A stretch of 64,000 nucleotides of DNA from Pseudomonas putida (lineage in GTDB: Bacteria > Pseudomonadota > Gammaproteobacteria > Pseudomonadales > Pseudomonadaceae). Location of the stretch: positions 2,914,001-2,978,000 of the forward strand of contig NZ_CP039371.1 of NCBI RefSeq assembly GCF_005080685.1. The letters run 5' to 3'. Every line of letters starts with the position of its first letter. Within the stretch, counting starts at the first letter, position 1. The notes beneath the pieces were generated by a model. The model worked only from the letters and a program-made list of their open reading frames with translations, had not been told where the DNA came from and made no database searches. The position numbers and the translations under genes are program-made. Shown here piece by piece: positions 1-64,000 of the stretch.

Positions 1-1792
<1,792 letters not shown>

Positions 1793-1817
1793 GCCGAACC
1801 TCCTGTCGTTGCCTGTG

Positions 1818-1861
1818 GGGCCCTATCGCCGGCAAGCCGGCTGCAACAGGCGGTAGGGCCC
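1818..1861 (-). terminator. Hairpin downstream of ecotin
   Basis: Arms at 1818-1830 and 1849-1861 pair over 13 bases with one G-T pair. The inner part (GCCGGCAAGCCGGC) is a REP-like core. It lies just after the ecotin stop and before the acetoacetyl-CoA synthetase start. There is no clear T run, so it may be a REP element with terminator or mRNA-stabilising effect. Confidence 0.45.
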
Positions 1862-1875
1862 TCGACTGTAACGCT

Positions 1876-2355
1876 TTACTCCACTGTAGCCTTTTGCACG
1901 TCGTCCGCTGCCGACCACACGCGATAGCGCACTTCGACGCCCTCAGGCACGTATACCACCACCGGCAACTTGCTGTTGTAGCGCAGCAGGAAACCGTCAC
2001 CGATCACTGGCACGAAAGCATCGGTCTTCTTGCCATCGGGGCAGGCCATTAGGGTGCTGGCGGGGCCGCTGACTTTTTCCAGGCGGTAGTACGGGTAGCC
2101 CCAGCCCTGCAAGGTGTGTTCTTCGAGGCTACCGCCCAGGCGCTGGCGGTTGCAGTCGACCTTGAGCGTCTTGCCAGCGAGCACTTCCAGTTTGTAGGCG
2201 GACTCATCGGTTTGTGCCGGCAGGTGGATCACCTGCCGGGTGAAGCCTTTTTCCGCCTCGGGGTACGGGGCGACATCCTTGAGGCTGGCAGCCATCAGCG
2301 GGGCGGTGGCCGCCAGGCTCAGGGAGAGGATCGCGGACAATTGGCTCAGGCGCAT
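1876..2355 (-). CDS. eco: Ecotin, periplasmic serine protease inhibitor
   Basis: 159 residues with a signal peptide of about 22 residues, so periplasmic. Ecotin is a dimeric inhibitor of chymotrypsin-fold serine proteases. The mature start [10 protein letters not shown], the loop [11 protein letters not shown] and the late stretch [12 protein letters not shown] are family hallmarks. Met103 of the precursor corresponds to the reactive P1 methionine, and Cys68 and Cys105 form the conserved disulfide pair. The start at 2355 has AAGGAGG directly upstream. It sits between two ketone-body genes with no obvious functional link; in the family it protects cells from host or predator proteases. Confidence 0.95.
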
Positions 2356-2409
2356 AGGGCCTCCTTGCTAAGAATGGGGGGGCGGGCTCTGCCAGGCACG
2401 CTTGGCCCT

Positions 2410-3180
2410 TCACTGGGCCAACCAGCCACCATCGACGTTCCAGGCGGCGCCGCGAACCTGGCTACCGGCCTCGCTGCACAAGAATAGTACCAGCTCGCCC
2501 AGATGTTCAGGTGTGACGAATGCCTGCGAGGGCTGCTTCTCGGCGAGCAGGTCATGCTGCGCCTGGAGGGCGTCGCCGCCGTTGGCGGCTCGCTCGTCGA
2601 TCTGTTTTTGCACCAGTGGGGTCAGCACCCAGCCTGGGCAGATGGCGTTGCAGGTGACGTTGCTGGTGGCGGTTTCCAGGCCAACGACCTTGGTCAGCCC
2701 GACCACGCCATGCTTGGCTGCCACGTAGGCCGCCTTGCCGGTGGAGCCGACCAGGCCATGCACCGAGGCGATGTTGATGATCCGCCCCCAGTCGCGCGCA
2801 CGCATGCCTGGCAGGGCCAGGCGGGTGCCATGGAACACCGCGGACAGGTTAAGCGCGATGATCCTGTCCCAGTCTTCGACCGGAAACTGCTCGACTGGCG
2901 CCACGTGCTGGACACCCGCGTTGTTGACGAGGATGTCGAGGCCACCGAATTCGCGCTCAGCCAGGGCGAACAGGGCCTCGATCTGGCGGACATCCGCCAG
3001 GTCCGCCGGATGATGCACGGCTTTCACGCCATGCTGCCTGATCCGCGCCAGGGCCTCGGCCGGGTCGCCAAAGCCGTTGAGCAGGATATCCGCCCCGGCC
3101 TTGGCCAGGACCTGGGCGATACCCAGGCCAATGCCGCTGGTGGAACCGGTCACGAGTGCTGTCTTGCCTTTGAGGGTCAT
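2410..3180 (-). CDS. hbdH: 3-hydroxybutyrate dehydrogenase (SDR family)
   Basis: 256 residues, a classical short-chain dehydrogenase that oxidises (R)-3-hydroxybutyrate to acetoacetate with NAD. TGSTSGIG near residues 11-18 is the cofactor loop and NNAG near 86-89 the structural motif. The catalytic triad is Ser139, Tyr152 and Lys156. The C-terminus ends in the WNVDGGWLAQ pattern of the beta-hydroxybutyrate dehydrogenase subgroup. AAGGAG precedes the ATG. The nearby acetoacetyl-CoA synthetase would consume the product. It begins 63 bases after the yejE stop, where a yejF ATPase gene might have been expected. Confidence 0.9.
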   Translation of the reverse strand: MTLKGKTALVTGSTSGIGLGIAQVLAKAGADILLNGFGDPAEALARIRQHGVKAVHHPADLADVRQIEALFALAEREFGGLDILVNNAGVQHVAPVEQFPVEDWDRIIALNLSAVFHGTRLALPGMRARDWGRIINIASVHGLVGSTGKAAYVAAKHGVVGLTKVVGLETATSNVTCNAICPGWVLTPLVQKQIDERAANGGDALQAQHDLLAEKQPSQAFVTPEHLGELVLFLCSEAGSQVRGAAWNVDGGWLAQ

Positions 3181-3243
3181 GGGTCGCTCCTTGGTCGATG
3201 CCGGTAGTGTAGAAGCTGTCCGTAACCTCGCTCGCCGGCCAGG

Positions 3244-4260
3244 TCAGCGGCGTGGATCGAAGGCCTCGCGCAGGGCGTCGCCAATGAATACCAGCAGCGA
3301 AAGGATCAGTGCCAAGGCGAAAAACGCCGTGAAGCCCAGCCAAGGTGCCTCCAGGTGCTGTTTGCCCTGGGTCACCAGTTCGCCCAGGGAGGCGCTGCCG
3401 GCCGGCATGCCGAAACCCAGGAAGTCCAGGGCGGTGAGTGTGGTGATGGCCCCGGTGAGCATGAACGGGACCAGGGTCAGCGTGGCGTTCAGCGCATTGG
3501 GCAGGATATGCCGCAGCATCACCTGGCTGTCCGGCAGACCCAGGGCGCGGGCAGCCTTGACGTATTCCAGGTTGCGCCCGCGCAAGAACTCCGCGCGGAC
3601 CACGTCCACCAGGGTCAGCCACGAGAACAGCGCCATGATGCCCAGCAACCACCAGAAATCCGGCTCGACGAAGCCGCTGAGGATGATCAGCAGGTACAGC
3701 ACCGGCAGCCCCGACCAGACTTCCAGCAAGCGCTGCCCGAGCAGGTCGACCCAGCCGCCGTGGTAGCCCTGCAGAGCGCCGGCAGCCACGCCGATGAGTA
3801 CGCTGACGAGCGTCAGGGCGAAGGCGAACAGCAGTGACACGCGCGTGCCGTAGAGCACCCTGGCCAGCACGTCGCGACCTTGGTCGTCGGTGCCCAGCCA
3901 GTTGTTGGCGCTCGGAGGACTGGGGGTCGGCACCTGCAAATCGTAGTTTGGCGTATCGGCACTGAAGGGGATGGGGGCGAACAGCATCCAGCCACCTTGG
4001 CCCTCGATCAACTGGCGCACGTAAGCACTGCGGTAGTCGGGCTGGAACGGCAATTGCCCACCGAACGCCTGCTCGCTGTAGCGCTTGAGCGCGGGAACGT
4101 ACAGCTCGCCCTTGTAGCCCAGCAGCAGCGGCTTGTCGTTGGCCACCAACTCGGCCCCGAGGCTCAGCAGCAACAAGCCCGCGAACAGCCATAGCGAAAC
4201 CCAGCCCAGGCGGTTGCGACGAAAGCGCTGCAGGCGGCGACGAGAAATCGGCGAGAGCAT
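3244..4260 (-). CDS. yejE: ABC peptide transporter permease, YejE type
   Basis: 338 residues. An inner-membrane permease of the peptide/microcin C importer class. There is one membrane segment near residues 20-42, a long periplasmic insert, then the BPD_transp_1 core with further segments and the EAA-like cytoplasmic loop around FLRGRNLEYVKAARALG that contacts the ATPase. The NNWLGTDDQGRDVLARVLYG motif marks the DppC/OppC/YejE family. ATG at 4260 overlaps the yejB stop by one base, so the genes are translationally coupled. No ATPase gene follows; the next gene is 3-hydroxybutyrate dehydrogenase. Confidence 0.9.
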   Translation of the reverse strand: MLSPISRRRLQRFRRNRLGWVSLWLFAGLLLLSLGAELVANDKPLLLGYKGELYVPALKRYSEQAFGGQLPFQPDYRSAYVRQLIEGQGGWMLFAPIPFSADTPNYDLQVPTPSPPSANNWLGTDDQGRDVLARVLYGTRVSLLFAFALTLVSVLIGVAAGALQGYHGGWVDLLGQRLLEVWSGLPVLYLLIILSGFVEPDFWWLLGIMALFSWLTLVDVVRAEFLRGRNLEYVKAARALGLPDSQVMLRHILPNALNATLTLVPFMLTGAITTLTALDFLGFGMPAGSASLGELVTQGKQHLEAPWLGFTAFFALALILSLLVFIGDALREAFDPRR

Positions 4261-5318
4261 CAGTGCGCCCTCGCGTCGAAGTCGATGCGCGGATCCAGCA
4301 CGGTGTACGACAGATCGCCGATCAGGCGGATCAGCAGGCCTGCCAGGGTGAAGATGAACAGCGTGCCGAACACCACCGGGTAGTCCCGCGATACCGCTGC
4401 CTCGTAGCTCATGCGCCCGAGGCCGTCGAGCGAGAAGATCACCTCGATCAGCAGGGAGCCTGCGAAGAACACCGTGATCAGCGCTTGGGGCAGCCCGGCC
4501 AGCACCAGCAGCATGGCGTTGCGCAGCACATGCCCGTAGAGCACGCGGCGCTCGCTCAGGCCCTTGGCCCGGGCGGTGACCACGTACTGGCGGGAGATCT
4601 CGTCGAGGAACGCGTTCTTGGTCAGCAGCGTCAGGGTGGCGAAGCCGCCGATCACCAGGGCGCCGACCGGCAGCACCAAGTGCCAGAAATAGTCGGCGAT
4701 CTTGCCCAGCAGGCTCAGTTGGTCGAAATCGTCCGAGACCAGGCCTCGTACCGGGAACCAATTCAGCGAGGTGCCACCGGCGAACAGCACGATCAGCAAC
4801 AGGGCGAACAGGAACGAGGGCAGGGCATAGCCGATCACGATCAGCGCACTGCTCCAGGCATCGAAGCGGCTGCCATGGCGCACCGCCTTGCGGATACCCA
4901 GCGGGATCGACACCAGGTAGGTGATCAGCGTGGCCCAGAAGCCCAGCGACAGGGTGACCGGCAATTTGTCGAGGATCAGGTCGGTGACCTTGGCGCCACG
5001 GAAGAAGCTCTGGCCGAAATCGAGCCGGGCGTACTGGCCGAGCATCAGCCACAGTCGCTCGGGTGCGCTCTTGTCGAAGCCGTACTGATGCTTGATTTCC
5101 TCGATCAGCTTCGGATCCAGCCCGCGGGTGGCCCGCGACTGGCCTTGCACGGCCTCGACGCGCGCGCCCGGTGCACCGCCACCCAGCCCCTGCAAACGGG
5201 CCACCGCCTGCTCGACCGGGCCACCGGGGGCGGCCTGGACGATGGCGAAGTTGACCAGCAGGATGGCCAGGAGGGTCGGGATGATCAACAGCAAGCGACG
5301 CAGGATGTAGGAGGTCAT
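4260..5318 (-). CDS. yejB: ABC peptide transporter permease, YejB type
   Basis: 352 residues, the partner permease to YejE. The N-terminus [11 protein letters not shown] leads into a first membrane helix and a periplasmic loop. The core carries [24 protein letters not shown], the EAA-type loop of the DppB/OppB/YejB family. The ATG at 5318 overlaps the yejA stop (ATGA). A longer in-frame start upstream lies inside yejA and is not favoured. Together with YejA and YejE it would import oligopeptides or peptide-like compounds. Confidence 0.92.
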
Positions 5319-7181
5319 GGAGAGCCCTTGATACGTTCGGCCATCTGTTCGGTGGTCAGGGCCTTGGGGCTGATCTCCCACCAGCTGTCCAGGCCTTCGT
5401 CATAGGCCGGCTGGACCTTGGGCAGGCCGAAGCGATTCCACCACACGGTCGAAGTGCCCGGTGGGTAGTAGTTGGGAATCCAGTAGTAGTTCCACTGCAG
5501 GACGCGGTCCAGGGCATGGGCGTGGCGCAGCATGTCGGCTTCGCTGTCGGCGCGTACCAGGCCATCGATCAGGCTGTCCACCGCCGGGTCCTTGAGTACC
5601 ATGAGGTTGTTCGAACCGGGGTCGTTGGCTGCCGCCGAGCCGAAGTAATTGTACAGTTCGGCGCCGGGTGACAGCGTGACCGGGTAGCCGGTGACGATCA
5701 TGTCGTAGTCGCGGGCCATCAGGCGGTTAACGTACTGCGCCGAGTCGACGTTGCGGATGTTGAGCGTGACGCCGATCTGCGCCAGGTTGCGCTTCCAGGG
5801 CAGCAACAGGCGCTCCAGGCCCGACTGACCATTGAGGAAGGTGAACGCCAGCGGCTCGCCCGCCGCGTTCACCAGGCGGTCGCCTTCAGGGCGCCAGCCG
5901 GCCTGTTGGAGCAGGGCCAGCGCTTGCAACTGCTGGGTGCGGATGATGCCCGAGCCATCGCTGACCGGCGCCTTGAAGACCGCGCTGAAGACCTCGGCAG
6001 GAACCTTGCCGCGCAAAGGCTCGAGCAGTTCGAGTTCGGCGGCATCGGGCAGATCGCGGGCAGCCAGCGGGGTATTGGAGAACACGCTTTGCTGGCGGAT
6101 GTACAGGTTGCGCATCATCTGCCGGTTGCTCCACTCGAAGTCCCAGAGCATGGCCAGCGCCTGGCGCACCCGGCGGTCCTTGAACTGTGGCTGGTCCAGG
6201 TTGAAGACGAAACCTTGCGCCGGCTGCGGTTTGGCAGGTGCGAGGTGGGCGCGGCGCAAGCGGCCGTCGTCCAGTTGCGCGCCGTTGTAGCCGAGGGTGT
6301 AGGCAGTGGCGGAGAACTCGCGGTTGTAGTCGTAGCCGCCGCCCTTGAGTACCTGGCGGGCGACCTCGGTGTCGCCGAAGTATTCGATGCGCAGGCGTTC
6401 GAAGTTGTACCGCCCGCGGTTGACCGGCAGGTCCTTGGCCCACCATGTCGGGTCGCGCTCGAAGGTGATGCTGCGGCCGTTGTCGATCCGGCCGATGCGG
6501 TAGGGGCCACTGCCGACCGGCTTGTCGAAGCCTGCACCATTGGCGAAGTCGCGGTCGTGCCAGTCGTGTTCGGGGAGTACCGGGAGGGTTGCGAGGTCCA
6601 GGGCCAGGGTGCGGCCGTGGGGTTGCTTGAAGTCGAAACGAATCTGCCGTGGGCCTTCCACGGTGACCTCGCGCACGTCGGCGAACTGCGTGCGGTACTT
6701 GAGGCTGCCCTGGCTCATCAGGCGCTCGAAGGTAAAACGTACATCCTCGGCACGCACCGGCTTGCCATCGGCGAAGGTCGCGCGTGGATCGAGTTCCAGG
6801 CGTAGCCAGGCATCAAAGGGGTCGCGCTCCATGCGCTGGGCGATCAGGCCGTAGACGGTATAGGGCTCGTCCAACGAACGTATGGCCAGCGGCGCGTACA
6901 GCCAACCGTCGACCTCACTGACGCCGATGCCCTTGTCGATGTAGGGCAGAATGTGGTCGAACTGGCCGATCTCGATTGCCGAGCGGCGCAGGCTACCGCC
7001 TTTGGGGGCGTCGGGGTTTGCGTAGTCGAAGTGGCGGAAGCTTTCGGCATAGCGCGGGGCTTCGCCGTAGACGGTGAGGGCGTGGCTGGGGCGGCTTGGG
7101 TGATGACGCTCAGGCAGGATAGCGCGAGCCCCAGAAGAAGATGTGTAGGTGCCGGATATCGGTTGGCTTTACCGGCGTCAT
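5315..7181 (-). CDS. yejA: Extracellular solute-binding protein, YejA type (5' end frameshifted)
   Basis: Periplasmic binding protein of family 5 for peptides. From about 7087 down to 5315 one frame encodes a complete mature YejA-like protein beginning [13 protein letters not shown] and ending with the ATGA overlap to yejB. A signal peptide core ([11 protein letters not shown], ending QAAP) precedes it, but in another frame. The shift falls at the C run at 7088-7091; one extra C would give [12 protein letters not shown]. The mature frame has no ATG or GTG upstream, only an internal TTG at 6874 that would drop the N-terminus. The true start is unclear; the ATG at 7181 is out of frame with the signal peptide. 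A REP pair lies immediately upstream. This is an assembly indel or a disrupted gene. Confidence 0.75.
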
Positions 7182-7241
7182 CGCCGGCAAGCCGGCTCCT
7201 ACAGGAGGTGTGCACCGCCTGTAGGAGCCGGCTTGCCGGCA
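7181..7241. repeat. REP pair upstream of yejA
   Basis: Two facing copies of the palindromic unit GCCGGCAAGCCGGCTCCTAC at about 7183-7205 and 7218-7240, separated by 12 bases. Such inverted REP doublets are typical of the P. putida group. They sit between the parvulin stop and the yejA 5' end and may act as terminator or mRNA 3' end. Confidence 0.8.
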
Positions 7242-7267
7242 ATAGGGCCATGAGCGGACTCAGCCGA

Positions 7268-7549
7268 TCAGTCCTGGCGGCTGGTCACTTCCAGCAGGTG
7301 GTAGCCGAACTGGGTTTTCACTGGGCCCTGCACGGTGTTGACCGGTGCGCTGAAGACCACGGTGTCGAACTCCTTGACCATCTGGCCTGGGCCGAACGAG
7401 CCCAGGTCACCGCCCTGGCGGCTGGACGGGCAGGTGGAGTTGGCCTTGGCGATTTCCGCGAAGTCGGCACCGGCTTCGATCTGGGCCTTGAGTTCGTTGC
7501 ACTTGTCTTCGCTGGCAACGAGGATGTGACGGGCGGTTGCGCGTGCCAT
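7268..7549 (-). CDS. ppiC: Peptidyl-prolyl isomerase, parvulin PpiC
   Basis: 93 residues, a stand-alone cytoplasmic parvulin that catalyses cis-trans isomerisation of peptide bonds before proline. The sequence matches E. coli PpiC in length and layout. Active-site positions His8, Cys40, Met57, Phe61 and His84 are present. GGDLGSFGPGQMVKEFD is the family signature. AAGGAG precedes the ATG. It lies 33 bases downstream of the DAHP synthase gene on the same strand and may be co-transcribed with it. Confidence 0.95.
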   Translation of the reverse strand: MARATARHILVASEDKCNELKAQIEAGADFAEIAKANSTCPSSRQGGDLGSFGPGQMVKEFDTVVFSAPVNTVQGPVKTQFGYHLLEVTSRQD

Positions 7550-7582
7550 GGGGTACTACTCCTTGGGTTGAAAGGGTCAAGC

Positions 7583-8667
7583 CTAACGCACTTGCCGGGG
7601 CGCTGTCTCCAGGCGCGCTGCAGCGTTGCGTAGCAGCGTTTCGGTGGCCTCCCAGCCCAGGCAACCGTCGGTGATCGACACGCCATATTTCAGCGGGCCC
7701 TTGCCCAGTGCCTGGCAGCCATCGAACAGGTGGCCCTCGAGCATCACCCCGACGATCGAGCGGTCACCGCTCAGACGCTGACCGAGTACGTCCTCGAACA
7801 CCGCAGGCTGGCGTGCCGGGTCCTTGCCGCTGTTGGCGTGGCTGCAATCGACCATGATGCGTGCTTGCAACCCGGCTTTGTCCAGGCCCTGGCGTGCCTG
7901 GGCGATGCTCGCGGCATCGTGGTTGGGGCCTTTGTGGCCGCCGCGCAGCACCAGGTGGGTGTCGCCGTTGCCCAAGGTCTCGATGATCGCCGGGTAGCCC
8001 TGCGCGTCCATGCCGAAGTGACGATGCGGATGGGCCGCGCTGCGCATGGCGTCGCAGGCGATGCCGATCCCGCCGTCGGTGCCGTTCTTGAACCCGACCG
8101 GCAGCTCCAGGCCGCTGACCATCTCGCGGTGGATCTGCGATTCAGTGGTGCGTGCACCGATCGCCGCCCAGCCCAGCAGGTCGTCGAAGTAGCCCGCAGC
8201 CATCGGTTGCAGCAGTTCGGTGGCTACCGGCAGGCCGCGCTCGATCATGTTCAGCATCAACCCACGCGACAGCGCCAGGCCCGCGTGCATGTCGTCGCTG
8301 CCGTCCAGGTGCGGGTCGTAGGCCAGGCCTTTCCAGCCCACCGTGGTACGCGGCTTCTCGACGTAGGCGCGCATCACCAGCAGCAGTTGCTCGTCGACCT
8401 CGCGGCTGAGCGCGGCCAGGCGATCGGCGTATTCGATGGCCGAGCGCGGATCATGCAGCGAGCAGGGGCCAACCACCACGAGCAGGCGTGGGTCGTGTCC
8501 TTCGAGGATGGCGCGGATGGCCAGGCGGTGCTGCTGCACCTGTTGGGTGAGTTCGGTCGATAGCGGCATCTGCTGCTTGAGCAGGTGCGGGCTGGGCAGG
8601 CGCTGGCTGACGGTGGTGTTGGCAGCTTGCGGTTGGGTCAGGGCAGGGCGAGGTTGGAAGCTTGCAT
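7583..8667 (-). CDS. aroF: Class I DAHP synthase (N-terminal frameshift)
   Basis: First enzyme of the shikimate pathway, condensing phosphoenolpyruvate and erythrose 4-phosphate. Motifs VVGPCSLHDP, KPRTTVGWKG, GARTTESQIHREM and DCSHANSGK identify the AroF/AroG/AroH class. The body is intact from an internal ATG at 8569 (MPLSTELTQQV, 328 residues). Homologous-looking sequence (LTQPQAANTTVSQRLPSPHL) continues upstream without a start. An ATG at 8667 begins MQASNLALP and then hits a stop; one added base near 8641-8644 would join the two into a 361-residue protein of normal length. This is probably a homopolymer indel. Two aromatic-rich leader peptides precede the gene, so attenuation is likely. 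Confidence 0.85.
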
Positions 8668-8718
8668 GGCGTATAGGTTCCCTGGGCGGACGGCGGGTTC
8701 TATCCCGCGCGGTCGGCC

Positions 8719-8868
8719 CTATCGAGGTGTTCGACTGATCGTTGATTGTGCGTTGTCTGCAGCGTTGCCACCGGAGATGGACCGATCGGAGGCGGCAGGC
8801 TGGCCCGAGCGGGATTGGCTAAATCGCCAGGCGTAGGTGCTTGCGTAGTAGTAGGTGGCGTAGTTCAT
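8719..8868 (-). CDS. Second leader peptide, Tyr-rich
   Basis: A 49-codon open frame, ATG at 8868 with GAGGACA eight bases upstream. The first 14 residues are MNYATYYYASTYAW, with five Tyr and one Trp; the remainder is unremarkable. It lies between the upstream terminator hairpin and the DAHP synthase. The density of Tyr codons right after the start suggests a ribosome-stalling control peptide for a tyrosine-sensitive synthase. No T-tailed terminator is visible after it; a short hairpin with arms GCGGG and CCCGC follows the stop. Assignment as a leader is inference. Confidence 0.55.
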   Translation of the reverse strand: MNYATYYYASTYAWRFSQSRSGQPAASDRSISGGNAADNAQSTISRTPR

Positions 8869-8915
8869 GAGTCTGTCCTCGGTGCGAATCGGTGTTTGTT
8901 GAAAGCCTGAAAAGC

Positions 8916-8948
8916 AAAACCCCCGGTCGGGGAGCCGACCGGGGGTTT
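8916..8948 (-). terminator. Attenuator terminator of the DAHP synthase operon
   Basis: Near-perfect hairpin, stem AAACCCCCGGTCGG with a four-base loop, followed on the minus strand by TTTTGCTTTTC. It starts about 58 bases after the stop of the Phe/Tyr/Trp leader peptide and precedes the synthase gene. This position fits a transcription attenuator more than an end-of-operon terminator. Confidence 0.8.
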
Positions 8949-9006
8949 GAGTATTCTCGTATTCGGCGGCCCTCGAAGGTGGGCGCCGTGTGGGTATCAG
9001 CGGCGC

Positions 9007-9126
9007 CTAGTGGCTAAACCAATACCCAAAATAAAAGCTTGCGGGAGCTTTGCGACCGGCAACAGCCAGCACGCGGCGCTGAGGGCGACCGGTGTGGTTG
9101 GCGTGGTTGCGGGTGGGGTTCGACAT
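9007..9126 (-). CDS. Leader peptide rich in Phe, Tyr and Trp (attenuator)
   Basis: A 39-codon open frame, ATG at 9126 with a GGAGAG ribosome site five bases upstream. The peptide ends FYFGYWFSH, so six of its last nine residues are aromatic. The stop is followed about 58 bases later by a strong intrinsic terminator. GGGTAT inside the control codons (9022-9027 on the other strand) can pair with ATACCC made from 8992-8997, as in classical 1:2 pairing. By analogy with pheL and trpL, scarcity of charged aromatic tRNAs would stall the ribosome here and allow read-through to the DAHP synthase. The function is inferred. Confidence 0.75.
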   Translation of the reverse strand: MSNPTRNHANHTGRPQRRVLAVAGRKAPASFYFGYWFSH

Positions 9127-9150
9127 GTTGCTCTCCAGTGAATGAGCCCG

Positions 9151-9180
9151 AGCTTACTGCAGGTGGCCCGGGCTGTTCAA
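9151..9180 (-). promoter_or_regulatory. Candidate promoter of the leader/DAHP synthase operon
   Basis: On the minus strand, TTGAAC (9175-9180) and TAAGCT (9151-9156) are separated by 18 bases, upstream of the first leader ATG at 9126. This is a reasonable sigma-70 match. A GC-rich imperfect dyad lies in the spacer. Confidence 0.4.
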
Positions 9181-9217
9181 TGGTTAAATGCTATCGATCT
9201 GATCGAGCGAAGCGGTT

Positions 9218-10369
9218 TCACAACGGATAGTGCTTGAGTTCCCGGGCGATCAGCATCCGCTGGATCTCGCTGGATCCCTCGTAGATCTGGGTGATGCGCG
9301 CATCGCGGTAGTGGCGCTCCACCGGGTAGTCTTCCAGGTAGCCATAGCCGCCATGCACCTGGATCGCCATCGAGCACACCCGCTCGGCCATCTCCGAAGC
9401 GAACAGCTTGGCTTGCGAGGCCTCCGACAGGCACGGCTTGCCGGCGCTGCGCAAGCGCGCCGCATGCAAGATCAGCAGGCGTGCGGCATTGACTTGCACC
9501 TGCATGTCGGCCAGCAGGTTGGCGATGCTCTGGTGCTCGTTGATCGGCTTGCCGAACTGGATGCGCTCACGCGAGTAGGCCAGCGCTGCCTCGAACGCCG
9601 CTCGGGCGATGCCCAGGGCCTGGGCGGCGATGCCGATGCGTCCGCCTTCAAGATTGGACAGGGCGATGGCCAGGCCCTTGCCGCGCTCGCCGAGCAGATT
9701 GGCGGCGGGGATGCGGCAGTTGTCCAGCGTTACCGCGCAGGTGTCGGAGGCGCGGATGCCCATCTTGTGTTCACTGCGGTCGACCTTGAACCCAGGGTTG
9801 TCGGTCTCGACCAGGAAGGCCGAAAGACCTTTCTTGCCCAGCTCAGGGTCGGTGACCGCGAAGACGATCGCCAATCCGGCACGGTGTGCGTTGCTGACGA
9901 ACTGCTTGGCGCCGTTGAGCACCCAGTGCCCCTCCACCCGTTCGGCGCGGGTGCGCAGGTTGTGGGCTTCGGAACCGGCCTGCGGCTCGGTCAGGCAGAA
10001 GCAGCCGATCACCTCGCCGCTGGCCAGGCGCGGCAGCCAGGCCTGTTGTTGCTCGGGTGTGCCGTAGGCTAGCAGCGGGCCGCAGCCCACCGAGTTGTGA
10101 ATGCTCATCATCGCGCCAGTGGCGCCGCAGCCGGCAGAGATTTCCTCGACCGCCAGGGCATAGGCCACGTAGTCGGTGTAGCTGCCGCCGAAGTCCTCCG
10201 GCACCACCATGCCCAGCAGGCCCAGTTCGCCCATCTTGCGAACCACGCCATCGTCGATCCAGCCGGCCTTTTCCCAGGCCTGGGCGTGCGGGGCGATTTC
10301 GCCCCGGGCGAAGTCCCGGGCCATGTCGCGGATCATGATCTGTTCTTCGTTAAGTTCCAGGTCTTGCAT
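9218..10369 (-). CDS. Acyl-CoA dehydrogenase (short/branched-chain type)
   Basis: 383 residues, an FAD-dependent acyl-CoA dehydrogenase. [12 protein letters not shown] is the flavin-binding signature. Near the C-terminus, [10 protein letters not shown] contains Glu364 at the catalytic base position of medium/short-chain members. It lies 15 bases downstream of a 3-hydroxyisobutyryl-CoA hydrolase gene, so isobutyryl-CoA from valine is the most likely substrate, though short straight-chain acyl-CoA cannot be excluded from sequence. Electrons would pass to electron-transfer flavoprotein. Confidence 0.88.
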
Positions 10370-10384
10370 CTGCGTACTCCCGGC

Positions 10385-11455
10385 TCACAGGCCTTCGAAG
10401 AATTGGTCGACCCGCTGGCGCTCGAGGCCAGCCAGGGTTGGCGGATTCCAGCGCGGTTGCTTGTCCTTGTCGACGATCAGGGCGCGCACGCCCTCAATGA
10501 TGTCGCCGTGCTGGAACCACTGACGGTCCAGGTGCAGCTCCATGGCGAAACAGGCTTCGAGCGGCAGTTGGCGGCCACGGCGGAGCATTTCCAGGGTTAC
10601 CGCCATGGCCAGCGGCGAGCGGCTTTCCAGCAGGTCGGCGGTGGCCAGGGCCCAGGCGTGGCTGTCGCCGATGGTCACGGCGCGCAGTTGCTCGATGATC
10701 GCCGGCAGGTCGGGGAGGGCGAAGAAGTGATCGATCACCGGGCGCAGTCGCTCAAGCGGTGCGTCAGGCAGGGTCTGCGAACCGAGGCCGGCCAGCAGTT
10801 TTTGCAGATCCTTGAGTGGATGGTCGCCCAACTGCACGCGGTCCAGGCCCTGCTCCAGCGCGGCGATCTTGTCGCTGGGCAGGTACCAGTCGGCCAGCCC
10901 GCAGTACAGCGCATCGGCGGCCTGGATCTGGCTGCCGCTGACGCCGAGGTACGTACCCAGCTCGCCGGCAATACGCGACAGGAAGTAGCTGCCGCCCACA
11001 TCCGGGAAGTAGCCGATGCCGACTTCGGGCATGCCCAGCCGGCTACGTTCGGTGACGATACGCAGGTCGCAACCCTGGGCCAGGCCCATGCCTCCGCCGA
11101 GGGTAAAGCCGTCCATCAGCACCAGCACCGGCTTGCGGTAGTGGTGCAGGCACAGGTCGAGGGCGTATTCCTCGACGAAGAACGTGTCGTGCAGGCCGTC
11201 GCCAGCCTTGTAGCTGTCGTGCAGCGAGCGAATGTCGCCGCCGGCGCAGAAGCCTTTGGGGCCTTCGCCGCGCAGCACCACGGCGCGGACCTGGTTGTCG
11301 TCGGCCCACTGATCGAGGTGCTGGCGCAAGCTGCGCACCATGTCCAGGGTCAAGGCATTGAGGCCTGAAGGGCGGTTGAGGGTGAGGCGGCCAATCTGGT
11401 TGCGAACCTCGGCCAGTACATGTTCCGTTGCCGAGATGTGAGCGTGCGCGGTCAT
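10385..11455 (-). CDS. 3-hydroxyisobutyryl-CoA hydrolase / enoyl-CoA hydratase family
   Basis: 356 residues, longer than ordinary enoyl-CoA hydratases and matching the HibCH group that releases 3-hydroxyisobutyrate from its CoA ester in valine breakdown. The crotonase oxyanion-hole loops are FCAGGD (69-74) and GGGMG (120-124). The motif MPEVGIGYFPDVGGSYFLSR carries Glu144 and Asp152, and the SYFLSR ending is diagnostic of the hydrolase subgroup. It is the first gene of a two-gene unit with the acyl-CoA dehydrogenase. Confidence 0.88.
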   Translation of the reverse strand: MTAHAHISATEHVLAEVRNQIGRLTLNRPSGLNALTLDMVRSLRQHLDQWADDNQVRAVVLRGEGPKGFCAGGDIRSLHDSYKAGDGLHDTFFVEEYALDLCLHHYRKPVLVLMDGFTLGGGMGLAQGCDLRIVTERSRLGMPEVGIGYFPDVGGSYFLSRIAGELGTYLGVSGSQIQAADALYCGLADWYLPSDKIAALEQGLDRVQLGDHPLKDLQKLLAGLGSQTLPDAPLERLRPVIDHFFALPDLPAIIEQLRAVTIGDSHAWALATADLLESRSPLAMAVTLEMLRRGRQLPLEACFAMELHLDRQWFQHGDIIEGVRALIVDKDKQPRWNPPTLAGLERQRVDQFFEGL

Positions 11456-11611
11456 CGCGTTCTCCCTGCTTTTTTATTGATTTTCCAAGTGATTCTGGAG
11501 TGCGCTGGAGGATGCTGGGATCCTGTCATGCGTAATTGCCTTGCACAATGGATAAAAGTGCAGGGGCATCGTGCATTTTTGCGTCCGCTGACAATAGCAA
11601 GTTTTCCGAGC

Positions 11612-11691
11612 AGGCCCTATTCGGGGGCAAGCCCGTTTCCATTCATCCTGCACCCTCCCTGTGGGAGTGGGCTTGCCCGCGAAGGGGCCGG
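11612..11691. repeat. REP-like inverted pair before mdcA
   Basis: GGGGGCAAGCCCG near 11623 and GTGGGAGTGGGCTTGCCCGCGAA near 11661 are facing REP copies. They lie in the divergent intergenic region between the hydrolase and mdcA. The remaining sequence to 11806 should hold the mdc promoter, but I see no convincing boxes. Confidence 0.65.
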
Positions 11692-11806
11692 CAGCATCAC
11701 TGCTATTCATTACTCCAACCGTAACGATCGTCCACCCACCTTGATTGATCCTCCCGTTCCCCGGCGCCTAATGTGCCTGCACGACAGCGAACCCGTGGAG
11801 TCACCA

Positions 11807-13468
11807 ATGACCACAATGAAGAATCCACCGCCGCAATGGTCGCGGCGGCGCGCCGAGAAGCAGCGCCGCCTGGACCGGGTCAGCCACCTCGCCGACGGCC
11901 GGGTACTGCCCACCGAGCGAATCGTCGAGGCCTTGGAGCTGCTCATCGCCCCTGGCGACCGTGTGGTGCTGGAGGGCAACAACCAGAAGCAAGCCGATTT
12001 TCTCTCCCGCTCGCTGGCCAAGGCCGACCCCGAGCGCCTGCATGATTTGCACATGATCATGCCCAGCGTCAGCCGCGCGGAGCACCTGGACCTGTTCGAA
12101 CGCGGCATCGCCCGCACGCTCGACTTCTCTTTCGCCGGGCCGCAGAGCCTGCGCATCGGCCAGTTGCTGGAAGATGGCCTGCTCGAAGTCGGCGCCATCC
12201 ACACCTACATCGAACTGTACTCACGCCTGCTGGTGGATCTGATTCCCAACGTCGCCCTGGTGGCCGGCTTCATGGCCGATCGCGACGGTAACCTCTACAC
12301 CGGGCCCAGCACCGAGGACACGCCGGCGCTGGTGGAGCCCGCGGCGTTCAGCGACGGCATCGTCATCGCCCAGGTCAACCAACTGGTGGACCGCGTGGAC
12401 GACCTGCCACGCGTGGACATCCCGGCCTCGTGGATCGACTTCGTGGTGGTGGCCGACCAGCCGTTCTACATCGAGCCGTTGTTCACCCGCGACCCGCGCC
12501 ACATCAAGCCGGTGCACGTGCTGATGGCGATGATGGCGATCCGCGGTATCTATGAGAAACACCAGGTGCAGTCGCTCAATCACGGCATCGGCTTCAACAC
12601 CGCGGCCATCGAACTGATCCTGCCCACCTACGGCGAGTCCCTGGGCCTGAAAGGCAAGATCTGCCGCAACTGGACCCTCAACCCCCATCCGACACTGATT
12701 CCCGCCATCGAAACCGGTTGGGTCGAAAGTGTCCACTGCTTCGGCACCGAGCTGGGCATGGAGGACTACATCGCCCAGCGTCCGGACGTATTCTTCACCG
12801 GCCGCGACGGCTCGCTGCGTTCCAATCGCATGATGTGCCAGCTCGCCGGGCAGTACGCGGTCGACCTGTTCATCGGCGCCACGCTGCAGGTCGATGGCGA
12901 CGGCCACTCCTCGACCGTGACCCGAGGCCGCCTGGCCGGCTTCGGCGGCGCTCCGAACATGGGCCACGACCCTCGTGGGCGGCGCCATGCGACGCCAGCC
13001 TGGCTCGACATGACGGTGCCCGACACGCTGCTCGAACGCGGCCGCAAGCTGGTGGTGCAGATGGTCGAGACCTACCAGGAGGGTGGCAAGCCCACCTTCG
13101 TCGAGACCCTGGACGCCGTCGGCGTGGCGAAAAAAGCCGGCATGCCACTGGCGCCGGTGATGATCTACGGCGACGACGTCACCCATCTGCTGACCGAGGA
13201 AGGCATCGCCTACCTGTACAAGGCGCGCAGCCTGGAAGAACGCCGGCAGATGATCGCTGCCGTGGCCGGGGTCACCGCCATCGGCCTGCGGCACGATCCC
13301 AAGGACACCTTGCGGCTGCGCCAGCAAGGGCTCGTGGCCCTGCCTGAAGACCTCGGCATCCGCCGCACCGATGCCAGCCGCGAGCTACTGGCCGCACGCA
13401 GCATCGCCGACCTGGTCGAGTGGTCCGGTGGCCTGTACAACCCACCTGCACGGTTCAGGAGCTGGTAA
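11807..13468 (+). CDS. mdcA: Malonate decarboxylase alpha subunit (acetyl-S-ACP:malonate ACP transferase)
   Basis: 553 residues. MdcA exchanges acetate for malonate on the thiol of the MdcC prosthetic group. It opens with [23 protein letters not shown] lies eight bases before the [20 protein letters not shown] and the long conserved run ending in [15 protein letters not shown] are characteristic. It is the first gene of a tight operon; its TAA overlaps the ATG of mdcB (TAATG). The operon allows growth on malonate by converting it to acetate and carbon dioxide. Confidence 0.97.
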
Positions 13469-14318
13469 TGAACGCACAGTCCCTGAACCTGGTAGCCCCA
13501 ACCGCCCTGGCCGACCACCTGGCCGACCTGGCCGTAGAGGCCCTGATGGACGAAGCCGACCTGTCGCCCAAGCCGGGCCTGGTCGACCGTCGCGGTAGCG
13601 GCGTACACACTGACATGAGCCTGGCCCTCATGCATGCCTCGGCACTCGCCCTGTGGCCGTGCCTGCGGCAGATGGCCGAAGCAGCACAATCCCACGGCAA
13701 GATCGGCGTTCCACTGCGCGCCGCCCTTGGCCGCATCGGCCGCGAAGGCGAAGCGGCGATGCTGGCCACCACCGGCGGGGTCAATACCCACCGCGGCGCT
13801 ATCTGGGCGCTCGGCTTGCTCGTGGCGGCCAGTGCTCTGGACCACCAGGCCAGCGCCGAAACACTGGCTGCAAGGGCAGGGCGTATCGCCCTGATCGACG
13901 ACCCAGCGGTTGCCGCCAGCACCAGCCATGGCAGCCAGGTACGCCAACGTTATGGCGCAGGCGGCGCCCGCGAGCAGGCCCAGCAAGGCTTCCCGGCAGT
14001 GATCGGCCATGGCTTGCCGCAACTGCGCCGCAGCCGCGCCTGCGGTGCCAGCGAAACCCACGCACGGCTCGACGCCTTGCTGGCGATCATGGCCGCGCTC
14101 AGCGACACCTGCGTCCTCTGGCGCGCCGGCCCCGAGGGGCTGCAAGTCGTTCAGCAGGGTGCGCGCAAGGTGCTCACCGCCGGTGGCAGCGCCACGCTCG
14201 CAGGCCGTCGCCAACTGCGCCTGCTGGACGCCCAGCTGCTGCAACTCAACGCTTCTCCGGGGGCGCCGCCGACCTGCTGGCCGCCTGCCTGTTCCTCGAC
14301 AAAGCCGGGAGCCTGTGA
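13468..14318 (+). CDS. mdcB: Triphosphoribosyl-dephospho-CoA synthase (frameshifted near the 3' end)
   Basis: MdcB makes the 2'-(5''-triphosphoribosyl)-3'-dephospho-CoA precursor of the malonate decarboxylase cofactor. [21 protein letters not shown] and [12 protein letters not shown] are CitG/MdcB motifs. The C-terminal family pattern [17 protein letters not shown] is present, but the G run at 14259-14263 is one base short, so the frame changes after LNASPGA. Restoring it gives a stop at 14316-14318, two bases before mdcC. As written, the frame instead continues into mdcC and predicts an MdcB-MdcC fusion ending at 14619. An assembly error is the simplest reading. Confidence 0.85.
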
Positions 14319-14319
14319 C

Positions 14320-14619
14320 ATGGAAACCCTGACCTTTCAATACCCCGCCGCCGAACCCGGGCGCGGCCGCACCCTGGTGGGCTGCGTGAGTTCCGGCGAC
14401 CTCGAAGTGCTGATCGAACCGGGCAATCCCGGCACCTTGCAGATCCAGGTGGTGACTTCGGTCAACGGTAGCGCTGCCCGCTGGACGCAGGTGTTCCAGC
14501 GCCTGTTCGAAGGCCGCGAGCTGCCGGCCATGAAGATCGACATCCATGATTTCGGCGCCACCCCTGGCGTGGTACGCCTGCGCTTGGAGCAAGGTTTCGA
14601 GGAGATCGCCCATGACTGA
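14320..14619 (+). CDS. mdcC: Malonate decarboxylase acyl carrier protein
   Basis: 99 residues, the small acyl carrier subunit. [10 protein letters not shown] contains Ser25, the position known in Klebsiella to carry the dephospho-CoA-derived prosthetic group through a phosphodiester bond. The start METLTFQ at 14320 is normal for the family. Its end overlaps the mdcD start by eight bases, so translation is likely coupled. Confidence 0.95.
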
Positions 14620-15460
14620 TACCGAACGCTTGCTGCAAAGTCGCAGCTTCGTCGAACTGGGCGCCCGCCAGCGCGCCCAGGCACTGCTCGACCCTGGTAC
14701 CTTCCGCGAACTGCTGGGTCCGTTCGACCGCTTCATGTCGCCCTGGCTGCCACGCCAGGGCATCGTGCCCCAGGCCGATGACGGCGTGGTCATCGCCAAG
14801 GGCCGCCTGGCCGGGCGCAACGCCGTGGTGGCCGCCATCGAAGGCGCCTTCCAGGGCGGCAGCATGGGGGAGGTGGGCGGTGCCAAGATCGCCGGCGCCC
14901 TGGAGCTGGCCATCGAGGACAATCGCAATGGCATCCCGACCTGCGCCGTGCTGTTGCTGGAAACCGGTGGCGTGCGCCTGCAGGAGGCCAACCTGGGCCT
15001 GGCGGCGATTGCCGAGATCCAGGCGGCGATCGTCGAGCTGCGTGCCCATCAGCCGGTGATCGGCCTGATCGCAGGTTCGGTCGGCTGCTTCGGTGGCATG
15101 TCCATCGCCGCCGGACTGTGCAGCCATCTGTTGGTCACCCGCGAGGCGCGCCTGGGGCTCAATGGCCCCCAGGTGATCGAGCAGGAGGCCGGCATCGGCG
15201 AGTACGACGCCAAGGACCGCCCCTTCATCTGGAGCCTCAGCGGTGGCCAGCAACGCTACGCAAGCGGCCTGGCCGACAGCTATGTGGCCGATGATCTCGA
15301 GCTCATACGCGAGCAATTGCTGCGACTGCTGGAGGCGCCCAGCGCTGCACGTGCCGGCCGCCATGCCTGGTTCCTCGAGCGCCTGTCGCGACTGGGCCTG
15401 GATGTAATGCAACTGGATGGCGCCGCCGTGCGCGATCTGTACCAAGGAGATGCCCAATGA
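14612..15460 (+). CDS. mdcD: Malonyl-S-ACP decarboxylase beta subunit
   Basis: 282 residues, a carboxyltransferase-fold subunit related to acetyl-CoA carboxylase beta. With MdcE it decarboxylates malonyl-S-ACP to acetyl-[22 protein letters not shown] opens the protein, and [20 protein letters not shown] and [13 protein letters not shown] are the oxyanion and active-site loops. ATG at 14612 is preceded by GGAG. The stop overlaps mdcE (ATGA). Confidence 0.96.
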
Positions 15461-16248
15461 ACCGTGCCCTCGATTGGCTGCCAGGCCTGGCCGCCGGCCA
15501 GTGCCTGCCAGGTTATCCCGCGTCGCTGCGGGTCATCGACGCCGAACTGGACAACCGCCTGGCGCGCTTCATCGCCGTGGTGCCGGATGGTGACAACCCG
15601 TTCCCCCGCGCCCGCAATGGTGAAGTAGGCGTACTCGAAGGCTGGGGCCTGGCCAAGGCCGTCAGCGAAGCGGTCGCCGCCGACCAGCACGGCGAGAAGC
15701 GCGCGATCGTCGCCATCATCGATGTGCCGAGCCAGGCCTATGGCCGCCGGGAGGAGGCGCTGGGCATTCACCAGGCCCTGGCCGGCGCGGTCGAGGCCTA
15801 CGCCCAGGCACGCCTGGCAGGGCACCCGGTGATCGGCCTGCTGGTGGGCAAGGCGATGTCCGGCGCGTTCCTGGCCCATGGGTACCAGGCGCAGCGCTTG
15901 ATTGCCCTGGACGACAGTGGCGTGCTGGTGCATGCCATGGGCAAGGCAGCTGCGGCGCGCATCACCCTGCGCAGTGTCGAGGAGCTCGAAGCGCTGGCGG
16001 CTGAGATTCCGCCGATGGCCTATGACCTCGACAGCTACGCCTCGCTGGGCTTGTTGTGGCGCCGTTTGAGTGTCGATAGCGCTGACTCGCCGAGCCAGGC
16101 CGACCTGGTCAAGGTCCGCGCCTGCCTCGCCGAAGCGGTGCGCGATATCGGCACCTCCACCGACCTGACCTCACGCCTGGCCGGGGAAAACCGCCGCGCC
16201 TCGCGTGAGGTGCGGGCCGAGTTGCGCAAGCAGTGGCAGGAGGCCTGA
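15457..16248 (+). CDS. mdcE: Malonyl-S-ACP decarboxylase gamma subunit
   Basis: 263 residues, the second carboxyltransferase-like subunit and partner of MdcD. GLLVGKAMSGAFLAHGYQA is the crotonase-type active-site loop. The C-terminal part is charged and helical. It starts inside the mdcD stop (ATGA) and ends one base before the mdcG ATG, consistent with one transcript and a MdcD-MdcE heterodimer. Confidence 0.95.
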   Translation: MNRALDWLPGLAAGQCLPGYPASLRVIDAELDNRLARFIAVVPDGDNPFPRARNGEVGVLEGWGLAKAVSEAVAADQHGEKRAIVAIIDVPSQAYGRREEALGIHQALAGAVEAYAQARLAGHPVIGLLVGKAMSGAFLAHGYQAQRLIALDDSGVLVHAMGKAAAARITLRSVEELEALAAEIPPMAYDLDSYASLGLLWRRLSVDSADSPSQADLVKVRACLAEAVRDIGTSTDLTSRLAGENRRASREVRAELRKQWQEA

Positions 16249-16249
16249 A

Positions 16250-16864
16250 ATGAACCCAGCGCGCCCGCACGACCTGCTCTGGGGCATGCCCGCCTCGGCA
16301 TTGCCTGACGATGCTCCGGATTGGGCGCGCCAGGTACTGGCTGCAGGGCAGCCGGTGGTGGTGCGCCGGGCGTTGTGCGCACCCGGCTGGATTGCGGTGG
16401 GCGTGCGCGGGCAGGGGCGCGAGCAGCGCCTCGGCACACGCATGCGTGCGGCGGATGTGCAGCGCCAGCTCAGTCCGGAGGCGTTGCGCTGGCAGGGCGA
16501 AAGCGCCTGGCCGGCACTCCAGGCGCTGGCCAGTGCCACGCCGGTGCTCGATGCCACTGGCCTGGCGTGGGGGCCGACCGGCGGGGTGGGCTACCAGCTG
16601 GCGACCGGCAGAGAAGTGCTGCACCAGGGCAGCGACCTCGACCTGGTGTTGCGCACGCCGCATCCGCTTGCGCGCTGCACGGCGCGTGACCTGCTCGATA
16701 GTCTCGACCGCGGTCCCTGCCGCATCGATGTGCAACTGGAAACGCCCGCCGGCGCCATTGCCTTGCGTGAATGGGCCAGCGGCGCCTTGCGCGTGTTGCT
16801 CAAGTCCGCCGACGGCGCACGCTTGCTGGCCGATCCCTGGCAGGCCTGCGAGGACGCGGCATGA
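16250..16864 (+). CDS. mdcG: Holo-ACP synthase, phosphoribosyl-dephospho-CoA transferase
   Basis: 204 residues. MdcG transfers the triphosphoribosyl-dephospho-CoA made by MdcB onto MdcC. RPHDLLWG at the start and LHQGSDLDLVLRTP, with the nucleotidyltransferase GSDxD element around residues 125-130, identify the family. It is placed between mdcE and mdcH and overlaps the mdcH ATG by three bases (ATGA). Confidence 0.94.
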   Translation: MNPARPHDLLWGMPASALPDDAPDWARQVLAAGQPVVVRRALCAPGWIAVGVRGQGREQRLGTRMRAADVQRQLSPEALRWQGESAWPALQALASATPVLDATGLAWGPTGGVGYQLATGREVLHQGSDLDLVLRTPHPLARCTARDLLDSLDRGPCRIDVQLETPAGAIALREWASGALRVLLKSADGARLLADPWQACEDAA

Positions 16865-17781
16865 GCAGCCTGTTCGCTTTCCCGGGCCAGGGCGCTCAGC
16901 AGGCAGGCATGCTGCATCGCCTGCCCGAAGGCGCCGAGTGCTTGCTCGAGGCCGCCAGCGACGCCCTCGGTGAGCAGGTACTGAGCCTGGACAACCAGCA
17001 GGCCTTGCAGTCCACCCGTGCCGTGCAACTGTGCCTGTTGCTCGCCGGGGTCGCCTGGGCGCGCTGGCTAATGCAGCGCAGCCCGGCGCCGGACTATGTG
17101 GCCGGTTTGTCCATCGGTGCCTACCCGGCAGCGGTGGTGGCAGAAGCCCTGGACTTCGACGACGCCGTGCGCCTGGTGGCACTGCGCGGTGAACTGATGC
17201 AACGAGCCTACCCGCAAGGCTACGGCATGACGGCCCTGAGCGGGCTGGACCTGGCCAGTGTCGAACGCTTGCTGGACGAGGTCGGCGGCGAGGTGTTCGT
17301 TGCCAACCTCAACAGTGAAAACCAGATCGTCATTGCCGGTGCCGATGCCGCCATGACCGAGGTCGCCGCCCGCGCTCGCAGCCGGGGCCAGGGCGTGGCC
17401 CGACGCCTGGCGGTGAGCGTGCCGTCGCACTGCAGGCTGTTGGACGGCCCGGCCAGCGAACTGGCCGCCGCCTTCGCCAGCGTCCCCATGCGGCGTCCAC
17501 GTATCACCTACCTGAGCGGCAGCAGCGCGCGACCGATCTTCGATCCACAGCGCCTGCGCGACGACCTGGCTGGCAACATGGCCCGGGTGGTCGACTGGCG
17601 TGCTACGTTGCGCAACGCCTATGAACGCGGCGTGCGTCTGCACCTGGAAATGCCGCCGGGCAGCGTGCTCAGCGGCCTGGCCCGTTCGGTGTTCGACCAG
17701 GGCCGGGTGTTGCCTGTCGAGTCGACCCGGGCCGATACCCTCGATGCGCTGTTGCGCCAGGAGGTGGCTCACAATCGATGA
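16861..17781 (+). CDS. mdcH: Malonyl-CoA:ACP transacylase of malonate decarboxylase
   Basis: 306 residues, FabD-like. MdcH with MdcG-charged MdcC starts the cycle by loading malonyl from malonyl-CoA. FAFPGQGAQ near the N-terminus and AGLSIGAYPAAV with nucleophile Ser84 are the malonyltransferase motifs. VPSHC near residue 197 holds the catalytic histidine. It is the last enzyme gene before the transporter pair; a 61-base gap follows. Confidence 0.95.
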   Translation: MSSLFAFPGQGAQQAGMLHRLPEGAECLLEAASDALGEQVLSLDNQQALQSTRAVQLCLLLAGVAWARWLMQRSPAPDYVAGLSIGAYPAAVVAEALDFDDAVRLVALRGELMQRAYPQGYGMTALSGLDLASVERLLDEVGGEVFVANLNSENQIVIAGADAAMTEVAARARSRGQGVARRLAVSVPSHCRLLDGPASELAAAFASVPMRRPRITYLSGSSARPIFDPQRLRDDLAGNMARVVDWRATLRNAYERGVRLHLEMPPGSVLSGLARSVFDQGRVLPVESTRADTLDALLRQEVAHNR

Positions 17782-17842
17782 CGGCACGGCAATGCGAAGA
17801 ACAACAACAAGCAACTTCGACATAAAGCTGAGGACAACAACA

Positions 17843-18265
17843 ATGATCATCTATGGCGTGGCCCTGTTGGCGGTGTGCACTCTGGCCGGCGTTATCGTCG
17901 GCGACTTCCTGGGCGTCCTGCTGGGCGTCAAATCCAATGTGGGCGGTGTCGGCATCGCCATGATCCTGCTGATCTGCGCGCGGCTGTACATGCACCGCAA
18001 CGGCGGCATGAGCAAGGAATGCGAGTTCGGTGTCGGTTTCTGGGGCGCCATGTACATCCCTGTGGTGGTGGCCATGGCCGCCCAGCAGAACGTCGTCACT
18101 GCCCTGCATGGCGGCCCGGTGGCCTTGCTGGCGGCGATTGGTGCGGTACTGGTATGTGGGCTGACCATCGCTTTGATCAGCCGCAGCCACCGCGGTGAGC
18201 CTTTGCCGCCGCTCGATGTGCCAGCGGCTCCACCTGCGCAGGTAGCACCTGCGGGAGGTCGCTGA
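17843..18265 (+). CDS. mdcL: Malonate transporter subunit MadL
   Basis: 140 residues with about four membrane segments. MadL/MadM form a two-component sodium-linked malonate uptake carrier. MIIYGVALLAVCTLAGVIVGDFLGVLLG and KECEFGVGFWGAMYIPVVVAMAAQQNV are family hallmarks, given here only as short landmarks: GDFLGVLLG near residue 20 and GFWGAMYIP near 70. The tail after residue 115 is Pro/Ala rich and cytoplasmic. It is followed by mdcM one base downstream. Confidence 0.93.
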   Translation: MIIYGVALLAVCTLAGVIVGDFLGVLLGVKSNVGGVGIAMILLICARLYMHRNGGMSKECEFGVGFWGAMYIPVVVAMAAQQNVVTALHGGPVALLAAIGAVLVCGLTIALISRSHRGEPLPPLDVPAAPPAQVAPAGGR

Positions 18266-18266
18266 T

Positions 18267-19031
18267 ATGTGGGCACTCATTGACAATGCCTTGGAGCATA
18301 ACGGCTTGATCACTGCGTTCGCGGTGGTGGGTGGGATCATGTGGTTGTCGGTATTGCTGTCCAAGTACCTGACGTTCGGCCGCGTCCATGGCTCGGCCAT
18401 CGCCATCGTCATCGGGCTGGTGCTGGCGTGGGTCGGCGGCACCATCACCGGGGGGCAGAAAGGGCTGGCCGACATGGCGCTGTTCTCTGGCATCGGCCTG
18501 ATGGGCGGGGCCATGCTGCGCGATTTCGCGATCGTCGCCACCGCCTTCGAGGTGCAGGCCACCGAGGCACGCAAGGCCGGGATGATTGGTGCGGTGTCGT
18601 TGCTGTTGGGCACCGTGCTGCCATTCATCGTCGGTGCCGGAGTGGCGTATGCGTTCGGCTACCGCGATGCGGTGAGCATGACCACCATCGGCGCCGGAGC
18701 GGTGACCTACATCGTCGGCCCGGTGACCGGCGCGGCGTTGGGCGCAAGCTCGGACGTGATGGCCCTGTCGATTGCCACGGGGTTGATCAAGGCGATTCTG
18801 GTGATGGTGTTCACCCCGGTTTCGGCGCGCCTGCTGGCGTTGGACAACCCGCGTTCGGCGATGGTGTTCGGTGGCTTGGCCGGGACCGTGTCGGGGGTGA
18901 CTGCAGGTCTCGCGGCTACCGATCGCCGGCTGGTGCCCTATGGTGCACTGACCGCGACCTTCCATACCGGCTTGGGTTGCCTGATGGGGCCTTCGATCCT
19001 GTACTTCTGTGTCAGAGGGTTGGTGGGTTAA
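18267..19031 (+). CDS. mdcM: Malonate transporter subunit MadM
   Basis: 254 residues, mostly hydrophobic with eight or so membrane segments; the larger subunit of the malonate carrier. LEHNGLITAFAVVG at the N-terminus and FSGIGLMGGAMLRDFAI near residue 75 are typical. Ends 44 bases before the convergent mdcR, with a stable hairpin between. Confidence 0.93.
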   Translation: MWALIDNALEHNGLITAFAVVGGIMWLSVLLSKYLTFGRVHGSAIAIVIGLVLAWVGGTITGGQKGLADMALFSGIGLMGGAMLRDFAIVATAFEVQATEARKAGMIGAVSLLLGTVLPFIVGAGVAYAFGYRDAVSMTTIGAGAVTYIVGPVTGAALGASSDVMALSIATGLIKAILVMVFTPVSARLLALDNPRSAMVFGGLAGTVSGVTAGLAATDRRLVPYGALTATFHTGLGCLMGPSILYFCVRGLVG

Positions 19032-19042
19032 TAGCGGCTTGA

Positions 19043-19064
19043 TCGCGGCGGTACGCCGCCGCGA
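19043..19064. terminator. Hairpin between mdcM and mdcR
   Basis: Perfect nine-base arms, TCGCGGCGG and CCGCCGCGA, around a TACG loop, placed between two convergent genes. There is no good T run on either side, so it is a weak or bidirectional terminator candidate. Confidence 0.5.
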
Positions 19065-19074
19065 ATGCTGCCAA

Positions 19075-19986
19075 TCAGCTTTCCCGGCTGTACATCCTGC
19101 ATTCGGCCAACAATGCCAGCAGGTTCGGCTCCCGTTCGCGGGCCTTCAGGAACACCACGCCGATATGCTGCTGCAGCCGATAGCGCGGCTGCAGCGGGAT
19201 CAACTTCACGCGATTCTCGTACACCGCCGCGATCCTTCCCGGTAGCAGCGCGAAACCTACCCCCGAACTGACCATGCTGAGCAACGTGAAGATATCGTTG
19301 ACCTGCATCGCCACCTTCGGCTCGAAACCCGCCTGCTGGAACACCCGCGCCCCATCGCGATGGGTGGCGAAGCCCTGGGTCAGGGTGATGAAGGTCGAGT
19401 CGGCGAAGTCGGCGAGGTCCACTTCGGCCTGCTCGGCAAACGGCGAGTCGGTGGGTACGGCAAGGAAGATGTCATCGGAGAATAGCGGCAACTGGGCACA
19501 GGCTGGGTCGTTGATGCTGTCGTCCAGCGACACCAGGATCGCCTCCAGCTCGTGGTTCTTCAGGCGCTCCAGCAAGTCGACGTTCGAGCCCAGGTTGAGG
19601 TCGATATTCAGTTCGCTGCGGCGCAGTTTCAGGCCCATCACCAGTTTCGGCACGGTCCTGACGGTGAGCGAGTACAGCGCGCCGAGGCGAAAGCGCTCGG
19701 CATAGAAGCCTGCAGCTTCGCGCGTCTGGCGCACCATCTGTTCGGCATCCTGGATCAACTGGCGGGCCTTCTTTTCCAGCACGTAGGCGCTTTCCAGCGG
19801 AATCAACTGACGACCTTCGTGTTTGAACAGCGGGCAGCGCAGCGCGCTTTCCAGCGAATGGATGGCGCGGTGCACGCTGACCGCGCTGGTCGACAACTGC
19901 GCGGCGGCCCGGCCAAGGTTGCCGCTGCGCATGAAGGCGAGAAAGGTCTCCAGCTTTTTCAGGGTCAGTTCTTCGTCGATCAGCAT
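19075..19986 (-). CDS. mdcR: LysR-type regulator of the malonate operon
   Basis: 303 residues from the ATG at 19986 (MLIDEELTLKKLETF); a GTG six bases earlier is possible. N-terminal winged helix (about 9-68, AAQLSTSAVSVHRAIHSLE as recognition region) and C-terminal effector domain. The convergent position downstream of mdcM is where mdcR sits in other pseudomonads. It is expected to activate mdc genes in the presence of malonate (family knowledge). Confidence 0.9.
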   Translation of the reverse strand: MLIDEELTLKKLETFLAFMRSGNLGRAAAQLSTSAVSVHRAIHSLESALRCPLFKHEGRQLIPLESAYVLEKKARQLIQDAEQMVRQTREAAGFYAERFRLGALYSLTVRTVPKLVMGLKLRRSELNIDLNLGSNVDLLERLKNHELEAILVSLDDSINDPACAQLPLFSDDIFLAVPTDSPFAEQAEVDLADFADSTFITLTQGFATHRDGARVFQQAGFEPKVAMQVNDIFTLLSMVSSGVGFALLPGRIAAVYENRVKLIPLQPRYRLQQHIGVVFLKAREREPNLLALLAECRMYSRES

Positions 19987-20045
19987 GCACACGGGCTCGA
20001 ATGGCGGTGGCGCCGATCATGCCACAGATGACGCGCGCCGGCCGC

Positions 20046-20189
20046 TCAACCGTCGGACTGCTCCTCGGGCGGAACCTGACCCTCAGGCCAATCCGGCGCT
20101 TCCTGCTCGGGGTCGGGCTTTGGCACCGGTTCACCGGGATTGTGCGGTATATCGTCGACGTACGGATCGGGATGGTTGGGATCGGACAT
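20046..20189 (-). CDS. Small acidic proline-rich hypothetical protein
   Basis: 47 residues, MSDPNHPDPYVDD..., with many Pro, Asp and Glu and no hydrophobic segment. GGAGG lies eight bases before the ATG, which supports real translation. It resembles short low-complexity proteins seen throughout Pseudomonas. I do not know its function. Likely cytoplasmic and disordered. Confidence 0.65.
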   Translation of the reverse strand: MSDPNHPDPYVDDIPHNPGEPVPKPDPEQEAPDWPEGQVPPEEQSDG

Positions 20190-20339
20190 GACAGGCCTCC
20201 TGTGCAGTGATGTCATGAGGGGTAGGCCACGGACATGCCAGGACTGTTCAGTTGAATTCATCGAACGGTCGTGGAACGCTGCGCCCCATGCTGCACTCCA
20301 TTGCAGCAATGGCGAATGGCGAACGATGGAGACCCTGCC

Positions 20340-20891
20340 TTGCTCATCAGCCTGCTCAGCTTCTTCGGTACCCTGACCGCGATGGAAGGCATTGCCTACC
20401 TGGCGCACAAGTACATCATGCATGGCTTCGGCTGGGGCTGGCACCGCTCCCATCATCAGCCGCGCCAGGGCTGGTTCGAGAAGAACGACCTGTATGCCGT
20501 GGTGTTCGCGGTGCTGGCGATCGTGCTGATCGCCCTGGGCAATGCCGGCCTGTACCCGCTGCAATGGGTCGGTGCCGCCATGACCGCCTATGGCGCGCTG
20601 TACTTCGTTGCCCACGACGGCCTGGTACATCGCCGCTGGCCGCTCAAGGTAGTGCCTCGGCGCGGCTATTTGAAACGCTTGTACCAAGCCCACCTGATGC
20701 ACCACGCGGTACAGGGCCGTTCAGGCTGCGTGTCGTTCGGGTTTCTCTACGCGCCGCCTATCGAACGCTTGCGTCGACAGTTGCGGGCGCGTCATGGTGG
20801 GCCTCTGCGCCAAGCGGACGCTGCCACAACTGGTGGTCACGCGCCGGGTAACGATGCAGCCGACGCGTCAGTGAACGCCACAGACCGCTGA
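20340..20891 (+). CDS. crtZ: Beta-carotene hydroxylase
   Basis: 183 residues from a TTG at 20340, chosen because GGAGA lies seven bases upstream and MLISLLSFFGTLTAME aligns in length with Pantoea CrtZ (about 178 residues). An ATG at 20310 (MANDGDPA) is an alternative. The integral-membrane di-iron enzyme adds 3-hydroxyls to beta-carotene to give zeaxanthin. Iron ligands are visible as HKYIMH (23-28), HRSHH (35-39), HDGLVH and HLMHH. The last 134 bases overlap the 3' end of crtB on the other strand. Confidence 0.95.
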   Translation: MLISLLSFFGTLTAMEGIAYLAHKYIMHGFGWGWHRSHHQPRQGWFEKNDLYAVVFAVLAIVLIALGNAGLYPLQWVGAAMTAYGALYFVAHDGLVHRRWPLKVVPRRGYLKRLYQAHLMHHAVQGRSGCVSFGFLYAPPIERLRRQLRARHGGPLRQADAATTGGHAPGNDAADASVNATDR

Positions 20892-21735
20892 GGATCGCGC
20901 CGAGCTTTTCCCAGCGCGAGGTCGATAGCCGCCCATCCCAGGCAGCTACACCTGCTGCCTGGACCTTCACACCAATGCGTCGGTACACCACAGCGGCGCT
21001 CGCCACCGCCCAGGCCGAGCGCCAGGGCAGGGCGGCCAGGCCGGCCTGGGCGCTCTGGTAGTACGGCTCGGCCTGTTCCACCAGGCGTTGCGCCATGCGC
21101 GCAACAGCCAGCCGATGGCGCGGGTCGGCCAGGGCCGAGGCGGGTACGGCGAACTCCACCAGCCAGGCCTGGGGCAGGTAACAGCGCCCGACACGGGCGT
21201 CCTCGACGATATCGCGGGCGATATTGGTCAGTTGCATCGCCAGGCCCAGGTCGCAGGCACGGTCCAGCACCGCCGGGTCGCGGACCCCCATCACCCGCGC
21301 CATCATCAGCCCGACCACGCCGGCAACGTGATAGCAGTAGCCGAGTACGTCCGCCAGGGCCGGGTAGCGGTGCCCGGATACATCCTGGGCGAAGCCCTCC
21401 AACAAGTCGAAGGCTTCCTCCTGGGGGATGCCGTGACGGCGGGCGACCTCTCCCAGTGCGGCGAAGGCGGGGTCTTCGGGCGGGAGCCCGGCATAGCTCT
21501 CGCGGGTTTGTCGCTGCAACTCGGCCAGGCGCCGCCGGGCTTGTTCGGGGGGCAGCGGCAGGGCGTCATGGCCGGCTTGCTGGCCATCGATCACGTCATC
21601 GCAATGGCGGCACCAGGCATACAGCAACATGGCACTGCGGCGCGTGGCCGGGTCGAACAGCCGGGCAGCCGCGGCGAAGCTCTTCGAGCCTACCGCGATG
21701 CTGTGCTCGGCGTGCTGCAACAGAGGGTCGTTCAT
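20758..21735 (-). CDS. crtB: Phytoene synthase
   Basis: 325 residues. Condenses two geranylgeranyl diphosphates to phytoene. The two Mg-binding aspartate regions are visible: CRHCDDVIDG near residue 41 and IARDIVEDARVGR near 165. The C-terminus ends around QLWQRPLG as in other proteobacterial enzymes and then has a short extra tail that overlaps crtZ antisense. ATG at 21735 overlaps the crtI stop (ATGA), so it is the last gene of the crt operon. Confidence 0.96.
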   Translation of the reverse strand: MNDPLLQHAEHSIAVGSKSFAAAARLFDPATRRSAMLLYAWCRHCDDVIDGQQAGHDALPLPPEQARRRLAELQRQTRESYAGLPPEDPAFAALGEVARRHGIPQEEAFDLLEGFAQDVSGHRYPALADVLGYCYHVAGVVGLMMARVMGVRDPAVLDRACDLGLAMQLTNIARDIVEDARVGRCYLPQAWLVEFAVPASALADPRHRLAVARMAQRLVEQAEPYYQSAQAGLAALPWRSAWAVASAAVVYRRIGVKVQAAGVAAWDGRLSTSRWEKLGAILSGLWRSLTRRLHRYPARDHQLWQRPLGAEAHHDAPATVDASVR

Positions 21736-23222
21736 CCTTGCAAATCCTCCAGCATCAGTCCGGCGGTGGCCTTGGCCGAGGCGATCACCCCTGGCACGCC
21801 CGCGCCTGGGTGGGTGCCGGCACCGACCAGGTACAGGTTGTGCAACTGCGCGTCGCGATTGTGCGGGCGAAACCAGGCGCTCTGGGTCAGTACGGGCTCC
21901 AACGAGAAGGCCGAGCCCAGGTGGGCGTTGAGCTCATCACGAAAGTCCAGCGGGGTGAAGGTGCGACAGGTCACCAGGTCTTCACGCAGACCGGGTATGT
22001 GCTGACGCTCGAGGTAGTCGAGGATGCGGTCGCGGTAGCGTGGCCCCTCGTTTTCCCAGTCGATCGGTGCGTTGCCCAGGTGCGGCACCGGGGCCAGCAC
22101 GTAGTGGCTGGAGCAGCCCGGCGGCGCCAGGCTCGGATCGGTGGCGCAGGGCGCATGCAGGTACAGCGAAAAATCCTCCGGCAAGGCCGGCCCGTTGAAG
22201 ATCTCCTGGACCAGCGCCTGGTAGCGCGGGCCGAAGCAAACGGTGTGGTGGCGCAACTGCGGTTGGGCCCGCTTGAGCCCGAAATGCACCACGAACAGCG
22301 AGTTGCTGAAGCGTTTGCCCATCAGCCGGCGCCCCTCCTGGGCGCCGCGCCGATGCTGGCCGAGCAACTGGGCATAGGTGTGCACCACATCGGCGTTGGA
22401 GGCCACGGCGTCGGCGGTCCATCGGCGGCCATCGCGGCTGCGCGCGCCGGTCAGGCGTTGGCCCTGGGTCTCGAAGGCGGTCACCTCGGCGTTGAGTTCC
22501 AGGGTGCCGCCCAGGTCGCGGAACAGCCGGGCGAGGCCGTTGACTAGCGCTCCAGTGCCGCCTTTGGCGAACCATACACCCCACTGGCGCTCCAGGGCGT
22601 GGATCAAGGTGTAGATGGACGAGGTGGCGAAGGGGTTGCCGCCCACCAGCAAGGCATGGAACGACAGCGCCTGGCGCAACCGGTCGTGGCGCACGAAGCG
22701 CGCGACCATGGCATACACACTGCGCCAGGCCTGAAGTCGAGCCAGTTGCGGGCCAGCCTGGAGCATGTCGCGAAACGACAGGAAGGGCACCGCGCCAAGT
22801 TTCACATAGCCTTCCTCGAGCACTGCCCGGGAGTAGGCCAGGAAGCGCCGGTAGCCTTCCACGTCGGCGGGTTCCAGGGCGTGGATCTGCCGTTCCAGCT
22901 CGGCCTGGTCGTTGCTGTAGTCGAAGCTTGCGCCGTCTTCCCAGCACAAACGGTAGAACGGGCTGACCGGCAGCAGTTCGACATACTCGCTCATGGGTTT
23001 GCCAGCCAGTGCGAACAACGCCTCGATGGCCGTTGGATCGGTGATGACCGTGGGCCCGGCATCGAACGTGAAACCCTGGTCGCGATAGACGTATGCGCGC
23101 CCACCCGGTTGATCGCGGCGCTCCAGCAGCGTGGTGCGGATGCCGCTGGCTTGCAGGCGGATGGCCAGGGCCAGGCCGCCGAGCCCGGCGCCCACCACCA
23201 GGGCGGATTTTCCTTGCATCAT
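21732..23222 (-). CDS. crtI: Phytoene desaturase (lycopene-forming)
   Basis: 496 residues, an FAD-dependent desaturase that introduces four double bonds into phytoene. The N-terminal dinucleotide fold is VVGAGLGGLALAIRL (9-23). The C-terminal signature LVGAGTHPGAGVPGVI near 468-483 is the bacterial-type phytoene dehydrogenase motif. Start at MMQGKS; the ATGATG overlaps the crtY stop. Placement between crtY and crtB matches Pantoea-type clusters. Confidence 0.96.
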   Translation of the reverse strand: MMQGKSALVVGAGLGGLALAIRLQASGIRTTLLERRDQPGGRAYVYRDQGFTFDAGPTVITDPTAIEALFALAGKPMSEYVELLPVSPFYRLCWEDGASFDYSNDQAELERQIHALEPADVEGYRRFLAYSRAVLEEGYVKLGAVPFLSFRDMLQAGPQLARLQAWRSVYAMVARFVRHDRLRQALSFHALLVGGNPFATSSIYTLIHALERQWGVWFAKGGTGALVNGLARLFRDLGGTLELNAEVTAFETQGQRLTGARSRDGRRWTADAVASNADVVHTYAQLLGQHRRGAQEGRRLMGKRFSNSLFVVHFGLKRAQPQLRHHTVCFGPRYQALVQEIFNGPALPEDFSLYLHAPCATDPSLAPPGCSSHYVLAPVPHLGNAPIDWENEGPRYRDRILDYLERQHIPGLREDLVTCRTFTPLDFRDELNAHLGSAFSLEPVLTQSAWFRPHNRDAQLHNLYLVGAGTHPGAGVPGVIASAKATAGLMLEDLQG

Positions 23223-24385
23223 GCAGGCTCCTTGAATGAGCGGGGAGAATGGCGCAACGCCGCGCGCAGCGCCTGGCCAACAGGTACCGGAGGCTTGCCG
23301 GTGAGGATGCGCAGGCGATCACCCCAGTGGCTTCGCCCGGCATAGAAGCGCGAAATCAATGGCTCGGGCAGGCGATGGAAACGCTGCATCACCTGCCAGC
23401 GCTGGTGGGGCTTGCCGGCGAGGAACAGCATGCGGTTGAGCAGGCGGTAAAAACCTTGGGTTTGCCAGCGTTGCTGCAGGTAGCGGCCCAGGTCGACCGT
23501 CAGCGTGTGGGCATCGAGCAACGGCTGCGTCGCCAGCCAGTCGGCCAGGCGTACGGCCTCTGGCAGCGAATAGCCGGTGGTGCAATGGCAAAGCCCAGCG
23601 CGCAGGCCCGAGACGGGCTGGCCGGCTTGTTCTGCCCACCAGGCGGGAAAGTCGTCAGCCAGGGTAATTGGCAATACCCCGTGCTCCTCGCGCAGGCAGC
23701 CCGCCACGTGCCAGCCGTGCTGACGCGCATAGTCGGCGATATGCTCGCGCAGCTGTGCGTGGTCCGGTGCTTGTCGGTCGACGTAGTGGGTGTCCTCGAT
23801 CAGCAGGGTGTCGGGGCTGAACGGCAGCACGTAGACGAATCGGTAGCCTTCGCCCTGTTGGACCCGGGCGTCCATGATGATCGGCGCCTGCAGGCCGTGG
23901 GGCGCTGTCAGGCGCAGCAGTTGGCCAAGGAATGCCTGTTGGCCCAGCACGCGGTGCGGGCTGGCTTGCGGGCCACGACCATCGATCACCAGGCGGGCCT
24001 GCAATCGCTCACCGCAGGCCAGCGTCACGCTGTCGGCCGACACCTGCGCCACCTGGCAGTCGGTGCGCAGCGCAGGCCCCAGGGCCTGCTCGAGGCAGGT
24101 GGCGAAGCGGTCACTGGTGAGGCTGGCGTACCCGCAGGCAAAGCGCCGCGAAAACGCCGGGAAGTGCACATGGTAGGCCGGCCAGCGCTTGACCACGAAA
24201 GGCGCCAGCCAGTGATGCTGGGCCGGGGTGAGGTCGGCTTCATGAAACGACCAGGTATGGTTGCCACCGGCCTGCTGGGCCTGCTCCAGGCAGAGAATGT
24301 GCAGGTCCGGGCGAAGCTGGCGCAGGCGCCAGGCGATCAGGCCGTTGGCAAGGCCTGCACCGACGAGGATCAGGTCATGGGCCAT
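23219..24385 (-). CDS. crtY: Lycopene beta-cyclase
   Basis: 388 residues, close to the 382 of Pantoea CrtY. Cyclises both ends of lycopene to beta-carotene. [17 protein letters not shown] (5-21) is the flavin-binding fold and GGNHTWSFHE near 40-49 a CrtY-type signature. LCHCTTGYSLPEAVRLADW lies in the C-terminal half. Its start overlaps the crtX end by 16 bases. A longer frame upstream lies within crtX and is not used. Confidence 0.95.
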   Translation of the reverse strand: MAHDLILVGAGLANGLIAWRLRQLRPDLHILCLEQAQQAGGNHTWSFHEADLTPAQHHWLAPFVVKRWPAYHVHFPAFSRRFACGYASLTSDRFATCLEQALGPALRTDCQVAQVSADSVTLACGERLQARLVIDGRGPQASPHRVLGQQAFLGQLLRLTAPHGLQAPIIMDARVQQGEGYRFVYVLPFSPDTLLIEDTHYVDRQAPDHAQLREHIADYARQHGWHVAGCLREEHGVLPITLADDFPAWWAEQAGQPVSGLRAGLCHCTTGYSLPEAVRLADWLATQPLLDAHTLTVDLGRYLQQRWQTQGFYRLLNRMLFLAGKPHQRWQVMQRFHRLPEPLISRFYAGRSHWGDRLRILTGKPPVPVGQALRAALRHSPRSFKEPA

Positions 24386-25659
24386 GCTGCGTCCTGTGCG
24401 GGTACCGGGCGCCCAGCGTGCACGGCTGTCTCGATGATCGAGGCGGCCTTGCGCACGCTGTCGTCCAGACCCTGCAATGCCGGCTCCAACCTGGCGAGGC
24501 CGGGCATCGGCTCTGCGAGCAGACGTGCCAGCGCCCCGGCGATGCGGCTGACGCTGGCATGGCGAGACAGGGCCAGGCCCAGTTGGTGGTACGCCACCCG
24601 TGCAGCGACGCCGGGCTGGTCGAAGGCGATCGGCAGCACCAGCAGGGGCGTTTTTGCGGCCAGCGCGTCCATCACGGTGTTCAGCCCCCCATGGCAGATC
24701 ACCGCGTCGGCTCGCTGCACCGCCCACTGCTGGGGCGCAAAATCGGTGACCACGCTGGCACCCAGTTGCAGCAGGCGCGCTTGCTGGGGCAGGTCCAAGC
24801 CGCCACAGTGGGCGACCAACAGCTGTACATCGAGTAGCCGACAGGCCTTGGCAATGCGTACGAAGAGGCTGAAACGATGGCCTTGCAAAGTGCCGAGGCT
24901 GGCGAACACCAACGGCTTGCGCACGTCCAGCGGCCAGTGCCCTTCGGCCTGCTCAGGTGGCTTGCGCAGTGGGCCGAGGGCATGAAAATGCCCTGGAAGT
25001 GCCTGGCGCGGGAAGTCGAACGCAGCCAGGGTCTGGCTGATCTGCGCCAGCGACGACAGACAGTCCTGCGGCCCGGTGCGCCGAGGCAGACCATGACGCC
25101 GACACGCGTCGTCGATGACCTCGGCCATCGGCCGCATGAACCAGTCATGCACCCGTGTGCTGGCCTCGAACAACCGCTGGCTGCGCGGGTCACGGCCATA
25201 GCCAAAGGGCATGACCGGCAACGGCAGCCCGGCTTCGCGGTTGATGGGCAAGGCGCAAGCCAGCGACACGCAGGGTAGCCCGAGCGCCTCGGCCGCCAGG
25301 GCACCGGCCGGCTCCATCTGGTCGCAGAGCACGGCATCCACCTGGTGCGCGGTCAGCGCACCGGGTAGCTCGCGGCAGAGCATGCGGCTGGTGCCCGCCA
25401 GTTGTCGGATCATGCGGCGCATATGCCAGGGGCCAGAAGGGTTGGCAGCCAGGCGCAGGGCATGGTCGAGGCTCCCGGCAGGGTGATCGGCGTGGCCAAT
25501 GGCATGAAAACCGATGCGCCGGTCGCGCAGCCAGCGCTGGGCGTCGGGTTGGTGCAGGAAGCTGACCCGATGACCGCGCTCGATCAATTCGCCGGCCAGC
25601 GTCTGCATCACTTCGAAGTGGCTGGGGTAGGGCGGTGCGACCAGTGCATAGTGGCTCAT
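24370..25659 (-). CDS. crtX: Zeaxanthin glucosyltransferase
   Basis: 429 residues, a UDP-glucose-dependent glycosyltransferase of family 1. Adds glucose to zeaxanthin hydroxyls to form the mono- and diglucosides. [21 protein letters not shown] at the start resembles Pantoea CrtX. The nucleotide-sugar region includes [20 protein letters not shown] with [13 protein letters not shown] and [13 protein letters not shown] in the C-terminal half. ATG overlaps the idi stop. Confidence 0.94.
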
Positions 25660-26702
25660 GCCGGTTGCAACCCCGGCCCAAGCAGCGGTGCCCGGCGCAA
25701 TTGCGCCAGGTTGCGCGAGCCGGTACAGAAACAGGCGATGCGCAGCTGCTGCAGGAGAATCTCGAAGTGTTCGATGACGGCCTCGGTCGACGTGGTGGCT
25801 GCGGCCAATACCCCCGCCGCCTGGCCGACCAGATCGGCACCGAGGCGGATCGCCTTGGCCGCGTCGATGCCGTTGCCGATACCGCCGGAGGCAATCAGGC
25901 CGACTTCGGGCAAGGCCCGGCGCACCGCCAGCAGGCATTGCGCGCTGGGGATGCCCCAGTCGCTGAAGGCCATGGCTACCGCGCGTTGGGCGACGCTGTC
26001 TGCGCGCTGCGCCTCGACTGCGGCCCAACTGGTACCGCCAGCGCCGGCCACGTCGATCATCTGCACCCCGGCATCGACCAGGCGGCGGGCGACGCTGGGC
26101 GAGAGGCCGGCACCGACTTCTTTGGCAATCACCGGTACGCCAATGCAGTCGACCACGGCTTCGATCCGCGCCAATACGCCCCACCAGTCACGGTCGCCTT
26201 CGGGCTGCACCGCTTCCTGCAAAGGGTTCAGATGGATGATCAGGGCGTTGGCCTGCAACGTATCGACCGCCCGCCGTGCCAGGTCCAGGCCATCGGCTTC
26301 GCGCAACTGCGCCGCGCCCAGGTTGGCCAACAACGGAATATCCGGTGCAAGGCGTCGCAGTTCGTCGGTCAGCCCCTGGGCCGGCCCGCCGCGCAGGCTG
26401 ACCCGCTGCGAGCCGACGCCCATGGCGATGCCCAGGGCCTGAGCTGCTTCGGCCAGGTGACGGTTGATGTGCTCGGCGCGCTGCGCACCGCCGGTCATGG
26501 AGCTGATCAGTAGCGGAGCGCGCAAGTCGATGCCCAGCAGCGAAGTGCCCAGATCGACCTCGTCCAGTGCCATTTCCGGAAGGGCGCAATGCTCGAAGCG
26601 GATTGCCGACCACCCTGGATCGACCCCGGAAGATGACTTGCCAGGGGTCAGCACGATGTTCAGGTGGTCGTCCTTGCGTTGACTCAGCAGGCTTTTCTTC
26701 AT
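25656..26702 (-). CDS. fni: Isopentenyl-diphosphate delta-isomerase, type 2
   Basis: 348 residues, the FMN- and NADPH-dependent isomerase that balances IPP and DMAPP for GGPP synthesis. [49 protein letters not shown] and [15 protein letters not shown] are type 2 signatures. ATG at 26702 has GGAG five bases before it. First gene of the minus-strand crt operon. Its presence in the cluster should raise precursor supply, as in some Pantoea and marine clusters. Confidence 0.95.
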
Positions 26703-26746
26703 GCCGGCTCCATTGCCAGGGGAATCATCCAGAGGTGGGCAGGGTC

Positions 26747-26793
26747 TGTGCAAAAGACAGGCGTTGTACAACGCAGCCCACTTTGTATAGCTA
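26747..26793. promoter_or_regulatory. Divergent crt control region with TGTACA-type repeats
   Basis: Between idi and crtE. A perfect 14-base palindrome GCGTTGTACAACGC lies at 26761-26774. Three direct TGTACA-like hexamers occur: TGTGCA (26747), TGTACA (26765) and TGTATA (26784), spaced 18 and 19 bases start to start. For crtE, TTGTAC (26764-26769) and TATAGC (26786-26791) form a -35/-10 pair with a 16-base spacer, so the repeats overlap the promoter. The pattern recalls sites of B12-dependent MerR-family light regulators (LitR/CarH); no such gene is in the window. Confidence 0.5.
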
Positions 26794-26885
26794 AGCTCAA
26801 AACGACACAGCATGTGAGGCAACGGCGCCCGCCAGTCGTTCCTTCGATTTTGCGGCCCGGGTGCCGCACAACCTACGAGGCAAGG

Positions 26886-27773
26886 ATGACCACCATCGCC
26901 CAATCGACTGCGCTCACTGACCCGCACGATGCGCTCGTGCGCTTGCATCACGCCATCGAAACCCGCCTGGAGGCGTTGCTGCCGGTGGCCGGCGGCGAGC
27001 GCGACCTGGTAGCCGCAGCGATGCGTGACTGCACCCTGGCTCCTGGCAAGCGGCTGCGGCCGTTGCTGCTTGTACTCGCCGCAGAAGGGCTGGGAGCCTG
27101 CCCCAAGGCGGCTCTGGATGTCGGCTGCGCCGTGGAAATGGTGCATGCCGCCTCGCTGGTACTCGACGACCTGCCGTGCATGGACGACGCCACCCTGCGC
27201 CGCGGGCGCGCCGCCTTGCACCTGGCGTTTGGCGAGGATGTCGCGCTGCTGGCGGCTATCGCCCTGTTGTCCCGGGCGTTCGGCCTGGTCGCCAGTGTCG
27301 AGGGCGTGGCACCGCTGGTGCGAGCCGATCTGGTGGCGACCCTGGCCGAGGCGATCGGTAGCCAGGGCTTGGTCAAGGGTCAGTTGCAGGACCTGCGCGA
27401 CGGCGCCTTGCCGCGCAGCGCCGAGCAGATCGCCGAGACCAACCAACTGAAGACCGGGGCATTGTTCGGCGCGATTCTGGCCATGGCGGGGCGCTTGGCC
27501 GAAGCGCAGCCTTCGGTGCAAGCGCCGTTGCAGCGGTTTGCCGTCGAGCTGGGCCAAGCCTTCCAGCTGCATGACGATTTGCGCGATGGCGACCCAGGCA
27601 ACGGCAAGGACCCTGGCCAGGATCATGGCAAGTCGACGATGCTGGCGCTGTGTGGCGAGGCATTGGTGCGCGAACGCTTGCGCACCCATGTGGCGTGTGC
27701 AGAGCGGTGCCTGTGGGAGGCATCGCTGGGTGAGCAGCCAATCATGCTGCTGGTGCGCAAGGTGCTCGACTAA
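26886..27773 (+). CDS. crtE: Geranylgeranyl diphosphate synthase
   Basis: 295 residues from the ATG at 26886 with AAGG close upstream; an earlier in-frame start would run through the promoter. Makes GGPP for phytoene synthesis. The first aspartate-rich motif DDLPCMDD is at 94-101 and the second, HDDLRDGDP, lies near 229-237. [13 protein letters not shown] and GKSTMLAL are also conserved. It is transcribed away from idi-crtX-crtY-crtI-crtB, unlike Pantoea where crtE heads the same operon. Confidence 0.93.
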
Positions 27774-27785
27774 GTGGATCAGACC

Positions 27786-27957
27786 CTGTAGGAGCCTGCA
27801 CCGCGGTGTCTTCTTCGCGGGGCAAGCCCGCTCCTACAGGACTCCACCGTCGCCCAACCAGCGCCGTAGCTGTAGGAGCGGGCTTGCCCGCGAACACGGG
27901 CGCAGCCCGTGCCAGGCTCCGAGGTAGGCTCTTCGCGGGCAAGCCCGCTCTTACAGG
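27786..27957. repeat. REP cluster after crtE
   Basis: Three full REP units in alternating orientation (about 27813-27840, 27871-27893 and 27931-27956), plus a partial copy at 27786. All are variants of CTGTAGGAGCGGGCTTGCCC. They fill the space between convergent crtE and rlhA and probably form hairpins that end both transcripts. Confidence 0.85.
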
Positions 27958-27961
27958 CCGA

Positions 27962-29962
27962 TCAATGCGGCGCGCGGGGAATGGTCTTGAGCAGGTCTTC
28001 CGGGCTGATGTGGCCTACCACCTGCGCCACCGCGCTGCCTGGAGTCGGCAGGTCGATGATGTGGCTCTTCATCTTGCCGATCACATGCATCTCGCAGGGC
28101 TTGCAGTCGAATTTCAAGGTCAATACCTCGTCACCCTGGATCAACTGCATCGGCGCCACCTTGGTGCGCACACCCGTAACCCCCTTGGCCTGCTTGGGGC
28201 ACAGGTTGAAAGAGAAGCGCAGGCAGTGCTTGGTGATCATCACCGGCACCTCGCCGTGTTCCTCGTGGGCCTCGTAGGCCGCGTCGATCAACTGCACGCC
28301 ATGGCGATGGTAGAAGTCGCGGGCCTTCTGGTTGTACACGTTGGCCAGGAACGACAGGTGCGACTCCGGGTACACCGGCGGTGGCGTGGTCTCGGCCTTG
28401 CGCCCGCCGCGCGGGTGCGCCTTGACCCGCGCCTCGGTCAGGGCCTCGATGGCTTCACGGCGCAGGGCCTTGAGCTGCGAGTTGGGGATGAAGAACGCCT
28501 GCGGTGCATCCAGCTCGATGGCGCTGGCATGGTATTGGGTAGTGCCCAGTTGGCCGAGCAGGTCGCGCAGTTGATCCAGTGCCTGCTGGGGTTTGTTGGC
28601 CACGCCGAACGGGCCATCCAGGGCCACCTGCACGCTGACGCCTTCCTCGCTGATGGCGGTCAGTGCCAAGCGTTGCTCGCGCAGCACGGCCTGCCATTGC
28701 ACGCCGACCCGGCGTTCGGCCGAGGTACGCTGCAGGGCCTGTTGCCAGTTGTGGTCGAGGTTACGCGATAGCGGGTGATTCGGGCGCAGCTTGTGCAGCC
28801 CTTCGGGCATCTCGTTGGGCTCGACGCGATAGCGGTAGCGCTTCTGGCCGTCTTCGTCGAATTCACCACGAGGCTCGGCGATGTTGGCACGGAACCCGAC
28901 CACTTCGCGCTTGACCAGCACGTTGAGGCCGTCGCCATTGGTCAGCGGCACTTCGGTGACCACCAGCATGTCGCGCTTGCCGACCTTTTCCACCACGCCC
29001 ACGGGCAGGCCGGTAAAGGTCGGGGAGTCGAACGCGCCGATGTCGACCTTGCGTTCACTGACGAAATAGTCGGTGCTGCCGCGGTGGAAGGTCTTGTCCG
29101 GGTCGGGCACGAAGAAGTGTTCGGTACGGCCGCTGGAGGCTCGGGCCAGTTCCGGGCGGCCTTCGAGGATGGCGTCGAGCTGCTGGCGGTAGTGGGCGGT
29201 GATGTTCTTCACATAGCCCATGTCCTTGTAGCGACCCTCGATCTTGAACGAGCGCACGCCGGCATCCACCAAGTCAGCCAGGTTGGCGGTCTGGTTGTTG
29301 TCCTTCATCGACAGCAGGTGTTTCTCGAAGGCGACCACACGGCCCTGGTCGTCCTTGAGGGTGTATGGCAGGCGGCAGGCCTGGGAACAGTCGCCACGGT
29401 TGGCGCTGCGGCCGGTCTGGGCATGGGAGATGTTGCACTGGCCGGAGAAGGCCACACACAACGCGCCATGGATGAAGAACTCGATGGCGGCGTCGGTCTC
29501 GGCGGCGATGGTGCGAATCTGCTGCAGGTTCAGCTCACGAGCCAGCACCAGCTGGGAGAAACCGGCCTGGTCGAGGAATTTTGCCCGCTCCAGGGTGCGA
29601 ATGTCGGTCTGGGTACTGGCATGCAGCTCGATCGGCGGAATGTCCAGCTCCATCACGCCCAGGTCCTGGACGATCAAGGCGTCGACACCGGCGTCGTACA
29701 GCTGATGAATCAGCTTGCGCGCAGGTTCCAGCTCGTTGTCGTGGAGGATGGTGTTGATGGTGGTGAAGATGCGTGCATGGTAGCGACGGGCGAACTCGAC
29801 CAGCTCGGCGATCTCGCCGACTTCATTGCAGGCGTTGTGGCGCGCGCCGAAGCTCGGGCCGCCGATGTAGATGGCGTCAGCGCCGTGCAGGATCGCCTCG
29901 CGAGCGATGGCGACGTCACGGGCAGGGCTGAGCAGTTCCAGGTGATTCTTTGGAAGGGACAT
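27962..29962 (-). CDS. rlhA: 23S rRNA C2501 hydroxylation protein RlhA (peptidase U32 family)
   Basis: 666 residues from MSLPKNHLELLSPARD. The N-terminal U32 barrel matches E. coli YdcP/RlhA, which is needed for 5-hydroxycytidine at 23S rRNA position 2501. FIHGALCVAFSGQCNISH and NRGDCSQACRLPY provide the conserved cysteines expected to bind an iron-sulfur cluster, and CLRFSFNLCPKQ and FDCKPCEMHV add C-terminal ones. A GTG eight codons earlier is an alternative start. Monocistronic by position. Confidence 0.88.
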   Translation of the reverse strand: MSLPKNHLELLSPARDVAIAREAILHGADAIYIGGPSFGARHNACNEVGEIAELVEFARRYHARIFTTINTILHDNELEPARKLIHQLYDAGVDALIVQDLGVMELDIPPIELHASTQTDIRTLERAKFLDQAGFSQLVLARELNLQQIRTIAAETDAAIEFFIHGALCVAFSGQCNISHAQTGRSANRGDCSQACRLPYTLKDDQGRVVAFEKHLLSMKDNNQTANLADLVDAGVRSFKIEGRYKDMGYVKNITAHYRQQLDAILEGRPELARASSGRTEHFFVPDPDKTFHRGSTDYFVSERKVDIGAFDSPTFTGLPVGVVEKVGKRDMLVVTEVPLTNGDGLNVLVKREVVGFRANIAEPRGEFDEDGQKRYRYRVEPNEMPEGLHKLRPNHPLSRNLDHNWQQALQRTSAERRVGVQWQAVLREQRLALTAISEEGVSVQVALDGPFGVANKPQQALDQLRDLLGQLGTTQYHASAIELDAPQAFFIPNSQLKALRREAIEALTEARVKAHPRGGRKAETTPPPVYPESHLSFLANVYNQKARDFYHRHGVQLIDAAYEAHEEHGEVPVMITKHCLRFSFNLCPKQAKGVTGVRTKVAPMQLIQGDEVLTLKFDCKPCEMHVIGKMKSHIIDLPTPGSAVAQVVGHISPEDLLKTIPRAPH

Positions 29963-30077
29963 ATCGTTATGGTTTCGGGCGGTCACGGTTTAGGGCGGCA
30001 TTGTAGCGGTGAAATGGGTTGGTGGCACCTTTGACTACCAAGAGGTGGGTGGCCTGTGCCGGCCCTTTCACCAAGGA

Positions 30078-30956
30078 TCAAAGGCTGATCCCCTTCAAAC
30101 ACTCCACCAACCGCAATGCCGCCGGCGACAGGCTGCTCTCGCTGCGGGTGATCACCCCCAGCTCCCGTTCCAGGCCAGGCTCGGGCAGATACCTACGTAC
30201 CAGGCGCCGCTCTCCGTCATCCGCCGACTCCGGCAGTAACGCGATACCCAAGCCATTGCGCACCAGCGCCAATACCGTGGACATGTAGTTGGCTTCCATG
30301 GCCACCCGCAAGGTCAACCCACGCGCCTGGAAAACCTGCTCGATCTGCGCCCGCACGCTGCTGTCGCGGCCAGTGAGGATCATCGGTTGCCCGTGCAGGT
30401 CGGCAAGGTGCAACTCGCCGCTGGCCAGCGGGTGCCCCGCAGGCACGAACAGGCACAGGCGGTCGTGCAGCAACGGGCTGAAAGACAGCCCATGGCCAAG
30501 CTTGGCGCGCACCCCCAGGCCGAAATCGACATCACCCTCGCGTACCCGCTCGGTGATGCGCTCGGCCACCAGATCACGCAGGCGCACTTCGATGCCGGGG
30601 TAGTGCTGGCGGAACACTGCCAGGCGTTCGGCCAGGGCGCCGGCACACAGCGAGGGCAGGGCGGCCACGCTGATCACGCCACGGCGCACGGCGGCCAGGT
30701 CCTGGCTGGCATTGACGATGTTACCCAGGTCGAGCAGCAGCTTCTCCATCGCCGGCAACGCCTCACGCCCAGCTGCGGTCAGGGCCACATGACGCGGGCT
30801 GCGTTCCAGCAACTCTACGCCCAACCAGCCTTCGAGCTGGCGGATCTGCACGGTCAGCGCCGAGGGCGAGAGGTGCAGGTCGTCGGCAGCGCGGGCGAAG
30901 TTGCCGCGCTGAGCGACGGTGATGAAGGCACGGATGTGTTGCAGGGCATTCTTCAT
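30078..30956 (-). CDS. LysR-type transcriptional regulator
   Basis: 292 residues from MKNALQHIRAFITVAQ. N-terminal helix-turn-helix near 15-60 (FARAADDLHLSPSALTVQIR) and a substrate-binding domain beyond 90. It is divergent from the CitMHS transporter/AtuA genes with a 102-base gap containing a 14-base palindrome, so it very likely controls them. The effector is unknown; presumably the organic acid imported. Confidence 0.88.
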   Translation of the reverse strand: MKNALQHIRAFITVAQRGNFARAADDLHLSPSALTVQIRQLEGWLGVELLERSPRHVALTAAGREALPAMEKLLLDLGNIVNASQDLAAVRRGVISVAALPSLCAGALAERLAVFRQHYPGIEVRLRDLVAERITERVREGDVDFGLGVRAKLGHGLSFSPLLHDRLCLFVPAGHPLASGELHLADLHGQPMILTGRDSSVRAQIEQVFQARGLTLRVAMEANYMSTVLALVRNGLGIALLPESADDGERRLVRRYLPEPGLERELGVITRSESSLSPAALRLVECLKGISL

Positions 30957-30982
30957 TTTGTTTTTTCGAACGTGATCGTCGT

Positions 30983-30996
30983 TAAATTGCAATTTA
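30983..30996. promoter_or_regulatory. AT-rich palindrome, candidate LysR operator
   Basis: Perfect 14-base palindrome TAAATTGCAATTTA in the short divergent region between the LysR gene and the CitMHS transporter. It fits the T-N(11-12)-A form of LysR recognition sites and stands out in a GC-rich setting. Confidence 0.5.
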
Positions 30997-31058
30997 CACG
31001 TAAGCCAGCCGTTCCCGATACTCCAGCCAACAACAAAAAACACAAGCTGGAGTCGCCC

Positions 31059-32348
31059 ATGCTCGCCCTATACGGCGTCATTACCATTCTGTCTCTGCTC
31101 GTTGCAGTCATGAGCAAACGCATTTCACCGCTGGTAGCGCTGATCGCCTTTCCCGTAATCGCTGCCCTGGTGGCCGGCTTCGGCCTGCAGACCAGTGGAT
31201 TCATCCTCACCGGCATCAAGAATGTCGCCCCAGTGGTGGGCATGTTCATTTTCGCCATCCTGTTCTTCGGCGTGATGACCGACGCCGGTATGCTCGACCC
31301 GATCATCGACCGCATCCTGCGTGCCGTCGGCACTCGGCCCACGCGTATCGTCTGCGGTACCGCGCTGCTGGCCCTACTGGTGCACCTCGACGGTTCGGGC
31401 GCGGTTACCTTCCTGGTCACAGTGCCGGCAATGCTGCCGTTGTATACCCGCCTGGGCATCGACCGCCGTGTATTGGCCTGCGTCGCGGCGATGGCCGCCG
31501 GGGTCAATTTCCTGCCTTGGACCGGCCCGGTGCTGCGCTCCTCCGCTGCCCTGCACGTGCCGGTGGCGGACTTGTTCCAACCCTTGATCCCGGTGCAAGT
31601 GGTGGGCCTGGCGTTCGTCTTCGCCTGCGCCTGGTGGCTGGGCCGGCGTGAGGAAAAACGCCTGGGGCTGATGGCCGGCAGTGATGTCGCCGCGCCGCAG
31701 CGGGTACTGAGCGCCGAGGAACAGGCCTTGCGCCGCCCGCGCATGTTCTGGCCGAACCTGTTGCTGACCGTGCTGGTGATGGCCGTGATGATCGCCGGGT
31801 GGGTCGATCCGGTGGTGATGTTCATGCTCGGCACCGTGGCGGCGCTGTGCCTGAACTACCCCCGCGTCGACCATCAGCGCGAACGCATCGATGCCCACGC
31901 CAAGACCGCGCTGACCATGGCCAGCATCCTCCTGGCTGCAGGTGTGTTCACCGGCATCATGCAGGGCACCGGCATGCTCAAGGCCATGGCCGAGGTAGCT
32001 GTGCAGCAGATCCCGCCAGGGCACGGCAAGCTGATCCCGGCGCTGGTGGGCTTCGTGTCGATGCCCTTGAGCCTGCTGTTCGACCCCGATTCGTTCTACT
32101 TCGGGGTGATGCCGGTGATCGCCGAAGTCGGCCGCTCGCTCGGCGTGGACCCGGTACAGGTGGCCCAGGCTTCGCTGTTGGGCGTGCACACCACCGGCTT
32201 CCCGGTCAGCCCGCTGACCCCTGCGACCTTCCTGCTGGTTGGCCTGTGCAAGCTGGAGCTGGCCGACCACCAACGTTTCACCCTGCCATTACTGTTTGCC
32301 GCGTCGGTGCTGATGACCCTGACCGCGCTGGCACTGGGAGTATTCTGA
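31059..32348 (+). CDS. CitMHS family transporter
   Basis: 429 residues, hydrophobic with about 11-12 membrane segments. The family (Bacillus CitM) exchanges metal-citrate complexes or related carboxylates with protons. Starts MLALYGVITILSLLV; GGAG lies seven bases upstream. HLDGSGAVTFLVTVPAM and LFDPDSFYFGVMPVI are conserved pore-region motifs. Followed two bases later by an AtuA-like gene, so its substrate is probably the acid handled by that pair. Citrate itself is not proven. Confidence 0.85.
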   Translation: MLALYGVITILSLLVAVMSKRISPLVALIAFPVIAALVAGFGLQTSGFILTGIKNVAPVVGMFIFAILFFGVMTDAGMLDPIIDRILRAVGTRPTRIVCGTALLALLVHLDGSGAVTFLVTVPAMLPLYTRLGIDRRVLACVAAMAAGVNFLPWTGPVLRSSAALHVPVADLFQPLIPVQVVGLAFVFACAWWLGRREEKRLGLMAGSDVAAPQRVLSAEEQALRRPRMFWPNLLLTVLVMAVMIAGWVDPVVMFMLGTVAALCLNYPRVDHQRERIDAHAKTALTMASILLAAGVFTGIMQGTGMLKAMAEVAVQQIPPGHGKLIPALVGFVSMPLSLLFDPDSFYFGVMPVIAEVGRSLGVDPVQVAQASLLGVHTTGFPVSPLTPATFLLVGLCKLELADHQRFTLPLLFAASVLMTLTALALGVF

Positions 32349-32350
32349 AG

Positions 32351-33697
32351 ATGAACACCCTGCGCATCGGCGCCGGCGCCGGTTACTCCGGCGACCGTGT
32401 GGAGCCTGCCGTCGAACTGGCCCGTGACGGCCAACTGGATTATCTGATTTTCGAATGCCTGGCCGAGCGGACCATCGCCTTGGCGCAGCAGGCGCGCCTG
32501 GCCGACCCCGAGGCCGGATTCGACCCCTTGCTGGCCACGCGCATGCGTGCAGTGCTGCCCTTCGTTCGCCAGGGTGGCCGGCGGCTGCGCATCATCAGCA
32601 ACATGGGCGCCGCCAACCCTCGCGGTGCCGCGCGCCAGGTGCTGGCCATCGCCGCCGAGCTCGGCCTAGGTGGGCTCAAAGTGGCGGCGGTGGAGGGCGA
32701 CGATGTGCTCGCCGTACTGCGCGAGCACCCACACTGGCAACTGGACAATGGCCTGAGCGTGGCGGCCCTGGGCGAACGCATGGTTTCGGCCAATGCCTAC
32801 CTTGGGGTCGAAGGCATTCTCCAGGCGCTGGCCCAGGATGCCGATGTGGTGATCACCGGGCGCGTCGCCGACCCTTCGTTATTCCTCGCGCCACAGCTGC
32901 ATGCCTTCGGCTGGGCGGCGGACGATTGGCTGCGCCGTGGCCGTGGCACGCTCACCGGGCATTTGCTCGAATGCGCAGGGCAAGTCAGCGGCGGCTATTT
33001 CGCCGACCCCGGCGTGAAGGATGTGCCAGATCTCGCACGGCTGGGCTTTCCGCTCGCCGAGATCGATGCCGATGGCCAGGCACGTATCACCAAGGTCGCC
33101 GGCAGTGGCGGGCGCATCGATGTGGCGACCTGCACCGAGCAGTTGCTGTACGAGGTGCACGACCCGCGCTGCTACCTGACGCCCGATGTGGTGGCGGACT
33201 TTTCCGGCGTGCACTTTGCCTTGCAGGGCGCGGACTCGGTAGCGGTCAGCGGCGCCACCGGGACTCAGCGCCCCGAGCAACTGAAAGTGACCGTTGGCTA
33301 CCGCGACGGCTGGATCGGCGAAGGGCAGATTTCCTATGGCGGCCCCAATGCGCTGGCCCGGGCGCGCCTGGCCGGGCAGATCGTCGAGCAACGGCTGGCC
33401 TTGACCGGCGTGCCGGTCGAGGAGCTGCGTTGTGAACTGATGGGCGTCGATTCGCTGCACGGCAGTGATTTCTGCCAGCCTGGCGAGCCTTGGGAGGTGC
33501 GTTTGCGTGTGGCCGGTCGCTGCGCCACGCGGGCGGCAGCCCAGGCCTTGGCCAACGAAGTGGAGACCTTGTACACCAACGGCCCGGCCGGTGGCGGTGG
33601 CGCCACCCGCCAGGTACGCGAAGTGCTGGCGGTAGCGAGCCTGTACCTGCCGCGTGAGTTCGCCATTGCCCAAGTCCATCTGGAGGTCTGCCCATGA
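32351..33697 (+). CDS. AtuA-type (DUF1446) protein
   Basis: 448 residues. DUF1446/AtuA proteins take part in acyclic terpene utilisation in some pseudomonads, but the biochemical step is unknown. LRIGAGAGYSGDRVEPAVELA at the start and RIISNMGAANPRGAARQ, VITGRVADPSLFLAP and HLLECAGQVSGGYFADPG are family motifs. Full-length AtuA carries an extra C-terminal region; here that region is encoded by the separate next gene. Together with a carboxylate transporter it suggests catabolism of a hydroxylated acid rather than terpenes (inference). Confidence 0.85.
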   Translation: MNTLRIGAGAGYSGDRVEPAVELARDGQLDYLIFECLAERTIALAQQARLADPEAGFDPLLATRMRAVLPFVRQGGRRLRIISNMGAANPRGAARQVLAIAAELGLGGLKVAAVEGDDVLAVLREHPHWQLDNGLSVAALGERMVSANAYLGVEGILQALAQDADVVITGRVADPSLFLAPQLHAFGWAADDWLRRGRGTLTGHLLECAGQVSGGYFADPGVKDVPDLARLGFPLAEIDADGQARITKVAGSGGRIDVATCTEQLLYEVHDPRCYLTPDVVADFSGVHFALQGADSVAVSGATGTQRPEQLKVTVGYRDGWIGEGQISYGGPNALARARLAGQIVEQRLALTGVPVEELRCELMGVDSLHGSDFCQPGEPWEVRLRVAGRCATRAAAQALANEVETLYTNGPAGGGGATRQVREVLAVASLYLPREFAIAQVHLEVCP

Positions 33698-34014
33698 CCG
33701 TTGCCTTGCATGAAATTGCCCACACCCGAACCGGGGACAAGGGTGATACCTCGAATATTTCCTTGGTTGCCTATCGCACGGAGGACTATGCCGTGCTGTT
33801 GCGTGAGGTCACGGCGGAGAAGGTCGAGGCCTGGTTCGCCCATTTGCGCGATGCCGATGCAGGGCCGGTACGGCGCTACGAGATGCCGCAGTTGCAGGCG
33901 CTGAACTTCGTGTTGCCGGGGCTGCTGCGCGGTGGCGTGACGCGGTCGCTGGCCCTGGATGCACATGGCAAGTGCCTGGGGGCGGCTGTGTTGCGGATGC
34001 AGGTGCAGCGCTAG
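33694..34014 (+). CDS. AtuA C-terminal-domain-like small protein
   Basis: 106 residues. ALHEIAHTRTGDKGDTSNISLVAY is the conserved opening of the domain usually fused to the C-terminus of AtuA. The ATG overlaps the previous stop (ATGA), so the two are made together and likely form a complex equal to one fused AtuA. Cytoplasmic; function unknown. Confidence 0.82.
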   Translation: MTVALHEIAHTRTGDKGDTSNISLVAYRTEDYAVLLREVTAEKVEAWFAHLRDADAGPVRRYEMPQLQALNFVLPGLLRGGVTRSLALDAHGKCLGAAVLRMQVQR

Positions 34015-34027
34015 GCGGGGGATTGTC

Positions 34028-34141
34028 AGGGCCGCTGCGCGGCCCTATCGCGACACAAGGCCGCTCCCACAAGGTCTCAGGAACAGCGCAAAACCTGTTG
34101 TGGGAGCGGCCTTGTGTCGCGATAGGGGCGCAAAGCGCCCC
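34028..34141. repeat. Long inverted repeat with GCCGCTCCCACAAGG units
   Basis: TATCGCGACACAAGGCCGCTCCCACAA near 34046-34072 faces its reverse complement near 34098-34124; short flanking hairpins (GGGCCGCTGCGCGGCCC, GGGGCGCAAAGCGCCCC) cap it. Placed between convergent genes, it is a REP-like doublet that probably terminates both. Confidence 0.8.
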
Positions 34142-34146
34142 CACTG

Positions 34147-36267
34147 TCAGAACTGGTATTCCAGCCCAGCCCCCGCATACCAGGACCGCCCCGGCGCGGC
34201 CTCGTAATAGCGCCCATTGCTGTCCCCGACGATCACCGAGCCGACGTACTGGCGATCCAGCAGGTTGTCCAGCCGCACCAACTGGTGGAAGGTCCACGGC
34301 CCGTAGTGCTGCTCGAAGCGGGTACGCCAGTTGAACACGGCATAGCTGGGCGCGACATGCTGGTCATTGGTGTCCTCGACATAGACTTTGCTCCGGTACT
34401 GCCCCTCCAGCCCCATGCTGACGCCGTCGCGCGGCTTCCACACCAACTCGCCGAACAAGCTGCTCTGCGGCACGCCTGGCAGGTGGTTGCCCTTGTCGAT
34501 GGTCGTCGTGCCCTGGTTGAAGTCTTCGTCATAGGTGGCATCGAGCACGGTATAGGCGAGGTTGGCCTGCCACTGTGCGTTCAACTCACGCTGTACGCTC
34601 AGTTCGAAACCGCGGCGCAGCGTCTTGCCGGCGTTGCGATAGCTGGTGCGCCCACCTTCCGAGGCAACGACGACGATCTCGTCCTTGGTGCGGATCTCGA
34701 AGATCGCGGCGTTGATCCGGGTGCGTTCATCCGGGCGCGCCTTCAGGCCCAGCTCGTACTGGGTGCTGGTGGCTGGATCCAGGCCGAAGTTGAAGCCCTC
34801 CACCGCGCCCGGGGCATAGGCCATCTCGGCCTGGGTCGGGGTCTCGAAAGCCTTGCCGGCACTGACGTAGCCGTGCAGGTCCGGCGTGAAGGCGTACATC
34901 ACCGACAAGGTCGGCGTGGTGCGCTGGTATTTCTTCGAACCACTGGAGTCGCCGTTGGCCAGGTAGTGGTCGTCGACCTCCATCTTCATGGTGCTATGAC
35001 GCAGGCCCGCGTCCACCGTCCAGCGGTCCAGCTCCCAGTGGGCCTGGATATAAGGGTCGAGGCTGGTGGCGGTGTCCTTTTCCTTGCGTCGCAACTCGCC
35101 CTTGACGCCCAGAGTGTCGCCGCTGAAGTTCTGGTAGCCGCGACGGTCGTCGGTGCTGCGGTCGTAGTCGGCGCCGACGGTCACGGTGAGGTTGCCGGGC
35201 GCGGCGGTGATGGGCTGGATCCAGCGCAACGTGCCGCCGTGGAATTCACGGTCGAAGTCGACCACGCCACCGCCACGTTCGTTGGCGGGATTGGGCGAAC
35301 CGGAGGCGGTAAACCTCGGAATCGATAGATACTGAATTACGCTGCGCTTGCCGCCATAAAGGTTGAACTGGAGAGTTGCATCACCAAACGCGCGCTCGTA
35401 GTTCATGCCCAACTGCTGGTGATGAATGCTCTTGCGTGTGTTGTACTCCTCGGCTCGCTCGGACACCGACCTCGGGTCATGCTTGTACGCCTCCCACGTT
35501 TGCCCAAGCGGATCCTCAGTGCCGTTCTGTTCCAGCGTACTGAGGATCAGCGCCAGGCGGCTGTCCTCGTCGGGCCGCACGTGCACCTTGGCGAAGGTCT
35601 GGTCGCGGCGGGCGGAGCTATGGTCGCGGTAGCCATCGGTGTCCATCCGCGAGGCGTCTACCAGGAAGCCGGCCTTATCGTCGCCGCCCTCGCTGTAGAC
35701 GTGGTTCTTGTTGAAACCATCGCTGCCGAAGGTGGTTTCGGCCCCCACCTTCGGTGGCCCGGCGCCATCGCGGGAAAACATCTGGATGACGCCGCCGGCA
35801 TTGCTGCCGTAGATGGCCGAGGCCGGGCCGCGCAAGACTTCGATGCGGTCGGCCACATCCAGGTTCAAGGTGGCGGCCTGGCCTTGACCGTCCGGCGTAC
35901 TGGCCGGGATCCCATCGCTGAGCAATTTGATGCCGCGCACGCCGAATGCCGAGCGGGCGCCGTAGCCCCGCGAGGATATCTGCAGGTCCTGGGCATAGTT
36001 CTGGCGGTTTTGCACCACCAACCCCGGTACCCGGTTGAGCGCTTCCGACAGGTTCACGCCCAACTGGCCATCGGCGATCTGCGCTCGGTCGACCGTGTCG
36101 ATCGAGTACGGCAGGTCAAAGGTCGGGTTGGGCACATAGGTGCCGGTGATCACCACCGGCTCCAGCAACTGGAAACTGCCGGGAGCCTCGGCCTGTGCCA
36201 GGGAGCACAGGCCGAGGCCCGGGAGCAGGGCGGTCAGCGCCTTGCGGCGAAAAAAGGTAGCGGGCAT
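34147..36267 (-). CDS. TonB-dependent outer-membrane receptor
   Basis: 706 residues with a signal peptide ending near AQAEA (about 26). The TonB box PVVITGTYVP follows, then the plug domain (about 50-160) with LRGPASAIYGSNAGGVI, and a beta-barrel ending in EYQF with the terminal Phe. LNRVPGLVVQNRQNYAQDLQISSRG fits siderophore or metallophore receptors. The ligand cannot be named from sequence. It begins 39 bases after a RidA-family gene on the same strand. Confidence 0.9.
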   Translation of the reverse strand: MPATFFRRKALTALLPGLGLCSLAQAEAPGSFQLLEPVVITGTYVPNPTFDLPYSIDTVDRAQIADGQLGVNLSEALNRVPGLVVQNRQNYAQDLQISSRGYGARSAFGVRGIKLLSDGIPASTPDGQGQAATLNLDVADRIEVLRGPASAIYGSNAGGVIQMFSRDGAGPPKVGAETTFGSDGFNKNHVYSEGGDDKAGFLVDASRMDTDGYRDHSSARRDQTFAKVHVRPDEDSRLALILSTLEQNGTEDPLGQTWEAYKHDPRSVSERAEEYNTRKSIHHQQLGMNYERAFGDATLQFNLYGGKRSVIQYLSIPRFTASGSPNPANERGGGVVDFDREFHGGTLRWIQPITAAPGNLTVTVGADYDRSTDDRRGYQNFSGDTLGVKGELRRKEKDTATSLDPYIQAHWELDRWTVDAGLRHSTMKMEVDDHYLANGDSSGSKKYQRTTPTLSVMYAFTPDLHGYVSAGKAFETPTQAEMAYAPGAVEGFNFGLDPATSTQYELGLKARPDERTRINAAIFEIRTKDEIVVVASEGGRTSYRNAGKTLRRGFELSVQRELNAQWQANLAYTVLDATYDEDFNQGTTTIDKGNHLPGVPQSSLFGELVWKPRDGVSMGLEGQYRSKVYVEDTNDQHVAPSYAVFNWRTRFEQHYGPWTFHQLVRLDNLLDRQYVGSVIVGDSNGRYYEAAPGRSWYAGAGLEYQF

Positions 36268-36306
36268 GGGGTAGCGTCCTGCTCGTGCAGCATTCCTGGA
36301 ATCGGC

Positions 36307-36687
36307 TCAGGCCTTGGCAGCCATCGCGGTCACTTCCACGCGCATGCCTTCGTACGCCAGCGAAGCCACGCCAACGGCAGCACGTACTGGCCAGGGTTTG
36401 CTGAAGAAGCGCTGGTAAACCTCGTTGAACGCGGCGCGGTCGGCCATGTCGGTGAGGTAGATGGTCAGGTGCAGCACGCGGTCCATGCTGCTACCGGCCT
36501 TCTCCAGCGCATCCTTGAGGGCCTGCAGGGTGCATTCGCACTGGGTGACGATGTCGCCCAACTCCAGGTTGCCGTCAGCGCGGATCGGCACCTGGGTGGT
36601 GACCAGAATGCCGTTGAATTCGGCGACGTCGGACGAAATGGACTCGGCGTCGGAGTCAGGAGTAAAGGTGATGCCTGCGTTTGCCAT
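36307..36687 (-). CDS. RidA family protein
   Basis: 126 residues, a trimeric YjgF/YER057c/UK114-type protein. Family members hydrolyse reactive enamine/imine intermediates; others have divergent roles. RVLHLTIYLTDMADRAAFNEVY and the late region PVRAAVGVASLAYEGMRVEVTA fit; the arginine of the active site is within VRAAVGV. Divergent from trmK. Immediately upstream of the TonB-dependent receptor, so possibly co-transcribed with it. Confidence 0.88.
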   Translation of the reverse strand: MANAGITFTPDSDAESISSDVAEFNGILVTTQVPIRADGNLELGDIVTQCECTLQALKDALEKAGSSMDRVLHLTIYLTDMADRAAFNEVYQRFFSKPWPVRAAVGVASLAYEGMRVEVTAMAAKA

Positions 36688-36849
36688 AGGTCGTTTTGCC
36701 TTGCGACGTAAGAAAAGTGCAAGCCTACGCGAGCGCAGCGGGTGGGTCGAGCGCAACGGCCGGGCGAAGGTGCCGCTGGGCCATCGAGCATTGTAATGGC
36801 CGGCCCTGGAGGTCAGAATCGCGGCCGATTGTGACGCAAGGGGTTTACG

Positions 36850-37545
36850 TTGAACGAACAGACATTGTCGATGCGTCTGGAGCGGGTGGCGGCGCATGTG
36901 CCGCAGGGCGCGCGCCTGGCCGATATCGGCTCGGACCATGGCTACCTGCCAGTGGCGTTGCGCCTGCGTGGGGTCATCGAGGCAGCAGTGGCGGGTGAAG
37001 TGGCGCAGACGCCATTCGCTTCGGCCCAGCGCACGGTGCGAGAGAACGGCCTGCAGGCTTGCATCAGCGTACGCCTGGCCGATGGCCTGGCGGCCATCGA
37101 GGCGGGTGATCGGATTACCGCCATCACCTTCTGCGGCATGGGCGGCCAGACCATTCGCGATATCCTCGAGCGTGGCCGACAGTCTCTCAACGGCCGCGAG
37201 CGGTTGATCCTGCAGCCCAATGGCGATGAGCGCGAACTGCGTGAATGGCTGGCGGCAAACGGCTACCGCATCGTCAGCGAGGAGCTGCTGCGCGAACACC
37301 GTTTCGATTACGAGATCATCGTCGCCGAGCCTGGCGAGGGGGCAGCCTACAGCGAGCAGGAGCTGTATTTCGGCCCAGTCTTGCTACGCCAGCGCAGCCC
37401 CGCGTTCTTGAACAAATGGCAACGCATGCTGCGTCAGAAACAACAGACCTTGGCTAATTTCAAACGCGCCCGGGAGGCAGTGCCGGAGCACAAGACCCGC
37501 GATTTCGAGCGGCAGGTCAGCTGGATCAGCGAGGTCCTGGCCTGA
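36850..37545 (+). CDS. trmK: tRNA (adenine-N1)-methyltransferase, TrmK family
   Basis: 231 residues from a TTG at 36850, which gives MNEQTLSMRLERVA like homologues; the ATG at 36871 is an alternative. A SAM-dependent methyltransferase that in Bacillus modifies A22 of tRNA. ADIGSDHGYLPVAL near 24-37 binds SAM and FCGMGGQTIRDIL near 96-108 holds the catalytic region. The C-terminal coiled-coil part, rich in Lys/Arg, likely contacts tRNA. Its stop is one base from the convergent next gene. Confidence 0.88.
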   Translation: MNEQTLSMRLERVAAHVPQGARLADIGSDHGYLPVALRLRGVIEAAVAGEVAQTPFASAQRTVRENGLQACISVRLADGLAAIEAGDRITAITFCGMGGQTIRDILERGRQSLNGRERLILQPNGDERELREWLAANGYRIVSEELLREHRFDYEIIVAEPGEGAAYSEQELYFGPVLLRQRSPAFLNKWQRMLRQKQQTLANFKRAREAVPEHKTRDFERQVSWISEVLA

Positions 37546-37546
37546 G

Positions 37547-37810
37547 TTACAGGCGCGAGCAGTTACCCATTTCCTTGTAGGCTATTTCGTGGGTTTCACC
37601 CTGATGGTCGACGTAGACCATGTGCGTGGTGCCCACTTCGCAATCGGCAGCGTTGCTGTCTGGCGTGATGGATACGACCTTGGCGACATCCACCGGCATG
37701 CCGTATTGATAGTTGCTGGTCTCCACTGCCTGGCTGGCGGGTTCGGCAGCGAGTGCAGCGAACGAGGAGAGGGTGGCAGACAGGGCAAGGAAAGCGATCG
37801 AACGTTTCAT
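37547..37810 (-). CDS. DUF2790 family secreted small protein
   Basis: 87 residues with a signal peptide of about 21. The mature part YQYGMPVDVAKVVSITPDSN and CEVGTTHMVYVDHQGETHEIAY matches the Pseudomonas DUF2790 family. Two cysteines (near 57 and 84) may form a disulfide in the periplasm. Divergent from the LysR gene at 37930. GGAG precedes the ATG. Function unknown; some members respond to copper or stress, not shown here. Confidence 0.8.
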   Translation of the reverse strand: MKRSIAFLALSATLSSFAALAAEPASQAVETSNYQYGMPVDVAKVVSITPDSNAADCEVGTTHMVYVDHQGETHEIAYKEMGNCSRL

Positions 37811-37929
37811 GACGGGCTCCTTTTTTTGTGTGTGTCTTATGATGTATTCATTGGTCATCCACAATAAATGGGCTATGCCGTGATAGATTCCTGCCTTTGG
37901 CGTAAGAATAAAACGAGGATTCCAGCCTG

Positions 37930-38862
37930 ATGGATATGTTGCACGCCATGCGCACCTTCGCCCGGGTTATCGAGTGCGGCAGCTTCGCCGCTGCTGCCAA
38001 TGCCCTGGATATCTCTGCGGCGCAGGTTTCCAGGATTGTCGCGGAGCTTGAAAACCAACTTCAGACCCGCTTGCTGCATCGCACCACGCGGCGTTTGCGC
38101 ATGAGCGAGGCGGGGGAGCGATTTCTCGAGCGGGCGCGGCAGATCATGCTGCTGACCGAAGAAGCCGTGGACGAGGCCCGGGGTGCGCACCTGACGCCGC
38201 GCGGGCGCTTGCGTCTGCACTGCCCGCATGGCCTGGGCATGCTGCTGATGCCGCTGGTGGCTGGCTACAACGCCCTGTGCCCCGAGGTGGTGGTGGAGTT
38301 GACGCTGTCGCAGCGCAATCCCGATCCGCTGGCCGAAGGGCATGACGTGGTCATCACGGTGGACGAAGCGCTGCCCGACTCGCAGCTGATTGCCGTGCCG
38401 CTGGGCAATATCTTCAGTATTCCTTGCGCAGCGCCCAGCTATCTGGAGGCCCATGGCGTGCCGGAGCGTCCGCAAGACTTGCACGAGCACCGCTGCCTGC
38501 GCATGGCGTACCCGATGTATGAAGGGGATTGGGTGTTCGCCCAGGGTGTGGACCAGTGCGTGATCGCCCCGCATGACAGCTTCCTGACCAATGTCGCCGA
38601 CGCCATGCTGGTGGCCAGCGAGTTGGGCATGGGCATAGGTCTGTTGCCGTTCTATACCGCCAGCCAGGCCATCGAGCAGGGCCGCTTGCGCCGTTTGCTG
38701 GCGCCGTACCGGCTGCGCGAGAGCATGCTGTATGCGATCTACCCGTCGCGGCATTACCTGGATGCCAAGGTGCGCACCTGGATCGACTACCTCAAGGAAC
38801 AATTACCAGCGCTGTTCAAGGGCCATGAGCAGGTGGTGGACGACGAGCGTTACTGGCGGTAA
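37930..38862 (+). CDS. LysR-type transcriptional regulator
   Basis: 310 residues, opening MDMLHAMRTFARVIECGSFAAAANALDIS, with the winged helix near 10-65 and an effector domain of the CrgA/DsdC-like PBP2 group. It is divergent from the DUF2790 gene by 119 bases of AT-rich sequence and may regulate it or itself. A strong hairpin follows its stop. Confidence 0.88.
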   Translation: MDMLHAMRTFARVIECGSFAAAANALDISAAQVSRIVAELENQLQTRLLHRTTRRLRMSEAGERFLERARQIMLLTEEAVDEARGAHLTPRGRLRLHCPHGLGMLLMPLVAGYNALCPEVVVELTLSQRNPDPLAEGHDVVITVDEALPDSQLIAVPLGNIFSIPCAAPSYLEAHGVPERPQDLHEHRCLRMAYPMYEGDWVFAQGVDQCVIAPHDSFLTNVADAMLVASELGMGIGLLPFYTASQAIEQGRLRRLLAPYRLRESMLYAIYPSRHYLDAKVRTWIDYLKEQLPALFKGHEQVVDDERYWR

Positions 38863-38874
38863 GTGACCGGCGCT

Positions 38875-38903
38875 GTTTGGCACGGGCATGGCCCGTGCCA
38901 AAC
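38875..38903. terminator. Bidirectional terminator
   Basis: Perfect 13-base arms GTTTGGCACGGGC and GCCCGTGCCAAAC around ATG, located between the convergent LysR and YbhB-family genes. The T-rich arm tips (AAAC/GTTT) can serve both strands. Confidence 0.75.
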
Positions 38904-38906
38904 ACG

Positions 38907-39470
38907 TCAATGCCCATAGCGCCCCACCAGGCTCTGCGCCGCCAACGCATGCCCCTGCAACGCTTCGAGCAGCCCCTGGCGATCCAGCCCTTCGGGCAGA
39001 CTGCCCGGTGCGAGGTCGGTAGCGATCAGGGTCAAGGCATAATGGTGCGGGTTGTCGCCTGCCGGCGGGCAAGGTCCACGGTAGGCGAGGGTGCCACGCG
39101 AGTTACGTCCCACCGTCGCGGCCTGCGAGGTCTGCCCCGCAGCCCCTTCGGGTAACCCGTCCGATTGCGGATCGATGTTGTAGGCGATCCAATGAACCAC
39201 GCCCAGGCCCTTGCCGCCGTCGGGGTCGAACATCACCAGCGCCAGCGAGCGTGTACCTTGCGGCGGATTCTCCCAGCTCAATTGCGGCGTCAGCTCCTGA
39301 CCGCTGCCGCAAGCCGGATCAGGCCCGACCTGTCGCAGGCCGATCATGCCGCCATCGGTGAACGACGTCGAACTGATCGCCAGGGCGCCAGCGGAGGTGT
39401 CCTCGTCGAAGTTCGCTGCCACCGCGCAACAGGGCAGCAGGGCAGCGAGCAGCCAGGGCTTGAGGGTCAT
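38907..39470 (-). CDS. YbhB/YbcL family (PEBP-like) secreted protein
   Basis: 187 residues with a signal peptide (MTLKPWLLAALLPCCAVA). Related to phosphatidylethanolamine-binding proteins: SWENPPQGTRSLALVMFDPDG and VHWIAYNIDP line the ligand pocket, and YRGPCPPAGDNPHHYALTL is the conserved C-terminal signature. Periplasmic; biological role is unknown in bacteria. AAGGA precedes the ATG. Confidence 0.88.
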   Translation of the reverse strand: MTLKPWLLAALLPCCAVAANFDEDTSAGALAISSTSFTDGGMIGLRQVGPDPACGSGQELTPQLSWENPPQGTRSLALVMFDPDGGKGLGVVHWIAYNIDPQSDGLPEGAAGQTSQAATVGRNSRGTLAYRGPCPPAGDNPHHYALTLIATDLAPGSLPEGLDRQGLLEALQGHALAAQSLVGRYGH

Positions 39471-39523
39471 GGCGTGTCCTTGCATCAACCGGGTCAATGA
39501 GCGCCAGTGTAGACCAGCCCCTG

Positions 39524-39844
39524 TCAGCGGCTGTCCTGATCCTCGGCGGTGCCGCCCGAGGCACCGGCGCCGGAGCCCGTGGCTTCGCCGGTACTGTTGG
39601 AGCCGCCAGCCGCGCCGTCGGCACCATCGTTATTGCTGCCGGTGTCGGCGCTGTCGTTGTCGCCAGTACCGCCCGGGGTATTGACGCTGCTACCTTCACC
39701 GGCGGTCTTGCCTGGCGTCGGGTCGCTCGATTGCGTGGCATTGGGTCGGGTATCGGTGCTGCCTTCGCCGGCGGCGAAGCTGGCCGCCGAGGTCAAGCCG
39801 AGGGCCAGGGCAAGGCTGAGCGAAAGCGGGCGAATGCGGATCAT
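39524..39844 (-). CDS. Secreted Gly/Ser/Asp/Thr-rich low-complexity protein
   Basis: 106 residues: a signal peptide of about 25 (ALALGLTSAASFAAG) then an acidic, repeat-like mature part full of Gly, Ser, Thr, Asn and Asp without cysteine or hydrophobic runs. AGGAG eight bases before the ATG. Similar small acidic exported proteins are annotated as hypothetical in many pseudomonads. Probably disordered in the periplasm; I do not recognise a function. Confidence 0.7.
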   Translation of the reverse strand: MIRIRPLSLSLALALGLTSAASFAAGEGSTDTRPNATQSSDPTPGKTAGEGSSVNTPGGTGDNDSADTGSNNDGADGAAGGSNSTGEATGSGAGASGGTAEDQDSR

Positions 39845-39927
39845 GGTCAATCTCCTATGGGAATGATCTGTCATTCGTTGGGCCTTGGGTTGATGGCCCA
39901 GTGCCGCTTGACCGACGGGCGGTCATG

Positions 39928-39953
39928 AAAAGGGCCGCGATCGCGGCCCTTTC
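39928..39953 (-). terminator. Intrinsic terminator after the MFS gene
   Basis: Perfect palindrome AAAGGGCCGCGA/TCGCGGCCCTTT followed on the minus strand by TTTT. It lies 17 bases after the stop of the minus-strand MFS gene; the T-rich side (TTTCTTT) could also work in the other direction. Confidence 0.8.
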
Positions 39954-39969
39954 TTTACGACCGTGTCGG

Positions 39970-41274
39970 TCAAGGATGCTCGGCACGCGCCGCTGTCTGC
40001 GGCGGGATTTCCTCTGCCGGCTCCAAGGGCGGGTGCTCCTGGGCTGCGTGCATCAGGTCCTCGGTCACGCGCAGTTCGGCACCGGTAGGCGAGAAGGTCG
40101 CGGTGGCGGCGAACGGTGCCGGGTGTTCGGCTTTCGGACGCTTGCCGCGGCGCCACAGGAAAAAGCCGAACATCGCCCCGTTGATCACGGTGAATGCCCA
40201 GAACAGCCCGACCTCGCCGTAGGAGGTCATCACCGGCGAAATGGCCAGCGGTGCCAACGCCGAGCCCAGCGAGTTGATCAGCAACAGGCCTTGGATCATC
40301 GGCACCAGCGCGTCGGAGGGCGCCCGGTCGGCGGCGCTGCTGACCGCTACCGGGTACAGCGCGAACACGCCACCGCCTAGCAGGAACAGCATCGCCGGCA
40401 ACAGCATCGAGTTGGCCGGCAGCAGCACGATGATCACCGACAGCACGGTGCACAACGCCGCCAGTGCGATCAGCACGTCCTGCCGGTCCCTGCGGTCGGA
40501 CCAGCGGCCCACCGGATACTGCAGGAGCATCGCGCCCAGGATCACCCAGGCCATCATGTTGCCGATCTCGCCCACGTCCATGCCGATGCGCTGCAGGTAC
40601 AACGGCAGCAGGGCGTAGATACCGGCAATCGCCGCGCCCGAGCCAAAGCAGCCGACCAGCCCGGTTGGTGCGACGCCCAGCAGTTGGCGTGGCTTCAACG
40701 GCTCGACCTGCTCCAGCAGTGGCGATACCTGCGGCAGGATCACGATCGGCATTACCGACAGCGCGGCGAGCATGCCGGCGACCATGAACGGCGCAGTCGC
40801 GCCCCAGCCGGTGATTTCGCCCAGGGTGGCCTGGGCGATCACGCCGGCACCGTAGAAAGCGATCATGTACAACGCCAGCAGGCGGCCACGGATCTTCGCG
40901 TCGCCGGCCAGCAGCAGCCAGCTCTCGATCACCAGGAACACGCCCACCGTGGCCCAGCCGTTGATCAGGCGCAGGGCGATCCACCAGGTGGTGTCGTAGA
41001 ACAGGCCTTGGGCCAGGATGGTCGCGGCGATCAGCGAGGCGAAACTGCTGTAGGCGCGGATATGGCCGATGCGCAGGATCAAGCGGTCGTTGAACACGGC
41101 GCCCAGGGTCAGGCCGATGAAATAGGCCGACGAGACGATACCGATCATGGTCGCCGATTCACCGGCGGCGCCCAGGCGCAGGGTGGTCAGGGACGACATG
41201 AAGCCATTGCCCAGGGCGATGATGAACAGCCCGAGCAGGGGTGCCAGCGCCATGGCCAGCAAACGCGGAGACAT
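39970..41274 (-). CDS. MFS transporter
   Basis: 434 residues from MSPRLLAMALAPLLGLF with 12 predicted membrane segments and a hydrophilic tail of about 50 residues. YcaD-like layout: GNGFMSSLTTLRLGAAGESATMIG in the first helices, WSDRRDRQDVL in the central loop. The substrate is unknown. The start is preceded by AGGTAAC; a 41-codon longer frame upstream looks non-coding. Confidence 0.85.
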   Translation of the reverse strand: MSPRLLAMALAPLLGLFIIALGNGFMSSLTTLRLGAAGESATMIGIVSSAYFIGLTLGAVFNDRLILRIGHIRAYSSFASLIAATILAQGLFYDTTWWIALRLINGWATVGVFLVIESWLLLAGDAKIRGRLLALYMIAFYGAGVIAQATLGEITGWGATAPFMVAGMLAALSVMPIVILPQVSPLLEQVEPLKPRQLLGVAPTGLVGCFGSGAAIAGIYALLPLYLQRIGMDVGEIGNMMAWVILGAMLLQYPVGRWSDRRDRQDVLIALAALCTVLSVIIVLLPANSMLLPAMLFLLGGGVFALYPVAVSSAADRAPSDALVPMIQGLLLINSLGSALAPLAISPVMTSYGEVGLFWAFTVINGAMFGFFLWRRGKRPKAEHPAPFAATATFSPTGAELRVTEDLMHAAQEHPPLEPAEEIPPQTAARAEHP

Positions 41275-41714
41275 AGTTACCTCGAATTGGTTAAGACGGG
41301 ATGAGCGCCTCTTCGAACACGCACGGCGCACCGGGCCATGGAGGGCCGGTGGGCTGCACGGGTGTGCCTGGGCTGGATGCGACCTGGGCAAGACTCAACC
41401 GCTAAACCTGTCAGGAAGTAGGTCGGGCGGGGTCGGTTGAGCCTATTGCACATGTGCGGGCATGTGTTCAGGCACGGACTCTGTCGTTGCTGCCGGTTGC
41501 CACCGTTCAAGGCGACGGGCGAAAAGGAGGCGCGATTCTAAGCCCTGAAATCGATTTGCCCAAGGGGCTGGCGCCTGCGACGAGACGCCGCACGCCGCAA
41601 TGTCGCTGTTTCATGGCCGGGGCAGGCAAGTAGATGGCGGCTGCGGCCACATAAGCCTGCCCACGCCGGGCATGCCTGCGGCATAATGTCGCATTTCCAT
41701 GGAGGGCAAGGTTC
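41275..41714. other. Intergenic region without a recognised gene
   Basis: 440 bases between divergent MFS and AEC transporter genes. Contains the palindrome GCACATGTGC near 41447-41456, and GCATAATGTCGC near 41681 that could be a -10 for the AEC gene. Short open frames here have no ribosome site or typical composition. I see no RNA gene. Confidence 0.4.
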
Positions 41715-42590
41715 ATGCTGGCTTCGCTGTCGGCCATTCTGGCACCCGTGTTCATCGTTGCCGGCATAGGCTATCTCTGGGCGCGGAAGGGGTTCGACTA
41801 CCCGACTGAGTTCGTCGCACGCATGGTCATGACCGTGGGCACGCCTTCGCTGGTGCTCTCGACGCTGAGCCGCACTGCGTTGCAGGCCGATGCCTTTCTC
41901 GGCATGGCCGGCGCGTGCAGCCTCTGCCTGGTCGGCATGGCCCTGGTGGGCTGGGGGGTCTGCCGGGTGTCCGGGCAACCGTGGCGGGTATTGTTGCCGG
42001 CATTCATGTTTCCCAATACCGGCAACATGGGGCTGCCGATCAGCCTGTACGCCTTCGGCGAGCACGGGCTGGCGCTGGCGGTGGCGTTCTTCCTGACGTT
42101 GTCGGTGTTCCAGTTCACCCTGGGGCTGGCCATTTCCGGCACTGCCGCCTCGCTCAAGGCATTTGCGCGCAACCCCATCGTCATCAGCCTGGCTGGGGCG
42201 TTGCCGATCATCTTCCTCGACGTCGAGTTGCCGCGCTGGCTGGCCAATACCGTGGATTTGCTTGGCGGCATGAGTATTCCCCTGATGTTGCTGACCCTCG
42301 GCGTGTCGCTGGCCAGCCTGCGTCTGCGGCACGTTGGCAGTGGCCTGTTGTTGGGCGGCCTGCGTATCGTGCTGGGCGCGGCGGTAGGTTGGGTGGTTGG
42401 CCAGGTGCTGGGCATGGGCGAGTTGGAGCGTGCGGTGTTGATGGTGCAGTCGTCGATGCCGGTAGCGGTGTTCAACTACCTCATGGCGGTGCGCGCCAAT
42501 CGGGCGCCGGAGCAAGTGGCGAACCTGGTGATGTGCTCGACGGTGCTGTCGTTCGCCTGGTTGCCGCTGGTGCTGTCGTGGAGCCTATGA
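41715..42590 (+). CDS. AEC family transporter
   Basis: 291 residues with about 10 membrane segments, of the auxin efflux carrier-like family of malate/organic-acid permeases. FMFPNTGNMGLPISLYAFG near 96-114 is the conserved motif, and VQSSMPVAVFNYLMAVR near 245-261 its C-terminal mate. GGAGGG precedes the ATG. Substrate unknown. Confidence 0.87.
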   Translation: MLASLSAILAPVFIVAGIGYLWARKGFDYPTEFVARMVMTVGTPSLVLSTLSRTALQADAFLGMAGACSLCLVGMALVGWGVCRVSGQPWRVLLPAFMFPNTGNMGLPISLYAFGEHGLALAVAFFLTLSVFQFTLGLAISGTAASLKAFARNPIVISLAGALPIIFLDVELPRWLANTVDLLGGMSIPLMLLTLGVSLASLRLRHVGSGLLLGGLRIVLGAAVGWVVGQVLGMGELERAVLMVQSSMPVAVFNYLMAVRANRAPEQVANLVMCSTVLSFAWLPLVLSWSL

Positions 42591-42624
42591 CGGCTCCAGA
42601 CGTAGCGGCAGGTGGTTTGGGGGG

Positions 42625-43257
42625 CTAGCGCGTGACCAGGCGCTCATGTACCCAACCAGCGTCGGTCAGCACCATGGCGTGGGTTTCCTTGACCGGTTTC
42701 TCGCCGCTGGCGACGGCCTTGTTCAGCTCGGCGATCCCGGCGCGCACATTCTGGTTGGCAGCCCATTGCGGCAAGCCGACGACCTTGTAGGCGTAGGTGA
42801 CTTGCGAGGTTTCTCGACCATTGCTTTGCATCGGCTCGCTGAACTGCTCCACCGCCGTGACCTGGGCCTTGCCGAAGCACAGGCCGCCGGCGGCCTTGCC
42901 ATCAGGCAGGTTGCCGACATTGGCCTTGTAGTACTTGCGGCCTTCGTCGGTCAGGTCGTAGGCGTAGTAGATGTCGGTGCGGGCAGGTTGCCACAGGCGG
43001 GCCGGTACCTCGGTGCGGGAGATTTCCTTTTCGCTGACCACACCGACCTGGGCCAGGGCGTGCAAGGCCTTGTTGGTGCCGTTGACGTCGAAGTCCTGGG
43101 TCTGGGTGGGAAACGCACTGATCACGAAACAGTGGGGATATTGCGTGTCGAGGTAGGCCTGGGCGGCCGATTGGAACGTGGCCTTGTTGGGCTGCTCGGT
43201 GCCGGAGCAGCCTGCCAGCGCCGATAACAGCGCAAGGGGTACGATCTTCCTGTGCAT
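42625..43257 (-). CDS. Hypothetical lipoprotein
   Basis: 210 residues. MHRKIVPLALLSALAGCSG shows a lipobox with Cys17, so the protein is lipid-anchored. The rest is soluble alpha/beta with Cys43 and Cys127 and no recognised domain. Convergent with the AEC gene; the promoter lies in a region bordered by a REP pair. Function unknown. Confidence 0.75.
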   Translation of the reverse strand: MHRKIVPLALLSALAGCSGTEQPNKATFQSAAQAYLDTQYPHCFVISAFPTQTQDFDVNGTNKALHALAQVGVVSEKEISRTEVPARLWQPARTDIYYAYDLTDEGRKYYKANVGNLPDGKAAGGLCFGKAQVTAVEQFSEPMQSNGRETSQVTYAYKVVGLPQWAANQNVRAGIAELNKAVASGEKPVKETHAMVLTDAGWVHERLVTR

Positions 43258-43380
43258 GGTGAAGCGTCCTTGGATTGCCGAAAGTGTTGCGGTGGACGGA
43301 ATTAGACCCCACGCGCTAGAGCGGCGCAATCATGGCAGGACGGCATCTGCGCTGAACGCGCCGAGGCTGCGTGGCGTTGC

Positions 43381-43466
43381 CTTCGCGGGGCAAGCCCGCT
43401 CCCACAGGACCTCCACTGATACCATGGCCGGTGCCGTGCCTGTGGGAGCGGGCTTGCCCCGCGAAG
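43381..43466. repeat. Perfect REP doublet
   Basis: Arms at 43381-43406 and 43441-43466 are perfect 26-base reverse complements (core CGGGGCAAGCCCGCTCCCAC), 34 bases apart. Located after the MFS stop at 43490 and upstream of the lipoprotein gene, both on the minus strand. Confidence 0.9.
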
Positions 43467-43489
43467 GAGGCGATGCGGTAACGAGCGAC

Positions 43490-44821
43490 TTACGGATTCG
43501 GCACATCCCGGCTGCGCAATTTTTCAGGCAGGGCGAACATCAGCAGCAGCGCCGTCACCACACAGGCCCCGGCGATCAGGTACAGCGCCGGCGTAGTCGT
43601 GCCGGTCAGGTCGCGGATACGCCCCACCAGCACCGGGCTGACGATGCCGCCCAACTGGCCCATGGTGTTGATCAGCGCGATCCCTCCCGCAGCCCCTGCA
43701 CCAGCGCCGGCCAGCAGTTTCGGTGGCAGCGCGCAGAAGCTCGGGATCGATGCGACCACCCCAGCGCCCAGCAGGCCCAAGGAAATGAGCAGCAACGGCG
43801 TGTTGTCATCGAACAGGCCGGCGCACAGGAAGCCCACCGCGCCCAGGGCAATCAATCCGGCAGTGAACCAGCGCCGCTCGCCCGTGGCATCGGACAATCG
43901 CCCACACACGATCATAGCGATGGCGCCGCAGATGTACGGCACGGCGGTGAGCAGGCCAATCACCGTAGGGTTTTCGGTGCCCGCGCTGCGAATCAGCTGA
44001 GGCGCCCAGAAGTTCAGGCCATAGGATGCGATCTGGATCAGGAAGTAGATAAGCCCCAGGGTCAGGAAGCCGGGAATGCGGATCGCCTGCAACAGCGAGC
44101 CCTGGCCATGGCCGGCCTGTGGCGGGTCGATGCGCGATAGCAGCAGGCGTTTTTCGCTGGCATCGAGCCAGCCGGCATCCTCGATACGGTCCTTGAGCAG
44201 GGTCAGCACCAACAGGCCCAAGGCCACGCACGGCACCCCGCCGAGCAGGAACAGCCAGTGCCAGCCGCGCATCTGCAAGGCGCCATCCAGGTGGCCCAGC
44301 ACCAGGCCGGAGACTGGCGCGCCGACCAAACCGGCGAACGCCGAGGCAAGAAACAGCAACGAGGTGATGCGGCCCCGGTAGTGGCGCGGGAACCACAGCG
44401 TCAGGTAGTACAGCACGCCGGGCGCAAAACCGGCTTCCATCGCACCAATGACGAAGCGCAGGGCATAGAACTGCCATTCGGTGGTGACGAACACCATTGC
44501 CGCCGTGGCCAGGCCCCATGAAATCATGATCCGGGCGATCCAGCGGCGTGCGCCGACCTTGTACAGCATCAGGTTGCTGGGCACCTCGAACAGCACGTAG
44601 CCGACCACGAACAGGCTCGCGCCGAGGCCATAGGCGGTGTCACTGAAACCCAGGTCGGTCTGCAGCTGGAACTTGGCGAAGCTGATATTGATGCGGTCGA
44701 AGAAGGCGAACAGGTAACAGATCATGATCAGCGGCATCAGGCGCCAGGCGACTTTGCGGATCAGGGCTTTTTCATTGTCGGCCACGCCATCGGCGGCCGA
44801 CTGCAGAGCAGTAAGACTCAT
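43490..44821 (-). CDS. MFS transporter, anion:cation symporter (ACS) family
   Basis: 443 residues from MSLTALQSAADG, 12 membrane segments. FAFFDRINISFAKFQLQTDLG near 40-60 and GAMEAGFAPGVLYYLTLWFP near 115-135 are typical of ACS carriers of organic acids such as phthalate, tartrate and glucarate. It lies 87 bases downstream of HMG-CoA lyase in the same direction, after a family III CoA-transferase, so a dicarboxylic acid activated to its CoA ester is the expected cargo. Confidence 0.88.
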   Translation of the reverse strand: MSLTALQSAADGVADNEKALIRKVAWRLMPLIMICYLFAFFDRINISFAKFQLQTDLGFSDTAYGLGASLFVVGYVLFEVPSNLMLYKVGARRWIARIMISWGLATAAMVFVTTEWQFYALRFVIGAMEAGFAPGVLYYLTLWFPRHYRGRITSLLFLASAFAGLVGAPVSGLVLGHLDGALQMRGWHWLFLLGGVPCVALGLLVLTLLKDRIEDAGWLDASEKRLLLSRIDPPQAGHGQGSLLQAIRIPGFLTLGLIYFLIQIASYGLNFWAPQLIRSAGTENPTVIGLLTAVPYICGAIAMIVCGRLSDATGERRWFTAGLIALGAVGFLCAGLFDDNTPLLLISLGLLGAGVVASIPSFCALPPKLLAGAGAGAAGGIALINTMGQLGGIVSPVLVGRIRDLTGTTTPALYLIAGACVVTALLLMFALPEKLRSRDVPNP

Positions 44822-44908
44822 GGGTAGTTTCTCCAGTCGGGCCACCCGTGGGCGGCCCTGTTGTTCTTGTTTTCTGGCGAGGGCAAGCCCCCGATCTACA
44901 GCGGTGAA

Positions 44909-45847
44909 TCAGGCTGGCAGGCCAGCTGGCAGCGGGTGCAGGTCGCAGTTGCGGCCAGCTTTGGCCAGTTGCCCGGGGACTTCGTGGCCGAGCAGCGCGG
45001 GCAGCCCGCGCGACAAGGCCAGCAGGCCGTCGAGGTCGATACCGGTGGCGATGCCGGTTTCGATGCACAGGTTGACCAGGTCTTCGCTGCAGATGTTGCC
45101 CGAGGCCCCCGGGGCGAACGGGCAGCCGCCCAGCCCGCCGAGCGCGGCATCGAAACGCCGGGCACCGGCTTCGAAGGCGGCCAGTACGTTGCACAACCCA
45201 AGGCCGCGAGTGTTGTGAAAGTGCAAGGTGAGCATCGCCGCTGGCAGGCGCTCCAGGCTACGCCGGACCAAGCGTTCGACCTGACGCGGGTTGGCCATGC
45301 CGGTGGTGTCGGCCAGGGTCACGCCCTGCACGCCAAGTTCCAGGTAGGCATCGAGCAGGCGCAATACCTGGTCTTCTTCGATACGCCCCTCGAAGGGGCA
45401 GCCAAAGGCGGTGGCCACCGTGGCGTTGAGGCTCACCGATCGGCCCTGCACCGCCTGGACGATATCGCCGAAGCCGGCCAGGGACTGTTCGCGGCGCATG
45501 CGCATGTTCGCCAGGTTGTGCGACTGGCTGGCGGACAGCACCATGTTCAATTCGTCGGCGCCAGCCGCCAGGGCCCGTTCCGCGCCTTTGAGATTAGGAA
45601 TCAGCGCCACGTAGACCACGCCCGGTGCTCGCTGGATGCCGCGGAACACCTCGTCGCCATCGCGCAGCGCGGGAATCGCCTTGGGGGACACGAACGAGCC
45701 CGCCTCGATACGGCTGAAGCCCAGTTGCGACAGGCCATCGATCAACTTGATCTTGTCTTCGCTGGGCACCCAGGTGGGCTCGATCTGCAGGCCGTCACGC
45801 GGGGCGACTTCCTGGATCAACATGCGGTCGGGGTTGGCAGGGATCAT
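44909..45847 (-). CDS. mvaB: Hydroxymethylglutaryl-CoA lyase
   Basis: 312 residues, DRE-TIM metallolyase that cleaves HMG-CoA to acetyl-CoA and acetoacetate. VAPRDGLQ near 14-21 provides the metal-binding Asp and catalytic Arg, HFHNTRGLG the histidines, and GGLGGCPFAPGASGN near 243-257 the signature cysteine loop. ATG overlaps the CoA-transferase stop. This copy is not next to leucine-degradation (liu) genes, which suggests a different source of HMG-CoA. Confidence 0.92.
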   Translation of the reverse strand: MIPANPDRMLIQEVAPRDGLQIEPTWVPSEDKIKLIDGLSQLGFSRIEAGSFVSPKAIPALRDGDEVFRGIQRAPGVVYVALIPNLKGAERALAAGADELNMVLSASQSHNLANMRMRREQSLAGFGDIVQAVQGRSVSLNATVATAFGCPFEGRIEEDQVLRLLDAYLELGVQGVTLADTTGMANPRQVERLVRRSLERLPAAMLTLHFHNTRGLGLCNVLAAFEAGARRFDAALGGLGGCPFAPGASGNICSEDLVNLCIETGIATGIDLDGLLALSRGLPALLGHEVPGQLAKAGRNCDLHPLPAGLPA

Positions 45848-47037
45848 TGCACCACCCCCTGTGCCCGCAGTTGGGCGATCCGTTCGGCATCCAGGCCAAG
45901 GCCGCCGAGCAGCGCGTCGGTATGCTCGCCCAGCGCCGGGCCCTGCCAGTCGACTCGCCCCGGGGTGGCGGAGAGCTTGGGCACGATGCCCGGCATGCGC
46001 ACCTGTGTGCCATCCGGCAACTGGCTGTCGAGCAGCATGCCGCGGGCATTGTAGTGCGGGTCGTTGACGATATCGGCCACCGAGTAGATGCGCCCGGCGG
46101 GTACTTCTGCCACTTCCAGCGCGGCCAGCACCTGGTCGATGCCATGGCGGCGGGTCCAGGTTTCGATGGCGTCGTCGAGCAATGCGGACTGCGCGGCGCG
46201 GCCATCGTTGTGGGCGAATTCTGGCGCTTCGCCCAGTTCCGGGCGGCCGATGGCCTGCATCAGACGACGGAAGATCGGGTCGCTGTTGCCGGCGATGACC
46301 ACGAAAGCACCATCGGCGGTGCGGTAGGTGTTGGACGGTGCGATACCCGGAAGCGAGCCGCCGCTGCGCTCGCGGACATGGCCGAGCAGGTCGTACTCGG
46401 GCACCAGGCTTTCCATCAGGTTGAACACGCTTTCTACCAACGACACGTCGACCACCTGGCCGACGCCGCCATTGGCGCGTACGTTGAACAGCGAGAGCAG
46501 GGCGCCCATCACCGCGTGCAGCGAGGCCAGCGAATCACCCAGGCTCACCCCGGCGCGGGCCGGTGCCGAGCCTTGTTCGCCAGTGGTATAGCGGATACCG
46601 CCCATGGCTTCGCCGATCGCGCCGAAACCGGGGCGGTCGCGGTACGGGCCGCTCTGGCCGTAGCCGGAAATGCGCACCAGGGTGAGTTTGGGGTTGAGCG
46701 CGTGCAGCACGTCCCAGCCCAGGCCGAGTTTTTCCAGGGCACCGGGGCGCAGGTTCTCGATCAACACGTCGGTTTCGGCCAGCAGGCGTTTGACGATGTC
46801 GAGGCCTTCAGCGGCCTTGAGGTCGAGCGCCAGCGACTTCTTGTTGCGCGATTGCAGGTACCACCAGAGCGAGGTGCCCTCGTGCAGCTTTCGCCACTTG
46901 CGAAGGGGGTCGCCCTGGCCCAGGGCTTCGATCTTGATGACTTCGGCGCCGAACTCACCGAGCAGGCGAGCGGCGAAGGGGGCGGCGATCAGGGTGCCGA
47001 TTTCCAGGACCCTTATACCTTCGAGCGGAGCAGGCAT
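45844..47037 (-). CDS. Family III CoA-transferase (CaiB/BaiF)
   Basis: 397 residues. Family III enzymes move CoA between acyl-CoA and free acid through an aspartyl-CoA anhydride. LEGIRVLEIGTLIAAPFAARLLGEFGAEVIKIE opens the fold (landmarks: VLEIGTLIAAPF near 10-21, GAEVIKIE near 30-37). The catalytic Asp lies in the loop around GVSLGDSLASLHAVMGAL (about 165-180). Coupled to HMG-CoA lyase, it could convert 3-hydroxy-3-methylglutarate to HMG-CoA, as the human homologue SUGCT can. This substrate is inferred. Confidence 0.88.
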   Translation of the reverse strand: MPAPLEGIRVLEIGTLIAAPFAARLLGEFGAEVIKIEALGQGDPLRKWRKLHEGTSLWWYLQSRNKKSLALDLKAAEGLDIVKRLLAETDVLIENLRPGALEKLGLGWDVLHALNPKLTLVRISGYGQSGPYRDRPGFGAIGEAMGGIRYTTGEQGSAPARAGVSLGDSLASLHAVMGALLSLFNVRANGGVGQVVDVSLVESVFNLMESLVPEYDLLGHVRERSGGSLPGIAPSNTYRTADGAFVVIAGNSDPIFRRLMQAIGRPELGEAPEFAHNDGRAAQSALLDDAIETWTRRHGIDQVLAALEVAEVPAGRIYSVADIVNDPHYNARGMLLDSQLPDGTQVRMPGIVPKLSATPGRVDWQGPALGEHTDALLGGLGLDAERIAQLRAQGVVQ

Positions 47038-47144
47038 GCTGCGTACCTCTTTGTTCTTGGACTTTGAGGTAGAGCCTAAGCAGCCGCCGCTTACCGCACC
47101 ACTCCTGTGTTGGCAACAACCCTTCGCCAAACGCGAAGGCTGGC

Positions 47145-48056
47145 TCAGGGTTGTGCAGCGCTTAGGTGCTCGAACAGCAGGCGGCTCACCGGCGACAGGG
47201 CCTCGCGCTCACGCGCCACCAGCAGCAACTCGCGCTCGGCCCACTCGTCCTGCAAGGCCACTGCATGCAGCCCCAGCGCCGCGCCGAACAATTCGAAGGC
47301 CTTGCGCGGCAGGATGCCGACGCCCATATCGGCCTGTACCATGCGGCACACCGCGTCGAAGCTCGGCACATGGATGCGCAGGCGCAGTACCTTGCCGGCC
47401 CGGCGTGCCGCCTCGACGCTGCGCATGTTGATCGAGCTGGCGGCATGCAGCCCGACGAAGTCGTTGTCCAGGGTGTCGCTGAACGCCACCTGGCGGGCCT
47501 CGGCCAACGGATGCCCGGCGCGCACCACCAGCACCAGCTGGTCGCGCTTGTAGCACACGGTGTGCAGCCCGCGCGTATCGCAATCGCTGGAGCAGATGCC
47601 AAGGTCTGCGACGCCGTCGAGCAGCCCCTGGACCACACCGTTGCTCGGCCGCTCCTCGAGCTCGACCTTGATCCGCTCGTGGCGCGCGGAGAACTCGGCC
47701 AGGTCCTCGGGCAGGAATTGGATGATCGCCGACAGGTTGGCCAGCATCCGTACATAGCCGCGCACCCCTTGCAGGTGTTCACCCAGTTCCAGGCCGATCT
47801 TCTCCAGGTTGAACAACATGCGCCGGGCATGGTGCAGCAGCGTTTCGCCGGCGGGCGTCAGCTGCATGCCACGTGCCTGGCGGGCGAACAGCGGCGTGCC
47901 CAGTGCGCTCTCGAGCTCGTTGAGGCGCTTGCTCGCCGCCGACAGCGCGATCGCCTCACGGGTGGCGGCGCGGGTCAGGCTACCTTCCTCATGGATGGCC
48001 ACGAACAGCTGCAGGGTCACCAGGTCGAGGCGGCGGATCAGGTTGTTCAGTTGCAT
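47145..48056 (-). CDS. LysR-type transcriptional regulator
   Basis: 303 residues, opening MQLNNLIRRLDLVTLQLFVAIHEEG; winged helix near 12-65 and effector domain with Cys-containing ICSSDCDTRG. It sits between the efflux adaptor gene (10 bases upstream) and the CoA-transferase (107 bases downstream), all on the same strand. It may regulate the CoA-transferase/lyase/MFS unit, or belong to the efflux transcript. Confidence 0.86.
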   Translation of the reverse strand: MQLNNLIRRLDLVTLQLFVAIHEEGSLTRAATREAIALSAASKRLNELESALGTPLFARQARGMQLTPAGETLLHHARRMLFNLEKIGLELGEHLQGVRGYVRMLANLSAIIQFLPEDLAEFSARHERIKVELEERPSNGVVQGLLDGVADLGICSSDCDTRGLHTVCYKRDQLVLVVRAGHPLAEARQVAFSDTLDNDFVGLHAASSINMRSVEAARRAGKVLRLRIHVPSFDAVCRMVQADMGVGILPRKAFELFGAALGLHAVALQDEWAERELLLVAREREALSPVSRLLFEHLSAAQP

Positions 48057-48066
48057 GGCGCGGTTT

Positions 48067-49212
48067 TCATGGTTGGGCCGTCGGTTGCACACGGGTATCG
48101 ATGCTCACCACCACCGACATGCCTGGGCGTAGGTGACGGGCGTCGGCCTGATCGGCATCGACGGTAATGCGCACCGGAATGCGCTGGGCGATCTTGACGA
48201 AGTTACCGGTGGCATTGTCCGACTGCAGCAGGGCGAATTCCGAACCGGTGGCGGGCGATATCTGCTGCACATGGCCGTGCAGTTTCAGGTGATTCAGCGC
48301 ATCCACGGTGAACGATACCGGCTGGCCGATGCGCACGTTGGCCATCTGGGTTTCTTTCATGTTGGCGATCACCCACAGGGTATCCGGCACCAGCGCCATC
48401 AACTGCGCGCCGGAGTTGACGTAGGCCCCCAGGCGCGTGCCGATCTGGCCGAGCTGGCCGTCCCGCGGGGCGGTGACCCGGGTATTGTCCAGGTCGATGC
48501 GCGCCAGTTCCACTGCCGCCTTGGCGTTTTCCACCGCAGCTTCCAGGGAGGCGCGATTGACCACCACGGTCTCGCGGTCCTGGCGGGCGATTTCCAGCGC
48601 CGCCTTGGCCTGGGCCAGGCTGGCCACGGCTGCAGCCTGGTTCGCGCGGCTCAGGTCGAGTTCGCTGCGCGATACCGAGCCGTCGGTGACCAGCGCCTGG
48701 TTGCGACGCAGGTCCGCACTGGCCTTGCTGGCCTGGGCTGCGGCGTCGTCGATGGCCGCACGGCGTTGCGCGATGGTGGCATCGGCGCTGTTGCGTTGCT
48801 GCAGGTTATTGGCCAGGGCTGCCCGTTGCTGCTGCAACTGGGCGATGGCCTGGGCCAGACGCTGCTTGTAGATCCGATCATCGAGCTGCACCAGCAGGTC
48901 GCCTGCCTTGACGAACTGGAAGTCGTGCACTGGCACGTCGACGATGTAGCCGGCCAGTTGCGGGCCGATGATGGTCACCTGGCCGCGCACCAGGGCGTTC
49001 TCGGTGCTTTCGATGGCGCTGCTGAAGGGCGGCAGGCGCCAGGCGTACAGCACCAGCAGGATGCCGGCCAGGGCCACGGCGGCGAAGGTCAGCGAAGACA
49101 GGATGCGCACCCGCCGCGAGCGCGGCGGCGGGCCGGGTTGGCTGGGCACTGGGCTGCCTTCCGGGGTGTCGGCGATGGCGTTGGTGGTCGTGGTACGGGT
49201 TTCTTCGGTCAT
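48067..49212 (-). CDS. HlyD/EmrA-type membrane fusion protein
   Basis: 381 residues. A cytoplasmic tail rich in Thr/Pro, one membrane helix near 37-58, then the biotinyl-lipoyl halves around a coiled coil (residues about 110-230, with long Ala/Gln/Arg heptads). VTAPRDGQLGQIGTRLGAYV is the adaptor signature. Pairs with the DHA2 transporter whose stop overlaps its ATG, forming an EmrAB-like efflux system. No outer-membrane channel gene is nearby. Confidence 0.9.
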   Translation of the reverse strand: MTEETRTTTTNAIADTPEGSPVPSQPGPPPRSRRVRILSSLTFAAVALAGILLVLYAWRLPPFSSAIESTENALVRGQVTIIGPQLAGYIVDVPVHDFQFVKAGDLLVQLDDRIYKQRLAQAIAQLQQQRAALANNLQQRNSADATIAQRRAAIDDAAAQASKASADLRRNQALVTDGSVSRSELDLSRANQAAAVASLAQAKAALEIARQDRETVVVNRASLEAAVENAKAAVELARIDLDNTRVTAPRDGQLGQIGTRLGAYVNSGAQLMALVPDTLWVIANMKETQMANVRIGQPVSFTVDALNHLKLHGHVQQISPATGSEFALLQSDNATGNFVKIAQRIPVRITVDADQADARHLRPGMSVVVSIDTRVQPTAQP

Positions 49213-50858
49213 CGGGTGGCAGCGCCGCTGGTGGTATCGGAGGAGGCGGCCTGGCGGGAGGCGTACCAGAGCCAGGTGCCGCGCATGAAAATCCAGATCA
49301 TGGTGAGCACGGCGATGCTGCCGATCAACATGAACACATCGTTGTAGGCCAGCACGTTGGCTTCGCGGGTGGCTGCGGTGGCCAGCAGGCGGGTGCCGGC
49401 TTCGCTGCGCAAGGCCGGGTCTGCGAGGATACCGGCATAGCCCGCGCCGCCGCTTTGCACGCGCGCGCTGACCAGCGGCTCGAGGTAGCTGAGCTGCTCG
49501 GTGAGGTGGCTGGAGTGAAATTTTTCCCGCCAGGTCTGGAACGTGCCCAGCAGGGCCGCGCCGATCAGGCCGCCGAGGTTGTTGCAGATCCCGAACAGTA
49601 CCGAGAAGCTCACCAGATTACGTGGATTGGTGCGTACATGGCTCATGCCCAGGACCATCGCAGGGCCGAGGAAGAACGTGCTGCCGAATGCCAGCAGGAA
49701 TTGGCTCAGGTACATCTGTTGCGGCCGCGTCAGGTTGCTCGAACTGCTGTCCATGAACGCGCCCGTGGCCATGGCCAGCAGCGAGAACGCCAGGGGCATC
49801 ATCAGGTGCTGCGGGCTGATGGTTAGCGCGCTGATGGCAAGGCCTGTCAAGGCGCCGAGCAGCATCACCGCGTAGAGCGAGCGCATCTGTTCGCTGCCCA
49901 TGTTCAGCGCCTGCAGGAAACCTACCGCGCCTGTCGACTGTTCGGAGGTGACCATGCGGATCAGCACCACGCACAAGGCCAGGCGCAATACTGCGCCGCT
50001 GCCCAGCCAGTGAGTCATCAACAGCGGGTTACTGCGGTTGTGCTCGATGGCCAGGCCGGTGAGCAGCAAGGCGATGGCCGACGCCAGTGCGATGCCGATC
50101 CACGGCGCTTCCAGCCACCAGTCGATGCGCCCCAGCGACAGCACCGCGCAGAGCAGTGCAGTGCCGCCGGCGATCAACGTGAAGGTCAGGAAGTCCAGGC
50201 GCTCGAACGTTTTGTAGCGGTCTCCCGGTGGCAGCTTGAGCAACAGTACGCAGCCTAGCGCCGTCAGTGCCAGGCCTAGTTCGAACAGGTACAGGCCGCG
50301 CCATTCGGCGATCAGCAGCAAGTCCTCGGAGAATATCCGCGCCAACGGCAGTGCCAACTGCGATGCCCCGAGCCCGAGCACCACGGCCTTGATGCGCCAA
50401 CGCTCGGGGAAGGCCTGGATCATGTAGTACAAGCCCAACGAACTCAGCGCTGCGCCCACCATGCCGTGGGCCGCACGCACGGCGATGGCCGAATTGAGGT
50501 CGTTGACGAACAGGTGGGCAAAGGTAACCAAGGCGTACAGCACCAGGAACACCTCGGTGAAGGCACGCAGGCCGAACTGTTGGCGAAACTTCACCAGCAA
50601 CAGGTTGATCGAGACGTTGGTCATCACGTAGGCGGCGGGCAGCCAGGCCATTTCCGCGCTGGTGGCACCGAGGGCGCCCTGGAGAAACACCAGGTTGGCG
50701 GTGACCAGGGCGTTGCCCAGCCCACCGGTGATCGCCACCAGCAACCCGACCACACCGAAGGCCAGGCGTTTGGCCGTGCTGTGCAGGGGCGTCGAGGGCG
50801 AACCGGGTAGGGTGGGTTTTTCGTGGGGAAGCCACGCTCGCGGGGTGTATTTGTCCAT
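49209..50858 (-). CDS. DHA2 family MFS efflux transporter
   Basis: 549 residues with about 14 membrane segments, as in EmrB-type drug:proton antiporters, though divergent (no clear GRLGD-type motif A). MDKYTPRAWLPHEKPTLPG is a cytoplasmic lead before the first helix. Overlaps the adaptor gene (ATGA). With it, exports hydrophobic or aromatic compounds; the substrate is unknown. An AraC regulator gene ends 41 bases upstream. Confidence 0.88.
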   Translation of the reverse strand: MDKYTPRAWLPHEKPTLPGSPSTPLHSTAKRLAFGVVGLLVAITGGLGNALVTANLVFLQGALGATSAEMAWLPAAYVMTNVSINLLLVKFRQQFGLRAFTEVFLVLYALVTFAHLFVNDLNSAIAVRAAHGMVGAALSSLGLYYMIQAFPERWRIKAVVLGLGASQLALPLARIFSEDLLLIAEWRGLYLFELGLALTALGCVLLLKLPPGDRYKTFERLDFLTFTLIAGGTALLCAVLSLGRIDWWLEAPWIGIALASAIALLLTGLAIEHNRSNPLLMTHWLGSGAVLRLALCVVLIRMVTSEQSTGAVGFLQALNMGSEQMRSLYAVMLLGALTGLAISALTISPQHLMMPLAFSLLAMATGAFMDSSSSNLTRPQQMYLSQFLLAFGSTFFLGPAMVLGMSHVRTNPRNLVSFSVLFGICNNLGGLIGAALLGTFQTWREKFHSSHLTEQLSYLEPLVSARVQSGGAGYAGILADPALRSEAGTRLLATAATREANVLAYNDVFMLIGSIAVLTMIWIFMRGTWLWYASRQAASSDTTSGAATR

Positions 50859-50899
50859 GCAGCGAACTTTATCCGAGCGCCGCGTGGCTGCCTATGGGG

Positions 50900-51919
50900 T
50901 CAGCCCAGTAACAGCCCAAGCTCGCTGGGCACCCGGCCAGTCCAGCGCTTGAACGAGCGGCGGAAGTTGGTGTTGTCGTTGAAACCCAGGTATTGCGCGA
51001 CTTCGTCGTTGCCATAACCCTTGATCTGATACAGGTACAACGCCAAGTCCCGGCGTACCAGGTCCAGCTGTTCCTGAAAATGCGTGCCATGCCGGGCCAG
51101 CCGCCGCTTGAACGACGCGGGGCTGTTACCGAACGCCGCGGCCACACGTTCCAGGTTCAACGGCTGGCGGATCAGCCCGAGCAGATGCGCGTGCAAGCAG
51201 TCGAGAAAGCTGCTGTGCCAGCCCCAGGCCGCCAACTGTGCCTCGCAGGCCTGGCGAGCGACTTGCTGGGCGGTGGAGCCGGCAGCGGGCCAGGGTTGCA
51301 GCAGGTATTCGCGGGGCAGGCTCATCACCGTCGACGGACAGTCGAAGCTCAGCGCATCGCCCAGATGTACCCAGTATTGCTCCACATACTCAGGTTCGGC
51401 ATGGGCGAACTGGAAGCGCCAGGGCAATTTGACCTGCTGTTGACGCCGGGCCAGTGCCACCACCGCAGTCATGCTGGCTTCGAGCAGGAACACCCGGTGC
51501 TCATCGACCGCGCAGCTTTCGCGCCAGTGCAGGTGCAGGTAGCGGTCGTCCAGGTGCAGCACTGGCGACAGCAGCGGCGATAGCAGGGTCCGATATTGAC
51601 CGATTCGCTCCAAGGCCTGGAGCAGATGGTCGGCCTGCTCCAGCAGCAGGCTGGCCGGCCCATAGTGCCCGGGCCACAGGCGTTGGCCATAGAGAAAGCT
51701 GCTGTCGGCGGCGTCCAGCAGACGCTGGGCGTTGCCGATCAGGCGCAGGAACTGGTGCGGGCTGATCACCACGTTGCCGGTGATGATGTCGTCATAGAAC
51801 AGCTCGCAGCCGCGCAGCAGGTGGTGCGTGTCGATACCCCGCGAGCGGGCCAGGTCGATGAGCCCCGCTGGCAGGTGGTGGGCGGCAATGAAACGGCTGT
51901 CGCCTTCGTAGCCGTTCAT
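50900..51919 (-). CDS. AraC family transcriptional regulator
   Basis: 339 residues. N-terminal effector domain of the Arabinose_bd type (about 20-200) and a C-terminal double helix-turn-helix (about 240-335) ending with GYGNDEVAQYLGFNDNTNFRRSFKRWTG, the classic AraC signature (landmark NTNFRRSFKRWTG). Located between a GGDEF gene, whose stop overlaps its ATG, and the efflux pump, which it probably controls. Confidence 0.9.
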   Translation of the reverse strand: MNGYEGDSRFIAAHHLPAGLIDLARSRGIDTHHLLRGCELFYDDIITGNVVISPHQFLRLIGNAQRLLDAADSSFLYGQRLWPGHYGPASLLLEQADHLLQALERIGQYRTLLSPLLSPVLHLDDRYLHLHWRESCAVDEHRVFLLEASMTAVVALARRQQQVKLPWRFQFAHAEPEYVEQYWVHLGDALSFDCPSTVMSLPREYLLQPWPAAGSTAQQVARQACEAQLAAWGWHSSFLDCLHAHLLGLIRQPLNLERVAAAFGNSPASFKRRLARHGTHFQEQLDLVRRDLALYLYQIKGYGNDEVAQYLGFNDNTNFRRSFKRWTGRVPSELGLLLG

Positions 51920-52836
51920 GCGCTGCGTACCTGGCGCGGCTTGGCTCGGCTCAACGCCAGGTTGAGGCGCCTGAGCAACTGCGCCGGGTCTTCTTCCAAG
52001 GCCATTACAGTGGCGACCGTGGCAGACAGTTGCAGGCGTTCGCCATGACGGTGGCTGCGGTGGGCGAGGTGGGTCACGCTCAGGCGCAGGTCTTCGGCGA
52101 TGGCCTGGGCCTGGCGCTCGCCAGTGTTGGGCAGCACCGCGACGAAGCGGTCGCCAGCCAGGCGACAGAGCATGTCCTGCTGGCGCAGGTTGAGCAACAG
52201 CAACTGGGCGACAACTTGCAGCACCTGGTCGCCTTCGTCCTGGCCGTATCGCAGGTTGATCTCACTGAAGCTGTCCAGGTCGATGGCCACCAGCGACAGC
52301 GGTTGCTGCTCACCCGCCGCCTGCAGCAGCGCCTGCTGCAAGTGCTGGCGCAGATACTGGGCGCCGGCCAGCGGGGTCAACTTGTCGAACAGGCGGTGTT
52401 CACGAAACAACTGCTCGCGCTTGCGCATCTGTTCGGTAATGGCGCGTTGTTCCTGCTGCAGGTGGTACATGCCGAGGGTCATCAGCAACATGCCGACCGG
52501 CATCGGCGCGGTTTCCAGCCAGTTGTCCCAGACCGCCTCGGGCGCCAGGCGGATGAACTCGTCGAGGGTATCCATCCACATCGAAAAGGCGATGCAACAT
52601 AGCCCCAGCGACAGCAGGCGGGTGACCCGCCCGGCCGGACGTCCGCGCAGCAGCATCACCAGCCAGCCGCAGAGAATCAGGCAGGTACCGCCTTCGCCGG
52701 CGACGTCCATCCAGTTGATCTCGGCCCAGGTCTTGAGGGTTCCGGCCGCCAGGTAGATGAGCAGACCGCAGTTGGCCGCCACGACCAGCCCGGCCAGGGT
52801 CAGTCCGTGCTGTTTGAGTAAGGGGGCGAGACGCAT
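51916..52836 (-). CDS. Membrane GGDEF-domain protein with degenerate active site
   Basis: 306 residues. About four membrane helices in residues 10-125, a short coiled linker, then a GGDEF fold (about 145-300). The signature is RLAGDRF instead of RxGGDEF: the second Gly and the Asp remain, but the first Gly is Ala and the Glu is Arg. SLVAIDLDSFSEINLRYGQDEGDQVL is an otherwise normal metal/substrate region (landmark IDLDSFSEIN). Diguanylate cyclase activity is therefore doubtful; it may bind GTP or act by protein contacts. First gene of the AraC/efflux string. Confidence 0.85.
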   Translation of the reverse strand: MRLAPLLKQHGLTLAGLVVAANCGLLIYLAAGTLKTWAEINWMDVAGEGGTCLILCGWLVMLLRGRPAGRVTRLLSLGLCCIAFSMWMDTLDEFIRLAPEAVWDNWLETAPMPVGMLLMTLGMYHLQQEQRAITEQMRKREQLFREHRLFDKLTPLAGAQYLRQHLQQALLQAAGEQQPLSLVAIDLDSFSEINLRYGQDEGDQVLQVVAQLLLLNLRQQDMLCRLAGDRFVAVLPNTGERQAQAIAEDLRLSVTHLAHRSHRHGERLQLSATVATVMALEEDPAQLLRRLNLALSRAKPRQVRSA

Positions 52837-52939
52837 GTGCGGAGCATCCTTCTTCGGTGTCGTCGAGGCCGACGCTGGCTTGCCTGTTGCGCAGGCGTTT
52901 TGCGCAGCATGCAGCGCGTTTATCTCAATCCGATGACGC

Positions 52940-54343
52940 TCACTTGCCCCGCGTGGTGCAGGGCAATCCGTCCGGCCCGGCGCTCTCGCGGCAGAAACGT
53001 TCCTCGGCCAGGGTCAGCTTGGGCGTGTGCAGGAATTTGCGACCCTTGGCGTCGCGCTGGATGTCGAAGGCGTCGTATAGCTGGTCGTCGGCCGAGTAGG
53101 CGCGCACCCGCAGGCGGTTCTGCTCGACTTCGATGGTCTGGTACAGCTGGGTATCCTCGGCAATGCGATCGGGCTGGGTGAGGGCACGGTCGTTGAGGCC
53201 ATACATCTTCGAGCCGGTGACCGACACCATGTACACCGGCCCGATGGCGCGCTTGCCGCGTTGCGCGGCCTGGGTGGCGGCGCGGCCCTCGGCATGGGTG
53301 AGGCGGCTATAGCAATGGTCGTGACCCTGCAACACCAGGTCGACCTTGTAGCGTTCGAGCAGTGGTTGCCACGCGGCTTTCAGCACCTCGGTATCGTCCG
53401 GGCGGGCGCAGGTGTAGACCGGCTGGTGCATGACCACGATGTTCCAGCGTGCCTTGCTGCTGCGCAGGGTGACTTCCAGCCACCGGGTTTGCGCCTGCAG
53501 GGTGCCGAGGTCAAGGGCGGAGGTGCCGTCGAGCACCGCGAAGCGCACGTTCTGGTAGTCGCTGAAGTAACTGGTGGCCTGGGTGCCGGCCGCGCCGTTG
53601 CGTGGCAGGGCGAACTGGGCGGGCACATGGGGGCTGAGGGTCCGGCTTTCGCTGCCGTCCGGATTGAGCGTGTCGAGGTACTCGTGGTTGCCGAACGCCG
53701 GCAACTGAGGGATGGCTGCGTACGACCAGCCGCCGGCCTGGTTCCATTCGCCCCATTCGTCGTCGTGGGCCAGGTCGTCGCGCGACGCCACCAGGTCGCC
53801 GGCATGCACCACCAGGGCCGGATGCGCGACGCTGCGCAGGGCCTGGCGGATGGTGCGCGAGGCGATGGCGAGGATGTCGTTCTGGGTGTCGCCGAGGTAG
53901 ACGAAGGTGAAGGGGGCGAAAGTGGCTTTGGCGGTGCGGAACTGGTGCCATTCGCTCCAGCCGGCACTGCCTTTTACCCGGTACACGTAGGCCGTGTCTG
54001 GAAGCAGATGGTCCAGGCGAACTTGATGGTAGTTGGCGGGGCCGTTGTCGCTGTCCAGACGCTGGGTACTGCCACCTACCTGCCCGGCCTTGGCGGCCAG
54101 CGAGGGGCCGGCGAGGGCAGGCCCCAGCTCCACTACGGCGTCGGCCTGGGCCAGGTCGGTGCGGTAGCTGACAGCCATCTGCGTGGCGGCGTCCTGCCCG
54201 GGGGTCAGCACAATGCGATCGGCCAGCCCTTTGGCGGCGTATGGGAGGCCCGCAGAACGCGGCAACGGTTGCGTTTCGGGCGGCGCGGCTGCCAGGGGTA
54301 GGGCGGCGCAGAGTAGGGTAGCGAACAGCAGGGGGCGATGCAT
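52940..54343 (-). CDS. Secreted purple acid phosphatase-like metallophosphoesterase
   Basis: 467 residues with a signal peptide (LCAALPLAAAP). An N-terminal fibronectin-like domain (about 40-145) precedes the calcineurin-like phosphoesterase core. Metal ligands are visible in FVYLGDTQND, VVHAGDLV, AFGNHEYLD, VVMHQPVYTC and GHDHCYSRL. A periplasmic or secreted phosphomonoesterase/diesterase. A Pho-box-like repeat lies 57 bases upstream, and the phytase operon is divergent, so phosphate scavenging is the likely role. Confidence 0.9.
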   Translation of the reverse strand: MHRPLLFATLLCAALPLAAAPPETQPLPRSAGLPYAAKGLADRIVLTPGQDAATQMAVSYRTDLAQADAVVELGPALAGPSLAAKAGQVGGSTQRLDSDNGPANYHQVRLDHLLPDTAYVYRVKGSAGWSEWHQFRTAKATFAPFTFVYLGDTQNDILAIASRTIRQALRSVAHPALVVHAGDLVASRDDLAHDDEWGEWNQAGGWSYAAIPQLPAFGNHEYLDTLNPDGSESRTLSPHVPAQFALPRNGAAGTQATSYFSDYQNVRFAVLDGTSALDLGTLQAQTRWLEVTLRSSKARWNIVVMHQPVYTCARPDDTEVLKAAWQPLLERYKVDLVLQGHDHCYSRLTHAEGRAATQAAQRGKRAIGPVYMVSVTGSKMYGLNDRALTQPDRIAEDTQLYQTIEVEQNRLRVRAYSADDQLYDAFDIQRDAKGRKFLHTPKLTLAEERFCRESAGPDGLPCTTRGK

Positions 54344-54399
54344 GGGGTTTCCTCGATAGGCCCGTAAGGCGTGTTGGGGCGCAAAGGAAACAAAGCCAG

Positions 54400-54417
54400 A
54401 TGACGGTTCAGTGACGC
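54400..54417 (-). promoter_or_regulatory. Candidate Pho box of the phosphoesterase gene
   Basis: On the minus strand GCGTCAC-TGAA-CCGTCAT, two heptamers resembling CTGTCAT at an 11-base period. The second matches six of seven positions. The start codon is 57 bases downstream. Confidence 0.5.
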
Positions 54418-54485
54418 GGTAGGGGGTCGATTTGGCTCAGGTGACTGTCAGAAAAAACGCGATTTTATCGGGCGATACAGCCCCC

Positions 54486-54570
54486 TGTAGGAGCGGGTTT
54501 ACCCGCGAAGAACACACCGCGGTGGATGGCACCGGCGGGGCCGGTGTTCGCGGGTAAACCCGCTCCTACA
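54486..54570. repeat. REP doublet between divergent phosphate genes
   Basis: Perfect 24-base arms at 54486-54509 and 54547-54570 (core GGAGCGGGTTTACCCGCG). It separates the two presumed Pho-box promoters. Confidence 0.88.
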
Positions 54571-54641
54571 CAGGTCATATCAGCTCAACTTCACCACGAA
54601 ACACCCTGAAATCGAGCGTTTCAGCGCCTTCGAGCCAGAAC

Positions 54642-54659
54642 CTGTCACGTAACTGCCAC
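54642..54659 (+). promoter_or_regulatory. Candidate Pho box of the receptor-phytase operon
   Basis: CTGTCACGTAACTGCCAC: two CTGNCAC heptamers separated by four bases, close to the PhoB consensus (CTGTCAT repeated every 11 bases). It lies 74 bases before the receptor start. Confidence 0.65.
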
Positions 54660-54732
54660 ACACAATTTCTAGCTTTCGCAGCCATTCCCGGGATCACACC
54701 GGGCCACTGCAAGCGAGGATTTCAAGGTGGCA

Positions 54733-57204
54733 ATGCCGTTTCGTCACATCCGCAATGCCGGATTCAGGGTCAGCCTGCTGACCGTCGCCATCACTGCCGC
54801 CCCCGCCTGGGGCCAGGAAGAGACGGTGGAGCGGGTCGAGGTGATCGGTCAGGCCGCCAGCATCGACAAGGCGCTGCAGGAGCAGAAGCGTTCCGACAAT
54901 ATCGAGAGCGTGGTGCATGCCGACGGCGTTGGCCAATTGCCCGATGACAACGCCGCCGAAGCCCTGCAGCGAATTCCAGGTGTGTCGGTGGAGCGCGACC
55001 AGGGCGAGGGGCGTTTCGTCAGCGTGCGTGGCATCGCCCCGGACCTCAATAGCGTGACCATCAACGGCACCCTGGTGCCGGCCCCCGAAGGCGATCGCCG
55101 CGCCGTCGCCCTCGATGTGCTGCCGGCCGAGCTGGTGCAGTCGCTGTCGGTGGTCAAGAGCCTGACCCCGGACATGGACGCCAACTCCCTGGGCGGCACC
55201 ATCGAGGTCGAAAGCCTGTCGGCCTTCGACCATGACGGGCTGTTCTACACCCTCAGCGGCGAAGCCAGCCACGACACCAACGTCGATCGCAACAGCCCGA
55301 AGTTTTCCGGTGCGGTCAGCGACCGCTTCAGCCTGGGTGATGGCATCGATAACTTCGGTGTGGCCGCAGCGTTCAGCTGGCAGAAGCGCAAGTTCGGCTC
55401 GGACAACGTCGAAACCGGTGGCAACTGGGACTTCGGCGACGGCGCCCGGCTCGAGGAAGTCGAGGCACGCGACTACGAAATCACCCGCGAGCGCACCGGT
55501 CTGGGGCTCAACTTCGATTACCAGCCCGACGATTTCTCCAACTATTACCTGCGCACCCTCTACAGCAGGTTCAAGGACACCGAAACGCGTAACGCCATGG
55601 GCCTGGAGTTCGCCGACCCCCAGGCCTCCGGCGCGCGGGGCGAGGCCGAAGGCTGGCGCGATATCAAGTCGCGTGAGGACACCCAGGAGATCCAGTCCTA
55701 CGTGCTGGGTGGCGAACGCATCATCGACCAGTGGACCGTCAGCGCCCAGGCCGGCTACAGCCAGGCCACCGAGCACGACCCAGGCGGTATCGCCGGCGCC
55801 AAGTTCGTCGGCGACTTCGACGACGTCGGTTTCGACGGCACGCGCAAGCCAACGCTCAGCGTGGGCAGCGACTTCTACGACCCGACGCGTTTCACCCTCG
55901 ACGAAGTGGAGTGGGAGAAGGTCGATGGCAAGGACCAGGAAAAGAACATCCGCCTGGACCTGGCCCGCGACTACGAGTGGCAAGGCAATGCCTCGCAAGT
56001 GAAGTTCGGCGGCAAGGTCAGCCGCCGCGACAAGACCAGCGACACCGAGACCTGGGTCTTTGATGACTTCGATGACATCAGCCTGGTCGACTACCAGAGC
56101 GGCAGTGTCGACTATGCCCTGGGGCATTACGGCAACGGCATCAGTGCCAGCGCGATCAAGGGCTTGATCGGCGGCCTCGACAAGGCAGCGTTCTACGACG
56201 AGGAAGCATCGCGCATTAACGACTTCGACATGAGCGAGGACATCAACGCCGCCTACCTGATGAACACCCTGGACATCGGCGACTGGCGCCTGATCGCCGG
56301 CCTGCGCTACGAGGGCACCGAGTTCTCGGCCAACGGGACCGGCCTGCGCGATGGCGTGTACGAGGGCATCAGCAGCAACAACCGCTACGACCACTGGCTG
56401 CCAGGCCTGCACGCACGCTATCAGCTGACGCCGGCAACGGCGGTCCGTGCAGCCTGGACCAATACCGTGGTGCGCCCGACCTTCGGCCAGCTGGCGCCGG
56501 GCTTCGTCATCGACGACACCGATGCCTCGTTCGGCAACCCCGAGCTCAAGCCGCTGGAGTCGATGAACCTGGATCTGGGGATCGAGCACTACATGGGCCG
56601 TGCCGGCGTGGCCTCGGCGTTCCTGTTCTACAAGGACATCGACCACTTCATCTACAGCACCGACCTGGCCGGCAGCGGCCAATGGGTCGACTTCGACGAG
56701 GCGCTGACCTACGAGAACGGCGATGGCGCCAAGCTGTACGGCCTGGAGCTTGCCTACTCGCAGACGTTCGACTGGCTGCCGGCGCCCTGGAACGGCGTGC
56801 TGGTGGGCGCCAACCTGACCTTGAGCAAGTCCGACGCAACCCTGAAGGGGCCGGGCGGCAAGCGCGACATCGACCTGCCCAACCAGTCCGACACCGTCGG
56901 CAACTTCATGGTCGGCTGGGAAAACGACCGCTTCAACATGCGCCTGGCCGCCAACTACAAGTCCGGCTACCTGCTGGAGGTCGGCGCCATCGACGACAAG
57001 GCGCATGACCAGTACGTCGATGATTCGCTGCACGTCGACTTCAAGGCCGGGTACTTCATCACCCCCGAACTGCAGGTGACCTTCGAGGCGCAGAACATCA
57101 CCGACGAGTCCTACTACGTCTACACCGGCAGCCACCGCTACAACGCCCAGTACGAAGAGTACGGCCCGACCTACAAGCTCGGCCTGACCCTTACTCACTT
57201 CTGA
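54733..57204 (+). CDS. TonB-dependent receptor linked to phytase
   Basis: 823 residues from the ATG at 54733, chosen for AAGGTG six bases upstream; a GTG two codons earlier also exists. Signal peptide to AWG-QEE, TonB box ERVEVIG, plug domain (about 40-150, AAEALQRIPGVSVERD and SVRGIAPDLNSVTING) and a large beta-barrel with terminal Phe. The group, with SLTPDMDANSLGGTI, resembles receptors for sugars and organophosphates rather than siderophores. Followed 29 bases later by the phytase gene; phytate or its lower inositol phosphates are the likely ligand (inference). Confidence 0.9.
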   Translation: MPFRHIRNAGFRVSLLTVAITAAPAWGQEETVERVEVIGQAASIDKALQEQKRSDNIESVVHADGVGQLPDDNAAEALQRIPGVSVERDQGEGRFVSVRGIAPDLNSVTINGTLVPAPEGDRRAVALDVLPAELVQSLSVVKSLTPDMDANSLGGTIEVESLSAFDHDGLFYTLSGEASHDTNVDRNSPKFSGAVSDRFSLGDGIDNFGVAAAFSWQKRKFGSDNVETGGNWDFGDGARLEEVEARDYEITRERTGLGLNFDYQPDDFSNYYLRTLYSRFKDTETRNAMGLEFADPQASGARGEAEGWRDIKSREDTQEIQSYVLGGERIIDQWTVSAQAGYSQATEHDPGGIAGAKFVGDFDDVGFDGTRKPTLSVGSDFYDPTRFTLDEVEWEKVDGKDQEKNIRLDLARDYEWQGNASQVKFGGKVSRRDKTSDTETWVFDDFDDISLVDYQSGSVDYALGHYGNGISASAIKGLIGGLDKAAFYDEEASRINDFDMSEDINAAYLMNTLDIGDWRLIAGLRYEGTEFSANGTGLRDGVYEGISSNNRYDHWLPGLHARYQLTPATAVRAAWTNTVVRPTFGQLAPGFVIDDTDASFGNPELKPLESMNLDLGIEHYMGRAGVASAFLFYKDIDHFIYSTDLAGSGQWVDFDEALTYENGDGAKLYGLELAYSQTFDWLPAPWNGVLVGANLTLSKSDATLKGPGGKRDIDLPNQSDTVGNFMVGWENDRFNMRLAANYKSGYLLEVGAIDDKAHDQYVDDSLHVDFKAGYFITPELQVTFEAQNITDESYYVYTGSHRYNAQYEEYGPTYKLGLTLTHF

Positions 57205-57233
57205 TCCATCGTCTTCAGGGATAGAGCCTGACC

Positions 57234-59126
57234 ATGCGTATGTTTACCTTGTCCATGCTGGGGCTGTGCGTCGCCCTGGCGCAAAGTAGCGCCCAGGCGG
57301 CGCCGAGCCTCACCTTGCAAGCGGGGGTGACCGATAGTCCATCCTCCCAGTGGCTGGCGCCACTGCCTTTCATCGAGCATGCCGAACGCGTGCAACTGGC
57401 GGCCAAGGCGTTGCAGTTGGTCGATCACCAGGGCCGTGTGCTGAGCGAGCTGGCCGGTCGTTTCGAGGCCCTCGACCATCGAAGCGACGACAGCGGATTG
57501 CTGGTCGCCACGCTCGACAAGCGCCGCCAGCAGGCGCTGCTGGCCCGGCTCGACGCAGGCGGCCAGTGGCGTGCGCCGCTGTACCTGCCGAAAACCCGCT
57601 ACGCCGTCGAGGGCCTGTGCCTGTACCGCGACAGCGCCCGTAACGATTTCCTGTTCCTGGTCGGCGAGGCGGGCATCGGCGAGCAGTGGCTGGTGGCCCA
57701 GGCAGGCCATCCATTGCCCGAGGCACGTCAGGTAAGGGCCCTGAGCCTGCCGCCGCAAAGCGCGTTCTGCCAGGTCGACGACAGCACCCACAGCCTGTAC
57801 GTGAACGAAGAAAACGTCGGCCTGTGGCGCTACGAGGCGGGTTCCGAGGCACCCTTGGTACGTGAACCTGTGGACCTGCGCGCACCCTTCGGCAGCCTGG
57901 CCAAGGCCGCAGCCGGCATGGCCGTGGTACCGGGTGGGTTGTTGGCGCTGGACCCTGGCGCCGGCACTCTGCACCTTTACCAACGCAGCGACGCCCGGTG
58001 GCAGCGCGCGGGCAAGTTGGCGTTGCCAGGGCTGGACGAGCCGGAGCAGGTCAGTGCCCGCGTGGCCGAGAAGGGCGTGGATCTGCTGCTGGTCGATGAT
58101 CAGGGCACCCATCGAGCGCGACTGGGCTGGTTGCCCAGCGTTCCGCCCACGCCTGAGTCCCCGGTTCAACTGAGTGCGCGCGTGCAGACCGATGGCGTGC
58201 CGAGCCTGGGGGATGCCGCCGATGACCCGGCCATCTGGGTGCACCCGAGCGAACCTGGGCGCAGCCGCGTGCTGGGCACGGACAAGAAGGGCGGTTTGCT
58301 CGCCTATGACCTGCAAGGCAAGCAGTTGCAAGACCTGCGTGTCGGCCGTCTGAACAACGTCGATGTGCGCAGCGGCTTTCAGTTGGGCGAGCGCAAGGTC
58401 GACCTGGCGGTCGCCAGCAACCGCGACCACAACACCCTGCACCTGTTCGCTATCGATCCGGCCAATGGCGAACTCAGCGACATCGGCCAGGTGCAGACGC
58501 CGCTCAAGGAAATCTACGGTCTTTGTCTGTTCAAGGAAGCCAAGGGCGCGATCCATGCGATCGCCAACGACAAGGATGGGCGCTTCGTGCAGTACCGCCT
58601 TGACGGCCATGGCGGCAAGGCCGCTGGCGAATTGGTACGCAGCTTCAGCACCCGCACCCAGTCCGAAGGCTGTGTCGCCGACGACCGCAATCAACGCCTG
58701 TTCGTGGCCGAGGAAGACATGGCTGTGTGGACCCTGGACGCCCGCGCCGAGGGTCCGGCGCAACTGCAACAGGTGATCGCCGTAGGCGGGCCGGTCAAGG
58801 ACGACATCGAAGGCCTGGCGCTCTACCACGGCGCCAAGCGCGATTATCTGGTGATTTCCAGCCAGGGCAACGACCGCTACGTGGTGGTCGAGGCCCAGGC
58901 GCCGTATCGCCTGCGCGGCAGCTTCCAGGTCGGCCTGGATGCGGCGCGAGGCATCGACGGCGCCTCGGAAACCGATGGCCTGGAGGTGACCTCGGCCAAC
59001 CTCGGCGGGCCATGGGCCCAGGGAATGCTGGTGGTGCAGGACGGGCGCAAGCGCATGCCCGAGGGCAACCAGAACTACAAGTACGTGCCTTGGGCCGATA
59101 TCGCCAGGGCGCTGAAGCTCGACTGA
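57234..59126 (+). CDS. Dual-domain beta-propeller phytase
   Basis: 630 residues with a signal peptide (about 22, ending AQA). Hydrolyses phytate with calcium. The C-terminal half (about 310-630) is a complete propeller: DDPAIWVHP near 328, NNVDVRSGF, IYGLCLF, SEGCVADD, DIEGLALYHG and ETDGLEVTS are calcium/phosphate-site motifs. The N-terminal half (about 30-300) is a degenerate propeller lacking DDPAIW, as in known dual-domain phytases. Adjacent to a TonB-dependent receptor and its own ExbB/ExbD/TonB set. Confidence 0.93.
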   Translation: MRMFTLSMLGLCVALAQSSAQAAPSLTLQAGVTDSPSSQWLAPLPFIEHAERVQLAAKALQLVDHQGRVLSELAGRFEALDHRSDDSGLLVATLDKRRQQALLARLDAGGQWRAPLYLPKTRYAVEGLCLYRDSARNDFLFLVGEAGIGEQWLVAQAGHPLPEARQVRALSLPPQSAFCQVDDSTHSLYVNEENVGLWRYEAGSEAPLVREPVDLRAPFGSLAKAAAGMAVVPGGLLALDPGAGTLHLYQRSDARWQRAGKLALPGLDEPEQVSARVAEKGVDLLLVDDQGTHRARLGWLPSVPPTPESPVQLSARVQTDGVPSLGDAADDPAIWVHPSEPGRSRVLGTDKKGGLLAYDLQGKQLQDLRVGRLNNVDVRSGFQLGERKVDLAVASNRDHNTLHLFAIDPANGELSDIGQVQTPLKEIYGLCLFKEAKGAIHAIANDKDGRFVQYRLDGHGGKAAGELVRSFSTRTQSEGCVADDRNQRLFVAEEDMAVWTLDARAEGPAQLQQVIAVGGPVKDDIEGLALYHGAKRDYLVISSQGNDRYVVVEAQAPYRLRGSFQVGLDAARGIDGASETDGLEVTSANLGGPWAQGMLVVQDGRKRMPEGNQNYKYVPWADIARALKLD

Positions 59127-59133
59127 CCTGAAC

Positions 59134-59177
59134 CTGCATGACAGCGCCGTCACAGAAAAAACGGCGCTGTCATGCAG
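59134..59177. repeat. Perfect 17-base inverted repeat between phytase and exbB
   Basis: Arms 59134-59150 and 59161-59177 (CTGCATGACAGCGCCGT and its complement) around a ten-base A-rich loop. There is no T run after it on the plus strand, so it is more likely an mRNA-processing or partial-termination element inside the operon than a full terminator. Confidence 0.75.
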
Positions 59178-59240
59178 ACGCAACCTCGCTGCCATTGACT
59201 ATGCAATCGATGGCAGCACCGACCAGAAGGATACCAATCG

Positions 59241-59951
59241 ATGCAAACCCCAACCCCGCTCGAACACTCCACCGTCTGGGGCCTGATCAGCGATGCCGGC
59301 CTGGTGGTCCAGGCCGTGATGCTGTGCCTGGTATTGGCCTCGTTGATCAGCTGGTACCTCATCGTGCAGCGCGGCACCGCGTTGCGCCGTGCCGACGCCC
59401 ACAGCCGGACGTTCCTGCGCCAGTTCCGAGGCACCGAAGTCGGACAGCTCTACCAGGCGATCAAGAGCCAACCAGCGCCATCTCACGCCGGGCTGCAACA
59501 GCTGTTCATCGCCGGTTACCAAAGCTTCCAGCAACTGCAGCCAGGCCAGCAGCCGGACAGCGTGCTCGAAGGCGTCGAGCGCAGCCTGTTGGTGGCGATA
59601 GCCGAGCAGGAAGAGCGCCTGGAAAAGGGTTTGTCGTTTCTTGCCACGGTCGGCTCGGTGAGCCCCTACATCGGCCTGTTCGGAACGGTCTGGGGGATCA
59701 TGAACGCGTTCCTTGGCCTGTCCCAGGTGCAGCAGGCGACCCTGTCCACCGTCGCCCCCGGCATCGCCGAGGCATTGATCGCCACTGCCATCGGCCTGTT
59801 CGCGGCGATCCCGGCGGTGATGGCCTACAACCGACTCTCGGCGCGTAGCCAGGCGTTGCTGACTCGCTACTACGCGTTCGGCAACGAGTTGCAGGGCCGC
59901 CTGCAACGTCGCCTGCAAGGCACCAATCCGGCACTGGCCGCGGCGGCCTGA
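59241..59951 (+). CDS. exbB: ExbB/TolQ proton channel subunit
   Basis: 236 residues with three membrane helices (about 20-40, 130-150 and 180-205). SPYIGLFGTVWGIMNAF and LSTVAPGIAEALIATAIGLFAAIPAV are the MotA/TolQ/ExbB signatures. Forms the proton-driven motor with ExbD to power TonB. The third gene in the receptor-phytase string, 114 bases after phytase with a hairpin in the gap. Confidence 0.93.
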   Translation: MQTPTPLEHSTVWGLISDAGLVVQAVMLCLVLASLISWYLIVQRGTALRRADAHSRTFLRQFRGTEVGQLYQAIKSQPAPSHAGLQQLFIAGYQSFQQLQPGQQPDSVLEGVERSLLVAIAEQEERLEKGLSFLATVGSVSPYIGLFGTVWGIMNAFLGLSQVQQATLSTVAPGIAEALIATAIGLFAAIPAVMAYNRLSARSQALLTRYYAFGNELQGRLQRRLQGTNPALAAAA

Positions 59952-59962
59952 GGAGAACGCAG

Positions 59963-60406
59963 ATGCTGGTCAAACCCGTCCGCAAGCATGGCCTGAAGGC
60001 TGAAATGAACGTGGTGCCGTACATCGACGTGATGCTGGTGCTGCTGGTTATCTTCATGGTGACTGCGCCGATGCTGGTGCAGGGCGTGCAGATCGAACTG
60101 CCCAAGGTGGCGGCCGAGGCGCTGCCGACGCCGAACCAGCAGCGTATCGTCACGCTGTCGGTGAAGGCCGACGGCAGCTACTACTGGAACCTCGGCAGCG
60201 AAGTCGATACCACCGCGCAAACCGACAGCGCCGTGGACACCGCGCAGATGCGCGAGAGGATCGCCGCTATCGTCGCCGAAGACCCACAGACCCAGGTGTA
60301 CCTGCGCGCCGACCAGAACACCGACTATGCCGCGGTGGTCGCCGGTATCGCCGAGTTGCAGCGCGGCGGCGTGAGCCGCCTGGGCCTGATCACCGAGGCG
60401 CCTTGA
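59963..60406 (+). CDS. exbD: ExbD/TolR motor subunit
   Basis: 147 residues. MNVVPYIDVMLVLLVIFMVTAPM holds the single membrane helix with the essential Asp22 (landmark VPYIDVMLVL). The periplasmic domain ends with a typical ExbD fold (VYLRADQNTDYAAVVAGIAEL). Starts 11 bases after exbB; stop precedes the tonB ATG by two bases. Confidence 0.93.
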   Translation: MLVKPVRKHGLKAEMNVVPYIDVMLVLLVIFMVTAPMLVQGVQIELPKVAAEALPTPNQQRIVTLSVKADGSYYWNLGSEVDTTAQTDSAVDTAQMRERIAAIVAEDPQTQVYLRADQNTDYAAVVAGIAELQRGGVSRLGLITEAP

Positions 60407-60408
60407 CC

Positions 60409-61200
60409 ATGACCAGCCTGACCTTCGCCCAACCGCCGTTGCAACTGCGCTGGCCTGCCTGGCGCGAGCACGGCGCCGCGCTCGGCACGGCGGTGGCCCT
60501 GCATGCCGGGCTTGCCTACCTGTTGTTCAACCTGTCGCAGGCGCCGGTGCTGCCGCCAGCGCCGGCTGCGGTAATCCAGACACAGCTGGTGGAGTTGCCC
60601 AAGCCATCCCCGGCGCCTGCTTCCGAGCCGGTGGCAGCCGCGCCGCCAGTGGTGGCCGAGCCTGCGCCGGTGGTCAAACCTGAGCCCGCTAGGCCTGCCC
60701 CTGCACCGGTAATCGACGAGGCGGCGCTGGCCCGCAAGCGTGTGCAGCAGGCGCGACGAGAGCAGCAGCGTGTCGAGCAAGTACGCCAGGAGGCCGAACG
60801 CCGTGAGCGACTGGCCAGGGAGCAAGCGCTGCAGGCCAAGGCCGAGCAAGCGCGGCTGGATCAGGAGCGCCAGGCCCAGGCAGATCGCCAAGCGGCCGCA
60901 GCCCGTGCTCGCGCCGAGGCCGACGCGGCCAGCCGACAGTACCTGCCAATCGCCAAGGAGGCGCCGGACTACCCGCAACGAGCGTTGGATCGACGGCTCG
61001 AAGGGGAGTGCACCGTGGCCTACACGGTCGACGCCCAGGGCCGGGTCAACGACCCACAGGTGGTCGGCAACTGCCATCCGCTGTTCATCAAGCCTTCGCT
61101 GGCGGCGGCCAAGCGCTTCCGCTACCAGCCTCGAGTGGTGAACGGCCAGGCAGTGGCGGTGGCCAATGTGAGGAACACCTTCACCTACCGGATCCAGTAA
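60409..61200 (+). CDS. tonB: TonB energy transducer with TolA-like helical linker
   Basis: 263 residues. One N-terminal membrane helix near 20-40, a Pro/Ala-rich stretch (about 44-100), then an unusual Arg/Gln/Ala/Glu-rich helical region (about 105-180) as in TolA, and a TonB C-terminal domain (about 180-263) with YPQRALDRRLEGECTVAYTV and FRYQPRVVNGQAV. Two cysteines (GEC, GNC) could form a disulfide. Lies in a set with ExbB/ExbD, so a dedicated transducer for the phytate receptor is likely. Confidence 0.92.
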   Translation: MTSLTFAQPPLQLRWPAWREHGAALGTAVALHAGLAYLLFNLSQAPVLPPAPAAVIQTQLVELPKPSPAPASEPVAAAPPVVAEPAPVVKPEPARPAPAPVIDEAALARKRVQQARREQQRVEQVRQEAERRERLAREQALQAKAEQARLDQERQAQADRQAAAARARAEADAASRQYLPIAKEAPDYPQRALDRRLEGECTVAYTVDAQGRVNDPQVVGNCHPLFIKPSLAAAKRFRYQPRVVNGQAVAVANVRNTFTYRIQ

Positions 61201-61206
61201 GCCGCC

Positions 61207-63119
61207 TCATGGCACCTGCCAGCTCAGCGCGAACAGGGTTTCGCCCGGCAGCTCGAAGGCGACCTGGCCGGCGTTGCACACCGGCTGCATCGTGCGGCTG
61301 CGGCTGTCCGGGCCGAACAGGCTCAGGGCCGGGCAGGCTCCAGCCGCGCCGCTGAGGCTCACATGCTGCAGGCGCGTGCCTTTGTTCACACCCAGGATGC
61401 TGCGCTGGTGCTGGCGGGCCATGGCCAGGGCGTCGACCTCGAAGGCGTTGTTGTCCATGCGCTGCACCTGATCCAGCCAATGCGCCTGCATGAATTGCTG
61501 GGCCAGGCCCACGGGCTTTAGCTCGAAGCGATTGGGCGCCGGCATGCGGATCATGCCCTTGAGGTGGTGGGGATCGTCGGCGGCCTGGAACCAGTTGAGC
61601 ATGTCCAGCAGCCCGTCCTGTGCCGAGTTGATCGCCACCGAAGCCCACCACAGCGAGGCAAAATGAGTCTCCTGATCGTAGGGGCTGACGCTGCCACCGC
61701 TGGAAATGTTGGTCTGGTCCAGCAACAACGCCTTGCGCGGCCGGCCGTTGGCATCCAGGCCGACCACCTCGGCGGCGCGCCTTACGCTATCGCGGTACAC
61801 GCGGGTGGCCAACAGGTCGCGGATCATCCACTCGTGCCAGGCCAGGGCGTCGATCTGCGGGCCGGACTCCTGGAGCATCCGTTTCGCCCAGTCGATGCCA
61901 CGGCGCTGGGCGCCGTGCGGGGTGAACGGGCCGTTGACGAAACGCGAGCTGGCCGGCATGGCGATGCGCACACCCGCCTCGCGGGCGCCGGGGTAGGCCC
62001 GCACGCGCCGGTCCATGGCATCGAAAAAGGCTTTGTAGGTGGCGTAGTCGGGGTAGTTGTAGTTCGGCTCGTCAGCGAACGACAGGTAATGGATACCCTT
62101 GCCGCCCAGGGCCACGGTGCCGGCGAGCCAGGCATCCAGGCCCTTGAAACTCTGGTCGTCGATGGCCAGGTCGGCCTTGCGCCCGCTGGCGGCGAGCAGG
62201 GTGATGTTCTGGTCGATCTTGCCGCGCTCCTGGTAGAAGCGCCGGAACGCATCCTCGTAGTGGGGGCGAGCGGCAAGGATGTCGACTGAACTGTAGAAGC
62301 CTGCTGCCTTGGGTTGCAAGGCATCCAGGGCGGCGTAGCTTTCCGGTGGGGGCAGCACGTAGGGTAGGGCGACGCCCAGATGTGGCGTGGGCCCGAGCTG
62401 CTCGCCATGCAGGGTCAATTCGGTGCGGCCATCTTCCTGCCGCAGCGCTTGCAGGTGCTCCGGTCGCTGGGCGAACAGGTTGGCGCTGCCATCGAGCCAG
62501 AAGGCCGCCTTGCCGCTGCCCTGCAGGCGCAGGCGCCAGGTCTGGTCCTGGTCGGACACCGGCAGTTCGAGGCGATCGAAGCGTGGGTAGTCGGGGTAGG
62601 GCGTGAGTTTCAGTTTGAGTCGTTTGGCGTCGCCCAGGCGTTGCGCCTGCAAGGCGCGCACACCACCGAAGTACTTGCCGCCGAGCACTGCATGCTCGCC
62701 GGCGCGCACCTTGAAGTACAGCTCGACATCACGGCTGACCTCTGCGCTGAAATGCACCTTGGCCGGCTCGAACAGTGCCACGGTGCTGTCGTCGTGCTCG
62801 AAGCGGTAGCGCCGGAAGCTATAACCCGGTACCTCGACGCGATAACTGCTGCGGCTGGCCGGCAGCGGCCAGTTCTGCAGACCGTGGCCCTCGCTTGCGG
62901 GGATGAACCGCTCGGCGCGCAACTGGCCCTGGCCGTCGAGCAGGTAGAGGTGCTCTTCGTTGGCACTGGTCTGCCACGCCGGCACCCAGGTCACATGCAG
63001 GGTATCGGCGCGGCCGGGTTGCAGATACAGGCTGCCATCGCGCACATCGCCCCAGCGCATGGGGCCGCCTGGGCAAGACTGGCGAAAGCGAACAGCGTCA
63101 GGGCAAGGATGGGTTTCAT
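61207..63119 (-). CDS. Secreted glycosidase-like protein (frameshifted after the signal peptide)
   Basis: The main frame (61207-63060, 617 residues, MRWGDVRDGSLY) has an N-terminal beta-sandwich-like part and a (beta/alpha)8-type region with HYLSFADEPNYNYP (a possible acid/base) and KALLLDQTNISSGG. I do not recognise the family. Directly upstream an ATG at 63119 encodes a signal peptide MKPILALTLFAFASLAQAAP in another frame; one extra C in the run at 63061-63064 would join them. Either an indel in the assembly or an inactivated export signal. The neighbour is an acyltransferase, so envelope or exopolysaccharide processing is possible. Confidence 0.65.
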
Positions 63120-63417
63120 GGGCTTTCGCTCGCGCACGGACAGTAAAGTGTTAATGGGCTGAAACAGCGCTAAAGATTAGTTGTTTATTTGCTGGGCGCG
63201 CGGCGTTATTTGTTTCAACTTGCTGCATTGATGTTGCACTTCGCCAGTTTCACGGCGCCAATAAATAATGGCTTTAAAGTTAGCGGGGGCGCTTGCTCTT
63301 TGCGTCTGCGCTGCTAGTGTCATCGCGGTGTTTGAGTTTTATAAATCCCCGCCGTCGCCATTTTTATGGCGAACGAATATTTGACGATGGAAGGTTATTT
63401 GAATCGAGGGATCGACA
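63120..63417. other. AT-rich promoter region
   Basis: About 300 bases, clearly richer in A+T than the surroundings, between the glycosidase-like gene and a divergent acyltransferase. TATAAAT near 63340 and GTTATTTG-type boxes are present. No RNA gene or protein is recognised. Confidence 0.4.
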
Positions 63418-64000
63418 ATGCACGCAGGCCTTAGATTCCAAGCCCTGGACAGCTTTCGTGGATTGTTCGCCATTGCCGTTGTTTTCTATCATTTGCGGGT
63501 CAGCGAAAGTATTACCGAGTGGGCGTTCTTTCGTAATGCCGAAGTCTTCGTGGCCTTCTTCTTCGTGCTCAGTGGCTTCGTATTGACGCATGCTTACGCC
63601 GCGCGCGCCGCCTTTCAGTTTCGCACCTTCTTTATCGCCCGGACCTTCCGCCTGCTACCGTTGCACCTGTTCATGCTCGGTGTCTTCATCCTGCTCGAGT
63701 GCGGCCGCTATGTGGCCTATGAACAGGGCATGGTATTCAACAACGTGCCGTTCACCGAGCGTTTCGCGCCGTCGCAGATCCTGCCCAATGCTGTGCTGCT
63801 GCAATCCTGGACGCACTTGAGCAACCCGTTGTCGTTCAATTACCCGTCCTGGAGCATCAGCATCGAGTACTACACCTACATGCTGTTCGCCCTGATCCTG
63901 GTCGGCGCGGCCAGGCTGCGGCAGTGGATCTGGGCGACCCTGGCCGTAGTGGCCCTGGCGCTGATCTACAGCGGCAACACGTTCTTCACCATCGAAGCCC
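63418..64000 (+). CDS. Acyltransferase family 3 (OafA-like), incomplete at right edge
   Basis: 194 codons visible; the gene runs beyond the window. Starts MHAGLRFQALDSFRGLFAIA with GAGGGA upstream. The opening RGLFAIAVVFYH holds the conserved Arg and His of membrane O-acyltransferases, followed by membrane helices and the NYPSWSISIEYYTYM motif near 140. These enzymes acylate cell-surface sugars such as O-antigen or exopolysaccharide. Divergent from the glycosidase-like gene. Confidence 0.9.
   Translation, partial: MHAGLRFQALDSFRGLFAIAVVFYHLRVSESITEWAFFRNAEVFVAFFFVLSGFVLTHAYAARAAFQFRTFFIARTFRLLPLHLFMLGVFILLECGRYVAYEQGMVFNNVPFTERFAPSQILPNAVLLQSWTHLSNPLSFNYPSWSISIEYYTYMLFALILVGAARLRQWIWATLAVVALALIYSGNTFFTIEA

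Follow-up and report, generated by a model that had tools for sequence, protein, structure and literature searches.

The type I DAHP synthase gene aroF of Pseudomonas putida is preceded by two aromatic leader ORFs in series. The first (leader 1) is probably a ribosome-mediated attenuator that senses all three aromatic aminoacyl-tRNAs and controls aroF, to which the second (ORF2) most likely adds a further step. Leader 1 alone is a known kind of attenuator with an unusual set of inputs, and its tandem with ORF2 is new. The window analysed here is a 64,000-nucleotide stretch of contig NZ_CP039371.1 (positions 2,914,001 to 2,978,000), for which we recovered by computation the parts of the leader, their conservation, two alternative folds and a stall window. 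These results assign a likely function to an RNA still filed by Rfam as an sRNA and explain how Pseudomonas could tune the gateway enzyme of aromatic synthesis to all three products via one RNA. ORF2 is a conserved and clearly delimited second leader, and its ten frozen nucleotides pose a puzzle that can be tested. The region also has practical value for strains engineered toward aromatic compounds.

Layout and conservation of the first leader

All features lie on the minus strand, with about 460 nt between the start of leader 1 (ORF1) and the expected start of aroF:

9180-9151, minus: candidate leader promoter, found by eye and weak (TTGAAC at 9180-9175, 18 nt, TAAGCT at 9156-9151)
9136-9131, minus: leader 1 ribosome site GGAGAG, 4 nt upstream of the ATG
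9126-9007, minus: leader peptide 1 (ORF1), 39 codons, MSNPTRNHANHTGRPQRRVLAVAGRKAPASFYFGYWFSH, with the control run F-Y-F-G-Y-W-F-S and the end SFYFGYWFSH
9040-8920, minus: match to Rfam RF00627 'P15', 114.2 bits against a gathering threshold of 70, model positions 1-119 of 119
8948-8917, minus: intrinsic terminator with a 14-bp stem (10 G-C), a loop of 4 and a T-rich tail
8880-8876, minus: ORF2 ribosome site GAGGA
8868-8719, minus: leader ORF2, 49 codons, MNYATYYYASTYAWRFSQSRSGQPAASDRSISGGNAADNAQSTISRTPR, Tyr-rich, between terminator and aroF
8829-8818, minus: ORF2 core TGGCGATTTAGC, codons W-R(CGA)-F(TTT)-S
8811-8767, minus: candidate pseudoknot or competing helices within ORF2, weak (S1, 8811-8805 with 8789-8783; S2, 8796-8791 with 8772-8767)
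8719-8684, minus: stop-to-start hairpin between the ORF2 stop codon and the aroF ribosome site
8667-7583, minus: aroF, type I DAHP synthase (TIGR00034, 430 bits; Pfam DAHP_synth_1), expected start ATG at 8667

A preliminary description of this DNA had listed a 39-codon peptide with its own ribosome site that ends FYFGYWFSH, a T-tailed terminator with a 14-base GC-rich stem, pairing between GGGTAT in the control codons and a downstream ATACCC, and a DAHP synthase gene beyond them. Each of these was found as described, and the synthase is of type I. The same description held that the arrangement is classical attenuation. This part stood insofar as the leader is conserved, two exclusive folds exist and a stall window is present that shuffled sequences lack; the account was incomplete, as it was without the P15 match, the second aromatic ORF and the broken aroF frame. 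Terminator-like sites numbered three in the real sequence against a mean of 0.7 in shuffles, all three nested in one hairpin, and of 16 relatives scanned, 14 had a terminator in the equivalent position. A consensus scan returned no promoter upstream of leader 1, and the TTG and TAAG.T core of the candidate promoter is kept in an alignment of 29 loci. Pfam and NCBIfam searches gave no match for either leader peptide.

Aligning upstream regions across Pseudomonas had been proposed as a check, and in this alignment the N-terminal half of leader peptide 1 varied while the aromatic end was kept. A script demanding an ATG start detected an equivalent ORF in 159 of 163 distinct loci, and for the four misses (L072, L157, L180 and L204) other alignments or printed sequences show the ORF or a variant form. 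Around the Tyr-Trp anchor, the following residue was Phe in 63 of 66 loci and Tyr in the other three, and the two or three residues preceding Gly were nearly always Phe or Tyr. The aromatic codons of leader 1 are rare synonyms: Phe was encoded by TTT in 238 of 293 cases (22 of 535 in aroF), and Tyr by TAT in 248 of 269 (81 of 507 in aroF). Because P15 score was the criterion for picking the 55 loci from the genus, they give no measure of how frequent leader 1 is there. AroF served instead to pick the loci in a second Pseudomonas-like genus (g24), in Halomonadaceae (f36) and in one more family (f43).

In this genome the first dozen codons of aroF contain a break in the reading frame, which is intact in near relatives; the break may reflect a real mutation or a sequence error. 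A long aroF open frame with an ATG begins at 8569. The genome has three PF00793 matches. One of them, L238, is an additional type I DAHP synthase gene, and therefore the strain need not be auxotrophic. Neither TGGCGATTTA, the ORF2 motif described below, nor an aromatic ORF occurs in the 650 nt searched upstream of L238. Another of the three matches, L239, was identified as a KDO8P synthase and not a DAHP synthase.

Alternative folds and the stall window

Exclusive folds do exist, and the RNA is a chain of six segments, in which pairings 1:2, 3:4 and 5:6 compete with 2:3 and 4:5, rather than a simple pair of alternatives. The his leader is likewise a chain of six segments. We folded four Pseudomonadaceae sequences, comprising the studied stretch itself (L019), L001, L010 and L028. 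With a ribosome stalled at Tyr-Trp, the RNA below formed 2:3 and 4:5 in all four sequences, with 4:5 holding the 5' arm of the terminator. With the ribosome at the stop codon, 3:4 formed and the terminator arm was largely without upstream partners. Folding the alternatives, which had also been proposed as a check, thus gave stalled and stop-codon folds that differ as an attenuator predicts. Of the ribosome-free prefixes, those of L019 and L001 formed 1:2 and 3:4 and those of L010 and L028 did not. When the RNA was released from a point 15 nt ahead of the stop, all four gave the antiterminator. A similar switch is built from other sequences in Chromohalobacter L076.

We then quantified capture of the terminator arm across 70 loci, leaving out L066 and L067, in which the script missed the terminator. 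Capture averaged 0.56 with the ribosome stalled and 0.26 with it at the stop codon. The mean difference was 0.30 for real sequences and 0.03 with shuffled spacers. Stalled capture exceeded stop-codon capture in 69 of 70 loci, the difference being above 0.3 in 41; it was below 0.10 in 12, including the close relatives L064 and L065, and reversed in L024.

To locate the permissive positions, we moved the ribosome codon by codon, with a downstream edge of 12 nt, through the leaders of 66 loci (Halomonadaceae left out). This walk represents equilibrium folding of a paused transcript rather than kinetics. Capture was 0.51-0.57 at codons -5 to +2 around Trp, corresponding to FYFGYWFS, and 0.24-0.36 at codons -9 to -6 and +3 to +7. 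For the studied stretch, the values were 0.52-0.58 inside the window of stall positions and 0.13-0.32 outside it. Shuffled leaders gave 0.54-0.61 at all positions, with no such window. The window-minus-outside difference averaged 0.24 in real leaders against 0.00 (sd 0.09) in 198 shuffles, of which two reached the real mean. A difference above 0.1 occurred in 50 of the 66 real leaders and in 27 of the 198 shuffles. Real leaders are therefore no better than chance sequence at capturing the arm, and what distinguishes them is low capture outside the stall window. This implies that they are built to free the arm unless a ribosome sits on the aromatic run.

The boundaries of the stall window depend on the assumed footprint. 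Edges of 10, 13, 14 and 16 nt moved it by up to two codons, and at 16 nt it spanned -6 to 0, excluding the last Phe. With edges of at least 13 nt, antitermination was likewise favored when the ribosome stood at the usual stop (0.53-0.56); the studied stretch has an earlier stop, and its capture there was 0.18 with a 14-nt edge. A ribosome-free leader gave an intermediate capture of 0.46.

Leader 1 thus combines a short ORF that has a ribosome site and codons for the products of the pathway, the translation of which is predicted, with an intrinsic terminator ahead of aroF and an antiterminator that is exclusive with the terminator and, in equilibrium folding, favored by a stall on the regulatory codons. 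We propose that a ribosome stalled on a codon of F-Y-F-G-Y-W-F-S would cover segment 1, upon which 2 would pair with 3, segment 4 would capture the 5' arm of the terminator and transcription would read through. A ribosome past the aromatic run would allow 3:4 to form and the terminator to fold, so that transcription stops, and the terminated product would be the RNA known as P15. The read-through transcript would carry the second aromatic leader ORF, which is Tyr-rich and then has Trp-CGA-TTT, and which most likely adds a translation-linked control step on aroF. Ribosome stalling upon limitation for each of the amino acids, the way control runs and the action of ORF2 are all inferred here.

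P15 and precedents for the first leader

The Rfam consensus structure of P15 corresponds to the terminating fold, with 1:2, 3:4, a small hairpin and 5:6. Its entry line gives the type as 'Gene', a Pseudomonas sRNA, and has no mention of aroF, a leader peptide or ORF2. RF00627 matched 182 of 199 genomes of the genus, 181 of them above the cut-off. The 17 genus genomes with no P15 match are 3.7-5.5 Mb in size. Among 57 relatives there were 34 with a match, all within the Pseudomonas genus, and 21 genomes from 21 other genera of the order yielded none. P15 lies upstream of aroF at all 55 P15 loci read.

Several known systems resemble leader 1 in part. The enteric trp, phe and his leaders and the multivalent ilv leaders use stall-dependent alternative hairpins, and the ilv leader reads several amino acids. 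Leader 1 shares with them the stall-dependent hairpins, the six-segment chain of his and the multiple inputs of ilv; it is unlike them in taking Phe, Tyr and Trp inputs together and in having a second aromatic cistron past the terminator. Attenuation of E. coli aroF-tyrA was hypothesized by Camakaris in 1980 (cited in PMC8632094) and is tabulated as an 'attenuator sensing tyr-tRNA' (PMC2659441). It too concerns a DAHP synthase gene, a Tyr-sensitive one, but it is presented as a hypothesis and belongs to another genus (PMC8632094). In Acholeplasma, the uORFC-13-1 motif places a uORF and terminator upstream of aroF, as here, and Phe incorporation was proposed as the signal; according to the same source, this motif differs from the E. 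coli aroF-tyrA attenuator (PMC8632094). Its sequence and phylum are unlike those here, the description is of a single leader, and the proposal is based on comparison (PMC8632094). The closest precedent in the peptide is the C. glutamicum aroR-aroF attenuator (Neshat et al. 2014), which is ribosome-mediated, has a Phe-Tyr-Phe peptide before a DAHP synthase gene and responds to Phe and not to Tyr (PMC11802643). In contrast with leader 1, it belongs to an Actinobacterium, and the account available to us has no Trp in the control run it describes and describes no second leader (PMC11802643). Two leader peptides precede one gene in ermBL/ermBL2, but the source treats antibiotic-induced translational attenuation of a resistance gene rather than amino acid sensing (PMC8274638). 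The main text of a premature-terminator survey has no occurrence of aroF (PMC2965389). In the open-access literature we found no paper tying P15 to aroF or describing tandem aromatic leaders, which does not prove that none exists.

These precedents and the folding results bear on three other explanations. It is conceivable, though on balance unlikely, that a single one of the three amino acids is what counts in practice and that the other aromatic codons are passengers. Attenuation theory holds that sensitivity is set by tRNA charging and not by codon presence alone, which counts for this possibility, and aroR shows that a Phe-Tyr-Phe leader can answer to Phe and not Tyr (PMC11802643). Weighing on the other side, predicted capture was alike for stalls at Phe, Tyr and Trp codons, aromatic residues are kept around the Tyr-Trp anchor, and the motif-bearing ORF2s also have Tyr, Trp and Phe. 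We regard a response of leader 1 to all three amino acids at once as a sound prediction. It would be more surprising if P15 were a trans-acting sRNA, as filed, with the aromatic ORF incidental or a second role. Its constant position ahead of aroF, the conservation of the leader as a peptide with rare synonyms, and a consensus structure equal to the terminated attenuator state all speak against this improbable reading, whereas the Rfam type, the listing of P15 with the P. aeruginosa sRNAs that Livny et al. detected (PMC2375449) and a Sinorhizobium attenuator leader peptide that acts in trans (PMC7298713) speak for it. The suggestion that P15 is a riboswitch, made in 2008 from synteny with a TPP riboswitch (PMC2527527), is the least credible by far: the codon-level signals account for the structure, and the five matches that the leader gave at E up to 1 included no riboswitch or T-box family. 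The best reading of P15 is that of a transcript aborted at a mixed Phe/Tyr/Trp attenuator, because the predicted permissive window coincides with F-Y-F-G-Y-W-F-S and is absent in shuffled leaders.

A second leader ORF between the terminator and aroF

The ten nucleotides of the ORF2 motif TGGCGATTTA (Trp-CGA-TTT) were identical in 77 of 77 distinct sequences from Pseudomonadaceae and Halomonadaceae. To obtain this set, we selected 91 loci by TGG, any codon, TT[TC] and Gly-Gly at a fixed distance, of which 89 had a common spacing and 77 were distinct. Since the selection allowed any codon and then TT[TC], CGA and TTT are results and not conditions. The two loci dropped for spacing also have Trp-Arg-Phe. 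In the gap-free alignment, a codon TCC was kept in 75 of 77 sequences. CGA makes up 104 of 2407 Arg codons (4%) in the matching aroF genes, and the 12-mer TGGCGATTTAGC occurs once in this genome. A broader set of 135 loci contained TGGCGATTTA in an ATG-started frame, with the start assigned by best ribosome site and some loci fetched twice; in it, Tyr accounted for 23% of residues before Trp, with at least two Tyr in 133 loci. A second kept stretch near the 3' end of ORF2 (about 8735-8719), CGAAC, followed the WRF codons in 102 of these 135 loci.

How ORF2 might act was approached through the RNA around it. No intrinsic terminator follows ORF2 in the 16 loci scanned, including L073, in which no ORF2 was found, and ORF2 is thus not an attenuator of the intrinsic-terminator type. 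Nor does it resemble an ermC-type translational attenuator, as the openness of the aroF ribosome site hardly moved with ribosome position: its unpaired probability was 0.49 in free RNA, 0.43 with a ribosome stalled on ORF2 and 0.41 with one at the stop, for the 98 of 138 loci that were usable and considering simple hairpins without pseudoknots or distant pairing. A programmed frameshift from ORF2 into aroF was rejected because the two do not keep a constant frame relation across the three loci compared, with start-to-start distances of 200, 201 and 196 nt in L001, L003 and L007. The stop-to-start hairpin had a mean z of -2.5 against mononucleotide shuffles, with 62 of 70 distinct segments below -1.

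Within ORF2, partly frozen codons (GCC RCC TCC G and GGT GGC) draw the candidate pseudoknot or competing helices. Its cells were paired in 94.0% of cases, and in 99.6% for S2; shuffles gave 93.5% overall, with 7 of 500 reaching the real value. Three pairs changed on both sides, which occurred in 0 of 500 shuffles, and one S1 pair was unpaired in 50 of 77 sequences. A slide by +3 beat the candidate, with 4 pairs, 13 cells and a covariation of 0.097 against 0.073. A helix between TGGCG and the S1 5' strand, suggested by RNAalifold on 58 Pseudomonas sequences, was rejected on inspection, one of its pairs being G-G in most Halomonadaceae rows.

Among explanations for ORF2, we rank a translation-linked coupling step first, tentatively and short of an even chance. 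Rho comes next and is rather unlikely: the ribosome's position would expose or hide a Rho-loading stretch before aroF. The lack of an intrinsic terminator after ORF2 fits this idea, as do the base counts of the 47 nt before the ORF2 stop (14-20 C and 8-10 G in 14 Pseudomonas sequences, base counts being the sole measure). Simple versions nevertheless predict the wrong sign, because a ribosome stalled early under starvation would uncover the stretch and so reduce aroF. Third, and doubtful, is a small protein acting in trans. A profile of nine ORF2s matched 130 clusters of predicted proteins, the 120 listed being named hypothetical or uncharacterized protein, and the C-terminal motif RSGQPAASDRS is kept in most genus loci. 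A protein role sits poorly with a length of 29-34 residues in seven loci (31 in both Stutzerimonas) against about 50 in most others, with the absence of ORF2 beside aroF in part of family f43, and with wobble bases at CGA, TTT and TCC that are frozen beyond what a protein would need. Returning to translation-linked coupling, we consider it close to an even bet, though slightly under, that in Pseudomonadaceae and most sampled Halomonadaceae aroF stands under two serial aromatic-sensing leader cistrons, an attenuator and then a translation-linked Trp-CGA-TTT element. This two-cistron reading includes the candidate pseudoknot and the stop-to-start hairpin, and has a parallel pair in three Acinetobacter loci. 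If this is true, ORF2 would represent a novel kind of leader, one whose action involves neither a terminator nor a simple hairpin that masks the ribosome site.

Overall, TGGCGATTTA was present in 127 of 163 distinct loci, including every locus in the Pseudomonadaceae groups (55/55, 11/11, 2/2, 24/24 and 1/1). It was found in 4/5 and 26/32 Halomonadaceae loci, in 4/30 of family f43 and in 0/3 of Acinetobacter. Loci with ORF2 had 179-259 nt between terminator and aroF (12 measurable of 15). In contrast, among 15 measured f43 loci without the motif, the distance from terminator end to aroF start was 20-62 nt in 14 and 238 nt in L213. ORF2 can therefore be missing as a module. The same does not hold for the Halomonadaceae loci with no motif (L073, L140, L161, L171, L174, L180 and L183), where the terminator-to-aroF distances were 193 and 195 nt in the two that were measurable. 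Leader 1 is present without the motif in L140, L161, L171, L174, L183 and L073, and L174, the one of these that was measurable, retains the space of a second leader.

Acinetobacter L130, which has a more distant AroF, showed no aromatic leader ORFs in the stretch printed. In Acinetobacter L078-L080, a parallel pair of aromatic ORFs (ORF1 and ORF2) with a related terminator between them lies some 330 nt upstream of aroF. In these loci, a GGACT/AGTCC hairpin lies ahead of the aroF ribosome site. In genus g94 of family f43, ORF2-like frames retain TTTAGC and vary before it, L225 and L236 reading Leu-Phe and L232 having neither. Several ORF2-like frames of f43 (L224-L236) start MYRY and carry Phe-Ser-x-Trp with TTTAGC, which is similar to the FSHW ending of leader 1, as though one leader were a copy of the other.
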